A stretch of DNA of 64,000 nt from contig CP099839.1 in NCBI GenBank assembly GCA_030062745.1, forward strand, positions 6,433,115-6,497,114, in the 5' to 3' direction. Numbering within the stretch: the stretch's first letter is position 1; each line of letters starts with the position of its first letter. Below the pieces are notes generated by a model. It did no database searches and was not told the origin of the DNA. It saw only the letters and a list, made by a program, of their open reading frames with translations. Both the position numbers and the translations under genes were made by a program. Positions 1 to 64,000 of the stretch are shown here, one piece after another. Source of the stretch: Capitulum mitella (lineage: Eukaryota > Arthropoda > Thecostraca > Pollicipedomorpha > Pollicipedidae).

Positions 1-1430
1 TTGCATGAGTTTTATAAATCGTTTCCTGTGACTGTTAAAGTATGTCTTTATTGGACACGCATGTGTCACTTTAGGAAATGAAGTGGAGGAGGATGTGCGA
101 GTAGTTTGGGAGCGGAAGACCACATCATGGGTTTCTATAGGGCTGACGATGGAATATATGAGGTCATAGGAGAACCAAGCCGGCGTTATAGACAGAGGGT
201 TGCTTCCTAAACAGAAATTCAGAAAGAAACCATTGGAAACAGGACAGCATTGTTTGTGTGGTTTCAGGTATTATGAAATGGGCCATGGCACTCATCCACG
301 TCAGTTATGAATGATATTCTACATGCCCTGCTTCACCTATAACAGTACAACGTTAGGGTCCTATGATGCTTGCCACTGCAGACATCACTGCAGTTTAGTA
401 AAGGGTCAAGTTAAAAATAAATATAAGTAAAAAAGACACCGGTGAAGGTCATAAAAGTAAAAGATGAAGTAATGAAAAGCCAAGGAGCTTATTGGTATCA
501 AGTGTTAGGGAAAACGGAAATTTGTAAATCCGTGAAAACTGTTTCCTTTTTGTTGCCTTGTCCTGGCCATCAAGCATCACTCCGGCCAGCACTCGAATGC
601 ACCCACTTTAAAGATGCCACTTTTAATGGCAGGTTTTACTGGCAGATTTTAGGTTAACATTTGCGGAGGATTCGACGTAAAAACTGCTGCCAATCGATAA
701 TGTATACAAAAAGTTGCCTTTGTCTGAAGGGGTGCGCTTCTCCGGTCAGCACTAATGTCGTCTGTGATCTCTAAGCCATGGAAGCAGAAACGCATGGAGA
801 GGAAAGGTTAACAGCCCCTCATCGTTCTGTTTTGCTTCAGTTTTTAGCATAAGGTTTTCCTATTTTTTTCCGTTTGGCATGCGCCTAGATGCCGATTTGT
901 CGAAAGTTCATGACAGCTTTCCTCAGGTATCAAAAGCCAGTAAAAAAACGAATCTAAATACTTTTTTCAACTGATTACCCCTACGTCTATGCACGATGCG
1001 GAGGGATACGTTCTGGTGATAGAGATCGGACACGTTGATCGTCGCCGTGGCGGAAGAGCTCTCGAGGCACGTCGATATCACGGCGACATTTGCTCTTGTC
1101 CTCTGATTGCCGGACTTGCTGGATGCCAGGGTGAGGTCGCTGCTGCTGCCTGTAAAGAGAACGTCTGCCATAAAGTACCTGCCACTCATGACGAAAATTT
1201 CTGGATACGTGTTCGAGGTAAGCGTGGATCCATTCAGTACTCAACCCGACAAGAAATCAGCTTTGTGAAACAAGCATGAGATATGCTCATTGTCACCTAT
1301 GAGTTACGCCGCTGTTGCTCATAAAGCCCGTACTCGTATTTACAGTAATCGCAAGGAGCCACCCATGCTCCCCAAGGCACTCTACCTGTGAGCATGTTTC
1401 CTGCACTGGCAACCCTAGCACAACCAGCTC
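1..1430. other. Intergenic DNA, no recognised gene
   Basis: The base composition is mixed and mildly AT-rich. The only open frames are short, for example 71 codons at 442-657 on the plus strand, and none resembles a known protein. No repeat, RNA gene or clear regulatory cluster is visible. Confidence 0.6.
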
Positions 1431-1890
1431 ATTACCAGCGACACGACCACCTTTTCCGCCTCCATTTGCGCACGGCGGCCCGTTAACCGTTGCTGTAAGG
1501 AGGCCCCGGGGAAGGACGGTGCCAGGCCCCTGCGGCGAGCTCCCCCCGCGGGCGCCGCCCCACCGGACCGGACCGGACCGGACTGGACTGGAACAGAACG
1601 GAACGGAACGGAACGGAACGGAACGCGACGCTGCGTCGGACGGACCCGGCGCGCCTGCTGGCGAACGGTGCCGGTCGTTTGGACGTGTTTCGGGGCCGCT
1701 GTGCGTGCCGCCGGCAGGTGCAACTCCGCAGCACCGGCGGCGGCCGGCCGAGCCGTGACGGCCGGGGACGGTCAGTTCCGGCCCGTCCGCGGCGCCCTGG
1801 GAACGCGCAGGCGTCACCACGTCAGCCAACGAGCGGGAGGAGCGCGCTGAGGCCTCCGAACGGCCGCTCCTCGAGTGGTAAGTGGAATCG
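1431..1890. promoter_or_regulatory. GC-rich island 1
   Basis: This is a sharp switch to CpG-dense sequence with a pentanucleotide repeat at its centre. Open frames on both strands rich in R-S-V-P-F-R or similar are products of that repeat. The role is unknown; by analogy with the other islands it could be a regulatory element. Confidence 0.45.
1562..1625. repeat. Pentanucleotide microsatellite (GGACC/GGAAC)n
   Basis: Period-5 tandem array. It begins as GGACC units, passes through GGACT, and ends as pure GGAAC units, so the array drifts along its length. It generates false repetitive open frames on both strands. Confidence 0.9.
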
Positions 1891-2840
1891 TAGTCCCAGG
1901 GCAAGACAGCATTTTTTCATCGTTATTTTGCGTTAATGTCTATCCACATAAATCTACTAAAAGGGATTCTATAACATGTGATGTGCTATACAGCCGCATA
2001 AGAAAGGCGTTCATCGGCTACCACGTACCTTATAAACACCGTGTCCGAACCGTTAACAATGATTACCAGTGGTGACAGAACAGAAAACATAGAATCCCTT
2101 GCAGGTGCCCAATGATGATAGCTGGGTTTTGCATCCCATTCTGCTGCAAGCCCTTTTGCAGCCCATGCCCTCCATGGCCTATGGTGTTTCGCCACGGGCC
2201 TTTTTCAACTTGGAATTTTTCGAACAAAAAAACTTTCTCAGCAATAGCTTGTCAGGTGACTCACTACATCTTCCGAAGTGGTCTGGCCTGGTTTGCCGGT
2301 AATTTTTTCCAGCGACGTTTTTTTCATCATAAAAAACAAATGTGGAAAAGTAAGAAAACGTTAGGTAAGCAAGCTTGCGAAACGGTAAGGAAATATTTAC
2401 TCGTATGCCAGTCTGTCTGTCGTGAAAATCCGTTGCTCACAGCTTTGTTATGCAACGCTTTCTAACGTGACCATCCAACAGCACCAGTTCTCTGTTGCTT
2501 TGGTCAGCCGCACTGGTTCGAAAATGAAACGGTCGAAACTGGCATGCAAGTAAAATAATATCGCATGGCTTTTGATACACAATATTCTTGAAAGAACCTG
2601 CTTTCGGTAAACAACCAACATAGCCGTTGCTTGCATTTCTTTTGATTCGCTCGAACCTTGATCATGAATGGTCTCGGGTTTCGGAATGCCATTTTGGACC
2701 CGGAGTATCGGACTCCTCCAGTCCGCAGAGGTGGCCATCGATTCATCTTGAATTCAAAGAAGCCGCCCGTTGTTTGGACTTGGAATCTCTTCCGTATCGG
2801 CGCATGCGACCTCCCAAGTATTTTGACACTTTTCCTGAAT
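1891..2840. other. AT-richer spacer
   Basis: The composition is mixed, with short unsupported open frames only (for example 2112-2465 plus, 2448-2738 minus). No domain, RNA or repeat is recognised. Confidence 0.55.
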
Positions 2841-4030
2841 GGAGGGGTGGGATTATTAATGCGCCTCGGCCAGCGGTGGCCGGTCGGAGTCGCCTGTTCC
2901 GCCTCGGGTCTGATCGATCACTTAATGAGCCTCCGCGGAGAAAACGGCCTATTACTTACACAAAACACGCGACAATACAGAAATAACCGATTAGTGACCC
3001 TTTCGGTGGCGCGCGGCGCGGCCGGCGGCCGATCGAAGCGGCGGGGGCTGGACGAGAAACAAATTGGCAGCACGGCAGCCCAGGAATGCTGGCCGATGGC
3101 CTTTTCCGGCCGCCCAGCCTGGACACGGGAGCTGGCCGGGCCCTCGGGCTCTGTCTGGGGCGGGGGGATCGTGATGCGATGTTGTGCTGGCCTAGAAAGT
3201 GGGACAGCAACTGCAAGTCTTCTGCCAAAATGTCACTCATCTGGACCTTAGCGCATGATCAGTTTGCATTGTGGTAAACTTCGTGGTTGCAAAACTGTGT
3301 CCCGTACCACAAGCTGCAAATATACCATTTTAGTTTACCTTTACTCAAAGGTTCAGGCAATCTTTCCTAACTTCACCTCCCCACGATCTGGTACTAGAGG
3401 AGCCTGCTCATCTTCCACACCAGCCCGCCATCCCCCGGCTCCAGCCGCCCCTCGGCAGGCCGCGCCGCCGCCGCCGCCGCGCCGCCATCGCCGCGCGGCG
3501 CGGCGCGGCGCGGGTGTCGCATACCTGTTGGTCTGGCGCGCGAGCGCGGCCGATTCGTCACAGCCGACACCGCCAGGCGACGATCTCGTGCCGGCCAGCG
3601 GGGGGCGCCGGCCGAGCTGGGGGTTCCCGATAAAAGAAGAAATGAGCAGTGATGGATCGGCCGAGCGGCGGTCGCCGCGCCACGGTGCCCGGCGCGATGT
3701 TCGCCCGATACGCGGCCGCTGGAAAACAGCGCATCGGTAATTAGGGTGTGCGAATGTTGTGTTAAGTGGGCCGGTTTGTTTGGCGTGCGGCGACTTCTGG
3801 TGTTAGCGGACCGCCCAGGCGGCGCCTGCAACGGCGGCCGCGTATCAGCCGATGTGTCCAGTTCTGGCGCGGCGGAGACGAGCCAGAGCCGGCGACAACA
3901 GACTTTGCACAGGGCCGGCTGAGCTCAGCGCGCGGCGATGTGCGTGTTAGGCGAGATGTGGCGCGGCGGCAGCGTTTTGAGACGCACTGTGCGGTCGGAG
4001 TTCGGGGAAGGTTCAGACAGGCGCATGTTC
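2841..4030. promoter_or_regulatory. GC-rich islands 2a/2b
   Basis: Two CpG-dense blocks (about 2,841-3,190 and 3,410-4,030) are separated by a short AT-rich link. The first opens with GGGATTATTAATGCG, a homeodomain-type core in GC-rich surroundings. The second has a GCC-triplet run near 3,465-3,490. Long open frames here (for example 2658-3251) follow from the scarcity of stop codons and look like no known protein. Confidence 0.4.
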
Positions 4031-6010
4031 AGGGGTCGGCATATTTGCTTTCCAATGTTTGGCAGTGTTTCGTTATGATAACAGTTTTTTGTTTGAAGAT
4101 GCATCAGTGGGTGGCCAAGTTCTTTTGATGCAGATGAGTGTTGCCTACTGTTTCTCGTCAATTGTGCATGCACCGTTCACTCAAAACAATACAAACCGTT
4201 TAACTAACATCTGTCCTCAAACTCCGGGATTCGACTCATCGTGGGTAAAAGCAAGTGCACATCCCTGCTCCCGATTTTCTCTTATTGAAGATGGTGACTC
4301 AACGAAGCACTCAACGGAGCGACGTGAGGCTCTAATTGATGTGATCCTGACATCGTGATACGGATGTCGCGAAGGTCGTTTTGATACGCCGAACGCCTCA
4401 TTGGTATACATATCTCGTCAGAAGAACATTTCCACGGCATGACGTAACCTCGAAACTTGAAATGATCACATCGTGTTTGAATAGAATGGGAAAGAAGAAA
4501 ATTTGCGACCATAACCAGGGGCGTTTATGACTGGAAATTGGCCAAATACAAAAGGTTAAATGTCGACAGCAACGTGCATGCTTTCGGTTGGCAGTTTCTC
4601 AGGACACCATTGGTTTGCTTGGTTTCTTCAACATTTTTGGAGAACCAGGATGGCTGGCCAGCCTCATTTCCCAATGTTTCAAGCACAAAAATTATTTTTG
4701 TGCGACCAAAGGAGTCTCGGCCTCGGTGATGGTTCACACGCAATGCTGAGTCAAAGTACACGTTTTCGTGATGAGGTGACATGCAGTGGCCGAGCCTGGG
4801 CATGCCACCTTCTGAAACCGACACCCGCCGATTCACGGCATGGGACCAACAACAGTCAGACGCTTTACAATCACCTACCGGATATCGTGTTTCTCCTATA
4901 CCAGCAGTCCTGGTTCACCAAAAACACCGCTCTGTATCGCACATAGTGGATTAGATTGAACAGGAACTTTGCTTAGTGGACATCCCGTTTGTCTTAGACG
5001 ACACACAGATAATTGTGGCTCAACGGTAAATTTAATTTGCGTGCCGCAGAAAAAGAACACAAGGCCTGTTGCGCAGTACTTTGGAACGGCTCAAACTTTT
5101 TCAGAGGTGAGCGCAAAGTCCACCTCTTGGATCCCCGGTGAGATAAGGCATTATGCACCGACACGGCTATGCACATGCCTTTCAATAGCAAAAATACTCC
5201 CGTGACCTTCGATCGTGCTAAGAGTTGGGCATTGTGCACTTTTACGTATGGCATCAACGACATGCACCTACGCAATTCAGGCTAAGTGGAAATGTGTGAC
5301 CTAATCTGGGGAACACTGAAGATCAATAAGTGGTTGCGTCAGCTCACTCTCTGAAGTTGATGGTCAAATCAGACGTCATCCAGTCGCACCATCTTTTCGA
5401 ATGATTTGGCTCATGCAAAACACAATGCACTTTGTTAATAATCCGCGCGCCTGCACGCACGTACACAGTCACAAGGATTTCACGACGTTCAAAGAGGTCT
5501 GGAAAACTGGGGTTCGGATATGGACTTAAGGACGAATAATTAAGTCAAAACAGGATACGAACTTCATCATCTTCCTAAAGCTGACATTATCAGCTGAGCC
5601 ATGACATGCAACATAGTAGCATGCAACGTATCCGCATATCATTTGTTTGTATTCAAATGTACGAGCGGTCCTACACTGCAGTGCAATGCAAACGTCCTCC
5701 TTCGATGACATGCATGCATTCCAATATGTGATAGTTAAGCTTCATCGCTTTAAGATTGCGTCTTTGGGTTTGAAACACAATCCTGTAATGATTAGTCACA
5801 GAAGGCTCACGCGTTATTACAAAATCATTTCATGGACCACTGAACGTTCAAAGTGTTACTGTGCTGCTATGCTAGCTACTTGTGTAAATAAAGAACCATT
5901 TGTCCGTTTTCGATCATTATGAAACTTATGAGATTTAAAATGTGTGAAAAATGCTACTAATTCATTCGAGCTTCGAAGAAAACGTTCCCCTAACCAACCC
6001 ACATGCCAAC
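4031..6010. other. AT-rich spacer
   Basis: No gene, tandem array or transposon end is recognised in this stretch. Short open frames such as 4560-4946 plus have no recognisable family. Confidence 0.55.
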
Positions 6011-6690
6011 GTGGGCGCATTACTACGCGCGACGGTGCGACGTAAGGACGACAAGGCGTCTCAATTTTCCGAGCCCTCACGCCTGAGCTACCCTCCAGGA
6101 GAGGCTACTGCACCCGTCGCAGCACTGACGTTCGTCTCCCCGCCCTAAAGCCCGCTGAGCCACCTCCCTTATCCCGGCGCCACCCTCGCGTCGGCCGACC
6201 CCCCGCGCGGGGAGGCGGGGCGGAACGAGGGGGGACCCGGACCGTGTCTGCTCGTCTGATGCGCGGTAACAAGTCCAAGTGACAGGCGTCGGTTTTTGCG
6301 CCGGTCACGGCTGCGAACTCAAACGGGGCGACCAGCCCCACGCGTCTGCGTGCAGGTCTCCCGCCGCCGGCCGGCCAACGGACGGCCAACGACGGCGGAG
6401 AACGGGTATTGGCCGGCCGCGCGCGCCATGCACGCTACGTCGGACCGACACCGGCAATGCGGACTACGCCGGACGAATTCCCACGTGTCAGATTATGTCG
6501 TTACGTCGGACTGACGCTCGCTATGCAGGCCTCGTCGTGCCGGCGCTGGCGTTGGTGGACGGCTGGACTGAGGCTCGCCTGGTGGACTCCGTCGGGCTGG
6601 TGCTCACAGTGCAGAGTGCCTTGGACTGCCACCTGCGGAGGAGCCAGAGAATGCACTGACTGCTGCGAACAGATCGGCGGCGGTCGAGAT
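6011..6690. promoter_or_regulatory. GC-rich island 3
   Basis: CpG-dense block with loose internal repetition of CGGAC/GTCGGAC words around 6,440-6,530. Overlapping open frames on both strands are compositional. No AT-rich homeodomain core is obvious, so it is a weaker regulatory candidate than the islands right of mir-10. Confidence 0.35.
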
Positions 6691-7650
6691 TTGATTAACT
6701 GGACTTCGACTGAAATGAAGTGACGTAATTCTTTGATGGACCAGAAGAAACGCTAATTCAGACAGTTTCTAAGAAGAAAAAATGTATGGTGATCTTCAGC
6801 ACCCGTCATCTAGTCGCATAAAAAACGAACAAGGCCACCTTACATTTGATACTGGTGCCCTTTGCATGACATGCATGGCTTCCAAATGAGGACACTGGAA
6901 AAAAAACAGCTCTGCGAAATTTAACACCGCACCAAGGGAATCGCACCTTAGACGCATGAAGAGGAATAAAAGCCCTGTGAAGTACTCGTAGCTTTTGAGG
7001 GTGGAGCCGTACATGCGCCTCATCCTACACCATGCGGATACCTTCTGAAGGTTAATCCGAGGTTGTCGTTGACGTCGAACTGTTCGCTCAACTTGGGTCT
7101 CCGTCCTGGATGTTTGTCGTAGTCCTCTGGTTGAAGCGACTTGTACGGACCTGCAACCATAAACATTCAGCAGAGCACACAGAGGGCCAGCAGACGCAGC
7201 AAATTGGCTGCCGCAGAGCTGAACGTGTACTTCATCTGTAAAGACAATCCAGAGTGCGTTGCAGAGTATGAATATCGTATGAACAGGACTTGTCATGGTA
7301 ACTAAGTGCCTTATTTTCAAAAAAAAAACCATAAACATTTCCGGTGACTGCACGTTTTCCACAACCAACCGCCGAGTTAACTAATGATGTAGAAAAAAAT
7401 CGAGCATCGAGATGCTGACATGACCAACATGATACCCTGGTAGTCGTCTCTCCTGTTGCTGGCAAAAATCTGACCTTCCCAACTAGCGACATCTCTGTAT
7501 CAATCTGGTCTCTCCCATCTGACTCAGTCCCAGCCTTCTCTGCATGACCTTTTTGCTGGACACTCACCAGCCCATCTGCAGAGTCAGCGCCCTGTGCATT
7601 TTCCCTCTACTAAACTACTCTAGTTCTTCGTGCTGATTCTAAACCACTTA
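6691..7650. other. AT-rich spacer
   Basis: The longest open frame is 190 codons on the minus strand (6796-7368). It has no domain I recognise and no plausible splice context. Nothing else is seen. Confidence 0.5.
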
Positions 7651-7689
7651 AGTCTCTTTCATTTGGCATGGCCTCTTCTCTGCTGAGCC

Positions 7690-7752
7690 CGCGCGAGAAT
7701 TCCCTCCTCTCTCCCTCCCAACCTCTCTTCCCCTCCCTCCCTCCCTCTCGTT
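7690..7752. repeat. Pyrimidine-rich tract (CCCTCC)n
   Basis: Nearly pure C/T run on the plus strand with CTCCCTCC-type units, at the left edge of a GC-rich island. Read on the minus strand it supplies GAGAG words of the kind bound by GAGA factor. Confidence 0.7.
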
Positions 7753-8098
7753 TCTGGCGCCGTCTCTGTACCTGACCCGTAAAGCCTGCTCGGCTGGCGC
7801 CGTCTCTCCGGTCAGTCCGGGCCCGTCTCTCCCAGCTGACGGACCAGGGCACGGCCTGGCCGCCGGCGGCCCGCTTGGCGCGAACCGCCGCCTGATTGCA
7901 GGCTAATATCGCCGCCGCCGCACGGACAAACACACCCGGCTCCTGTGCAAATACCCCTTTCACCTCCGCAGATCTAATCTGCTTACAAAAATCGGAAATC
8001 AGTGCATCATTTATCGTTCTGGGCTGGCAGTCCAACTAAAGGCGGGCATCATTAATCTTATATCGGGTCCCTGGTGCGTCAGATCCCCCGGGACGCCG

Positions 8099-8420
8099 GA
8101 CGGCCGATATTGGGCGCCGGTGGGAGCCGGGCGGCGGCCTGCCCGGGCCGGGCTGGGACGGGCCAGACGGACGGACACACGGACAAACGGATGGACGGAC
8201 GGGTGGACCGACCGACGGACCGACGGACAGGCGGCCGATATTGCACGCCGGTGGAAGCCGGGGCGGCCTGCCCGGACCGGGCAGGCCGCCGGGCCAGACA
8301 GATGGGCGAATGGATGGACGCACAGACGGACGGACGGACGAACGCACAGACGGACGTACGGAAGGACAGACAGACCGGACCGGGCCTGGCCGGACGGTGC
8401 TAGACGGACGGACGGCAAAC
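8099..8420. repeat. Degenerate (GGAC)n satellite with a duplicated unit
   Basis: Two related blocks begin with GGCCGATATTG, near 8,101 and 8,232. Each continues through a CGCCGGTGG(G/A)AGCCGGG stretch and a CGGGCCAGAC word into runs of GGAC, GGACA and GGATG units. A segment of roughly 130 bp containing both unique and satellite sequence has therefore been duplicated. Confidence 0.8.
8263..8289. repeat. Perfect 27-bp palindrome
   Basis: The arm GCGGCCTGCCCGG is followed by one A and then the exact reverse complement CCGGGCAGGCCGC. It lies inside the second duplicated block. The first block has only a half-site, so the palindrome arose or was lost after duplication. Confidence 0.9.
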
Positions 8421-8930
8421 ACAGCCCCAGACCCGCTGTTTCACGCCCACTCAGCGGCAACTTTACGCCAAGCCCGCTGGGAAAAGATGTAAGCCGTTCA
8501 GCAGACCACGGCCGACGAGATCTGTAGACGAACGCTCCCTCTTCGCCCAGACGGCTGCTGGTCACTGAGGTCCTCCTGGCCATCCTGGAGCGAAAGCCCG
8601 GCGGAAGAGGGCTCACGGCCCTCCGTCAGGGAGGGCGTTCATGAAGACGGCTGGCGGCAGCTCAGCCGGTGCAGACAGACCTGCGGACGACCATAGGCGG
8701 ACGCCTGAGATCGCGTTCCCCGAGTCTCGTGGGACAGACCGGCTCGCAGGCGGTCTTCGGTCATGCCGGAGGGCGTCTGAAGAGTGGAGACATCCACCTT
8801 CACGCCAGCTCGTGCCCGGGGCGGCGGCGGCTGTGGACAGGCAGTCCAGCATTAAGAGCCACGGGTTCCCACGCCAGCCGCACACATGGTCACAGGCGGC
8901 CGGAAGTTTACAGACGAACAAACAGGTGTG

Positions 8931-9230
8931 GAACACGTGCGTCTGCGCTGTGTTCATCCACAACGAATGAAGAGCATGGCTGAAGATTTCTGAAAATTAC
9001 TGGCAGGGATGGGGGGGAGGTGCCTGGAGAATATGAATGGTGAACGGTAAACAAGGGAGAGCTTCACAAAGATTTGAGACCATTTGTCTGCAGTCAGTGT
9101 CAGATGTCTAATGTCAAAATATCTTAAGCATATGTGTGTGGGGGGGGGGGGCAGACCCTACCAATCTGCAGGATCCCCATCCATAATAAAGATGATTCAC
9201 TGCGGCAATAATGCGCATGCATATGCAAGC
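8931..9230. other. Short AT-richer spacer with G-run
   Basis: No gene is seen. A run of about ten or more G begins near 9,139. Confidence 0.6.
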
Positions 9231-9690
9231 GTGAATCACGCCAATGGCACGGCAACCACGTGGAACGAACGGCATTCACGCCCGGATACCCACGCGCAGC
9301 CGATGGTCCCAGACCGACCCGGCGAGCCCCGTACACGCGTGCACGGGCCGGGCCGAGCCGGCCGGCGCGACTGCACGGGCCATACATCAGCCGGGCGCGA
9401 GGCCGGCCGACGCGGCGTGTTCGCGCGCCGTGCGGCTCCCAGGCCCGGCCGGGATCACCGCGTGAGCCGCGAGCGCGTGGCCCGCGCGCGCGACAGATTA
9501 GGTGCGGCGCGAGCCATTAGGCCGGCGCTGAAAACGCTAACGACGTCGCTTCAACGGCCGCGCCCGGGCCGCGAAGCGCGAGACGGCGGGGAGTCGGCGA
9601 CGCGGGCGAGTCGGCCCGGGCGGGCGTGGCACGTTCAGGAATACTACCTGGCAGAGCAGCCGAGAAGTTGCTGAAACCGAAACCGCGCTG
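9231..9690. promoter_or_regulatory. GC-rich island 5, downstream of mir-10
   Basis: CpG-dense block on the 3' side of mir-10. It contains GCGAGCCATTAGGCC and AAAACGCTAACGACG cores. Open frames such as 9084-9674 are compositional. It may be a regulatory element; there is no direct evidence of activity. Confidence 0.35.
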
Positions 9691-10091
9691 TCGTCGTTGA
9701 CGCCAAAGGCCCCGTGAATTCTTGGATGAACGGCAGCTGATTCGTCTTCCTCCGATGGCACCTTGCGTCCGACCTGCACAGCTAACCTGCGAACGTTTCC
9801 GGGGAGACATTGCCACTGCCCTGCAAATGATAAATTACGGTGAACAAGGGTCGAATGACAAGTATACTTGGCGTGCATACGTTTCCCAGTGCAATAACAA
9901 CTCCCCGTGGGCGTCAAACACTCCCGAGACTTCCTGGTTTGGGTTTGCAAAGCCGGAAGCCAGGGTGGGCTCTTGCTAGAGCTGTCTGGTTGGCTTGTTC
10001 ACTCATTCATAAATACTTGACTTCATTCATAGTCCTCGACTGCAGCGTGAGCGATCACCATCTTCTGCCGACGAATAATAATGTTCCACAC

Positions 10092-10114
10092 AAACCTCTC
10101 TAGAACCGAATTTG
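10092..10114 (-). ncRNA. mir-10: mature miR-10-3p
   Basis: This 23-nt segment is the 3p product. It equals fly miR-10-3p as remembered, starting CAAAUUCGGUUCUAGAG. Such strong conservation of this arm across arthropods suggests that it is also a functional guide and not only a passenger strand. Confidence 0.92.
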
Positions 10115-10128
10115 TTCTTTCAGTGCTC

Positions 10129-10150
10129 ACAAATTCGGAACTACAGGGTA
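10129..10150 (-). ncRNA. mir-10: mature miR-10-5p
   Basis: This 22-nt segment is the 5p product. It keeps the seed ACCCUGU and the 3' part CCGAAUUUGU of the family. The only difference from the common arthropod sequence I recall is U at position 11, in the centre of the guide, where Argonaute slicing would occur. Seed-based targeting should be unchanged. Confidence 0.93.
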
Positions 10151-10255
10151 GATGTAGAGCATATTGCGGTGACAGGACGGGCTGGCAGCGGCGTTTGACC
10201 GTCTCTGCGTGCTCTCGGGCCAGCCCCTCGCCATCGAACGCCCCGCGGACAGGAT

Positions 10256-10263
10256 TATTTATA
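10256..10263 (-). promoter_or_regulatory. TATA box (TATAAATA) upstream of mir-10
   Basis: The minus strand reads TATAAATA inside otherwise GC-rich DNA, about 100 bp upstream of the mir-10 hairpin. A start about 30 bp downstream would fall near 10,230 and would put the hairpin close to the 5' end of its transcript. No convincing initiator is visible, so promoter activity is inference. A distant pri-miRNA promoter is equally possible. Confidence 0.4.
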
Positions 10264-10429
10264 TCGCGCGCCGGGCCGCGCAGAAGACCAGTGGTCGCCG
10301 CAGTGCGACTGCCGAGACCAGGGTGGGGAAAACCGGGCGGCGCCATCTGAAACACGAGCTGAGCGGCTCAGAAGGACGGCCGGGGAAAGAGGAGGAGGTG
10401 AGAAAATGTCGCAGTGGCCTGGACTGCGG

Positions 10430-10441
10430 TGACGTCACGGC
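10430..10441. promoter_or_regulatory. CRE-like palindrome TGACGTCA
   Basis: The exact octamer TGACGTCA, the core bound by CREB/ATF-type bZIP factors, lies in the island upstream of mir-10. A single short site can arise by chance. Confidence 0.4.
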
Positions 10442-10735
10442 GCAAGGGTTGCGTCTGGAGTATCAAATTGGGGCTTTTAGCACGGCCTGTCCAGACTGGA
10501 GGCCATTAGCGATAGGTTCATTTGTCTGGCGTGTCTGCGGACGTCGACGAGGAAATGTGATGCTGACAAACATCGCCTACTCGCCGCTCTGCCGGCAGAG
10601 TGCGTGGCTGATTTCCGGTCTCGACTCTGCAGCGCTCTCTTCTCGCCGTAAAGCCGCCAGTGGTGAGCGTGGCTGGCTGCGTACGTTGTCTACCTGCGGA
10701 CACACGGGAGAATTCGGTCAAATAGGCCGACATGA

Positions 10736-11430
10736 TGGTTAAAAGACATTTACGCTCTCACGCCTGGCTCAAGCACGCATTCATCTGGCCGCTTCATGAA
10801 AATTATCTGTAATGCGTTGCAATAGTCAGTCAGAGGAAAATGTGCATTCGTCATCTGTAAGCAGACCAACTGTTGCTTGCAACAGGAATACGCAGATGAT
10901 CATGAATGCGATATGCATTGGGAACCGTCATCACACAATAAAGACTACAAGTGTTTGAGAAATGAGCACCGCGGGGAACAAAAAATTGAGATGTGAATGA
11001 CTAGTTTGAATCTGAGCATTATTTACTTGCGTCAAAAGCCGAAAGGCGTCCATAAGTTTTCACGAAGCGTTCAAACTGAGTTGTTCGTCCGGTGGCGAAA
11101 AGTACTCTGAGTCGTCCTCTGCGGACGTATACGTTTGCGTTTCTCCAGCGTGGCAAACTATATGAAGATGTTAGACAGGGACCCCACAGTAATGGATACA
11201 TTTCACACACATACATCGCATTTTATCGTGGTGAGACCATTGTTAATTTTTCAGAGTGCCTGCTTTCTCCATGCCAGCCACCTTTCACAAAAGTAACCAA
11301 TCGATCAAGACTGATCTTTCTCAAAGAATGGCGTTGCTTTCGTCCTTGACAAACAGCAAATAAACTCAACATGTACACAAGGCTACAGAAGAGTCGAGAC
11401 CGCAAACATGGCAAACACACACCAACGCCT
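10736..11430. other. AT-rich spacer
   Basis: No gene, repeat array or RNA is recognised. Open frames are short and unsupported. Confidence 0.55.
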
Positions 11431-11715
11431 AACCACGATAACTTGGACAAGCGCGGGCAACGCCGGCCGGACAATACAAAACCAGACCGACTACGCAGCG
11501 GCTTTCGAGCCGTCATGCAAGCAGGCACCGAGAGTGAAAACGGCCTCTGGCGGCGGCCTGCGCTGGTGTCGGCGGGTTCGGAGCGGGCCGGAGCAGCAGT
11601 GGCCGGGCCGCCGCCGCTGCCAGCGTGACTCGGCCGGCCGTCCCAGGTGGCCGGGCTGGCCGAGTTACCGGTGCGGCCGCGCCGCCAGCGGCCGGCCGAC
11701 CGCGGCCTTGACGCC

Positions 11716-11730
11716 GCCGCCATGTTGGCC
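11716..11730. promoter_or_regulatory. YY1/Pho-like site (GCCGCCATGTTGG)
   Basis: GCCGCCATGTTGG matches the YY1/Pleiohomeotic consensus GCCGCCATNTT. In flies Pho recruits Polycomb complexes at Hox loci. The other matches in the window are also mostly in GC-rich islands. Confidence 0.5.
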
Positions 11731-12101
11731 GCCGCCGGTGGCGCCCACTAGCGGCCACCGTCCGCCGCCCAAACGCGCGCTCGCGGGGGTCACGCGCGCG
11801 CGGGCGGGCACAGCTGCCGCGGCGGATCGCACACACACGGAGGCCGCGGCGGCGCGCGGCCGGCGGCGGCGCGGCGCGTCGCGGTGGACGAGGCTATCGA
11901 GCGCGGCCGGTCGATAGCCGCCGGCGCCGCATTCCGGCCAGGCCCGCGGAAGTCGGACACACCGGCACTCTGCACTGCGACGGCCGGCGGCGACGGCGAC
12001 GCTCCGGCGCCGGCCGGCCTGCCGCGGCCTCTGACGGCCGCCGGAAGACGCCCGGCGGACGCCTGCCACACTCGGCCGCCGTGCGCCATAATGGCCCACT
12101 A

Positions 12102-12115
12102 AATTCGGCCGAATT
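12102..12115. promoter_or_regulatory. 14-bp palindrome AATTCGGCCGAATT
   Basis: Perfect palindrome between two CATAA-type words in the first AT-rich core of island 7. The symmetry would suit a dimeric DNA-binding protein; the factor is unknown. Confidence 0.45.
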
Positions 12116-12934
12116 GTTTCCACCATAAATCGCGGCAGTAAATTTTATCGTCCAGGCGGCCAAGTTATCATGCGGCCGGCCGTCTGGACGGCGTAGGAAA
12201 GGGTTCGTCGGCCGAGCGAGACGAAAAAGACGGCAAGAAACCACAGTCCAGACTCCGGCTCAAAGCCCCCCCCCCCCTTCCCCGCTGCGCGCACACCACC
12301 GACCGGCAAGCCACGCCGTCAAATTTCACACGGACACCGGCACGGCCCCATTGACACCGCGGCGAGCCTGCCCCGCTATCAAGCAATCCGTCTCAATTTA
12401 CATTCTGTCGGCGGCGGCCGCGCCGGTAGCGGCGCCGACAAAGCCGCGGGCGCGCCGTGACGTACGACCGTCTGCCGTGCGCGGCGGCTGCAGTCCGGCC
12501 GTGCAGTGGCCGCCGCTCGATACCGTCACCTTGCACGGGCCGTGCCTCTGGCGCCGCGTCCCTCCGTCCGCGGCTCCGCGCTGGCGCCGCCGCGCTGGGC
12601 TGGTCGGCGCTGGGCTGGCGCGCCCGCGCGGCACTCGAGGCGCGACCGCGACGCGGACGCGGCGCACCGCTCGCGCCGCCCCGAACTCGACGAATAGCCG
12701 GGCTGCACCGTGCACGCCGGTCGGGCGCCGGCCGCCAAGGTCTCCGCTCATAACGGGCAATTAGAATATATTTTATGTCCGATGATTACAGAGTTAATTC
12801 CGGTGAAATGTAAGCCTGACATGAAGCCGGGCCCCGGAGCCCGCTAATGGGTTACCGGCGCGGCGGCCGCCGGTCCCGCGCGGCCGCCGCTCGCCGCAAC
12901 GACCGGCGCCGATCGCACGGCCGGCCGCGAGGCC

Positions 12935-12968
12935 CACGCGGGCCCCGCGGGCCCCGCGGACCCCGAAC
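12935..12968. repeat. GC-rich 9-bp tandem (GGGCCCCGC)n
   Basis: About three to four units of a 9-bp GC-only repeat at the right end of island 7. Short and slightly degenerate. Confidence 0.7.
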
Positions 12969-13160
12969 GGGTCCCGTGCACGACCGCGGCGACGGCGGGC
13001 CGCTGCGAAAGCCATTGGGGAGGCAGGGGTGTGACGCGCCTGGTCACCAGGCCTGTGAGGGCGCAGAGTGGGGTGAAGGGTTCGGTTCGGCTGAACGGTT
13101 TAGAGCGCCTAGGTTCGCCGTTGCGACAGTGCAGAGCGTGTGAACTCACCTAGCGGTCGT

Positions 13161-13860
13161 TCGGACAGGCTCCGTTCGGACATTTCTCCGTTCACTTGTC
13201 CCGTCAGTGCACAGTGGTCACTGCACAGGGCGTAACTTTGCTTGGCTTCTCATCCATTCTTCACGACTCCGACCATGCTCACTTAATCACGCCTCTTCCC
13301 TCGCCACGCGCTGGCCATGCGTATTATGTATATATCGCCACCACCGCCATGGGCACTCCCTTTTCACAAGCTCAGCGTTGCGTCCCCAGTCTCTCCTCAT
13401 GCAGTCTGAATAGTCCTCACTGGACACTTTCGCACACAGCGTCGCCACAGATTGGCGCAGGCTCGCTGTCACTCCCTGCTCCCGCCACAGGCGGACTCAG
13501 AATGATCGGTACCCCTCGTCCTGGCCACAGGGTGACTGCGCGTGAGGCACGGACATTTGAAGACAATCGGGAAACTCTGACCAGCCATCCAGGGTCGACC
13601 AGGTCCATTAATCGGCCAATGGTGTAATGATTTTGCTCAATCACCCCGCCTGTCACGGAGGCACGTGTGCTGGTAGAAAAGCCAGTTAAAAGTAAGTTAA
13701 CGGACTACCACATAAATTAGCAACGAGGATTCCTCGACCAAACAGACACCAGCAGAAGAGCACAACATCAAAAGTCATCTCGGATTCCGTCACCTCTCAA
13801 TCGTCAACCAAACCGTCGCTGCTATCGCCCCTGCCCTTCAAACATACGTTTTTCCGAGCC
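13161..13860. other. Intermediate-composition spacer with paired CCATTAAT word
   Basis: No gene is recognised. Around 13,605-13,622 the sequence CCATTAATCGGCCAATGG carries a homeodomain core (CGATTAATGG on the minus strand) and reads as a partial palindrome with outer CCATT/AATGG. Confidence 0.45.
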
Positions 13861-14212
13861 TTATGTCACGAAGCACGAGCCAAAGGCCACATCCGCCAGG
13901 CCTGCACACTCACCGGGCGTGGCGGCCTCCGCCACTCGGCGGCGCCGTCGTCGTCTCGGGCGCCCTCTGCGGCGACCCCCGGCCGACCTCGCCGGGCCGG
14001 CCGTCGGCAGACGCCGCCGGCACGTCCGTGCGCCGCTGTCGACGCCGACAAAAGGACCGTCCGCGCGGCCGCCGGCCCTCTGCAGAGCTCGTGAAACTAA
14101 CGGCCCGTCCGTCAAAACGGCCAGTGAACGGATAATGAGCGCCGAAACGGCCTCTCGTCGGTTCTCGGAAGCCGACCGCCGCGGCGGCCCGCCGGCGGCA
14201 GATATAAAGGCG

Positions 14213-14220
14213 CAGTCGGC
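14213..14220 (+). promoter_or_regulatory. TATA box (TATAAAGG)
   Basis: Consensus TATAAAGG in a GC-rich context on the plus strand. A start would be expected near 14,243, inside the AT-rich core that follows. No transcript or initiator is evident. Confidence 0.3.
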
Positions 14221-14847
14221 CAACTTCCAATGGCCCATAAACCAATTGAGCGCGGCCAGAATGAAAAGTTGACATGAATACAATTGCGGCGAGGACGCGC
14301 GGTCAACGGCGCGGGCTGCGAGCCCGGCCAAGGCGCCCGGCTGCAGACAGCTGTTTGTTTTATTAATCGCGGGCGTATCCCGCACGGGCAATGACGAGAC
14401 GATTTGCGGTCGCTCGCAGCACGAGGTGAAACACTGCAGAGTTCGATGTTGCCCGTGTCGTCGTTGGGGGTAGGGGCGGGGTGTAACAGCTGTAGGACTG
14501 GCACATCCACACAAAGGAGGCTGTGCGTGGCGTGCCAATGAAACGGAAACCAAAAGATTTCTCCCAGCGCTCGGCAGGAGAGCCGGGCGGGCGACACCGG
14601 GCCAGGGGCGCCGCTAGGTCCGTCAGCGTGGGCGGCTTCACGTGATCATCGTCCGCGTCACGACGCCACCCAGTCGTGACTTTCAGTGCCGTGCCGTCCG
14701 ACCCCATCGACCCGGCCGATTGCCTGGCCGCGCTGCCGACGACGGCGGCCGATTCGGCGAACCGCTCGGTGGCGGTGCCTGGCCTCGCCCCTGGCGGTGG
14801 CGGCCGGGTCCGTCCGGCCCGGCCTACGTGGCGGTCCCGCGAGGCCT

Positions 14848-14878
<31 letters not shown>

Positions 14879-14879
14879 T
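14848..14879. repeat. (GGC)n triplet run
   Basis: About nine to ten consecutive GGC triplets. It gives poly-Gly, poly-Ala or poly-Arg in spurious frames. Confidence 0.85.
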
Positions 14880-14945
14880 ATCACGGTCGGCCTTCGCCGC
14901 CGATCGGCCACTACCGAACGCCGACGAAAGTGAAACGAAACAATA

Positions 14946-15480
14946 TAAATGACCCGTGAAACCGTAGAGGTGTACATTCTAATGCACTTGTGGTGTCCCC
15001 GTCACTCAGTGCGCGAACGGATCAAAGTACGAAATCTCGCTCCGCGGAGGACCCTCCCCGGCTGGCGATTTTTTTTCTCTCGCGGAGTGCGAGGTGCGAT
15101 CACGTTAACTGACCATTGGGGGCCTCTCCGCATTGATAATCGATCTCGTTCTTCCGCGCCAGGCCGTAAATCTGCCGGCAGCCATGGCCGGTAAGTCAAC
15201 GATCGCATGCAGCGCGCTCCCGATTGCAGTGTGCATGCTCAGCAGCGCGGCCGGCCGCTCTTCATTAATTTGCCGGCGGAATTAACAGTTTACCGCGGAC
15301 TTGGCTACCCATCGCCGACCGAGTTGTGCGACTGGTTTGCTGATAGCATCCGACGCCGAAACGCTCCCGATCGAGCCATGGTGCCGATACGGCTCCAGGT
15401 CCGGGTTTTACGACTTCATAGCGGCCGCGATCGCGGCCGGGTGCACTGAATGCGGTTCATGATTACATGGTGGATCGACG
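14946..15480. promoter_or_regulatory. Intermediate GC region with TAAT cores
   Basis: Includes TTCATTAATTTGCCGGCGG and GGAATTAACAGTTTACCG around 15,261-15,293, again AT words framed by GGCCGGCC-type sequence. No gene is seen. Confidence 0.35.
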
Positions 15481-15940
15481 CTGAGCTCCGACCGCCCTCT
15501 GCCGCTCGTTACGGCATGTGTTTAACGTTCTAAACATCCGTTTATGGTTCGTTCCTACCAGCCGGGGGTTGGCTGTTTGTTTCTGGTGTTACGCGTACGA
15601 ACGGAGGAAATGCAGGGTGCAGGTTTGCACAAGTGCATGTGATGTAAACATGAAATAAATGGAACACTTCACAGGGCTGCTAACTTTGGATCAAGCAAAG
15701 TGCAAAGCAGGTATGAAGGCATGCCAGTCGCTTCAGGGACGTGTGCCTTAACTGAAACCTTTGACATTTAGGACAATTTGCTAGGACATCGCAAGCAAAC
15801 GCAAGTCCTCATTCTGAGTCGGGTAAAAAATTGGCTTAGATTTCGACAGGAATATTAGTCACGTGCACTATAAAATCATGAACACAAACACCCATAACCA
15901 CACCGCGTTCCCAAATATGCGCTCTGCTTCATCAGACGCC
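15481..15940. other. AT-rich spacer
   Basis: Nothing is recognised in this stretch. Confidence 0.55.
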
Positions 15941-16051
15941 CACTACAGGCGGCAGGCACCCACTACAGCGCGAGCAGCCGGTGCACTGAAGGAGCCCTGC
16001 ATATGTCAACAAACCGACCCGGTGGGGCCTCACCACGTCCAGCCTCCAGAC

Positions 16052-16165
16052 GGCTGTCACCCGGCCAACTGACGGACAGCTGTCATACGCCAACTGACAG
16101 ACGGCCGTCACCAGACCGCCTGAAGGACAGCGTCATCCGGCCGCCGCCAGACGACCTGACGAACG
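16052..16165. repeat. 26-bp minisatellite
   Basis: Four or so diverged units starting G(C/-)TGTCA or GCCGTCA and ending CTGA(C/A)GGACA, with 25-26 bp spacing. Related ACCTGACGAACGC and GCCTGACAG words continue for another 100 bp. Confidence 0.75.
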
Positions 16166-17045
16166 CCTGACGGACGCTGGACAGGCGCCTGACAGTACAT
16201 GACGGGTGCCCGGCAGCGTCACCGCCGGCCGACCGTCACCCGCCGGCCGTCTGACAGACGCGCGATCGCCGCGCGATTCCCGGCCGACAGACGCCGCTCA
16301 GACGCTGCCAGTCAGCTGATCAAAGCGGTGCGGCCCGCCGGCGCCGACGCCGGCAGCTTATTAGCGCGATAGCGGCGCGGCGCGGCGCGCGGCGGCGGCT
16401 GCATGCGACTGCCCGCACGCCACGAGGCCGCTGCTGCGGCCGGGAGCGGGCCGCGGCGCGGTGACGCCGCCCAGCGCGCCAGGCGGACCGGAAGGCGACG
16501 TCTTCCGCCTGTGCCCGCGGCCCGGTCGGCGGCGCCGGCCGGACTGGCTCGAGCTCTGGTCCGGCGCGCGCTGGACGTCGGAGCTACGGGTCCGGCAGCG
16601 GAACAGCTCATCCGGGATGAATGTTATTACGTTCGGGCGGAGATATCGCGGCGACGTTGCATAAAAATGAAGTTCCTCGAACGATACCGGCCTTAAGGAT
16701 ACACCGAGAGGCTCTGCTGCTCCTCGAAGCTCCACCACGAACTCCCGTTTAAGTTTCGTGACGTCGTCGTGTGGTCGACTGACGCCAGTCAGCGGCGAGT
16801 TGGGACGGCGCCTGCCACGCGCCCCCTCCCCTCGGCCGGCACGCGGGCCGGCCGTTTGAAAGTGATCGCGAGGGGTCGGCGGGGCCGCGGGCGACGCGTT
16901 CCTGCCCGCTGAATGGCGCCGACCCCTCCTCGGTCTCCGCTTTGTCCGCCGTCCCCCGGCCGCGGTCGGCGTTAGTTGGCGCGGCGGCCGGCAGGTGGCA
17001 GCAGCGGTCGCGCGCCGGCCGCCTCCCCTCGGGTGAGGACGCGTC

Positions 17046-17055
17046 TGATTGACAG
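17046..17055 (+). promoter_or_regulatory. Exd-Hth (PBX-MEIS) composite site TGATTGACAG
   Basis: TGATTGACAG is the canonical joint site for PBX/Exd (TGAT) and MEIS/Hth (TGACAG). All ten positions match. It lies in island 9, and a further TGATTGAC occurs at 17,387-17,394. Confidence 0.55.
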
Positions 17056-17386
17056 CGCCGTTGTGTTTGTGCACGAAATGATGGAATAAAATGGTGGATG
17101 ATTTACGGCCGGGAAGATGGTGCGTCAGCGCGCACAATGGCCACAATGCGGCCGCTTCGGTACGGTTTCTCCAGGCGGCGGCCGGCAGCCATTGAGGGCG
17201 CGAGCGGCGGCGGCCGCGCGACGTCGCCGTGTCGCCGGCATTCAGCCGTAATTTACGGTAATCACGGATACATCGGAAACGGCGGCCGGCGGAGAATGTC
17301 CGCTTTATGCCAGCGCCTCGCGCAGGCGCTCGCGCCGCAGCGGCGCTCGACCAACAAAGGCAACTTACGTCGATGGCGGCTCAGGG

Positions 17387-17394
17387 TGATTGAC
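17387..17394 (+). promoter_or_regulatory. TGATTGAC Exd-type half composite
   Basis: TGATTGAC followed by TT, about 340 bp from the full TGATTGACAG site and at the right end of the same island. It matches the Exd half and part of the Hth half. Confidence 0.35.
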
Positions 17395-17440
17395 TTTCAG
17401 TTGCATGCTGGAAGACGAGCGCGGCCCTGCCAGTCGCTTA

Positions 17441-17980
17441 TGTAATGAAGATGTAACCTGCAACATGACGGCTATTTCCTATATATGATGCTGTTGCGTA
17501 ATCCCTGCGTCTGGATTTGGGAAGAGGAATTTTACCTATACTGTGATCCGTGGTACTGCAAAGTGGGGACCATTTCTTAAAGTGCAAAAATATGTTCTTT
17601 CTTGAAATAAATACTACATCAGATAGGAAGATTCAGCGGACACAGAATGCCATGATTTTCAAAGCACACGGAAATCACAGCACCAAGCACCTGACCAGCT
17701 TCGGATGTCTGATTCTAATGATCTTGCAGTTCTTCACTACTCCTATAGCTCCCGACTTATGAACGAGCAAACAGCATACATATTAAATGTCTGAACACAA
17801 AAACATGCTGATAATCGCAATCTAGATCTCAAATTCCATGCACACCTTCTAAGCATGCCCACATGAAAACAATACAGGTATGTGCTGGGAGTGCGTTCGT
17901 TCAAACCAGCACGGTTACACAATCAAGTGGGATCAATAACAAAGCAGCTGACTGATTAAGCCGTCTACGCTCATGAATCT
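17441..17980. other. AT-rich spacer
   Basis: No gene or repeat is recognised. Confidence 0.55.
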
Positions 17981-18300
17981 AATTCCAGGTGTGGCCGCTC
18001 GCCGAGCCCGAACACGCGCAGGCTCTCGAGCTCCCCGCTGGAGCACGGCTCCCGACGACTTGCTCGCAGCCCGACCCTTATCAGAGGAACGTGAACTCAC
18101 TGTTTGAGATTTCATCAGCCGCGGCGCCATTAATCAGCTGCCAGCGGAGCGGCGTGTTTTATACCGGGCAGGCCGCGGCCGGTTCCGACCCCGAGCCGTC
18201 TGAAGGACGAACGCAGCCAGCCGGCTCGGAAGCCAATGGTGGCCTGCATGACCGGACCGCGGTCGCCAGCTCGGGGCGCTAACATGGGCGCCAGAACCGC
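17981..18300. promoter_or_regulatory. GC-rich island 10 with Hox-Exd site
   Basis: Small CpG-rich block around an AT core, GCGCCATTAATCAGCTGCC at about 18,125, followed by GTGTTTTATACCGGG. The core includes TGATTAATGG on the minus strand and an overlapping E-box CAGCTG. The block ends in an A-run near 18,306. Confidence 0.45.
18127..18136 (-). promoter_or_regulatory. Hox-Exd composite site TGATTAATGG
   Basis: The minus strand reads TGATTAATGG, the classic Exd plus Hox4/5-class composite (TGAT followed by TAATGG). All ten bases agree, and the site sits in a GC-rich island. Confidence 0.5.
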
Positions 18301-18770
18301 CCTGAAAAAAAAAAAACAGCAATGTAATCGCAGCCTCGAACAAAAATCCCCTACATGGGCTTCACGAGGCTAGGTAACGGGTACCATTTGCCAACAAAGC
18401 GGTGAGTCAGGGTGAGAGCTGCTACATGAGTTTGCGGAGCAAAAAAGCAGTAACTGATGAGCACTGTGTTGGAATGTGTGTTCCGGACAGCGATAAAGAT
18501 GTTAACTCGGTTAGCCTTGTCGGCTAAAGCGGTTTTATCTGTCGTCCTCCCCTAGTGAGGACAGTGACATATTAGGTTCATGCGTTATGTACTGATCATG
18601 ATCTTCTACGTCTCGTCGTAAGCTCTGGAAAGTTTCTTTTGCAATTGTTATGAACATCAAATGTTGTGAAATGCTATTATATCAGTGTTTACAATGCCAA
18701 GCATAAATGCTGGCACATCCGTCAGTTTTTCTTTTCCTTGTGTCTGTCTTCGTCTCATTCATCCCCGTCT
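18301..18770. other. AT-rich spacer
   Basis: Nothing is recognised beyond an A-run at the left edge. Confidence 0.55.
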
Positions 18771-18915
18771 GGTTGCCACTGTCCCTCTCTCTCCCCATCT
18801 CTCTCTCCCCTTCTCTCTCTCTCCTCCCTCTTATCTCGCTCCTTCGCCTTTGTCCCTCCACTCTTCTCTCCGTTCCTCTCACACCCGTCCCTCTCCTCTG
18901 CTCCTCTCCCTCGCT
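18771..18915. repeat. Polypyrimidine (CT-rich) tract
   Basis: Long C/T-rich run with many TCTCTC words, leading directly into a GC-rich island. The opposite strand is a GAGAG-rich purine strand. Serine- and leucine-rich frames here are artefacts of the tract. Confidence 0.8.
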
Positions 18916-19865
18916 CCGAGTCGTCCCTGTCCTCCGCGCCGGCCGGCCCGCAGGACGCTCCGCCGCCGGCCGTTCGATCGGACCGCGTGCTGGGCGCCGG
19001 CTGCGCCACTCGGCGCCGCCGCCGGCACTACATCGTCGGCCGCGACGGGGGCCGGCGCCCCGCCGGCAGCGGCAGATATTCCGGCCCCGGGCGCCGGAAC
19101 CCCGCCGGCGGGCCCGCGGGCCGCTCCGTCCGCGGCCGCTCCGTCCGCGCCGTCCAGGACCGCTCCGCGGCGGCCGCGAAGACATGCCGCGAGCGCGGAG
19201 CGGCCCGCCCGGCGGAATTGGCGCGCGTCCATCAGCCACGGCGACTCGAGGGAACGACGCGGCGCCACGCCCCTGCGCTCCGCGGAGAAAGCGGCAAAAA
19301 TCGCCCGGCCGCCGGCCGCCGACACCGGAGCGGACCATTTGACACGACTAATGCCGACGCCGGACACGGCAGCGTGTCCTTTGCACCTGGCCGATCGTAA
19401 AGCCTGCATCGTAATGGCATTTTAATTCGGAGTTCGCGTGGTGGCGGCAATCAGGCGGCCGCGCCGCCCGGACGTGGCCACTTTTAATTCGCGAATTCTG
19501 TGTGTTTAATAAATTCACGCCGGCGCCGTGTCCGTTTGTGATAGTAATCATTCGGGCACTGGCGGACGGCGCGACATTACTCAGCGCCGCGGTGAAGGAG
19601 GGCGCCCGGTCATGAGAGCCGCGCATTTGTCGTATTGATCGCCCGCCGCGCATTTGACGCGGCCGCCTTATTAATGACGACCACCCGCCAAAACGGCCGA
19701 CGGCCAATCAAAGACTCCGCCGCCGCCGCCGTCGTCGTTTCGTCGCGGCTCGCCTGCAATCTGCCCGCAGCGTGGATGCCGGCTGAGGGATGGCCGGGCT
19801 GGGTGGTGGCGAGCCGCTCCCGGGCGCTGTGTAAGGACGGCGCGAAGGCCGCGCATTACTGGAAT
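18916..19865. promoter_or_regulatory. GC-rich island 11 with AT cores
   Basis: CpG-dense left half without AT words. The right half has cores at 19,410-19,560 (ATGGCATTTTAATTCGG, ACTTTTAATTCGCGAATTC, TTTAATAAATTC, GTAATCATTCGGG) and 19,666-19,715 (CTTATTAATGACG, GCCAATCAAAG). It is the richest cluster of TAAT-type words in the left third of the window. The 244-246-codon plus frames starting in the CT tract are compositional. Confidence 0.5.
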
Positions 19866-21290
19866 GCCCCTTGGTTCTTGTGTAGGAGTTGCGGGAATCA
19901 CGAGGTACCGAGCTGTACCCAGTTCGCTCCGTCGCGTTCTTGCCGTAACGGAGAGATCGCAGCTATCCCAGGTCCCCGCATCAGGAGCTGAGGTGGCAAG
20001 CGACACCGAGCCTTCGCAGGTTGATCAACGAGGCCGAGAACACCAGGTAGTTCCGAATTAGCCCCAGGCCTTCAGGAAACCACGAAACGCGTCGGTACTG
20101 GACAGTATCTAACGATTTCAGCCTCTTCTGCTCACGAAACGATGCACCTGGAGCTTTTTGGAAACCACAAAAATAGCACGCATGGGTTGATTTAGTGTCT
20201 CTGGAACACTCTAGGTCTGAGGGTAGACAACCTTAGGTCGCTGCGCTGCCTCACGTGCCTTGCTGGATAGACACCAATGCGAGCTGATGCTGCCAGTGCT
20301 GCCCGTCAGGGACGTGATGCCAGCTTTCCCAGGAAACCTGCCTGAACACGAATTTGACGAAAACTAGTGCTTAGTTGACATTCAAAGACAAAACACGTCA
20401 TGCGACAGCCATAAAATGAGTGAGCTTTTGGCAAAAGCTGTTGAGATATCTTAATAACATTGCACACAAAGCTTACACATTACAGCCTCATCCCAAGGAC
20501 TATAGAGTTACATGCACCCTCTCACCTAGCGGCAGCGCCCGTGAATCGGACACGTACGCGAAACTAAGGTTTAGTTGTGAATCAGTTTAAACGAATTGAT
20601 ATCAGGAGAAAAACTAGGCTGAAGTCATTGTTGCAGTAAAAGTTTTCGCTGTGCCTTCAGAAATGTTGGGGCATGTACACATGTTAACGACAAATTTCCC
20701 ATCAGCGTTTTCAGTTTAGTTTCGTTTGAAACCCCACGTCACTTAGTTACGCCAGCTGCACCCTGGTATCGATCTAACCTCACAAATCACTGGTCCCAGT
20801 GGTGCCATACGTGGATCAAACCGTTTCATAAGGAATGCCGACGTTCACTCACCCATCCTGCTAAATTACGTAAGGCTCAAACTGAAGTTGCCTGCGAGTA
20901 ATATTTGATGAAATTGAAAGCCCAGCATTTGAGACGTGCAGAGGTCTTTAAGGGCAATGACTACCTCATGCCAATGGCCTTTGCAGCCCAAGCCATCGAA
21001 TGAAGCTTGACGCTGACGCAGCTTTAAAGTGCCCATTTACGGAATGATAAATCAGGTGCTTTCTTCATACGAACCATCAGTTTTCATGGCGGGATAATTG
21101 CGGGAACCGTGTGCATGTTGGCGCGGATCACGACAGCGCAAGCTCAGACTTGAACTCTTTGCAAAGCGCGAGCGTGCGAACTGAATTTCCTAAAAGTCGG
21201 TGAAAACGCCAGGCCCCTGATTTCTTCGATCATCTCGAATTCCAGTCCCAGACCACTGAACCCGAAGTTAAAGCTACCCACCGAGCACAC
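19866..21290. other. Intermediate spacer
   Basis: No gene, array or clear element is seen in this 1.4 kb. Confidence 0.55.
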
Positions 21291-22420
21291 CCAGACCCAT
21301 TTATCATTCCCGGGCATCCTCCTCGGCGGCCCACCGGCGGCCGGCTTCTCGCGCTCGCGGCGCGCAGCTCCGGCCGCGGGCGGCGGCCGCGCCGGCCGCC
21401 GCCGCCCCAGTTGTCTGCGTCGCGGCCGGCCGCCGTCACGTGGTCGCCCGGCGCGCGCGGCCATTGGTCGGCGCGCACAAAGGTGAGCCGGCCGCCGGCC
21501 CATTCGTCATAGGCGGACACGGTTTCTGACAGGTCGGGCGCAGCCGGCCAAGATGGCTGGGCGTGCCGCAGTCGGCCCGGTCGGCGCGGTCAGCCGCGGG
21601 GACCACAGAGATCGCCGCCCGGCCGCCGGGTCGCCATCCGGGTCACGGCGCACGCCCGCGGGCGATTAGCCGAATTTGTCCGCCGATACGGGGGCGGTCG
21701 CTGGATGAACACGGAAGGAGCTGACGCAAACACGCGCCAGGCACTCCGTGCTCTGCATTCTCCGGGTCTGGTTCGTTTCAGAAAGCTGACGCCGTGAAAG
21801 GCAACAGCGGCCGTGGCGGCGCTCGCCTCGCGAATTTTCGGCGACGCCGTCCCGCGTTGCCACGACTTAACCGTCTCCAGCGTGACGGTCAGTGACGTCA
21901 CAGCCGCGTCACGGCGCCCCGCCTGGCAGCAGACCGGACGTGCCTGCTGCCCATGACGGCGTGACGGCGCCCGCCTAGGACGGCGCGATCAATACATTCG
22001 CTAGACATCGACGAGTACGCCGAAGTCGTCCAATGAAAGCTTGATTTCGGTTACCGTTTACCGGGAGCCCTTAAAACACTGGCCACGCGATGAACGAGGC
22101 CGCCGTGACCGGAACAGACAGTGTCGGTCGGACGCATCCAATTCGCCAGCGACCGCCTCGAAACCGTGGAGCCGTCCGCACGAGAACAGCGCTGCACCCT
22201 CGGAGACAGCCGGTGTCTGCATACGGCTCGTTGCAGACACCCCGTTGCCCGGGGACCATCTGATGAGCCCCCGGCGCGGGTCAGAGGCCCTCCAGAACCA
22301 GTTTTTCTGCACGTCGCTGTCATGTCCGTCAGTCAGGACGGGTGCGGCGGCTCCTTGCACGGCGCCAGCAGGCGGCTCGGCCAGAAAAGCCCAGATCTCG
22401 ACTTTGGCTTGTCACGATTA
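21291..22420. promoter_or_regulatory. GC-rich island 12
   Basis: CpG-dense block. It contains GGCCAAGATGGCTGG at 21,546 (YY1/Pho-like) and TGACGTCAC near 21,892 (CRE-like). Several TGACGG/GTGACG words lie at 21,880-21,970. The right part (22,041-22,420) is open in several frames without a recognisable product. Confidence 0.4.
21546..21560. promoter_or_regulatory. YY1/Pho-like site (CCAAGATGGC)
   Basis: CCAAGATGGC matches the core (C/A)AAGATGGC of YY1/Pho sites. Located in island 12. Confidence 0.45.
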
Positions 22421-22850
22421 ACAGACCGCGAATAGATAAGCTAGAGCGGCGTTGTAGAACATCTCTGTTACATGCAGTTGCGTGTTTTTTCAACAACGGC
22501 TACAATCAAGGCCATGCTGTGATTGTGTGGTGTTATAATGCGGGTTTATTTCATGTTTTTTTACGGATGGAATTACAGCATTCCCTCGAAAACGTATGAA
22601 AATGTAGTGCGCCTTGCCTTTCTGAATATGGATGCAATGATTTTCCATTTTTGGCAGCCGCATAAATATAAATTGAAAGAGAAGAGCACGTATATAACCA
22701 ACCAAAGAAGGAGTGGTGATACAGCCATGTCGATGCAATTTCTGCTCAGTATCAGGAGTGCCACTCTAGATGACTTCATCACCTAACCTTGCAAGAGCAA
22801 TCCGTCCAAAAAGACATTCTTCCAAGGTTTCGTCGAGCACAGGATCGCTT
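22421..22850. other. AT-rich spacer
   Basis: No recognised gene. The 87- and 82-codon frames at 22523-22786 (plus) and 22490-22738 (minus) overlap and have no known family. Confidence 0.5.
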
Positions 22851-23130
22851 CGTTTACCGGCTTCACCGCAGCCGCCTCGGAGCGCTGCGCCGCCCGTGAC
22901 CCCGGGGCACGTCAGCGAGGGGAGGGTGCAGAATTCCGAGACTCGAGCGAAGGCCGCCGGTCCGCCGCAGGGGCCGCGTGGGCCGCAGAGCAGCCATTTC
23001 CCCGTGCAGGGGCGTCTCACGCGCCAGGGTGGCGCCACAGACGGACCCGGAACGGCTCCATCCGGCGGCCGGCGGCCTCGGCCCAAACTTGAATGGGTTC
23101 TGAGAGGTTCGTCGGCTAGGGCGGGTGCTG
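22851..23130. promoter_or_regulatory. Small GC-rich island 13
   Basis: Short CpG-rich block directly left of a polypyrimidine tract, the same arrangement in mirror order as at 18.8-18.9 kb. No AT core is obvious. Confidence 0.3.
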
Positions 23131-23163
23131 TGTTGGGTCTGTTTTGGTGTGATGCCGCCGTTG

Positions 23164-23346
23164 TATCACTCTTCTCGCTCAACTTTTTCCCCTCTCTCCT
23201 GTCTTTCTCTTTATCTTCCTCTGTCTCCCGCTCCTTTCTCTCCCCTGTCTCTTCCCATCTCTCTCTCCTCTCTCTCTTCATTCTCTCTCCCCTATTTCTC
23301 CCCATCCCCCTCGTTCTCTCTCTCTCTCTCTCTCTCTCATCTTTTC
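23164..23346. repeat. Polypyrimidine tract ending in (TC)n
   Basis: C/T-rich run of about 180 bp that ends in a pure TC dinucleotide array at about 23,311-23,338. The complementary strand is GAGA-rich. Confidence 0.85.
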
Positions 23347-23639
23347 CCTATCAGTGTTATGAAAAATCCGACGGGTCATGGCATCACCTTCGGTGACAGA
23401 TCGTTAACAAGTTTGGTACTCAGAAAATAAACGCCCTTGACAACGCCGACATGGAATTCATCCCAATTAAAAATGCCATCAAACATGGCCATTTCAGATG
23501 GAGCCAAACCGTGCGGGGCACGATTGAGATGTAGCTGAGGCTCGTTACTGAGCGACAACAATGGCTAACGCCGCGAGCGACGCGCCATTTTTGCCTGTCA
23601 CCCCCGTCGATCGGTCAGATGCCATCGCCGGCTGACGTC

Positions 23640-23765
23640 CAGCCTCCCAGGGACGCTGGCGTCTGCTGCGATGGACTCCCAGGGACTCTTGTGTGGTTTC
23701 CAACGGACGCTGGTGTGGGCTCTCAGGGACGCTGGTGTCTGCTGCGGTGGACTCTCAGGGACAGA
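23640..23765. repeat. Minisatellite with GGGACGCTGGTGTCTGCTG-type units
   Basis: Tandem units of variable length built from (C/A)AGGGAC(G/T)CT(G/T)G(T/C)GT, TGCTGCG(A/G)TGGACTC and (A/T)CTCAGGGAC. At least four GGGAC starts or variants are present. Confidence 0.75.
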
Positions 23766-23775
23766 AACTGGTGGC

Positions 23776-24354
23776 CTCTGTATTCTCTGGATCACTGTTG
23801 TCCGTTAGTTTGGACTTTTGAACAAGATGTTACTTAACCAAACCATTTTGGCGCGTACACGGCAATACAAGCACCCATTGCTCCGATGAAACATGCACAA
23901 AATGATCGAGACACCAGCCCTTAACCATCGACTGAGTTAAACGATTGAGGAAGATGTCGGTATATGTCAAACGTCTTTGACAGCGATTACGTCTTTGTCG
24001 CCTTTTTGCAGGAATCACAATGGAAATGCCGAGCTTACATGTCTGATGGATTTTTATAGCAGCCAAAATGGTGCGCATGAAGCGGCACAGCTGACAGCTA
24101 AGTCAGTTTGTAACAATTAGTCTCACGATTTATGGGCAAAGCGCGCTATCTGATCAAAATTGGTCCCGGTTCTCACGCCTTCGGACTACGAAAATCACGT
24201 TGCTCAGGTCACTTTGAACCCCAATTGAATTCATTTCGATGATTTTAGCCTTGACAACAAAGTAAGCCCTGCGCGCGGTTCACCATCTACACACACCTAA
24301 CATACAGTTCCTCCCAGGATTAGCGGACGGATTTAAATAATTTATATCTCAGGC
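23776..24354. other. AT-rich spacer
   Basis: Nothing is recognised. It may be flank of the transposase remnant that follows. Confidence 0.5.
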
Positions 24355-24675
24355 ATTCATTTGCATTGCAACACGAATGGCACTTCGATGTAAAGAGCAT
24401 TTGATCCCGATCCTTCGCTGATAAAATGACGGCATGGCACGTCTCTGGCTTTATGGCTTTTACGGTCATTTTTGTCAACTTTTTTAGGTCCAGGATGGTT
24501 TTTTGGTTCTTTCAATAAACCTGGAACTTGAAATATCCCCACAGCAAGAAATCTGGGGGATTCAAATCGTGTTTAAAGCTGCTGTTTGAACATCCTTTGA
24601 ATAATGACGAATGATTTTGTTTCGAAGTGCTATTTCACTATTTGTATTTTGTCGTGCACTGTGTACGGCAACATG
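24355..24675 (-). pseudogene. Degraded IS630/Tc1-mariner-type transposase remnant
   Basis: Read on the minus strand, a C-terminal part spells D-L-N-P-P-D-F-L-L-W-G-Y-F-K then Q-V-Y and a stop. In the same frame after the stop come K-T-I-L-D-L-K-K and A-I-K-P-E-T-C-H-A-V-I. This order, PD(L)xPPDFxLWGYLK, then VY, then a T-L-x-x-L-K helix and a closing helix, is typical of IS630/Tc1-mariner-superfamily transposases in arthropods. Just upstream, from a Met codon near 24,674, another frame reads M-L-P-Y-T-V-H-D-K-I-Q-I-V-K, a stop, then H-F-E-T-K-S-F-V-I-I-Q-R. That resembles the N-terminal DNA-binding helices. The catalytic middle is missing, so the two ends seem joined by an internal deletion. 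Stops and a frame change show it is dead. The family is inferred by eye. Confidence 0.6.
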
Positions 24676-25038
24676 ATCCCTCGAAAATGGTTTAAACATG
24701 AAACAAAAGAGCACTGAGATGGCTGTCAGAAAGTCACGTGATTTTTTGTGTGAGACGGCGCGAGGGGACGGCTGCTGAGTCGGCGGCAGACATGGCCGAC
24801 GATCCGACGGACGCTACCGCACGGCTCTAGCAGTGTCTGTCTCTGACTGCGCTGAGGATGGAAAATGGCTTATGGTAACCAGTGACGTTGAATGACTTGG
24901 GGAACGTGTCCTGGTTATGAGAAAACTGTTGCATGCTGATTAGGCGCTTTGTTTTACATGTAAAAAGTACAGAGGCTCTGGGTGTTTTCGGAAAAAAGGA
25001 CTTTTTTATCCTGGAATGGCGGCTCTTATAGAAAACGA

Positions 25039-25061
25039 CAGAAAGTCACGTGATTTTTTGT
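25039..25061. repeat. Central palindrome around CACGTG, also found at 24,727-24,749
   Basis: This 23-bp segment is identical to the left terminal segment of the foldback element. It holds the E-box CACGTG and is the hinge of the large inverted repeat. Confidence 0.8.
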
Positions 25062-25343
25062 CGTTTTCTATAAGGACCGCCATTCCAGGATAAATAAGTT
25101 CGTTTTTCCGAAAACATCCAGAACCTCTTTACTCTTTACAAGTAAAACAAAGCGCCTAATCAGCATGCAACAATTTTCTCATAACCAGGACACGTTCCCC
25201 AAGTCATTCAACGTCAGTGGTTATCATAAGCCATTTTCACTTCCTCAGCGCAGTCAGAGACACACACCGCTAGCGCTGTGCGGTAGCGTCCGTCGGATCG
25301 TCGGCCATGTCTGCCGCCGACTCAGCAGCCGTCCCCTCGCGTC

Positions 25344-25355
25344 GCCCCCCCCCCC
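25344..25355. repeat. C homopolymer run
   Basis: A run of about twelve C within the right arm of the foldback element. The left arm lacks the corresponding G run, so the arms have diverged here. Confidence 0.8.
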
Positions 25356-25554
25356 TCCGACACACGAGTTTTCTGCGCGCCGCCGGATTTCCTGTCAGTT
25401 TTTATTGGTCTTATCGATTGTGGCGTAAAGCGATGCTAACTGTCCAATACTCCCCTCTCGGGAGAGTTGTTAGAGATTCTATTGAAAGGCCGGCTGCGCG
25501 CCGCGCGGCGCTGGGGGAACGACGGAAAGCGAGACCACGACCGCCGACGCAGGC

Positions 25555-25690
25555 GATCGGGAGAGAACCACGTCAGGCGACGAAGCCGACAAAGGGAGAA
25601 CCACGTCAGCCGACGCAGCTGACGGAGGGAGGACCACGCCAGCTGACGCAGCTGACGGAGGGAGGACCACATCAGCCGACGCAGGCGTCA
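25555..25690. repeat. 33-bp minisatellite, open in frame
   Basis: Four units of GGGAG(A/G)(A/G)CCAC(G/A)(T/C)CAG followed by (C/G/T)-CGACGCAGCTGACGGA-type sequence, period 33. Because 33 is a multiple of three, an 11-residue repeat (E/G-G/E-P-R-Q-x-T-Q-L-T-E) appears in the plus frame 25307-25819. The opposite strand is also open. The coding appearance is a by-product of the period. Confidence 0.8.
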
Positions 25691-26167
25691 GCAAAACCGC
25701 CATGGCTAGCCGTCGGTGTCGCGCGTAACCAGCGAAAGCGAAAAACCTCTAAAACGCTTCCAAAATACCTCGAAACCGAGTTCAGTTGTCCTAACTTCAG
25801 TTTTTTTTTTCGTTTCTAATGCCTCAAAACGTGCATACTTTCCACCGTAACGTACCCTACACCCCACGACATTCATAACAACGGAGGCAACTGCGCGCCC
25901 GTCCGTCCCGCGGCCAGCTCGGACGGCGGACCGCCGCGCGGCCGAGCTATCCGAGGAACGCGGCGGCGTGCGCGGCGCGGCGTGCAAGTCGGGCCAGTCC
26001 CCGACCGTGCACAGCGGGGTCGCGCTCGCGTGACGGCGCCGGCCTGCGACCGCGCCGCCGCGCCGCCACGCCGCCGCCGCCGCGGCTGCATAAATTGGCC
26101 GGCCATGTGGCGTGCCGCGGCGCCGCCGCAAAACGGCTTGTCACTGGCGGCGGCCTTTGCGCCGCCT

Positions 26168-26177
26168 CCATTAATCA
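26168..26177 (-). promoter_or_regulatory. Hox-Exd composite site TGATTAATGG (second copy)
   Basis: The minus strand reads TGATTAATGG, identical over ten bases to the site at 18,127-18,136 and again inside a GC-rich island. It is preceded by CGATAA, giving CGATAATGATTAATGG. Confidence 0.5.
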
Positions 26178-26448
26178 TTATCGACGGTGCTCCGTGTCCA
26201 TTTTCAGCGCGTCGGATTCGCGGCGCCACAATGGCTCGAACGGCGGCGGCCTGCGCGCTGGAGCGGCGCCGCGGAAAAATGTGGAGCGAATGGAGCAAAG
26301 CGGCGCGCTCAAACATATTCATGGCCTTCTTGCTGCGCCGCGCAAGCGAATCTCGCAGTCGTAGGCTGTCCGTGGTCGGTGCAGTTTCCACAATTTGGCT
26401 GCCGGCTTCTCTCCCGGCGCGGCGGTCTCCCACGCGGTGGAGCCAACA

Positions 26449-26460
26449 TCCATCTTGGCC
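26449..26460. promoter_or_regulatory. YY1/Pho-like site (minus GGCCAAGATGG)
   Basis: The minus strand reads GGCCAAGATGG, the same core as at 21,546. Confidence 0.4.
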
Positions 26461-26637
26461 GGCGCGGCCGGGACGGTGCCATCGGAGGCAAGGCCGGACC
26501 TACCTCAACGAAATACTTTTGTAGATTTATGGTCTCACTCAGCCGCTTACAAAATAAATGACCGTCTGCAATTTATGACGGCGCCGGCGCCGGTGAATGG
26601 GATCAGCTGTGCCGCGGCGAGTACGGCGAACCTTCGG

Positions 26638-26910
26638 GCTGAGGGAAGAGGAGAAGAATGAGGCAGAGAGAAAGAGGAACAAGATGGACAGAGGAAGAGA
26701 AAAGGGGAAATGAAAAGCGAGAGAAGGATGGAGAGAGAAGGAGGGAGAGGCAGAGAGGGAAAGAAAGAAAGAAAGGAAGGAAGAAAAAGGAGAAGGAAAA
26801 AAGAAGGAAAGAACGAAAGAAAGAAGGAAAGAAGAAAGGAAAGAGAGAGAGAAAGAGAGAGAGAGAGGGAAAAGAATAAGATAAAGGAAAAGAAGGGGGA
26901 AAGGGCCGCA
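26638..26910. repeat. Long polypurine (GA-rich) tract
   Basis: About 270 bp of almost uninterrupted purines on the plus strand, with AAAG, GGAAG and GAGAGA units. The lysine/glutamate/arginine frame on plus and serine/leucine/phenylalanine frame on minus are artefacts. Such mirror-rich purine tracts can form triplex DNA and offer GAGA-factor words. Confidence 0.9.
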
Positions 26911-28065
26911 TTATCTATTGGACTCGGCGATTTTGACGAATTTTGCATTCGGAATGTTGCATTTTGTGGTGCTGGGCCCCTGAGGTATTGTCCACTGAAA
27001 GCTTAGATTCGCTGAAGCGTTAAAAACATTTTGATTTTTGTTTAGCTTCATGACTGTCATAAAGACATCGCGTACCTGTCCAAGGAACCGCGCGCAAAAA
27101 GGACGAAATTGCTTTCTGTAAAAAGTACACAGTTCTTCAATGGCTGGTGCAGAATGTCCACATCGATAAATCTTCATGATGCACGCTTTAAAACGGAGTT
27201 TTGGTAATTTCCGTGATTAATTTCCAGGTGATCGTCCACAAAGGTACCTTTCGCTAAGTGGTAGGGATCGTTAGGATATGCAAATGATGCTGCTGTGTTT
27301 CACGAAGCTTTCAGTGTCCAATTCATTTCCGCAGTTGCGTGGTGCTCATCAAAAGGTTTCGAAAGTAATCCGGTCCGAAATTTCAAGGAGGTATATAAAT
27401 CAGACAGAGTGATGAAGTCAGTTCGCCTGATGCTCATTGGAACCTGTCTACGCCACCCAAATAACTTAAATTGGGCTCGCAACATGAACCCGTTACGACA
27501 ATGCGCATACCGACATTTATAAGTGACAAGTTATGATTTGTACGAATGCCACGCGCGGATTTGCGACAGACAATGCGAGCCCAGCTGGCCGTTTTTGCCT
27601 CCAGCGATTGTGAGGCGCCCAGCGTACGAAGTTTTCTTCAGATTAGCCCTCCCTCTCTCCGCAAATCAATACGATCTGGTGGATGAAAAAGAAAGCCTGG
27701 GAGATGGGAGAAATTGGAGCCTCACGGAGCGCCCTAGGCGGCCCTGTCATAGAAAAACGCAGAACGCTAAATGGAAAGCTGAAATAAAAAAGAATGTGCA
27801 CCTCTGGGCAGAACCAGGTCGTATCAGTGGTCGCCATTGTTCCATACGCAGACAGCGTTATTGAGATGCGTAAAGTTATTAGTTGGAGGAATTCATTCAC
27901 TCTACCCCGGTAGCCATGAAAGGCAAAATAAACGAAACAACTACAGCTGCCAGTTTTAGCACAGCCAGAAACAATGAGCATCAACAAGAACAAGAACAAC
28001 AAAAAACGTCCCATTGTGAAACTGTGCTCATTCCATGGCGGCTTCAGCAACTCAAACGATAAAAG
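26911..28065. other. AT-rich spacer
   Basis: No gene is recognised. The minus frame 26911-27177 and the plus frames 27295-27522 and 27523-27864 have no family I know. A TGATTAATTT word occurs near 27,211. Confidence 0.5.
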
Positions 28066-28570
28066 TGCACGAGACGCTGCCGAGAGCGGCTGAGACGACA
28101 TGGCTGTGGCCAGAGGCGTGGGCGGGCCGGGTCCAGCGCCGAATCTGGCGCGGCAACGCGCCAAAACATGCAGAATCGGACCGGCCGATAACATATTGTT
28201 GGCTGTGATAAATCGCGCCAGGCCACTTCCGTGAACAGGAAATTTTCACAGGTCCTACGAAAATACCCCGATATTTGTTCTGCTGGCAGTGATGGAAAAT
28301 TAGCCGCGGTGGTGGCCTCCAGACGAAGCCGGGCCGCGCCGCCATCGGCACGATTAATCGGCCACGCTGATCTTCCCCAGAAAATAGCAGACTCCGATGA
28401 CGTCACGCCCCCGCCGCCGGGCAGGCAGCTGACGCGGCGACGCGGCAGGCCGCGGGGCGCGTCACTTACGGACCTGCGCCAGACACAGGTCATGACCTCG
28501 TCGTCTCGAGCGGCCCCGGAGGCGATGCGGAGGGCGGTGCCTTTAATCAGGCTCGGCCAATTTTCTTTGA
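28066..28570. promoter_or_regulatory. GC-rich island 15
   Basis: CpG-dense block with the palindromic core CGATTAATCG at 28,351-28,360 and TGACGTCACG near 28,398 (CRE-like). Minus open frames (28044-28670) are compositional. Confidence 0.4.
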
Positions 28571-29080
28571 CAAATGGTCTGTTGGTAATCAAGAGTCTTC
28601 GCGGTCGTGGAGACCGTTGACTGTTTATGGAATGCTCTGTGCACGTGTGTGGCCGCTCCGGCGCGAACATGCAAACCGCCGCCAGGACGGCATCTGTTTG
28701 CGACTGCAGGATAAATTGCTGCCCTGGCAGGCGGCTTACATCATGGCTGTTGTGTTAGCAAAAGTGACACTCTCATAATGTTTTTCCAGTGGCGTCCTGC
28801 CAGCCCCCTGTGTCGGATAATTCTGTCCGCTTAGAGCCAACATTACCTGCTGTTTAAATTAATTTCAGAGCAGACCCCCAAGAGGTTAACAAATTAGTTT
28901 ATATGCAGCCTGATACGTAAAATAATCGTGACCTGTTGGTTGATCGATAAGTATGTGAAATGTGAAACCATGCAAAACACAGCTGCGATAACACCGCCCG
29001 AAACTGCAGACAGAACGCAGCGAGAGGTCGGAAGCAAGACAACTCCAAGCCAAACGCAGGAATGACAGCCCTCAGCCGTC
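28571..29080. other. AT-rich spacer
   Basis: No gene, array or transposon end is recognised. Confidence 0.5.
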
Positions 29081-29560
29081 ATTCAACATCCACCGCCTGG
29101 CCGACAATCGGTCGTCCTCCCTGCCTGGCCGCCGGGACGCGCCGCTGGCCGCTCGGGTCCGCTGGTCCGGCCGGGCCGGGTCGTCACGGTCCGCCGGTCC
29201 CGGACCGTTGGCCGGTCCGCCCCGAGCCGTCCGGTCTGGCGCCGGGCCCGCGGAGGCGGTCCCGCGACCGGCGCCGCGTCATTAATATTTCTCTGATTTC
29301 GACCGAGATGGGAGAAAGTTCCGAACACCGGCCGGCTTTCGTCGCCCCTATCGGCGTATGCAAAACGGGTGATAAATGGGGCAGGGCGGCGCGGTGGTCG
29401 GAGCTGCGGCGACCGGCAGCCCCAGCACCGCGAGACGTAACGAGGAATGGCCAGAAAACTCCAGGACTGTGACGGCCAAGTCTGTCGCGCCACGGTCCGA
29501 ACAGTCTACCCGTACGACTCAACAGCCCGCCGGAAATGTGGACTTAAAACTCGAATGCGT
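29081..29560. promoter_or_regulatory. GC-rich island 16
   Basis: CpG-dense block with the AT core GCGTCATTAATATTTCTCTGATTTCG split around 29,277-29,302. Open frames on both strands overlap fully and are compositional. Confidence 0.4.
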
Positions 29561-29929
29561 TGGGCGGATGCCGTGTCGCGTAATTCCTTAGTAGGATATA
29601 GCCAAGCAGGAGCGACAAAGGCTTAATTATTGTAACAAAATAATCGTGTCAATGACTGACAAGCCGCCGTGGCCGCCAACTAGTCCGGTGGGCCCATTCG
29701 TGTAAGACTGCGCCTCCTCCCAGAAATCGGTAACGCAGATCTCAAGTATCATAGCAGTGTGGAAAGGCCGACAAACAAGCCCACAGCAAAGACAAGGAAG
29801 AACAGATACGGTTGCCGTGCCAGCAGGTACGAGCTTTGATATTTCACACCCGAGGTCGCGCAGGCTGGATCGCAATAAAAGACAACAACCGGCTATTCCG
29901 AGCCAAGATCGCAGGCAACCCGGACCTTG
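29561..29929. other. Spacer
   Basis: Nothing is recognised in this stretch. Confidence 0.5.
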
Positions 29930-30290
29930 ATCCTTCCACTCACCCGCCAGCGGACCTGACTTCAGACAGCTCGCCCGGCTGACGACAGCCAGAGGGCTGA
30001 CGACGACCGCCGCCGTCTCCGCGGACGGACTGCGGCTCCGGCGCGCCTGCATCAGCCAGCTCGTCTCCGGGGCGCGCCTTTGTTCATGCTCCGGTCGGCA
30101 GAGCGGTCCGGAACGCCTGCCGAACACGCAGCGCCTTCGCAGAAGCCGCCAGGCCGGGCCGCCGCCAGACGCCGGCCCGTCATGCGAACCTGGGCACGGG
30201 CGCGCGGCCGGCTGCCGGGCGCCCGGGGCGGCCGTGGGACCGCTGAGGAGCCTCCCCAGCTCCCCAGCCGGCGGCGGGGCGACAAATCGT
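29930..30290. promoter_or_regulatory. GC-rich island 17
   Basis: Short CpG-dense block without obvious AT cores. It is followed by a TTTG repeat (TTTGTTTGTTTGCTTG) near 30,290. Confidence 0.3.
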
Positions 30291-31088
30291 TTGTTTGTTT
30301 GCTTGTTGTAAGGACGCGCAGCATCTTGGGCTCAGGCGTCTGTTCTTTGGTCAAGTCTTGTGTCTCGTAGGGAGTTAGTCATTGGTCTCGACGGGGCGGC
30401 AGAGTGCGATGACAGAGCCATGAGGTCAATTTTACAGATAGTGACCTTGACCAGACTGTCCGACGCACAGCCCGGTGCCTCAGATGCAACATCCTACGCG
30501 GTACCCCCGGTGGGGGGGGGAGACGTGATCGAGATGCCAACCTCGAGGTGTAAACCCCGCAAAGCTTACGAGCCATGTAACCACACAGCATAGCCCTCAA
30601 GTAGCACGTGGAGTGCCAAGCAACACCCCCCCCCCCGGCCATTTCTGGCCGCAGAGAAACCCCATTCGTATGTACAGCGCCAAAGAGCCACCCTAGCTCG
30701 GCCGTCGGTGGGATGACAGAAGAACCTCTCCGGCCGTCAGCATGGCTTCAAGGAGCCTTCCCGGCCCTCTGTAGGGCGGCCATTGAACAGCTGAAAAACC
30801 GCATTTTTGGCTGTTGATCGGACAAAGCAATTTTTCACCGGTCCTCTGAGAGGCATGGCCGAGCTGGGGTCGGGGACTGTGAGATGACCGAGCACATCGG
30901 CAGCTGAAAGATTTACCACATCTCGAGGATGACTAAGCGCAAGTATCCCGGTTCGGCCGAGACTTGACCTGGTTATCAGTGTGGCCGTCTGGTCGGCGCG
31001 ACAGCGCGACATGCCTGTGGGCCGGTCTCGGCTCGTCTCCCGTCTGACCCCATTACCCCTCTCTGGGTTCCGTCTCGCCCGGGCTAGC
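30291..31088. other. Intermediate spacer with G and C homopolymer runs
   Basis: Contains a G-run near 30,510 and a C-run near 30,627, each about ten or more bases, flanking roughly 110 bp. No gene is recognised. Confidence 0.55.
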
Positions 31089-31106
31089 ACCAGTGGCGTA
31101 GCCAGG
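31089..31106 (+). mobile_element. Transposon-like terminus CAGTGGCGTAGCCAGGAT
   Basis: This 18-mer, followed by a G-rich stretch (CAGGGGGTCC), is a motif I know as a recurring end of non-autonomous DNA transposons in many animal genomes. Diverged copies in the other orientation stand at 38,816 and 42,461. The partner end of this copy was not found. Confidence 0.5.
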
Positions 31107-32335
31107 ATTGTTTCAGGGGGTCCAGAGAATGAGGGGCTCCAGCACTGAGGGAGCCTCTTGAACACTGCGGGGCGCGTGGCTGAAACACGAGGGGGGCTTG
31201 GTATGAGCCTGTTTTCTTTTCCATAACAACCAAGCTTCCTATAAAAAGCTGACCTGGAATGCCTATTTTTACTGCTCTGGCAACTGGGGCCTCATTAACG
31301 GTAGAGCTCCAACTTTTTCTGGATCTGAATGCCCAGCAAGCCTGTCAGACACCAATTACCTGCCTACATTTCCGTTGAATTGTCTTGATGATTGCCTGGC
31401 TGCGCCACTGCGTTGCCTCGGCACTGGCATCCGTTCTACGGCAGAGATACCTTTCCTACCAGGAGTTGCCTATGCTTAACCGGGCAGTGGACATTGGGGC
31501 TCTTTAGGACATGCCAGGAACCCAGTCCACGGGATACCCTTCTCATGTTAACAATTTCTGGAGTTGGGATGATAAGACCCTTAAAACCCTTAAGACCGGC
31601 TTAGTTTACGTCACTGGGGCTCTCTTCCCGACACACCGACTCCATCATATGGCAAGAGGACGTTTCCTGGCTGGTGGCTCCTTTGCAGAGGAGCTTCCTT
31701 TCCGGTCTTCTCATACTCCTTTTGGTAGGTACATGTCGGGGGCCCACTTACTTTTCCCGGTCAGGGGTATTCCGCTACCTGTCAGAGAGGTCTTCGCCTG
31801 GGGTCTGGGAGCCCCTTGCGGAAGAATGGATTTGCCTTTCCCGGCCGGGGGCTCCTTTAGGCAAATGTCAGGGGTCCCTTTAGCGCACCAAAACCTTTCG
31901 GAGGAAGGGTCCTGGGACCCCTAGGACCCCTAGGACCCCCTTTGGCTATGCTAGTGGCCAGAACTTGGGACAGGAGGCCCAAACCTCGCTGGGTGAGCGA
32001 TGCCCAGGCGTTCCAGACACAACCCGAAAGCTTTCGCAGAATACGCACGGAACAAGGGTGAATGTGACAACCAAATTGCATTCATTGTTGTTCCCGCAGA
32101 CAATCATGAACATAAACCTTTAGGACATTGATGACCATGCATGCTGCTTAGGTAAATGTGTAGCTGTATACTCCATTTACCGTAGTCTGTAACCTTGCAT
32201 TGTTCGGCCCTCCTGCCGGTTATCTGACTCATGTTTGTCCCCATCCACCGTGAAATACTGAACGTCACATGCATGCTGCATCCACATGAACGGAATATCG
32301 GCACTGCAGCAGAGTGCAGACGTCAGCAGAAACTG
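31107..32335. other. Low-complexity-flavoured spacer, possible old repeat DNA
   Basis: Rich in GGGGGCTCC, TTTCC(T/C)GGC and CCCTT words, with loose internal similarity between 31,600 and 31,900. This suggests decayed tandem DNA. The open frames (31511-31924) share no recognised family. Confidence 0.4.
31913..31938. repeat. 9-bp tandem (GGACCCCTA)n
   Basis: Nearly three units of GGACCCCTA ending in GGACCCCC. Confidence 0.85.
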
Positions 32336-32349
32336 AAAGGTGCTCAGCA

Positions 32350-32520
32350 GACGCAGCCAAACCCTCCAGCTACTCTAGCTGGTACTCACGGGACTAAACA
32401 AACCCTCCAGCGGGGCTAGCGGGTACTCCCAGGACGTTATCAAGCCCTCCAATGGGATTGACTGGCACACAAGAGGCGCTATCAAACCCTCCAGCGGCAC
32501 TGTTGGGTACTCACGGGACG
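32350..32520. repeat. About 50-bp minisatellite (AAACCCTCCAGC units)
   Basis: Four units begin (A/C)AA(A/G)CCCTCCA(G/A) and run through a CTGG/GCGGGTACTC or variant to ACGGGAC or AGGAC. The third unit is the most diverged. Confidence 0.8.
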
Positions 32521-33300
32521 TCGCCGTCCACCGGTGTCCACGGAGCGCGCCGTCCGACGCGTGTGTGCCGACCGTACCGACGGCGGCCGGCCCCCGCCAG
32601 CGCGCATTCCGAGACCCACTCGGACCCGGCCATAAACCTACTTTGCAGAGCGAAGGCGGCCCGCTTCATAAATGTGCCAGCTTTATGATGTCCGAGAGGT
32701 GATCAAACGTCGACAAGTCGGCGCGGCCCGGCCTGCCGCGTATTACCGCAGCCGAGGCGCCGCCGCCGCCGCCGGGCAATCGCGCGCGGACGGCGCAACG
32801 GCCTGCCGACACGACGCGGCTCGGCGCGACCGACCGCCGGCTCGCCGAGGCGAGTCGAACGAGCCGGCCGCGAGCCGAGCGTCGCGCGAGTCGAGTCGAC
32901 GAGACCAGGGCTGGGGCGGCGCGTGTGGTAAAGGGCTGGCGTTCGACGAACGGGTGGGATTTCTTGCAACAAGGCGCGGCGGAACGACCCAGACGGCGAC
33001 TGGTCGGGTCGTAACGCGAAACTGGTCAGACCGCAGTCACGATCTGCTCGGCTGCTGCGCGGCTGGCAGCGAACGCGTCGTGACGCTGTATCGGCGGCCG
33101 CCGCCGGCGCAGCTCGTCTCGTTTCACCACGTCCGGCTCTGCCGACGAGGCCCGCGGCGGCCGCCATCGTGACGCTGTTTAGTCGCGGAATTCGCAGACG
33201 GCGCCGCGACGGATGCGCTGTTTTTGCGGCGCCGTCGCGCCGCGGTTGCAGCGCGCGCTGGCGCCTGGCCAAGGGAGGTAAAAAATAAATAAGAAGGAAA
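32521..33300. promoter_or_regulatory. GC-rich island 18a
   Basis: CpG-dense start of a 2.5-kb GC-rich domain. AT cores are GGCCATAAACCTAC at 32,628 and CTTCATAAATGTGCCAGCTTTATGATG at 32,665-32,692, then TAAAAAATAAATAAG near 33,280. The 202-codon minus frame 32703-33311 is compositional. Confidence 0.45.
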
Positions 33301-34000
33301 TCTGGCGTCATTTATCATGGGGAGCGGGCCCGCCGCCGGATCGGCTGTCGTCTGAAGGCTCGGCCGGCGCGCGCCAATCTCCTGATGGTGGAAAGAGCGT
33401 CGCCATTGGCGCCTCCTCCCCGCGCCGCGCCGCTGATCGCCGCATCGGCGGGCTCCGCGCCGTAGACGTCATTATCTGGCGAGCGGCTGCGAAAGACGGC
33501 GGTGACAGCCGTGACAGTCGTTTTGCCCTCGTCAGCAGTGGTTCGGCCGCTTCGAAAGGCGCGCGCATGCACGGTCTTCCTGAAGCGTGCTTACAGATGC
33601 TATCTGGTCCCTGCTGGGTTTCTAAGGCCTCCCGGCAGTAGTTCTGAGCAGTCGTTCGGCCGGCCGTTCATGCATTCCGCAACGATGGCCGATAGCGGCG
33701 CTGCTATTCCGCGCGGCACGTGAGCGGCGCTGCACACCGAGCCGCGGGGACATGACCTTCCCGACCTCGCCGCGGGCGATCAAAAGCGCCGACTCAGCGC
33801 GGCAGTCAGGCGCAGAAACTCGGCGGCCGGGCCCAGTTCTGCTCGGGCCCAGCCGGAAACGGCCGCTCGGCTGAAGCCGAACTTCGGCGCCGTCCCGGCA
33901 GGAAGGACGGCGACTCGCCGCCGGTAATGGAGCGTCGCCGCCGGCCGGGATCGCGAAAAGGCGCCGGGAGCCCGCCAGCCGAGCTCCGCCGGGACCGGCG

Positions 34001-34038
34001 GCCGGCAGCCGGGAGCCGGAAGCCGGGAGCCGGGCGGC
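34001..34038. repeat. (CCGGGAG)n-like tandem
   Basis: About five units of CAGCCGG/GAGCCGG/AAGCCGG type, 7 bp apart. Confidence 0.7.
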
Positions 34039-34483
34039 GTCCGACGGCCAGCGACACGCCGTCCCGGCCCGTTTTTATCGCGCCGAGATGCAGGCCTCAG
34101 CCGCCTTGACAGGCCTGACGGCACCCATTAATTTCGAGTTGGTCGGCTTGAATTTAAAATTGGATTTTTGACAAGGAGCGTAGATATGATTCAGGCGAGG
34201 AGCGAAATGAATTCATGAGGGCCGGCCCGCCGTCGGGCCCGGGATTAAACCGAGGGAGGAGAGACGCGATTGGCGCACACAGGACGCCGTGATGGATGCA
34301 GCAGTTGGACCGCTCCGCGTCTGTGACGGCCGCACTGCGCTGGCTTTGTGATGCATTCACGACCCGGCCGCTGTTCCCGATGCCCGCAATCCTTTCAGCA
34401 AACAGCGCGACGGAGTGAATAACTAGTTTTCCAGCTCCGCCGCCGTGCCGCGGGCCACCGGCACACACCGAGCAGCTGTCCGG

Positions 34484-34491
34484 TATTTATA
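34484..34491 (-). promoter_or_regulatory. TATA box (TATAAATA)
   Basis: The minus strand reads TATAAATA, identical to the box upstream of mir-10. A start would be expected near 34,455. The plus strand also offers TTTATAAC. No linked transcript is visible. Confidence 0.3.
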
Positions 34492-34851
34492 ACCCGGCTT
34501 GCGCGTCTACTCACCGGCTCTGTGCGGCCGCTGGCTGCTGGCGGCGTGGCGACGTCGCCTCACGCGGGTCGGCGCGGTCCTCCGCCGGCGCCGGACTGGC
34601 CGCCTGCGCTCCCCACAACCCTCTCGGCCCGGTCCCGGCTGGAGACTGCTCCTTTTTCAGCGTGTCTCTCCGCGCCCCGGACTTTATTTTCCATCACAAA
34701 TTTATTGCTTCCCAACTGATTATTAGCGCGAGATTTATGTCGCGGGAGGCCATTTACGGGCGGCGGCGGCCGCGGGGAAAAAGCCGTCCCCTGCCCGGCC
34801 GCCGCCGGCCGGGCCGTCCGGCGCCGCGCCCCGGGGTCCGGCCTCCGGTCC

Positions 34852-34886
34852 CCGGGACCCGCGACCCGCCGGGACCCGCGACCCAC
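34852..34886. repeat. 16-bp GC-only tandem (CCGGGACCCGCGACCC)
   Basis: Two units of 16 bp in island 18b. Confidence 0.8.
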
Positions 34887-35060
34887 CGCGCCGGCCGCCG
34901 TGCAGGGCAGTTGCAGGGCGGACAGTGCGGGACGCGCGGCGGTCCTGCACGGGCGCCGGGCGCCGGCAGGGGCGGCAGGGGCGCGGGAGCGCCGCGCAGG
35001 GGCGGGGAAGGGACGGAGGGTCTGGTTCGCCCGGCGCCACGGTAATTACGGCCCGGCCGA

Positions 35061-37740
35061 ATTTATAGGACAGAAATAGCTGGGGCTTTCGGTTACAAAA
35101 GGAGTTAAGTGCCCAGGTGACTGCTTTACGAGAAGACTTGGGACCCCGGTTTGTTAGAATTTTATTTATCGCAGACGGTTTTTCCGACCGGTAGGGTTGA
35201 GTCGTTCTGATTATTTCTGCTCGGAGCGGCGGGGTTTCGTCTGGCCCTGAGTGAGACCCAACGAAATGCTGAACAGTGGAAAGTCGAAATTTGCCGATGT
35301 CATAGATCAGCGACAATGACCTTGGGTGAACTTTGTTGTAAAGACGTAGCTAAAGAACCCCTAAAGAAGAAAAGCTAAAGAAGAAACAGTCTGAAATGAC
35401 TATGTTCGGCCCAGAATTACCGCGTTAAATCAACGAATTCTTGCGGCGTGCTCTGCCCAGAATGGTACAGTCACTCTGGAGCTCTGGAAAAAGGTGATAC
35501 GAAGTTGGCATTTGATTTTGATGGTCAACATACCTAAGACAGCGCAATAATGTCAGTAAGACATGCACTGCCTTTATTAAGGGATCAGTTAATGTCGCAA
35601 AACCCAATTAATTCATGAGGGATCAGTACGTGTTCAGACTTGAATTCCATGACTTTAATGGAGAGGATGAAAAACAACTATGAAAGATATAAATAATCCT
35701 TTTTTCATAAAGTGCGGAATAGCACAGTAATATTTTCTTAAGCATGCAATGTTACACCTAGATCTATACACCAAATTTATCTCGGTGTTTACCTTTTGCA
35801 TGTTTGCGCCCGTGCACATGTATACTCCAATGTCTTCTGGTGGTGGGGACTGGAGATCTGTTAACAGATTGCTCATTTTTCTTTTTACCATGGTGCATAG
35901 GCAGAGTATATTAATACACCTTCAATGGCCAATGAAAATCAATATCATCGATACGACAGCCCGACAGCTGTTGATAGACACAGATGACAGTTGTAGACGT
36001 TTAGCCTTCGTATTATACGGCACGCCAAATTTCAAAAGGAGTCCAGTTTTGAAGCCAGTTACAGGCTCGAAACTGAGTTGGAAGCTGCCCGCTGAGGCGC
36101 CTTGCGGGTGTTACGACTTCGTGGAAATATCGGACGATGGATGAGCGGACTATTCGCGAGTCTGTTGTTGGGTGGTGTTGGAATTGTATGCTTCCTCGCA
36201 AAACCCCTAATCATGAACAAATCAATCATTTTCAATTCGGCAAAAACTGAATGACGTGTTACATAGTTTCCATTCCGCGAATCCAGCAGCCGTAAAAAAA
36301 ACATTCACTGTCTAATAATTTGTAATACTTTCCTGTTGTGAGCATTCTGTAATATTATTACTGGAAATCACACGAGGAACACTAGAGAGAAAAGTCCAAG
36401 GACTAAATCAATATGTGCTCGTTTGAGTTTGCAAAAAATCGAGTTTGTCCGTTCTGTTAGAATTGTACCTTGAGGTATCTGTATCACGATAATCGTTTGC
36501 GTGCAATACAGTCCCTTTTCTTAGTTTTTTTGTTGTGCTTCCCGGATAACTATCATTAATCAATCGCAGTTACAGGTTTAAGCTATGAACCTTAGTTCCG
36601 AAATGAAATAATTAATTGGCATGATCACAGTAATGACTGATTGTTTATGTGCGTTCATGTAATGTGTTAAAGATTCGATCAGACACAGATGTTAAATGTC
36701 ACGCAACACTCGTCGTATGACTGTCCTGAAAACTGGTGCGCAGTGAAAGCTGGCTCCTGTGTAACGACTTATTAAACGGAAATTATCTGTTTTACATTAA
36801 ATGCCTTCGCTTGATCTGAAATGTCTCGGTGGATTTTGCGGTTGAAACACGATTGCACGAAGTCTGCGGTAATATCCCGTGACAAATCTTCCTCTACCAG
36901 TAACAATTTGACAGGCAAAAAATAAACAGAACAAAGGCAGATTCTTGGCGCCACCAGGTTTATCCATGATTGCGTTGGTAATATTGGAATAAATAGAAAA
37001 AAAGTTTCAGTTAACCTAACTTGGATAACATCAGACATTGTATGCTCATACATCCGTTGCAAAGATTTTACCGTGCTCGGTAATCGAGGGAATTTTGGAA
37101 AAGACAATGCCGATTGACGTAATGACTTAACATATCCTATGGAGATGTCTTACTCTACATTTTTGGCTACAAAGAAAAATCTGGCTGTAATTTCCGAAAT
37201 GTCAATTTATCTCCTCATCACATTTCAAAGAAAAAATAAATGTATCGCTTAATTCCGGCCCAAAATACCGAATTTGGAGATTACATTTATTTTTGGATTC
37301 TAATCCTACAAAAATGTAGCAAAAACGTCACCAAAGCAACCTTGTGTGCATTGCATTCCACGGTGTTACAAATGTTAATTCTGTTCCGGCACGCAAATAA
37401 GTTTGCCTCGCCGCATGTAATAAAAAAAAACGCAAATCTGAACAGCCTCCGCTCATTGCCATGTTCTTGGGCGTTTGAGCAGCCGTTACGCGTCATCCAT
37501 TCCTGGCTATCTATCTGAAGCGCCGCACAGATTTCCAACGCTGGAACCAAACGGGTTCGCTGGGTCCGTGAGCGGCTTATCACTTCAGGTTTACAAAGCG
37601 TCCCACTTATCTAGTTCCAAGAGCAGTCCAAGTTCAAGGTTGAGGACGCCTGGTATTCTGTCACGATTGAAATGTTATGTCTAGCTTTACTTTATTGTTG
37701 TTACCATTCAAAGTAATGTCGTTCCTCGTTTGCTTAATCA
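35061..37740. other. AT-rich region, first part of a 10-kb AT-rich block
   Basis: Composition drops clearly after island 18 and stays AT-rich. No gene is recognised. A TGATTAATGA word (minus) occurs at 36,553-36,562, but in AT-rich DNA it carries little weight. The frames 35749-36144 (plus) and 37240-37518 (plus) have no family I know. Confidence 0.5.
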
Positions 37741-38005
37741 CCGCCATTTTTCACGGCGGCCATAACGCTGCCAGAGCAGCAACAGCCATTGCCCTGCCAT
37801 CTGGCGTTCGATACATCAGTATAGTATTCAGATTAATCTTTAGATGGCAGCACTAGCTGGGCGCCCCTGCGCGCACATGGCCGAATGGGCGGAGCTCGGA
37901 CCGGTTTGGAACAGATGGCGGCACCTCTGTCAGCTTGGAGATCGGCAGGTGGCGTCGGCTGAGCCCGATAAGAATACCCGGGCTATTACTGACAGCATGG
38001 AAACA
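37741..38005. promoter_or_regulatory. Small GC-richer patch with ATGGC words
   Basis: An island-like patch in the AT-rich block with GGCGGCCATAACGCTGCC, TTTAGATGGCAGCAC and ACAGATGGCGGCACC (37,913-37,925). Repeated (A/G)GATGGC(A/G)GCAC words are of YY1/Pho type or may be a decayed repeat. Confidence 0.35.
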
Positions 38006-38505
38006 TTTCCTTTAACGTTGGGAGGACTGAGTACGACGTAAGTGTAAGAGCATTTACAGTCCGAAGCAGGGGTAGTGTTTTCTGTAAATTATTGGAGGGG
38101 GAGTGATCGCACAGCGGACCTGACGACTGCACCAAAATGTCAGTTTCTCAACGGCATACTTTATTTTGACCTGGGGCAATTTTTCGATTTTCTCACATTT
38201 GTTTTGCATTCAGTGTCGCTCTCCCCCTTCCTCGTCCTTTCATCAAGCTGGAAAATAATGCTTCCAAAATCACACACATCTTTTGTTACGACCGACATTT
38301 CCCCACGCTTATGACATTATCAAGGCTGAAATAACAGTGATATGTAGACGACTTAATGACATGGAATCACTGGGTGATATGCAAAGGTCACGATCTGTAG
38401 TACAGCTGAGCAATTGAAAGATCGTGAATATGGCTCAGATTTTGACAAAGCGAATTCATAATAACTGATGGCCATGGATGGTCCTAAATATGGCTCCTGC
38501 GGCCT
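38006..38505. other. AT-rich spacer
   Basis: Nothing is recognised in this stretch. Confidence 0.5.
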
Positions 38506-38790
38506 TAGCAGGCCCTTAATGTTGCTACAAGGGGCCCGTATCATGCTGTAGGAGGCCCCTTGTACTACATGAGGCCCATTTGAAGCTATATGAGGCTTGC
38601 TTGATGTTACAGGAGGTTCCTTTTGATGCTATATGAGGTCCTCTTGAAGTTGTTGGGGGTATCGCTTGTGCTGCGGGACACCCATGCAAATGATAATGTC
38701 CAATTTTGGGCCATGGGAGGCCACCTCAGCACTTTTTGGCGGAGGTCCCCTTGAGCTTAGGAGGCCCTCTTGGAGCGAGAAGGCCGCCCG
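38506..38790. repeat. Degenerate about 28-bp minisatellite (AGGAGGCCC/TATATGAGG units)
   Basis: Eight or so units follow the pattern (A/T)GAGG(C/T)(C/T)C, then (A/C)TTTGA(A/T)G(C/T)TA and TA(T/G)(A/G). They degrade to GGAGGTCCCCTTGAGC towards the right. The array abuts a transposon-like terminus. Confidence 0.75.
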
Positions 38791-38815
38791 TCTGATGTCC
38801 CCTTACCCGCCGATT

Positions 38816-38833
38816 CCTGGCTACGTGCCTGAT
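38816..38833 (-). mobile_element. Transposon-like terminus (CAGGCACGTAGCCAGGAA on minus)
   Basis: The minus strand reads CAGGCACGTAGCCAGGAA, close to the 31,089 terminus. The minisatellite to its left lies inside the putative element. To its right AAAATTATACAAAACGACACCCCC resembles sequence near 39,994 (split word AAAAGAATACAGATCGACACCCCT), so two related inserts may lie here. Confidence 0.45.
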
Positions 38834-38890
38834 TGGAGGAATTCAAGCCTCTTCAAAATTATACAAAACGACACCCCCGGTGCGTTCCCA

Positions 38891-39930
38891 GTCAGCTATT
38901 ATGGGTGCCTAATTTGACATCGTGGGTACGCTGACACCCATAAAGAGACAGGAAGCCAAACCAGTGGTTCTGATCAGATAGAACCTTTGCCTGCTTGATG
39001 AAATAACCTGCCACCATTTCTTTCCCGAACTTTTTAAGTCGTTTTGTTTTCCATTCTATGATGCCTTGTGGGGTGCAGGGCGAATGAGCGACTAATATTT
39101 TGTTTGCGGTAGCAAAATATTACACTGATTACAAAAAATTAAACTGAACTGCGGTTTATGGGAATGGATTGGAGGACAGTCGGAAACTTCTTGGTTGAGA
39201 CTACTTTCTCTCACGTTGATTAACTCATACAAATGCGGATGATATTTTGTATATGGCCATTTATTTATTTTTATTTTATTTTTGTCTTACTTTCTTAGGA
39301 GGGAGTGGCATAACTTGTATTATTATCTTTGGTGTAAGACTTTGGTTTCCCTGGGAGTTAACGTTAGGTGATTTGCGTTGTGGTGGACTGGGGCGGGAGC
39401 ACACCTGGCCACCTGATAACAGGTGGTGGGTAAAAAAAATTAGCCATACTTCGTTGTTGCTTGCACCATTATTTTTCCTTCATACCTTGCGCAATACAAA
39501 GGGATGGTTATTGATCTATTTCACTACCTTTCATCTGATGCAATGCAAGTTTAATAACATTACGCACCCTCTTGATTTGCTTTGCTATGATTACTGAGCG
39601 GTTCAAAAGATGCACGGAAAAATAGGTCCAGGTATGAAAACATTACTCCAGGAATATAGGTATGAAAGTAAAAGCTTGGGAGTTAACACAGTGCATATGC
39701 AGTTACATAAAAATCAGAGTACTTAACTATTTTCAGGTGGGAATTTCATCGTTTTATGTCCCGTAGTTACAACGTTATTTACCCCAGAAACCATCGTGGC
39801 CGGGCTGGGCCATCCAGGCTCATTTTTTTTTATGTTAGCTGAAGTAACACTCACTTGGTTTCAGGCATCGCTCGTAGTTACAGATTTTTTTCGTAATTTT
39901 CCCTCTTCCATGCTTCAGTTGGCAAAAAAC
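38891..39930. other. AT-rich spacer
   Basis: The 116-codon plus frame at 39247-39597 has hydrophobic stretches but no recognised family or start context. Nothing else is seen. Confidence 0.45.
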
Positions 39931-39939
39931 ATTCGGAGG

Positions 39940-40017
39940 AAGTAAGTTTTTGAGGGGTTCAGATCCAAGTTGGAGGGGCCGTGGGCCCTCCAAAAGAATA
40001 CAGATCGACACCCCTGA
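39940..40017. mobile_element. Possible end of a second CAGTGGCGTAGCC-type insert
   Basis: TTTTTGAGGGGTTCAGATCC, GGAGGGGCC and CTCCAAAAGAATACAGATCG followed by ACACCCCTG recall the internal style of such elements and resemble 38,850-38,880. No clean terminal repeat is visible. Confidence 0.35.
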
Positions 40018-40085
40018 TCAGTAGAACCAGCACCTTTTTTCGGTCATTGCTTGCTATGCAAAGTCATATGACTTAAGAATTCACC

Positions 40086-40160
40086 AATGGTGGCACGGGT
40101 TGGACTGCCCCACTACCAATGGTGGCACTGGCTGGACTGTCGCCGTCTACCCGTGCCAAA
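40086..40160. repeat. Short tandem duplication (ACCAATGGTGGCAC units)
   Basis: Two copies of ACCAATGGTGGCACGGGTTGG / ACCAATGGTGGCACTGGCTGG-like sequence, each followed by ACTG and C-rich DNA. Period about 35 bp. Confidence 0.75.
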
Positions 40161-40902
40161 TAGCTTGAGTCGAAAAAAGGGACGGCTTCTCATACTACAT
40201 CAGTATACCTCCTGCAATCCCTATACTCACTCTGGGCTGAAGGGTGACTGGTTGACATTGCGCTGGCATCATTGTTAAAGAACTGTTGAAATCGTTGTAA
40301 AAAGAAACATCCCTTGGCATCATTTTCTTTCTGGACTTCACAAGTTTTACAAAGAGGATTACCGGAGAGCAGCGCTGATATTACAGTGAAAAAATGCATT
40401 CGGCATATTATGCATTAGCCCGTTGACGTAACTAGTCACTGGCATATTTATTAAACAATTATAGTTCCCATAACATCCATATTATTTCTTTGCTTGGCAA
40501 ATTACCTGATGGAAACGTAAAGTTGCCTGAAAGGACATATATGGTTGCTCGCATAAACTGTACACTTGCACCACCATCATCCAAAAACATATAAATTGTC
40601 CAATTTCTGTTTAAATATTTTCTTTATTAGTCCTTCCTTTTTTCTGTTGAGAGCAGCACCTTTCCCACCTCTGCAGAAAAAGGTTTTCGTCTTGAGTTCG
40701 CCCAAAAAGCACAGCACACACAAAAGCAAGTATTTTTTTTTTAATGTCCACGGCAAAGCCAGCCGATACGCCGGATATTTGGAGCACGGAAATGACCAGT
40801 TCACATCCGAAGATCTTCATTCAAAAGAACTGTAAAGCACTGCAGATACGACCATGGTCGTTGCTTCCGCATAAATATTATTTGCTTTTGTCGGGAAATA
40901 TT
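40161..40902. other. AT-rich spacer
   Basis: No gene is recognised. Confidence 0.5.
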
Positions 40903-41040
40903 TATGATACATATGGATTGTGAGATATGCTTTGCCAAACCTAGGGTATCTTAACCCATACATGTAGGGAACTACTAATGATACACATCGATTACGAGAT
41001 ATGATTTGATGAACCTAGGATTACGTTTATCCTGATATGT
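40903..41040. repeat. Diverged tandem duplication of about 75 bp
   Basis: ATGATACATATGGATTGTGA to CCAAACCTAGGG is repeated as ATGATACACATCGATTACGA to TGAACCTAGGATT. The two copies differ at many positions, so the duplication is old. Confidence 0.75.
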
Positions 41041-41836
41041 AAATGTTCGCATTCTCTGTGCAACAATTTATTGACACGGAAGTCGTCCGTGAAATATACA
41101 CCCATGTGGCCAAACCTGTGAATGGTGTAATGAATATGGAGAATATGGAGCAGGTAAAATCATATTCTTTCGAAATACGGAACAGTGGTAGTAAAGCTTT
41201 TGACTACTATGGGCAGTCTTTAGGCAAGACACTGCGTCGCATGAAGACTACGGTTCTAGTCGTTTCGTTTGAGCTGTTAGTAGCCATCCATAAAACATTG
41301 CCATTCAAATCCTTTTCCGTCTTCTTGAGCATGCTACAACAAACAAGTTTTTTTTTCTTTTTGAAATTGCGTACATCAAAATAAAAAGGAAACTTTGCCC
41401 GACTGTGCTGAAGAGCCACACCTGAACCGATCGAGTTCAACCCGACACTGAACCACTGTACAGGCGGTCTCGTAGCCAGAAACGTTTCCCTTCGGGTGAA
41501 CAAACAAGCGGAATTGTTTGCCCTTTTTTGGTCGCACAAAAACTGGCGAGCTTTTAGATATCTGTCGTAAGCCTGAACTGATATTTACTGACTTTTAAGA
41601 GCCACTCCTTATTACTTTCTTATCATTAATGGATTCCGTTGACAACAAGATCTTGCAAAAACACAAATGTACCCAGGTGTGCCTGCTAGCTACTACTTTG
41701 GATTCAGCTATACATGAACTTCGTTGGGTTATCTGGGTGGTTACTCACCACTCGCCTGGACTACTCGGCTACATAGCAGGCTAACTAGTATCCATAGCAG
41801 GGACACATGCAGCCAGTCAACCCATATACCATTTAA
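41041..41836. other. AT-rich spacer
   Basis: The 113-codon plus frame at 41043-41384 and the 110-codon minus frame at 41207-41539 have no recognised family. Confidence 0.45.
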
Positions 41837-42016
41837 TGGATAGCAGAAAATCAAAATGAACTTGACTTGTGTAATGCGTTGGATAGTATCACATCCGTAG
41901 ATGAAAGAATTATCAAATCCTCAGACGAAGGAAAGCACGAGCAAATTCCCACGGCCACTGCGTTGGAAGAACTGCGTGCGTCGGTTGGTACAAACGCATT
42001 ATGTTGTGTCAGATAG
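41837..42016 (+). pseudogene. Possible tail of a pogo/Tigger-like transposase
   Basis: This frame has no early Met and runs W-I-A-E-N-Q-N-E-L-D-L-C-N-A-L-D-S-I, then T-S-V-D-E-R-I-I-K, an acidic stretch, and T-A-T-A-L-E-E-L-R before a stop. The order 'S-x-D/E-E-x-I, acidic linker, P-T/S-x-x-x-A-L-x-x-L' is usual near the C-terminus of Tigger/pogo transposases. No catalytic DDE region or N-terminal DNA-binding domain is visible nearby, so it would be a fragment. It may equally be chance. Confidence 0.25.
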
Positions 42017-42955
42017 GTTATGCTTGTCACATCTTTGCGTCAAATTATTATACAGTCATTCGACTGTCGAATCAACTGAAAGAGGAAATGAAGATTTGCG
42101 ATCGCACGCGCCATTCATGACATCAAGTATGTTCGATTCAAGCAAAAAAAAACTGTTTGCGCACCCACTGTCTGATTCAGAGAGTCAGAATCAATGCCAG
42201 AATTGGAAATAACGTTCCAAGAAACAGTGGCAGCCATTTTCCGAATTTCCCGATATTTGGATGTCAGACTGGGGTCTTACCCACAAGTGCAGCCCTGTTA
42301 TCTCGCAGTCAAAAGTTTGGTCAAGTTTAAAGCCACATGTGTGGCGCGGAATTTAAATAATTACGTCACACGAAAAAACTGAGATGTGCTAGGTCTGAAA
42401 CGTTTTGAATTAATTCAGTCCATACTCCTACTCCCTGTCTTCTCTCTGTCCCCTGGCTACGTCCCTGAACAGCATGCTTAAAAAGGCTGCGGTTCTTGAC
42501 AGTACTAGAGGTACATGTCTTCTTCAAGCCTCTGACACCAGATCTAAAGCACCAAAGATCATTTCTTGTCATTTCATCCGCCAGCTAGTCTTTTCTACTG
42601 CGCAATATGTTTGTTAATATGCCTATCAACTTTTTTTGGTATGTTTGCCACTGTATGCTTTTTTATTGTTTGGTAATAGTGATGATGCAGACAAAGTGCA
42701 GAACGGTTGCTTTGAGTGGCTTGACAAATATAGCTGTTTTTTTGCACAAAAAACCTTAGACAGTAATATTGAAGGACGGCCTCACCGAACAGCAACCATT
42801 AAGATGTCTTGGTAGAGGCATGGAACATGCGTGGAGATAAGCAAATTTGACAGATGTGGCAACAAGGCTCGCCAAGTAACGTCATTTACAAACTGCTTAA
42901 AACTTCAAAGTGGTTGTCAAGGCCTCATGACCCGCAGTTCCTTGCCTATAGTTCT
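42017..42955. other. AT-rich spacer
   Basis: Apart from the terminus near 42,461, nothing is recognised. The short frames have no family. Confidence 0.45.
42461..42478 (-). mobile_element. Transposon-like terminus (CAGGGACGTAGCCAGGGG on minus)
   Basis: The minus strand reads CAGGGACGTAGCCAGGGG, a third copy of the terminus seen at 31,089 and 38,816. No matching opposite end is seen within a few hundred bases. Confidence 0.45.
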
Positions 42956-42959
42956 CAAC

Positions 42960-42992
42960 GGAAAACATGGCCAGGGGATAGCCATGTTTTCC
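42960..42992. repeat. Perfect 12-bp inverted repeat (hairpin)
   Basis: GGAAAACATGGC, a 9-base loop, then GCCATGTTTTCC. The arms are exact. It is too short for a microRNA precursor by itself. It could be a decayed transposon end or a chance hairpin. Confidence 0.8.
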
Positions 42993-43249
42993 TGATGTTC
43001 CCTTCGTTACGAGCACTGCTAACCGTGGCTTGACAGCATGCTTTCAAAAGAGGAAGTTTAATTTTTTCCAACAAAAGGTGTAAAAAACGGAATATGTTTT
43101 ATGTGATATCATAGCATCCAGCCTGAAAAAGTTTGACATAAATCAAGATGACTTCACTCAGGCGATAGGGCGAGGCAATCCGATCACGTTCAGACAGGTG
43201 AAGTGACGTAACGGCACTGAAGTGACAGTCATTCAAGGTAGGTTCTTTT
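42993..43249. other. AT-rich spacer
   Basis: Nothing is recognised in this stretch. Confidence 0.5.
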
Positions 43250-43440
43250 TTTCTTGAGGTCCTTCCTTCTGTCTTTTTTCTGTCTTCTGTCCTCTCTCCG
43301 TCCCTCTCGTCATTCATATCTCTCTCCCTTTGCCTCCCTCCCTCACTCTCTCTCCGCACGTTTTTTCTAGCTCTCTCCCCCTCTCTCTCCCTCCTCCCTC
43401 AGTTTCTTATTCTCACTGTCCGTCGGCGTAAGAGAAAGAT
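43250..43440. repeat. Polypyrimidine (CT-rich) tract
   Basis: C/T-rich run with TCTGTC and TCTCTCCC units, mixed with T-runs. The matching minus frame rich in R-E-R-D is an artefact. Confidence 0.8.
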
Positions 43441-45080
43441 GCCTCACCCTCTCTCAGTCTCAGCTGGGGACTCGACAAACACACTGGCGGCCCTCGCTGG
43501 CCGCCCACGCCGAAAACCTCGAGTCACGTTTGCCATGTCAGTGCTGTTGCCTGACACATTCCGGTGGCCTGTTGCCCCCATGTGAGCTCCGGAAGGGGCG
43601 AGCTGGTCCCAGCAGGCAGCAACATGCGGCTCTTGTCGATCGGCGGGGCAGAAAACCCGTCTTCCGTCTGTTGCTGAGGGAACAAGAAGCCTGGGAATGA
43701 CGCGGACCACCGGCTCACTCTCGGGGAGAGAGAAACGCCTGCCATCGGACCTCGGCAGAACATCGCCGCAAAACAAGTGAAAACGCCAATGGACTGACGA
43801 AAGCGTACATACAAGTTGATACGAATGGGTATACTAGCTGCTCGTCTGTGATAGCACGAGCTGTTTCATGATGCTTCATTCATCTATTTTAGGACTGCTA
43901 AAACGTGTTTGTTATTCGGATGATGAAAGCTCATCTGTAATTAAGTACTCAGTCTTACAACATTCCATTTTGTTTTTTGTTTTGTTTTACAAGGCAAACA
44001 GCGATTACCGACTGTCGCGCGAAATGTTTGCATTTCGGCATCTCATGTAATTAGTTCTCACAGAAAATGTCAAAAACGACCGCAGGTTCTTTACCAGTTC
44101 CCAGGAAGTCAAAAATTAGGTAAAACCCGAGTGACTTTGTTGATGATCAAAGATAGCCACAGAATGAATGACCAAAGATGACGACGTGAAAGACACCGTT
44201 TCAAACGCTTTACGCTACACATGACAATCTATAGCTGGGCGTCTGATGTAGTACATGAAATGCATACAGATCACGCGCCTCCAAAAAAGAGGTCATATCC
44301 CAGTTAGTCCACTTTTCTACAATTTTTCGGATTCTGGTAAACAAGTTAGACAATTTTCCATACCGGACCATGTTTTGGAAGCTGGAATGAAGCCCATTTC
44401 AACATCTGCTGGCAGACTACACTTATCATACCGCATTGTACCTTTCACTGAAGATCTCAGATTAACGCTGGGTGACCGTTGCCAACCTTCACCCTCGTGA
44501 AAACAGGTCTGGTTCCCAGCTCATCGGCAGATTTTCACTACAACCTCCGCAGAGACGCTCTAGGTGAGTTAGCAGCTACCGCGAACACATTGTCAGCCTG
44601 CCTAACATATATAACGCCTCTTTGCGGCGATCTGTTTCATTTCGAAAGTAAGTTTTGCTGCGTGGGCATTTGGACATGTACCTGAACCATTATTTCAGTA
44701 AAACCCTAGATTCAGAAATAAGTGCAGCTCCAGTGAGGAAGTAAGACCGACGACCTTCGAAACGTGGACGCGCTTAGCTGGTGGAAATAATTTGTGAAGG
44801 CAATGAACTTAATTAGTCAAAATGAGACCATTGTTTGTTCTGGTGAATAATTTCGAATCAAGTGGACATTGATGCAGAACACGCTCATATATACATGTTG
44901 GATGCAATTATTTTACCACCTAGCCCACGACAAGTCCGCCAAATTTCAGGGAGCATGAAAAATGTATAGCCCCATCTATTCCTTTCTACTCTCCTGTTTT
45001 ACACTATGAGAATCTGTCCTTCAGCCTTAACATAAGCCCCGAACGCGGACTTTCAAACAGTCGTTCATTATTAAGCAATC
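43441..45080. other. Spacer, end of the AT-rich block
   Basis: A GC-richer patch at 43,441-43,760 has overlapping frames without recognised product, and the rest is AT-rich with nothing recognised. Confidence 0.45.
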
Positions 45081-45500
45081 AGCAACAGCGGTTGCCACCG
45101 CCAAACCCGGCGATGTGTCAGCGAGAGAGACGCGGCCTGTCGTCACCTCGCCCGCGGCGGACAGCTCCGACCTGCAGCCGGACCGCCGTGACGGCCGTGA
45201 CGGTCGTGACGGACGGCGCGGCCGGGCCGGTCGGAGCCGCGGCAGACTGACGGCCCGTCGGCCGGGCTAGCCGCGCTCGGCCGTCAGCCGGCGCTGACTG
45301 ACGCCTGTCGATGGCCGCCGACGCTGACGCACGGGCGGCGTCAGCGGCGGCGGTCGCTGACGGGCTCCAGTCGGCCCGGTGCTGACGATGACGGGCGCCG
45401 GGCTGTGGTGGAGGAGGCGAGGTCGTCGTGGTGGCGGGGGAGGGCGCCGCCCGGCCGTCCTGCCCGGTGGCTGATGTCAGGGGAGACGCCGTGATGACGG
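45081..45500. promoter_or_regulatory. GC-rich island 19 with GTGACGG repeats
   Basis: CpG-dense block built partly from CCGTGACGG, GTCGTGACGG and GCTGACG words, a loose tandem of 8-10 bp. No AT core is present, so it may be satellite-like rather than regulatory. Confidence 0.4.
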
Positions 45501-45641
45501 GCGGGGAGAGCGTTCTGCTGTTGGTCTGTGTGGCGATGTATCGGTCGGCATCAGATATTACGTCATGATCAGTGGTGCACCTAACATTCTGAAAGGACGG
45601 GTGGGATTACGACCATGTTGTCGGGAGTATATATGCATACG

Positions 45642-45644
45642 TAC

Positions 45645-45703
<59 letters not shown>
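45642..45703. repeat. (TA)n microsatellite
   Basis: Over 40 bp of pure AT dinucleotides after an interrupted start, then a T-run. The isoleucine/tyrosine frame over it is an artefact. Confidence 0.95.
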
Positions 45704-45704
<1 letters not shown>

Positions 45705-45825
45705 CTTTTTTTTTTTAGGGAAGCATGTAAATTCCAAGTCATAAAGATGCTGGTTCCAAGGCCAATCCGGGTGCCGTTAGGTTTTCGGGCAGAAGTTCGT
45801 CGGACTATACTTCGTCTAGGGTAAA

Positions 45826-45850
45826 GGCTAGGTTAGGTTAGGTTAGGTTT
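45826..45850 (+). repeat. Interstitial TTAGG telomere-type repeat
   Basis: AGGTTAGGTTAGGTTAGG gives about four TTAGG units, the telomere repeat of most arthropods. TTTAGG and TTGGG variants follow. It may mark a healed double-strand break or a retroelement trace. Confidence 0.8.
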
Positions 45851-45894
45851 GTTTAGGTTGGGTTACTATTTTAGGCCTGTTCTTTTTCCGATAC

Positions 45895-46440
45895 GAACCT
45901 TAAGTTAACGAAACCTTCGTTACTTACGTTTTCCTTTCGCACGCTTTTCCTTACGAACCTTGTTCCTATGAATTTTTTTCATAGGAAACCTTTTGCTGTA
46001 CAAACATTTTTCATTGGCAAGACGAACTTGTCCTAGACGAACTTTTGCCCTTAAGAACTCTTGTACTAGACAAACTTCTGCATGACGGACTTTTGTTCTA
46101 AACAAACTTTTGCTTCATGCAAGCTTTTGCCTTATACAAACATCTGTCCTAGACGAACTTTTGCAAGAAAAACTTTTGTCCCAGACGAACCTTTGCTCTT
46201 GACGAACTTTTGATCTAGACGAACTTTTACAAGGCGAACTTTTGTCCTCAACGAACTTTTACCCTCGATGAACTTTTGCTCTGGGCGAACTTTTTAAACA
46301 ACGAACTTTTGCACGACAAACTTTGTCCCAGACGAACTTTTGCGCGTCGAATTTAAGCACCACGAATTTTTTCTGACGAACATTAGTCCGACAAAGTTTT
46401 GTCCGACATACTTCTGCGACACGAACTTTTGCCCTAAAAT
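45895..46440. repeat. Degenerate GACGAACTTTTG minisatellite
   Basis: About 30 units of (A)GACGAACTTTTG followed by a variable 3-7-base spacer such as TCCTA or CCCTT. Unit length is about 13-18 bp. It blends on the left into the TTCGTCGGACTATAC region and the TTAGG run. Minus frames rich in R-A-K-V-R come from it. Confidence 0.85.
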
Positions 46441-48250
46441 CGTGCCGTTTGGTCCTGATGATTAGATGGAATACTGTTTGTCTCGTCCGTCCGTCAACTG
46501 ATGCCAGAAGAGAAGAAGCCATGACGATGGCTGGAGAGAGCGCTCTATGGTTGCCCCGTCCGGAACCTGTAGTGGTGCGAGCCGGGATACAGGAAATAGT
46601 ATGATCGTTTAGGGAGAGCATGACGAATGCAAGAGCTGACTGGTAAAAGTTTGATTGTTATTTCAGTGACTTGTCCGCAGAAAGGAGCCCCAACTGGTGG
46701 TTTAATCTTTTGTGAAGAAAACGGTATAAGTTTCGCTCAATGCTACTATGCAGGTCACGCCGGAAATAAAATAGTCCCTTTTACGTGAATCTGTGTTTTA
46801 AGCAGCTCACGGTCTGAATGAATAGTGGTTCTTTAGGTTAGTAGCTCAAAATCCTCATGCAATTTTGGTCTTTGTTTAAACTTGACCCTATACTCAATGC
46901 AAATAGCCCCTCCATTTTTTCCTTTACTGACAGTTATTTTGTCTTGTAAAATCGCTAGATTAGTATAGCACTCTTCTGCGGGGTAAAACATTTCTCCTAA
47001 TGCCCTGCAGTGTCTCTGATGAGCATTTGAGCGTGGAAGGAGACCTGATCGTCTTATGATGCCAGTTTGACAAGTATCACGATTTATAAGCACGTTTGTC
47101 CGTCCTCTTTCCTGTTCGCTTGAGTCGGCTCAAGTTGTGCATCCTTCACTGTAGGTGAATGGCGTTCAAAAGCAGCGGAAACGCGGCTTGACAAAGACAG
47201 TGTTTGAAATGAATCTTGCTGCCATGCTGATCTGAATGCTTCAAACGGACGAAATGAAATATCAATGTTTTGCTCATGGGATGCCTCATTCATCTATGCG
47301 TACAAGTAAAACAAAAACAAACAAAAAAATGCACCTTCAGACAGCACTCATGTATGCAGCACCCTTCAGAGCAAAATTTCGATTCTCCGCAGAAAGAAGC
47401 AAATTACCAGCTCTTTCTAGAAACTCTTTGACAGCTTTATGATAAATTGTTCGGATTTGTTGTCATGCGATCACGTGATATCAGATTTATCTGGTTCGGT
47501 GCCTTTGCATAAAGCCATGCACAGAAAACATGATTCAAATGAAATGTTATCGCGGTCACGTCGTGAGGAATTCGACTGCATCTCATACATAGAGGTGCGC
47601 ACCTGTCAAACGCGATATGTTTGGTCTTCTAGCACGCTATCCGAGGTTCAGAATAGCCAGACGGCTGGTGAATAAGTTTAAAAATAGCCTACAATTGGGT
47701 GTTGCGGGTACCATCACACTCTGAAACACCTCTGGAATGATCTATAGAAAGCGTTGAGCATTAACTCGTCACTGCCCAGACTGGTGGACTGCATCGGCCT
47801 GTAGATTTCCTTAATTACTTCAAGCGGCTTGATTTCATCGCTCACGAGCCATATATGTCCTTAAAGTCTCAAGGTAGCAAAACATGCGACAAAGTTGCTT
47901 AGTCAGTGTCGGGCATATATTTTCACTGCATTTGTCGGAACGTCATTTCCAACCGAATCGGAGTCTTTATCTGCACGAACGTATGTCACATTTCAGTTAT
48001 TTGTGCCGCATCACGAAATGCATTTTAAAGTATGATTAGGTTTAATGAGTCAGGCGATTAGTGTTTCAGACATGCTTTGTCATAAGCCGGGCCACCAGCG
48101 CGGCAGGCATGTGTTTCCACGGCTTCGCTACAGACGATCCAAAACGCGCAGTTCCGGGGTGAAGCTCGATTTGCAGGTGTAAAATTGCGCATCCATCCAC
48201 AAGAGCGAGGGGTACGGTGTCAACAGTTAATCTTCGTGTCATTCCCTCCA
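46441..48250. other. AT-rich spacer
   Basis: No gene, array or island is recognised. Frames under 90 codons have no known family. Confidence 0.5.
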
Positions 48251-48770
48251 TCCGTACTCTAACTCATTATCCGTGCCACGCCTCGCTCCTCGAGAACGCC
48301 TGGCCCATTTCCTGTACCGCACCCCACCTCCCACACTGTAAGCGCCCTCCCGTACCGTACCCGACATCCCAGACCGTACCGGACCCCGTACCTCCCCGTA
48401 CTGCGCAGGCGGTCTCGGTGCGGTCGCTTCGTTCCGGTCGGCGTCCCCGCTGTGAACGGGAGCGGCCCGGGGCGCCTGACCAGGGTGTGAACCTGACAAA
48501 CGGCGCGCCGGGTGTGAAGCAGACGCCACGCCGTCGGGCCTCGCTGCTCACGCGGCCGCTGCAGGCCCCGCTGCGGAAGCGGCTGTCAGGAGGGCGCGAG
48601 CGGGCTTCGTTTTGCGGTGGCCGCCGCTGATTCAGCAGAGGTCTGATTGTGCCTCGCGGCGGGGGGCGTGGAAATGGGGGCGTCGTCTTCCCGAGCGGAG
48701 CTGGACGATGGCGATGCGTGCTGCGGGTGTCGGGTATCACACCTGTCGTACGGCCCGGCTCTTGTTGGAG
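48251..48770. promoter_or_regulatory. GC-rich island 20
   Basis: CpG-rich block whose left part has tandem CCGTACC/CCGTACCGTACC words (48,340-48,400). Open frames on both strands are compositional. No AT core is seen. Confidence 0.35.
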
Positions 48771-48904
48771 GCCAAACTTGGAAATGCTCTTTACGTTCGC
48801 TCAGCACGTGATGAGGAAATTGCAGACCGAATTTCAGGTTCAGAAGGCCCTGTGGCGTCCCTCTTGCCTCATGTCCTTCCTTTCCAAAAATCCAGAGCCT
48901 GCTT

Positions 48905-49318
48905 ATGAGTCAGACGCAGACTCTTTATAGGCGACCCTTGAAAACTTTCCGCGACTTGCATATGCATTATTGGTCACGATCTTCAGAGCAATCAGCCAAG
49001 GCACGAATATTCGTGTTCGGGTGTGATGGGATGAATTGCATAAAAAAGGTCATCCAATTTGTTTCAGCTATTAAATGGTCAAAAGTGATGTATGGTGTCG
49101 CACTTTGTGTCCCAGATAGTCATGTTCTTCCACCTTCATGGTTTACCACATGTTATAACGCTCAAACACGCCCTCTAGAAGTTCATGCTGCTTTTGAAAT
49201 TAAATGGATGCTTGCATATATGCTCAACTTGCAACAGATGCCCCGTAAACATGAACACAATTATTGGGTTTTGAATGGGAAGTATCTTGCACGGAAAAGC
49301 TACATACATTTTCGCTAG
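48905..49318 (+). other. Unrecognised 137-codon open frame
   Basis: This is among the longest frames outside a repeat or GC-rich island. Its composition is less skewed than the others, with W-rich (five Trp) and His-rich stretches, no signal peptide, no clear membrane segment and no motif I know. It could be an exon, a transposon fragment or chance. No splice context or start signal supports a gene. Confidence 0.2.
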
Positions 49319-51380
49319 TAACAAATGCACCCAGCAGCGTATGGTATTTTTCGTAAACATGGTAAAAAAATACATGAGCCTGCTTCTATGTAAAATTCTG
49401 GAAGTTAAGTTGATTGGGAGAATCGCAGAAACTTAAGATGGGATTTGGATGCTAAGAAAAGCCAGTTTTTACTCTCGGTTTGGTTCGTTCCGAATCTACC
49501 TTAGTGCAGGTGGGAATTTCAAGACACGCTGTCTTACATTTGATTTCTCACTGAAACGCAGCGGAGGATGAAGCACGTCATGTATATCTGTTAAACACGT
49601 GCTGCAGAACGGAACAGGCCAGGATGACCCTGTCATTGTGTCAACTGTGGTCATACTTGGCAGTACCGGTCGCCGAATTACATCAGCATTGTCACGTTTT
49701 GTCGACGTGGGATCTCACATCTAAGACAATGAAGGCTGAATATTAGTTCACAGACGGCATTATCTGGTTAGTTTGATTTCGCAGTCGTGAGATGCACCTT
49801 GAGAGAATTGTTAAATGTGCGGGAGAGACATTTGATTACGGAAAGACAGGTTCATGTTTCATCATCAAGTTAGACGGATTCCACCCTGGACACATTTGTT
49901 TATTTTGAGAAAAATTGTTGATTTGACAGCACTCGCTCCTATCTCTTAATTCCGCCCAACCAAAGGGGAGCTTGCTGTGTCTTAACGATTCACATACCTT
50001 AGTTATGACGAAAATCAGGACCTTGCCCTCAATGGCACATTCGATCGTGATATCGCAGTCGTCTGAACCGACACTTAAGATCTTTCCCATTGGCAAATTT
50101 GACCACACCTTAACACTCGCCAGCACTCGGAGTGCATCTCGTGAATTTTTAAAAACTGACCTTTAATGACTGTTGTGATTGTTTTGAAATTTGGCACACC
50201 GAACTTTTAAACTTTGTTGCATATTCGTTGAAATCACGAGATGAAGTCTTTCGCAGGATGATGACCTATGGCTTCTTTCTCATGGGTATATCACGGACGA
50301 ATCGTGGTGGAGTGAAGATGTTCATCGTGCAGGAAACGTTGTAAGGATTTTACGATGCTTGGACTTACTCATTTTTAGTCATGGTTGTCACCCATGGTGT
50401 TAGTAAGATCCGCGCGGTGTCCTGAGTTGTGAAGGTCGTGTTAGCCCAAAACATAAGCAGAGTCGCTGACCTTTTTGGCCTTTTATTGACCTCGAAGGGG
50501 TTATTAAATATTCGGAAGGGCTGACGTGTATACTAACAGTAGTTCATGTTTTCATTCTTTGTCGAAAACTGTTCAGGTTCACCCGAAAGTGACCTCTAGT
50601 TGGCGTCCCATGGGATTCCATGGAAACCGGAATCGACTGGTATGACCTCCTTTTAAGTTTATGACTTTATGACCTCCTTTTCCTGTCAGACCACTGAGTG
50701 ACTTAACAGTGTTCAACCGGGTATCATCGTGTCGCCAAATAACTAAACTCTGTGTTCCTTTTCGTTTCACTGTGCTATCACGTTGAGCAGCACATAATTA
50801 TGACATACCACGTCAAATGAACTGAGCAACAAATACCCAGCCATTTCGTACAGCTACCGGGAAACTGGGAAGCGTCATCAATGCATTTGTCAAAGCTCCA
50901 CGTAGCTCCGGTATGTTGGATGCACATCAAGCCTGACGCTGGGCCAAAACACCGCTTTGAGCGGTGGGTATGCAGTTGATTGCAATAAGCTGCCAATGGC
51001 AGGCATGACGAGCAAACGTCCTCTTCCCAAACGTATTGTACAGTACCAGCTATACATATACCCTTCGTTGGCTTGCGTGACATAGGGAACTATGCAGAGA
51101 AAAACTTGCGAAAATTCAGTAAACTCCACGCTATTTTTAGAGAATATGAGATGCATAGCCATGGTGATCGCCGAGATATGCCGAATCACTTCCTATCTTT
51201 TAGGAAGCTGTGACAAAGTCCTTTTCTAATAATTGCTGAGTGGACCACCATCGCATAAAGCGTGTCAAACCAACGAAAAAAATTATACACTGACATTATC
51301 ATTCTTTGGGCTCAGGCCATGCTTTGTATATGCACCAAGATACAGCATCACTTTCCACTTCTGATTACCTCTCACTGTTC
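49319..51380. other. AT-rich spacer
   Basis: No gene is recognised. The minus frame at 49836-50126 (96 codons) has no known family. A weak echo of transposase-like residues around 50,390 was not accepted. Confidence 0.45.
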
Positions 51381-51640
51381 CCCTCTGCCGGAGCCGGGGG
51401 GCGGGGGCCGTCCACCGACCGCTCGCGCGAGGGGAGCGCTCCCTCTCCCGCCCCATTAGGCGCAGGCCGCCGCCGTCGTCGGGGCCGGCGCGCCGAGGTC
51501 GCGTGCGTCGACGACGACGATGACGAATGTTCACGCAGCCGCGTATTATTTATCGTGTCATCGGCGCCGAGGTGGACCGCGGACCGGGCCGCTAAACGGG
51601 CAGGGTGGGCCGCTGCGTGGTTAACGTAGACTACTGGCTG
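51381..51640. promoter_or_regulatory. Small GC-rich island 21
   Basis: Short CpG-dense block with a GACGACGACGATGACGA run and the core CGCGTATTATTTATCGTG near 51,541-51,558. It abuts a minisatellite on the right. Confidence 0.4.
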
Positions 51641-51915
51641 GGCGAGATGGACACTAGATGGGCAGAGTTTGCCGCTGGATAGACAGGGTGAACCACCAGA
51701 TGGACAGGGGGAACCGCTGGATGGACAGGGTGGACCGCTAGACGGGCAAGGTGTACCGCTGGATGATCAACGTAGACCACTGGCTGGGCAGGACGGACGT
51801 TGAACTGGCAGGGTGAACAACTGGATGGACAGGGTGGATCGCTGGATGCACAGGGTTGATTGCTGGATGTACAGCTTGGACTGCTGGATCACGAAGGACC
51901 TCTGGATAAGCAGAG
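51641..51915. repeat. About 20-bp minisatellite (GCTGGATGGACAGGGTGGACC)
   Basis: About a dozen units of 20-21 bp, such as CGCTGGATGGACAGGGTGGA with variants CACTGGCTGGGCAGGACGGA and TGCTGGATGTACAGCTTGGA. The ends are more diverged than the centre. Confidence 0.9.
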
Positions 51916-54900
51916 AAGACCCGTGAATGGGCAATGGAAGGCGTGCGGTGAGTAGGCAGAGAGGCGATCACTGTAGCAGAACAGTGGGCGCAAAGGTCGG
52001 ACCATCGCAAGTGATGGCAGAACATTTGCAGAGTTTCAGAGCGGAATTAAATGCATTTCAAGACGACTCATTCCGTGCGACGCTCAGGCAACTACGCGAT
52101 TGTTTATGTTACGCTGGGTGACTGAATCCACAGTTTCGCTTTTCAGCCACAACTAAGTTTAATGAGTGATTCCCGATAATGGGTAGAATTATGCACGTGC
52201 GTTGTACGAGTGCTTCCATGTGCCAACCCGCAACTTAAGTGTACAATCGAACAACCAAATTGAAATCTTCGCTGGGAATGCTGCAAATTTTGCTTCGAAC
52301 AATCACTCACCGAAAAAAGAACACCGTATTTTTTCTATGCGTTATGAGTACTTCATAAGCGATGTTGACTAATGACCTCCCATGCGTGATCCAAACAAGA
52401 ACAGTTCGTTGATACGGTGCTTTTTCATTGCGTAAAGTTTGAAGTAAGAAAAATACTGGAGTAAGGAGGGAAACAGACAACAGGGAGAAACAGGGAGAAA
52501 AACAGGACAAGATCTTTTCCTCTTTTTCTCCCAGTATTTTTCTCCCAGGTCAAAAAAGGAAAAGCCAGGATTGATCTGTGTGGGAGAAATGCTGATCCAT
52601 TGATACAAATAGCGTGCGTTCATTTTATCTTTGAAATATGATGACACAGTATGTGCAACCCTGCCTTCCGTACAACCCAAGGTGATTCATAAGCCTATTT
52701 CGTTGTCGGGTTTTGGACATATTATTACATTATTCAAAACAAAAAGTACATCAAGAGCATGGTGTTAGACAAATTTGCCCTCAAAATCAGGCAGGTATCC
52801 CTAGCCATTGGAAAGTTGCGGGGGAATGGGGAGTTTTCTCGCTGTTCTGTAGCGGCGGTACACATGGATAAATACATAACGAAAAGGTATTGCCAGTTCA
52901 GACTGAGACGAGATGGCCCGAAAATGTCGAAAATGTTGAAAATAAAAATGGTGATCATACATTTTGAGCAGAACGCCGTTTTGAAATCCTTGCGGAGCAC
53001 ATTCACCTTGGTCTTCATTCATTGCCATAAAATGACAGCCAGCAATCCTGCGAGATGCATAACTTTTACATTACAAGTTAGGTATCCGCTACAGCAAATG
53101 GCTACAAATCCTGGGGTCGTGCATCTTTTCCCTAGTACATTGAGCAGATTTACAATTTAGGTTACGCGTCACTTTTGGATAACTGGTCTTGACCGCTGGC
53201 GTGGTTCCGACATCGTTACCAACGGTTTCAAGTTTGTTTCTGGCACACCCAGCAGTTTCAGCTGACTCCATTAACATGCTGAGATTTCATTTGTCAGCTG
53301 AGGCCAGTTTTATTCATAGCGCCATATGCGGTCCTCATGGCGCTCCTGGACCACAAAACAGTGGGGTCATGCAGCACCTCCTGGCTCTGTCCCAATACAG
53401 CAATGGTCGGCAACAATATCTCAAATCTGGGGGCAATATCATTAGTTCCACTGACCATTTGTCACTGGTGTAATGATGTTTGGCCATTAGCATAGAGGGC
53501 ACTTGATGATTAATTGTTGGGCACGTGAAGTAATACAATAAAGTGTTGTGTAGTGGACAATAGGTGGTCGGGATATCACGGTACCGCGCTGGGAGTGGAA
53601 AAGGGGGTCTGTCGATGAAAGGGCTAACGGACGAATGCAGCGGTGAAAAATGCCCGGGATTCCCCGTCAAAACTTCATCGTCACAAGTGGGAACCTTTAA
53701 TGCATAATCCTGCCTTTGGACCATGCAACCTGGACATAAATGGTAGCCACGCAGGAACACAAATCTGCGTTCATTTACGGATGCGTGATTCGGCCGGTTT
53801 TGATGGTGAATTGTCGTATGGTGGCGGATTAACGTTTGGACTCAGCACACGTAAATTGTGCAGAATGCGACATCGCAGATGTTAGGTCTTGCATACAAGG
53901 AATCCTACCGCCGAATCACGAAGCCCCTGATATCCATTTTTACGTTCGTTTCTCAGTGCATGCCTTTTCACCAGTGACAGAGGAAGGTTTCCTTGTTGTG
54001 GGGACAACACATGTTCTTAAATCGCGTTTTTCGATGCAACGCAACACGATCAATATTAAATTTTTTGAATCATGGCAAGTGGACGTACTGGTTGATATGT
54101 CTACCCAAGCATACCTTCGCCATATGTGCCTTTCAACGAATGGCACAAGTGGTTGTTGTCACGACATGCTTTGCAATCAAACATCTACGTATATGCTTAC
54201 GTTTGCAACATGCCCAGATTCATGACATATTAGATCTTGGCATTTTGTTCAGCGCATGGCTGCCCAGGTATTTCAAATCATGCCCTCTTGACTCCTCGAA
54301 ATGTACCGTCTCATGGATCCCGAGAAGGGTTTGCCTGCGACATGACTTTTCGATGGTGAGTTGGCAGACTTGACCGCAGGAGGCTTTCGGGCATTCAACT
54401 ATTTCCCAGTTAGAACTTGTCTTAAAAATCAGGAGCCGGTTGCGGTTTGATTGTTCAACAGGAAATTAAAAAGAAGACGTCAAAGTCATTGGCTTTACCT
54501 AGGAGTGTATTAGTTATTACGGACAGCATGTGGCTAGTGGGAAATTCTTGCGGTGACATTCACAAATGGTGCATTCATTCATCCAGGGTTTTTTGGTTTC
54601 TTTGTTATTCTGAATGGCCGGAGATACATGTGCCGCTGTTTCTGGTTCCTATTACGAATGCATTTTTAGGATGTAATATTTCGGATGAGCACATAAACTG
54701 TACTGGGAGAAATTTGAACTTCAAATAACAAGTTACTGGGCACTTGCAGTGACAGTCATATTAGTCCACGTTGGATCCGGACAAGTTTTTTGTGCTTGCA
54801 ATGTAAGGCATCATTTTTGCCAGAGGATGGGCTCAAGACAGCCACCGAAGTGAAGCAATGATGATGATCCATGATGATCCTCAATGATAACGGCAAGTGA

Positions 54901-55330
54901 GCATTTTTTCAGTCTAGTTTTTTCAGCAGTCTAGTTTTTCAGTCAGATACACCATATTCGTGATATACTCTTTTTTCCGACACTTGTAAAAATGTTCTCT
55001 GGTTAAAATCGTAAGCAACGGTTAGCCTATTGGTGGTTATCTTTTGCGTATCGCTATTTCTGGGACACAAGTGTGATCAGTTCAATAAAGTGCTATGGAA
55101 ACGTTGGTATCTTGTGTTTGACAACAGTGCAGATGTCGCCTATGTCACGGCGTCCCCTTAGGAAGCGCCATGAAATATCGTCCTTGTGAAGAATTTTGTT
55201 TTGCCTTCTGTCTCTGAGTTGCGTTGCGTTCTGTTTCGTTTCATTCCCCATTATCTTTTACGCAGCTTGACCAGCAATCAAACCCCAATCAGGATTTAAT
55301 GAGCACGTTTTGAGAATTCCGACGTCGCAT
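51916..55330. other. AT-rich spacer
   Basis: No gene is recognised in 3.4 kb. The plus frames at 52759-53160, 53836-54225 and 53993-54373 and the minus frame at 53335-53760 have no known family. A short inverted repeat AGAAAAATACTGG / CCAGTATTTTTCT spans 52,446-52,548. A TTTTCAGTC(T)AG repeat lies near 54,910-54,945. Confidence 0.45.
52446..52548. repeat. 13-bp inverted repeat around an AGGGAGAAA tandem
   Basis: AGAAAAATACTGG is matched by CCAGTATTTTTCT about 75 bp later. Between them ACAGGGAGAAACAGGGAGAAAAACAGG is a 9-11 bp tandem. This is possibly a short foldback remnant. Confidence 0.65.
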
Positions 55331-55834
55331 GTCACGAACCCGCGTCCGAATCGCGAGATTTTTTTTCCGGCGCGTCCAGCCTCCTCCACTTGGCGTGCCG
55401 CCTGGTCTGGCCCTGACTGGGTCCGGCGGTGACCACCAGCCCGCCTTCTAGAGCCGATGAGCGCCCCGCTGCCGGCGGACCGTAACGGTCCTTCGGACGT
55501 CAGCGCTAGGCCCGGCCCCGGTGGACCGGCGGCCGGCCGGCCTACGACAACTGACGCGGCCGGCTATCGGCGCCGCGTCGCCGCAATTTACGATGTTGTT
55601 CGCGGCGGCCGCCACTCGCGCGATGGATCGCCGCGCCGCGCGCCTAAGTGCGCCGCGTTCGTCGCGCGGCCGCCGGACGCGCCGGCGGCGCCCGGCCGGC
55701 GACACGTCCGCGCCGCGCGACAAAAACGCCGCAGGTCCGGCGACTGGCCATTAGCCGGCGCGGCCACATCTATCACCTCTGGGGCGGAGCGGCGCGCGCC
55801 GGCCGCGCCCGCGCCGCCGCCGCCGGACCCACCC

Positions 55835-55860
55835 AAATTTATGCAATTATTTATGAATTA
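55835..55860. promoter_or_regulatory. AT-rich homeodomain/POU-type core
   Basis: Contains TTTATGCAATTA and TTATTTATGAATTA, overlapping Abd-B/Cdx-like TTTATG, POU-like ATGCAA(T) and generic ATTA sites in 26 bp, surrounded by CpG-dense DNA. Confidence 0.5.
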
Positions 55861-56032
55861 GCAGAGGTAAATGATAGTGCAGCGCCGCAAGATGGATTGG
55901 CCGGCATTTGTTCCGGCCGACCAATAAGATGGGAACGGCATGGAAACTTGTAATTACCGCGGCGTTGTTCCTGCATGACGGAGCCAAGATGGGCTGTAAT
56001 GGCCCAACGGCGGCGGCGGCGGCGCCCCGGGG

Positions 56033-56047
56033 GCCAACATGGCGGCG
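56033..56047. promoter_or_regulatory. YY1/Pho-like site (CCAACATGGCGGC)
   Basis: Reads CCAACATGGCGGC, the near-complete YY1/Pho consensus, and is the reverse complement of the site type at 11,716. A second word, CCAAGATGGGC, is 50 bp to the left. Confidence 0.5.
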
Positions 56048-56315
56048 CGGGGCGGCCGGACGGCGCCGGAGAAAGCCCAGCTCGGCCGACCACGTCCAGC
56101 CCGGCCGAGCACGTCCGTCCAGCGCCCGGGCACGTTCGGCCGCCGACCACGTGCCGGCGTAGTCCGAGAAAGCCAGCCGTCGCCTGACGGCGGCCGCTGC
56201 GGCTGTGCACGGCCGGGGGCGCTGCGCGATGCTCGACACCCACGACCAGCCCTGGCCCGACTGGCCCCCGCCTACCCAACGTCTTGTCTTTCCTGGATGT
56301 AGATCGAGGCTTCAT

Positions 56316-58435
56316 GAAGCTGGGCCACTAAACATGGCTTGGCTGTGAGGACGAACCCTGTCTTTTCGCTGTTGCGCAGATGCTGATTTTTTGCTCTGTG
56401 TTATGTTAGCACATGGTGATTATTCAAATTGCCGAGGGCGTGAGAGAGACAAAACGAACTAGTATCTAGGTGGATGGTGACGAAAAATCCGGGTAGCTGC
56501 AAAACGGGAGAATTGATAAAACGTAGAAAGTCGGATATTTTCCGGGACATTCACCATACACATCTGCTGGGAAAATAAGAACTGGCGCTGAAGATGAACA
56601 GCTCCTTCCTCTCGATTTCCTTCTCCGTACACAAATCTTTAATACGTCCGGGGGAAACTGCATTTAAACAGAATGTGGGTCCTGGTTTTACGCTTAATAC
56701 GTACAAGCGCTACGCCAAAATATATACAGTATGTAAAATATGCATCATGTCCGAAATAGTCGAAGTTTATAAAATATGTACAAGAACTACACCACAGCCA
56801 GAATGGAATTTTAGAATATTTCAGTTTTACTTTAGCATTTATCCGTTTATCCTCACCTGAGTTCTGTTTCTGGCTGCGCTGGTGCACACATACCCCTTCC
56901 ACTCCGATATCTGGCGTGAAATTGCCGATGTCTGGCTTGTCATGAGTGGGAACAACGTGTGATGCGAAGACCGATGCTGGTTGTCTGTAAGGATGTCTCA
57001 GGCACAGTGGTGCAGGACTGCGCACGGCTATGCTCCACCCATGGGATCACATCCAGGAAGTGCCGTGTGACAAATGGGGAGTTTCGTCCCACCACTGGGA
57101 AAAGCTAGACCGAGAGGATCGTGCAGGTGAGCAGGCACTAAACAGAAATTGACAATGCTGCTTAGTTCTTGGAAATGTTCGTCTGCTCATACCAGGTGCC
57201 TTTCCTTTGAGTTTGAGTTTCCTTTGAGTTTCATTGCATGCGCTTCATCTTAACGGCTTTGTCGCCGTTTCGACAGAAATCCAGGACATGACTTTCGAGC
57301 TCCGACTTCACTATCGGCTGCACAGCTTTTCACAAGGTTGTTCCACCTTTTTATGTATCAGCCTTCCTGCAGAACACACAGCTTTCAGACGCTGGCACGT
57401 TATTAATGGATTTGGACATCATATCCTGCAAGGCGGTCAACGAAAAAGACCGCAGAGTCCGTGTTTGGTATTCACACAGGATTCAAAGAGACCGTCGTCT
57501 TAGGGCCAGGATACCTGACCATCGAAGACAAATGGCTCATGTGTTTCCCAACGTGCCCGGCCGTAGTTGCGGTTCTAAGAAACATCTTTAACCACTTTTA
57601 AGAAACGTATGTAAAACAACCAGTGGAAAATGCATATCGGTAAAAATGAACGCCGTATACTGTGTTTTAACGGAATGTTTGTGAATAACTGTGGAGCAAG
57701 TTGCTCAACATTTTCCACGTTGATGTTTCGACTCCCTGTGCACTTGCTCTGGACTCGAACTGCAAAGAAGATGGAGCAGGTGACAAAATTGCGACAAAAA
57801 ACTGCGATGGAAAATATTTTTTTTCTTTTCTCACATCAGCTGGTGACATTTGTTGGTATGAACACTTCCGGACGGTTGTACCTAATCAAAATTCGTAAGA
57901 CAAATCGCTCCCGGAGGCGGCGTAGCATTAAAATGTCAAATAGTCTATTTAAAATGTACACTAGAAATAATAAAATAATATACTAAAATCCGTTTTTTTC
58001 GCCAATCATACCGAGACTTCGGGAGAGGGAAGCACTTCTTCCCCCAAGGTCGAACTAATTCTTCTTTCACACATTGTGGTGCCGTTTGCTACTGTTATCG
58101 TCACTGGATAGCATCACTAAACCTCACCTCATTCCAGACCACTGGAGTCTGATTCAGGAGGTAAGCTTTCGTTACGCTTGTGAACACTCCATGCCACAAA
58201 AGCAAGCAAACTTGCTTCTAGCCTTGTTAGTGACCAGTATTGTGTTTTTATCTTGCCACTGGGCGAAGCTGACGGAACAGCGGTTATTTCGGACAACAAA
58301 AGCTCCTGTAAAATTCAAGGAGCCATCTTCCCTGTTTTGCACGGCGGTGTAAGCACCCTCGCGACCTACTTGATTTAAATGGTTCTTGAGCTTACATGAC
58401 AAGTGGTTTGAGATAATGGTGCACCGGTGTCGCTC
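56316..58435. other. AT-rich spacer
   Basis: No gene is recognised. The minus frame 56639-57025 (128 codons) and plus frame 57630-57986 (118 codons) have no known family. Confidence 0.45.
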
Positions 58436-58437
58436 TA

Positions 58438-58535
58438 AAAATCTTCCCTCTAACTTTTCCCTTTTTTCTCTCTATCTCTCCCCAACTTTCTCTCCTCTCT
58501 CTCTATCTCTCTCTCTCTCTCTCTCTCTCGCTTGT
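58438..58535. repeat. Polypyrimidine tract ending in (TC)n
   Basis: C/T-rich run with a pure TC array at about 58,505-58,529, the same design as at 23.2-23.3 kb. GAGAG words lie on the minus strand. Confidence 0.85.
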
Positions 58536-60300
58536 TCGTTCGCTCGCTATCGCTGTCTCTGCCTTGTATGGAAAACACTTGTTATTTCTTTCTTGTTCCG
58601 TGCCACCGCCTCGAAGTCGCAGATTTCTTCTACTGTTTATCCGAACTTTTTCGTTCTATATCAACTGCTTGTACCGGTAACATCGTGCTCCATTTTAAAG
58701 ACAACTCACGAAATGAGATATTATCTCATTCATACAAGGAAAATGCCGCTGTTCAGCAAATTGACAGGCTAGCTATGCTCCATGCGGCAAGTTTGTCTGA
58801 TTGTAAACTTTGCACTATTAAGTGTTTTTAGGGGACCACGCACGGCAACATCAAAGGGAGAAAACCAGGCAAGTATTACATCACCTTCACCGCCCAGAAA
58901 AGCCGTGCTTTGTCGCAGAAACGTTTTGTCCATCTAAACCAACAAATATCATTTCGTCGCTCAGTCTTTAAAGCATGACAATCCTTTGAACGGGGACTCT
59001 GATCGTGCGTGCATTTTGGTGTGACGAAGGTTACAAAAATTCTCGGACATGTCTGAGAATATCCCGAAGGTCCGTGAACGTGCGTGCGATGTTTTAGTAT
59101 CTCTGGTTGCGCACCTCTACCCTGGGAGGCCGCCGCTCGTGGACTTGCCGAAGGTGAAGACACCGCCGGGCAATGTCGTTGCCGTGCGGAACGGCAGCGA
59201 GTCCCAGTGGTTTCCCTCGTCGGTCTTTTAAATTTGTGTCGTTGTCTTGCTAGTCAGTGCAGTAACCTTGCCGTTTTTATAGAAATGTTACTATGGAGGC
59301 TTTGCACAGAAATTCACGCAGTAAGCACATTTGTAAATGTATGTGTATTGTTTTCAAGCGGGCCGAAAAAAGCTATAGTTCACCTTCCCGCATCCAGTTT
59401 CAGGCATGCTGTTTTTATCCTCTTTTTTATTTTTTTTTTACCAGCAAACATTCGTTTGCATGCCTGTCGAGGTAGAACATGGCCTAAAATGAATTACGGG
59501 TCGTACAACTTTATGTCGGATTAAAAAGTTTTCGTGCTGTCTGAAACATAATATAATGCACGAATGAAGCAGCGGTGCTTAACCTGCAAGAAGAAAATAT
59601 TACCTTGATGGATTGCACGGGCATGGTCAGTACAACTTCGATCAGATCTGTCGGTCCGAGGTTACGTTGAGCGTAGCAAAAACTCCGTGCAAAACGAGAC
59701 CAGTAACGTGTTTTCTGCTACGATCGCGGTCAGAGGTCGTTGTTGATCAGGAGCTGAGGGCAAGCGCGCTCCGATGAACACCAGGAAATTGACATCGCAA
59801 TGGGGGATTCGGCCCGAGACAGGGAACACCGAACGGAAGGCAGGACCGCACAACCGAAACTAAGTCAAGTAGCTTCGTTTTGAACATGAAGATATATTTA
59901 CACATTCATTATACACCGTGTGTTGTACACTCAAGGATAATGTCACAAACAAGCAGTTTAGCAATCACATCAAGAGCAATCAAAAACACCGATCAGTCTT
60001 CTAGAATAGTGATTGTCGTCAAAACAAAACAACTCGCCGAAATGTTCGTACCAGCCGAGAGCTTCAACTTCGGTACAACGCAGCCAACGCGTCAGCGTTC
60101 TTGCCGTCCTCATCAGGAGCTACGCAGTAACGGACACCACAGCTAGGCCTATTGCAGCTATAAAATGGATACGTTAAAATATTCTGCCACGAAAGTCTAC
60201 CCTCTACGGCTGCTGACTGCGCATTATCCGCTAATTCTTTTGGAATCGGACATTTACAATAACAAGCGGGACTCGGGAGGGACAACAGGCCATGGACGCT
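58536..60300. other. AT-rich spacer
   Basis: Nothing is recognised in this stretch. Confidence 0.45.
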
Positions 60301-60647
60301 GGTCACGGTTGAGTATTGACCCCCACAGGGGAGGGTGGGCGCGAGCGAGCGGCAGGGTACAGAGCTTCATCGGCCGGCTACTCAACACACGCAGCATTGC
60401 ACGGTCGCCCAGACACGCGGTGGCCGACGCTCAGCACAGACAGCGGTCAAGGTCGCGGATCACATCGCCGGAGGCCGCCTCGGGGCACGGAAGTGGGCTG
60501 GCTTCTTTCGCAGTGCGCCAAAGAAAGACCAAATTAATACTGACACAAATGTCCACTCTCGCTGCGGGGCACCACGTTATTAAATTACTAGGTAGGTATG
60601 TACAAAACACACGGGTGGTCATGGGAACGGTGGAGTCCGCGATCTCT

Positions 60648-60661
60648 GCCCCCCCCCCCCG
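60648..60661. repeat. C homopolymer run
   Basis: About a dozen consecutive C in island 23a. Confidence 0.85.
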
Positions 60662-60778
60662 AGCCGACCCCGCGGCCCTCGCGAGGGCAGAGGCATCGTC
60701 TGCGACCTACGCGCGGCCAGCCGGGGAGCGCGTCGGCCGCGCGCCGCCGCCGTCGCGGGACCAGACAGGCCGCGGCGG

Positions 60779-60815
60779 CGGACAGACAGACAGACAGATA
60801 GACGGGCGGACAGAG
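60779..60815. repeat. (GACA)n microsatellite
   Basis: Five or more GACA units followed by GATA and GACGGGCG variants. Confidence 0.85.
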
Positions 60816-62264
60816 CGCGGAGCCGGACAGCGGGGAGAGCACGGGGCCGCTGAGATCGTTGGCCGCCGGTCGGCGGCAGCGCGGCCGCTCGACGCCGGCC
60901 GGCCTCATCAATCCTGGTGTCAGTCGATCAATTAAGACGTATTTCACCTCGCTGCCGCCGCGCTGCCCTCCGGCCGCGCTTTTATACTCTTCGTCATGAT
61001 GTGAATGTCCTTAATCGGCCGTGCCGTCACACACCAATAAGGGCCAAATTGACGGCCGAGCCGGCCGCGGAATCGTCCGTCACGGACGCGCCGACAGCGC
61101 TCATGCGTCGATGATTGGTTCGAGCGCGATGATTTTTTACAAATTTCCGCTAGTCATCGATCAAAAATCGCCGGCGAAGAGCGTCGGGGTCTGACCGGTG
61201 CGGGAGACCCACGGAGCGACGCGGCCGCGAGGTCATCTCCAGGACCGCCGACCTGCCGACCTTCCGACCCGGCAGCGGCTGCCTCGCCATGCGAGTCGAC
61301 GGGCCGGACCTGCCGACCTGGGCGGCTGCGCGTCGGCCGACCGGCCGACCTCTGACCCGGCCGCGGGGCAGGCGGCCCGGCCTCTACAGCAGCAGCGAGG
61401 ACGGGCTGGAGGAGAACCACGGCGAGCCGGGGTCCGTCCACCAGGCGGCGTTGTCTCAGAACGGCTTACTGTAGCCGTAGCCGAAATCTGAAAACACGCG
61501 AGCCTTCAGTACGGCGCGGCAGCTGCCCGGCGCGAGCCGCGCTCGCTGGTGCGGACGAGAGCTGTTGTCCGTGCCACTTGTCCCAAGCGCTCGCTGCCAA
61601 ACGGCCAGTTCCTACACATCCGGAACGGAAAGCCCTATTTGCCCTGCCGTAAGCTGCCAACGCGCTGACATTGACAAACGGCGCAGTTCATGAGAAAAGC
61701 AGCATGCGGGACGACGAGGTGCGTCATGTATTCCAAATATTATTCATGGTATTCAGCGACTCGAGATAATATTCGATCTCGACAAACAAAACCTGGCCGG
61801 ATTCCGGATTCGACGGGCACCTCCGACTACGCGCGGAAGCCGCTGCCCACGGCCGAGTCGAGATAGGCTGCGACTCGTCGAAAAACGTCTCAGTGAAAGC
61901 TGGTGGGATTCCAACGCCGTACCGATCTGTTTCAATCTTCCAATCATGCGCGGCATCTCGGCAGACGGTGGCCTCCACAACGAAAAAGCTAAACGCCCGA
62001 ACACGACTATCCAATCCCGACCGGGCGTCTCCATTTGATATGTATCAGGCCGCCGCGCCGAATTAGCCTACACATTTTTCATAATGGCCTTGATGACCGC
62101 GTGTTTTCATAAGCGCGCCGGCCGCCCGGCGACCAGGGCGTTCAATTAGGCCGGGCGGGCGGGCCGGCCGGCCCGGCCTCCGCCGACGACCACCCAGCCC
62201 CGCGCGGTTTCGGCGGGACTCGGCCGGCCCGCCGACCAATCACCGCCGCCCGCGCGGCCGGCGA

Positions 62265-62272
62265 TGATTGAT
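62265..62272 (+). promoter_or_regulatory. Hox-Exd type site TGATTGAT
   Basis: TGATTGATGATT contains the Exd-Hox composite TGATTGAT (class TGATNNAT) in a GC-rich background, 50 bp from a YY1/Pho-like word. Confidence 0.4.
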
Positions 62273-63056
62273 GATTCGTCCGAGTTATGACGTCTGCCCG
62301 CCGGCGGTCAGGTGTAAGATGGCGCACGCGCTGCGGCGTGGTACGGGGGAGGGCCGGCTACGGCCGGGGGAGGGGCTCCGACACGACCGCTCCGGTGCCG
62401 GCGTGGAGGCTGCAACACGGAAGGACGTGCACGCTCGGTCTACTGCGGCTCCGTTTTCAGGTTGCGTTGAAATGTCCGTGGGCGGAGGTCGGGTGTTCTG
62501 AGAGCCTTCTCTACGACTGCTACGCCGCGTTCGGTACCTCAGCATGGTTGCCGTCCGATTTTCCTCATTCTTCTGGGATCCGTAAAGCACGTGCTTGCAC
62601 CACAGAACAAATCAACATCACGCGCAGCATGCCGTCCACCGGTCCAGCTCATTTCACTTTGGGACCGGGCGGTCCGAATCACGGCCCTAACAAAGGCAAT
62701 TGCCATCGCCGGCGGCCGGCGCGACCTCTTCATTTCGCTGCGCGGCCCGATAGGTCCGTGGGACGGTCACCGGCGGCGGACGGCTCCAGATTCCAGCCGA
62801 GCGCTCCCATCTGCGGCGTTCTCGCCTTCGCGTCGGCCGCTCGGCGCGCTCTGATAAACGAGCGCACATGTACCAATCTTTTTATCGACCGAGAATCGCT
62901 CATGTCTTATTCGAAAGGGGCCCCGACTAATCTGTCTTTTTGACAGTTTATATAATCACGGTAAAAGTTCCCGGCGCGGAATGAGCGCGGCGCCGCACTC
63001 CAAAGGGCCGAGCCTGTCTAATTTCTCTGTAGCGGAATTACATCTTCGAATCGGGT

Positions 63057-63064
63057 TATAAATG
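63057..63064 (+). promoter_or_regulatory. TATA-like box (TATAAATG)
   Basis: TATAAATG in GC-rich flanks on the plus strand. No transcript is identified downstream. Confidence 0.25.
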
Positions 63065-63162
63065 AGCCGCGACCCGCTCCGGGCGTAAACTTTGTGGCGG
63101 CGCCGGCCTGAAAAATCACCGGAGCCGGCGTCCGCGCGGCACCGGTTCCCGACAGTCGGAGC

Positions 63163-63300
63163 ACACCTCGGCCCACGGTGGGAACCGAGGATCATCCCGG
63201 GGCGGAGCAGACGGCTCGGCCGGCGGGGGCCACCTCGGCCGGCGGTGGGAGCCGCGGTGTCCCGGGATGTCCCGGGACGGAGCGGACGGCTTGGTCGTCA
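63163..63300. repeat. 68-bp tandem duplication
   Basis: CACCTCGGCC(C/G) to CGG(G/A)(G/A)CGGAGC(A/G)GACGGCT is present twice, 68 bp apart, with several differences and a small extra CCCGGGATGT unit in the second copy. Confidence 0.8.
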
Positions 63301-63560
63301 GGAGCCGGAGCGCCTCCGAGGTGACAGCAGCAGCTCGGCCAACCTCATCGGCACTCTTTGGCGAACTTCGGCCTACGGCGGCGGAGGGCGTCGTGACTTT
63401 TTCCTCCGTAGGAACAGCGCAGTTCATCCCGCTCGCGTCTTTCTGAATACGGGCACTGTCCTGCCCCCGGGGTCACGCCGGCGCCTCAGCTCGACCCGCC
63501 TGCACATATCCTCCGTCGCGGCCGACTCGCAACGACGTACGTACAAACTGACTTTGACAG

Positions 63561-64000
63561 CTTGAGGATGTGTTCGTACGCATTAAAAATTGGTTTTGTT
63601 ATGTTGGTTTGTGGGTGTCGTGCTCATGTTGCTTGACAGCCATTTGGAAAAACAGCTGGTTCCGTGCAATAGCATGAGGTTTTTTATCTTTTCATATTGA
63701 CCAGGTAGCTGCACCCGACATTCACTTGCCCAACATCATAAGCTCCTTAGGCACATGCAAACAAAAGAAGGCATGGAAATAACTTTTCCAAAGCACAAGT
63801 GCATAAGCGAATAGACGGATGCTTAAGTTCCAAAGCCACTGTGCAAGCTGCAGACCGACACGGCTATTAAACTTTTGTCGACGGAGTGCCTTTCGTTGCG
63901 GTCAAGGCTGAATGCTGGAGAAAATGTCGTGGATGTGCATTACAGGGTCGTGGTCTAAGACATTCAGTAAGCAATACGTTCATGGGGAGGTAGTCTCTGT
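63561..64000. other. AT-rich right edge
   Basis: No gene or repeat is recognised up to the end of the window. Confidence 0.55.

What the first reader, a model, noticed from the sequence alone, without database searches (positions are those of the whole stretch)
10086..10157. mir-10 identifies an arthropod Hox-cluster window
The 3p arm (starting CAAAUUCGGUUCUAGAG) and the GUGUGG flank equal fly mir-10 as remembered, and the stem pairs as expected. mir-10 is fixed between Dfd and Scr in arthropods, so one 72-nt hairpin gives this otherwise gene-free 64 kb a place and direction in the genome. Dfd should lie left and Scr right, both on the minus strand.
Basis: partly seen in the sequence, partly recalled or inferred. 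Interest (0 to 1): 0.85.

Follow-up and report, generated by a model that had tools for sequence, protein, structure and literature searches.

The report
mir-10 hairpin in barnacle Hox cluster

Summary
A mir-10 precursor lies on the minus strand at 10086-10157 (RF00104, full length, 46.1 bits, E 2.2e-9; 1.4 bits under the curated cut-off). The window is G000:C1:6433115-6497114 of a 477-Mb, 16-contig genome. Dfd lies left (start codon C1:6416554) and Scr right (first in-frame stop 495 bp past the window edge), both minus, as predicted. mir-993 and iab-4/8 are in place too. The genome fits the stalked barnacle Capitulum mitella. A second, reduced cluster on C10 holds mir-993, mir-10, Antp and Ubx; PMC11331182 already reports exactly this for C. 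mitella. "Fixed between Dfd and Scr" is too strong: no Dfd or Scr homeobox was found beside the second mir-10, and two mites deviate (PMC4862073). Small additions: both copies have U instead of A at position 11 of the 5p arm, and the hairpin is the only non-repetitive window DNA that aligns to the C10 stretch read. By-catch outside the window: abd-A, called absent or incomplete in print, has a complete homeobox split by an intron.

The parts
10086..10157 (-). mir-10 precursor hairpin (copy A)
   Evidence: RF00104 full-length match at 10087-10157, 46.1 bits, E 2.2e-9; fold z -3.30
10129..10150 (-). miR-10-5p arm, UACCCUGUAGUUCCGAAUUUGU; seed ACCCUGU; position 11 is U where the Rfam consensus has A
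   Evidence: coordinates; consensus; mature ends are inferred, no reads
10093..10114 (-). miR-10-3p arm, CAAAUUCGGUUCUAGAGAGGUU, identical in copy B
   Evidence: mature ends are inferred, no reads
10081..10163 (.). only non-repetitive stretch of the window that aligns to the 37.8 kb of the C10 cluster that were read (84 columns, 88% identity)
   Evidence: E <= 1e-3, low-complexity filter on; the one other window match (39959-40016) is a dispersed repeat, 40 matches listed including itself

Best explanation
This is the mir-10 gene of the main Hox cluster of a thoracican barnacle, most likely Capitulum mitella. It is on the same strand as the nine Hox genes found there, 26.6 kb upstream of the Dfd start codon and 54.3 kb downstream of the first in-frame stop of Scr. 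Inferred from general miRNA biology: it is transcribed within the Hox domain, cut by Drosha and Dicer, and either arm can load into Argonaute. 5p (seed ACCCUGU) and 3p (seed AAAUUCG) then repress mRNAs in the body region where the locus is open. Also inferred: the locus was duplicated with the barnacle whole-genome duplication. The second copy survives with mir-993, Antp and Ubx on another contig; no Dfd, Scr or ftz homeobox was found in the stretch read there.
For: Shown: Rfam match and fold. Cluster A, all on C1 minus: lab 6177366, pb 6258345, mir-993 6341936, Dfd homeobox 6402028 and start 6416554, mir-10 6443200, Scr stop 6497609, homeobox 6497870 and exon 1 near 6545584 (MSSYQFVDSL...QVYPWMKRVHIGQS), ftz 6565879, Antp 6656327, Ubx 6759940, abd-A 6894308, Abd-B 7037623; an iab-4/8 hairpin at 6981900. 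Constraint: against copy B the hairpin is 88% identical over 84 columns while the flanks do not align; 5p differs at 1 of 22 bases, 3p at 0 of 22, and the loop is diverged. Organism: 477,042,490 bases in 16 contigs; passages of PMC11331182 give 16 chromosomes, an earlier 478-Mb C. mitella assembly, an intact cluster and a small Antp-Ubx-miR-993-miR-10 cluster.
Against: The hairpin is 1.4 bits under Rfam's gathering score, and at E up to 10 the same family search also rings in 5 of 14 bacterial and archaeal control genomes, none over the cut-off. No small-RNA reads. miR-10 seed sites are not clearly enriched on the mRNA strand of the 134 kb from Dfd to Scr: the five 7-mers tried occur 3, 1, 10, 7 and 4 times where about 8 each would be expected of random DNA (my arithmetic). 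The nearest ones lie 6.6 kb (3p) and 8.1 kb (5p) beyond the Scr stop, and none lies in the 8.6 kb left of the Dfd stop. So repression of Scr or Dfd has no support here; their 3' UTR ends are unknown.
Confidence: 0.96

Rival explanations
1. The hairpin is a decayed remnant of mir-10 that still resembles the gene but is no longer processed.
For: Score just under Rfam's gathering cut-off and one stem pair lost at 5p position 11.
Against: Both arms are nearly identical between two copies whose loops and flanks have diverged. Both copies share the position-11 base, so that change is old and the arms have since been held.
Confidence: 0.03
2. The match is a stray mir-10-family member (mir-100 or mir-993 type, or a retrocopy) outside any Hox cluster.
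For: The genome holds at least five RF00104 places (8 rows, three of them the opposite strand of another), and one mir-10 copy does lie away from Dfd and Scr.
Against: 5p reads UACCCUGUAG, not AACCCGUAG as in the two mir-100 copies. Dfd and Scr flank it in the expected order and strand.
Confidence: 0.01

Closest known systems
mir-10 (Rfam RF00104; MIR-10-P1 in the naming used in PMC12220506, passages)
   Same: Full-length match, seed ACCCUGU, both arms, position between Dfd and Scr, same strand as the Hox genes
   Different: U at position 11 of 5p where the Rfam consensus has A, which breaks one stem pair; score 1.4 bits under the gathering cut-off
Hox clusters of Capitulum mitella as published in PMC11331182 (passages)
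   Same: Main cluster with miR-993, miR-10 and iab-4/8, plus a small second cluster of Antp, Ubx, miR-993 and miR-10; Hox3 not found
   Different: The paper calls abd-A absent, or in C. mitella an incomplete segment that suggests loss of function; here its homeobox is complete across two exons
Duplicated mir-10 of the horseshoe crab Limulus (PMC4987109, passages)
   Same: mir-10 kept in more than one copy in a lineage with whole-genome duplication
   Different: A separate lineage. PMC4987109 says mir-10 was not duplicated in any other ecdysozoan it surveyed; barnacles are an addition, already stated in PMC11331182

Membership tests
mir-10 (RF00104) | Match to the covariance model over its whole length, far above chance | tested here: met
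   Model positions 1-74 of 74, E 2.2e-9; E 6.2e-8 genome-wide
mir-10 (RF00104) | Rfam gathering score 47.5 (an operational cut-off, not a biological feature) | tested here: not met
   46.1 bits. The two mir-100 copies pass (56.9, 52.2); copy B has 41.3
mir-10 (RF00104) | Seed ACCCUGU at positions 2-8 of the 5p arm | tested here: met
   UACCCUGUAG...; that this is the family's seed is recalled
mir-10 (RF00104) | Stable hairpin with both arms in one stem | tested here: met
mir-10 (RF00104) | Hox-cluster position between Dfd and Scr | tested here: met
   Copy B in the same genome does not meet it as far as read
mir-10 (RF00104) | Small-RNA reads from both arms with precise 5' ends and 2-nt 3' overhangs | not testable with these tools
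   no read data
Capitulum mitella (organism) | 16 chromosomes, about 478 Mb (Chen assembly as cited), and a second cluster of Antp, Ubx, miR-993, miR-10 | tested here: met
   477,042,490 bases in 16 contigs; C10 cluster; compared with passages of PMC11331182, whose own assembly is 512.06 Mb
Capitulum mitella (organism) | Species-level sequence identity (mitochondrial or named nuclear record) | not tested
   no named barnacle sequence was at hand

The most novel reading that the evidence does not exclude
Barnacle mir-10 does not need its classical neighbours. After the genome duplication the second copy kept both arms almost unchanged while Dfd, Scr and ftz were lost from around it, and both copies carry the same unusual base at position 11 of 5p. 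The pair would be two active genes, the second now under the control of an Antp/Ubx-only cluster and so probably expressed in the cirrus-bearing thorax.
Probability: 0.4. Interest if true: 0.45.

Novelty: already known. Interest (0 to 1): 0.25.

Why it matters
It shows that one short conserved RNA can place and orient an otherwise featureless 64-kb window, here checked against the whole genome. The caution also matters: of the two mir-10 copies found in this genome, the other would have misled anyone who expected Dfd and Scr beside it. The surviving second copy gives a natural test of whether mir-10 depends on its Hox neighbours.

Tried and rejected
Organism: arachnopulmonates, pseudoscorpions above all, were first suspected because of the two clusters and the missing Hox3. 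Dropped because PMC4987109 found mir-10 duplicated in no surveyed ecdysozoan but Limulus (passages), because Cordylochernes scorpioides has 18 Hox genes and a 3.6-Gb genome (PMC8136511 passages), and because the barnacle paper fits.

Conserved non-coding DNA between the clusters: besides the hairpin, one window stretch (39959-40016) aligned to the C10 stretch; it is a dispersed repeat, 40 matches listed including itself, 40 of 81 candidates scored. Outside the window, one search also showed simple-repeat matches, a 1.2-kb match of 93.6% between C1:6505570-6506789 and C10 that looks like a mobile element, and short matches at 71-77%, one of them near Antp; these were not followed up.

miR-10 sites near Scr and Dfd: no clear enrichment. 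mir-1003 match at 9215-9293: E 0.043, 24.9 bits against a cut-off of 90, treated as chance. Scans of viral and bacterial contigs for the 5p arm (A or T at position 11): 0 matches each (records near this genome may be left out there). Paper search for the 5p letters with U at position 11: 0 papers (supplements not searched).

Full report
Observation. The minus strand at 10087-10157 matches Rfam mir-10 over the whole model, 46.1 bits, E 2.2e-9. It is 1.4 bits below the gathering score, which is why the default Rfam scan of the window found nothing. The strand folds better than all of 200 dinucleotide shuffles. The 5p arm is UACCCUGUAGUUCCGAAUUUGU at 10129-10150 and the 3p arm CAAAUUCGGUUCUAGAGAGGUU at 10093-10114. 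The rest of the window shows no gene as far as tested: no convincing Hox match, no tRNA, no Pfam family in the 10 longest of 119 listed ORFs.

Place. The window is G000:C1:6433115-6497114 in a genome of 477,042,490 bases in 16 contigs. A homeodomain search gave 123 matches (196 candidates, 150 scored; 0 of 14 control genomes rang). Nine of them, at C1:6.18-7.04 Mb, form one cluster, all on the minus strand: lab, pb, Dfd, Scr, ftz, Antp, Ubx, abd-A, Abd-B. Names rest on the translations, read with recalled diagnostic residues, and on gene order. Dfd was checked further: exon 1 begins MSSFLMNSGPYVDPKFPPSEEYSQGSYIP, start codon at C1:6416554, and a 44-residue query from it finds only this place in the genome. 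An IYPWMKKIHV motif follows about 0.5 kb further on, but in another frame than the start codon: a small intron or an assembly error, not resolved. Scr has its first in-frame stop after the homeobox at C1:6497609, 495 bp beyond the window, and a first exon near C1:6545584 that reads MSSYQFVDSLSNW...QVYPWMKRVHIGQS (the search E-value was only 0.98, so the identification rests on the translation and the position). mir-10 thus lies 26.6 kb upstream of the Dfd start codon and 54.3 kb downstream of that Scr stop.

The other Hox microRNAs are in place. mir-993 is at C1:6341936, between pb and Dfd; its 3p arm has 1 mismatch to the recalled fly arm (2 matches, 1 in the reversed-pattern control). No Hox3 homeobox appeared between pb and Dfd among the matches, which scored only part of its candidates.

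Second cluster. C10 holds mir-993 (28017980), mir-10 (28039216), Antp (28055373) and Ubx (28093573), all minus. From mir-993 to Antp, 37.8 kb were read (28017700-28038300 and 28038900-28056100; 599 bases between them were not). tblastn with the genome's own Dfd, Scr and ftz homeodomains finds there, at E <= 0.5, only the Antp homeobox; recalled N-terminal and YPWM queries gave only weak matches, E 0.026 or more. No second Dfd exon 1 was found in the genome (1 match). The only non-repetitive window DNA that aligns to this stretch is 10081-10163, 88% identical over 84 columns. Between the copies the 5p arm differs at 1 of 22 positions and the 3p arm at 0 of 22; the loop is diverged. I read this as a microRNA held by selection on both arms. 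Both copies have U at position 11 of 5p, where the Rfam consensus has A, so the change is probably older than the duplication. Two mir-100 copies (C7:28375190, C9:4000281) also fit a genome duplication. The genome search with RF00104 scored 59 of 28,499 candidates, so further copies are not excluded; at E up to 10 it also rang in 5 of 14 control genomes, none over the cut-off.

Organism and prior report. PMC11331182 (passages read) describes C. [quoted passage not shown] Our genome has the same anatomy, though its contig numbers (C1, C10) differ from the paper's Chr3 and Chr7. I take it to be C. mitella or a near relative; Pollicipes pollicipes, also with 16 chromosomes and extra Antp and Ubx, is less likely (its larger genome is recalled). 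The arrangement is therefore already known. I did not see the 5p base change in print: a search for the letters returned no paper, but supplements and closed journals were not searched.

Mechanism. Inferred from general miRNA biology: transcription with the Hox domain, processing by Drosha and Dicer, loading of either arm. Passages of PMC4987109 say that 5p dominates in the spider Parasteatoda and in Tribolium and 3p in Drosophila, and that both arms are detectable in Parasteatoda and Drosophila. The seed of each arm is intact here by comparison with recalled seeds. A direct role on Scr or Dfd is not supported: the five 7-mer sites tried occur 3, 1, 10, 7 and 4 times on the mRNA strand of 134 kb, about 8 each being expected of random DNA, though the 3' UTR ends are unknown.

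The general rule. 'mir-10 is fixed between Dfd and Scr' is usually true but not always: Tetranychus and Metaseiulus deviate (PMC4862073 passages), and so does copy B here as far as it was read.

By-catch: abd-A. PMC11331182 calls abd-A absent in four barnacles and, in C. mitella, an incomplete segment that suggests loss of function. Here the exon at C1:6894308-6894454 encodes homeodomain residues 1-49 without a stop and ends in CAG|GTGGGT. After 1,711 bases comes TATTCAG|AATCGCCGC, encoding NRRMKLKKELRAVREINDKAK (E 0.0016). Joined, they give a complete homeodomain (57 of 57 positions, 76.1 bits) and the first 13 of 24 positions of Pfam Abdominal-A (17.6 bits, under its cut-off of 25); the Ubx peptide in the same call has no Abdominal-A match. 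Among solved structures two Ultrabithorax chains score highest (122.2, 119.6), abdominal-A third (113.0), and the homeodomain shares 51 of 57 residues with this genome's Ubx, so the name abd-A rests on position and on the ELRAVREIN stretch. PMC9582164 (passages) reports an abd-A-like gene with a half-size Abdominal-A domain in Amphibalanus amphitrite, which agrees. So the 'incomplete segment' may be one exon of a whole homeobox. Against this: abd-A N-terminal exons were not found with a recalled query (9 matches, best E 0.183, none on C1), and no transcripts were seen. A paper search for barnacle, abdominal-A, homeobox and intron listed 3 papers; in the passages I saw of two of them no such intron is mentioned, and the third (PMC10914929) I saw only in the listing.

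Noticed in passing
G000:C1:6892510-6894454 (minus), outside the window; L031: abd-A homeobox is complete but split by a 1,711-base phase-0 intron with GT-AG ends at WFQ|NRR; PMC11331182 calls the gene absent or incomplete in barnacles. An intron at this spot could also have hidden the gene from homeobox PCR (inference; primer sites recalled).
   Followed up: partly
G000:C10:28017700-28094300: Reduced second Hox cluster: mir-993, mir-10, Antp, Ubx, with no Dfd, Scr or ftz homeobox in the parts read between mir-993 and Antp; already reported for C. mitella in PMC11331182.
   Followed up: yes
[quoted passage not shown] the strand of the Hox genes carries the iab-8 form (arm names recalled).
   Followed up: partly
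G000:C1:6416017-6416554 (minus), L021: Dfd exon 1: the start-codon frame and the IYPWMKKIHV motif lie in different frames: small intron or assembly error.
   Followed up: no
G000:C7:28375190 and C9:4000281 (L009, L010): Two mir-100 copies with identical 21-nt 5p core; no let-7 or mir-125 match (up to 3 mismatches) within about 1.5 kb of either.
   Followed up: partly
window 24756-25344: Large near-perfect foldback: arms of 189 nt (92%) and 110 nt (93%) complementary, probably a mobile element.
   Followed up: no
window 51589-51889 and 46020-46432: Diverged minisatellite arrays, periods 21 and 146 in the first and 15-83 in the second.
   Followed up: no
window 39959-40016: Member of a dispersed repeat, 40 matches listed in the genome including itself.
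   Followed up: yes
G000:C2:2472794 and C2:2550211: Two homeoboxes of opposite strand, 77 kb apart, with identical protein sequence in the overlapping stretch read: recent duplication or assembly artefact.
   Followed up: no
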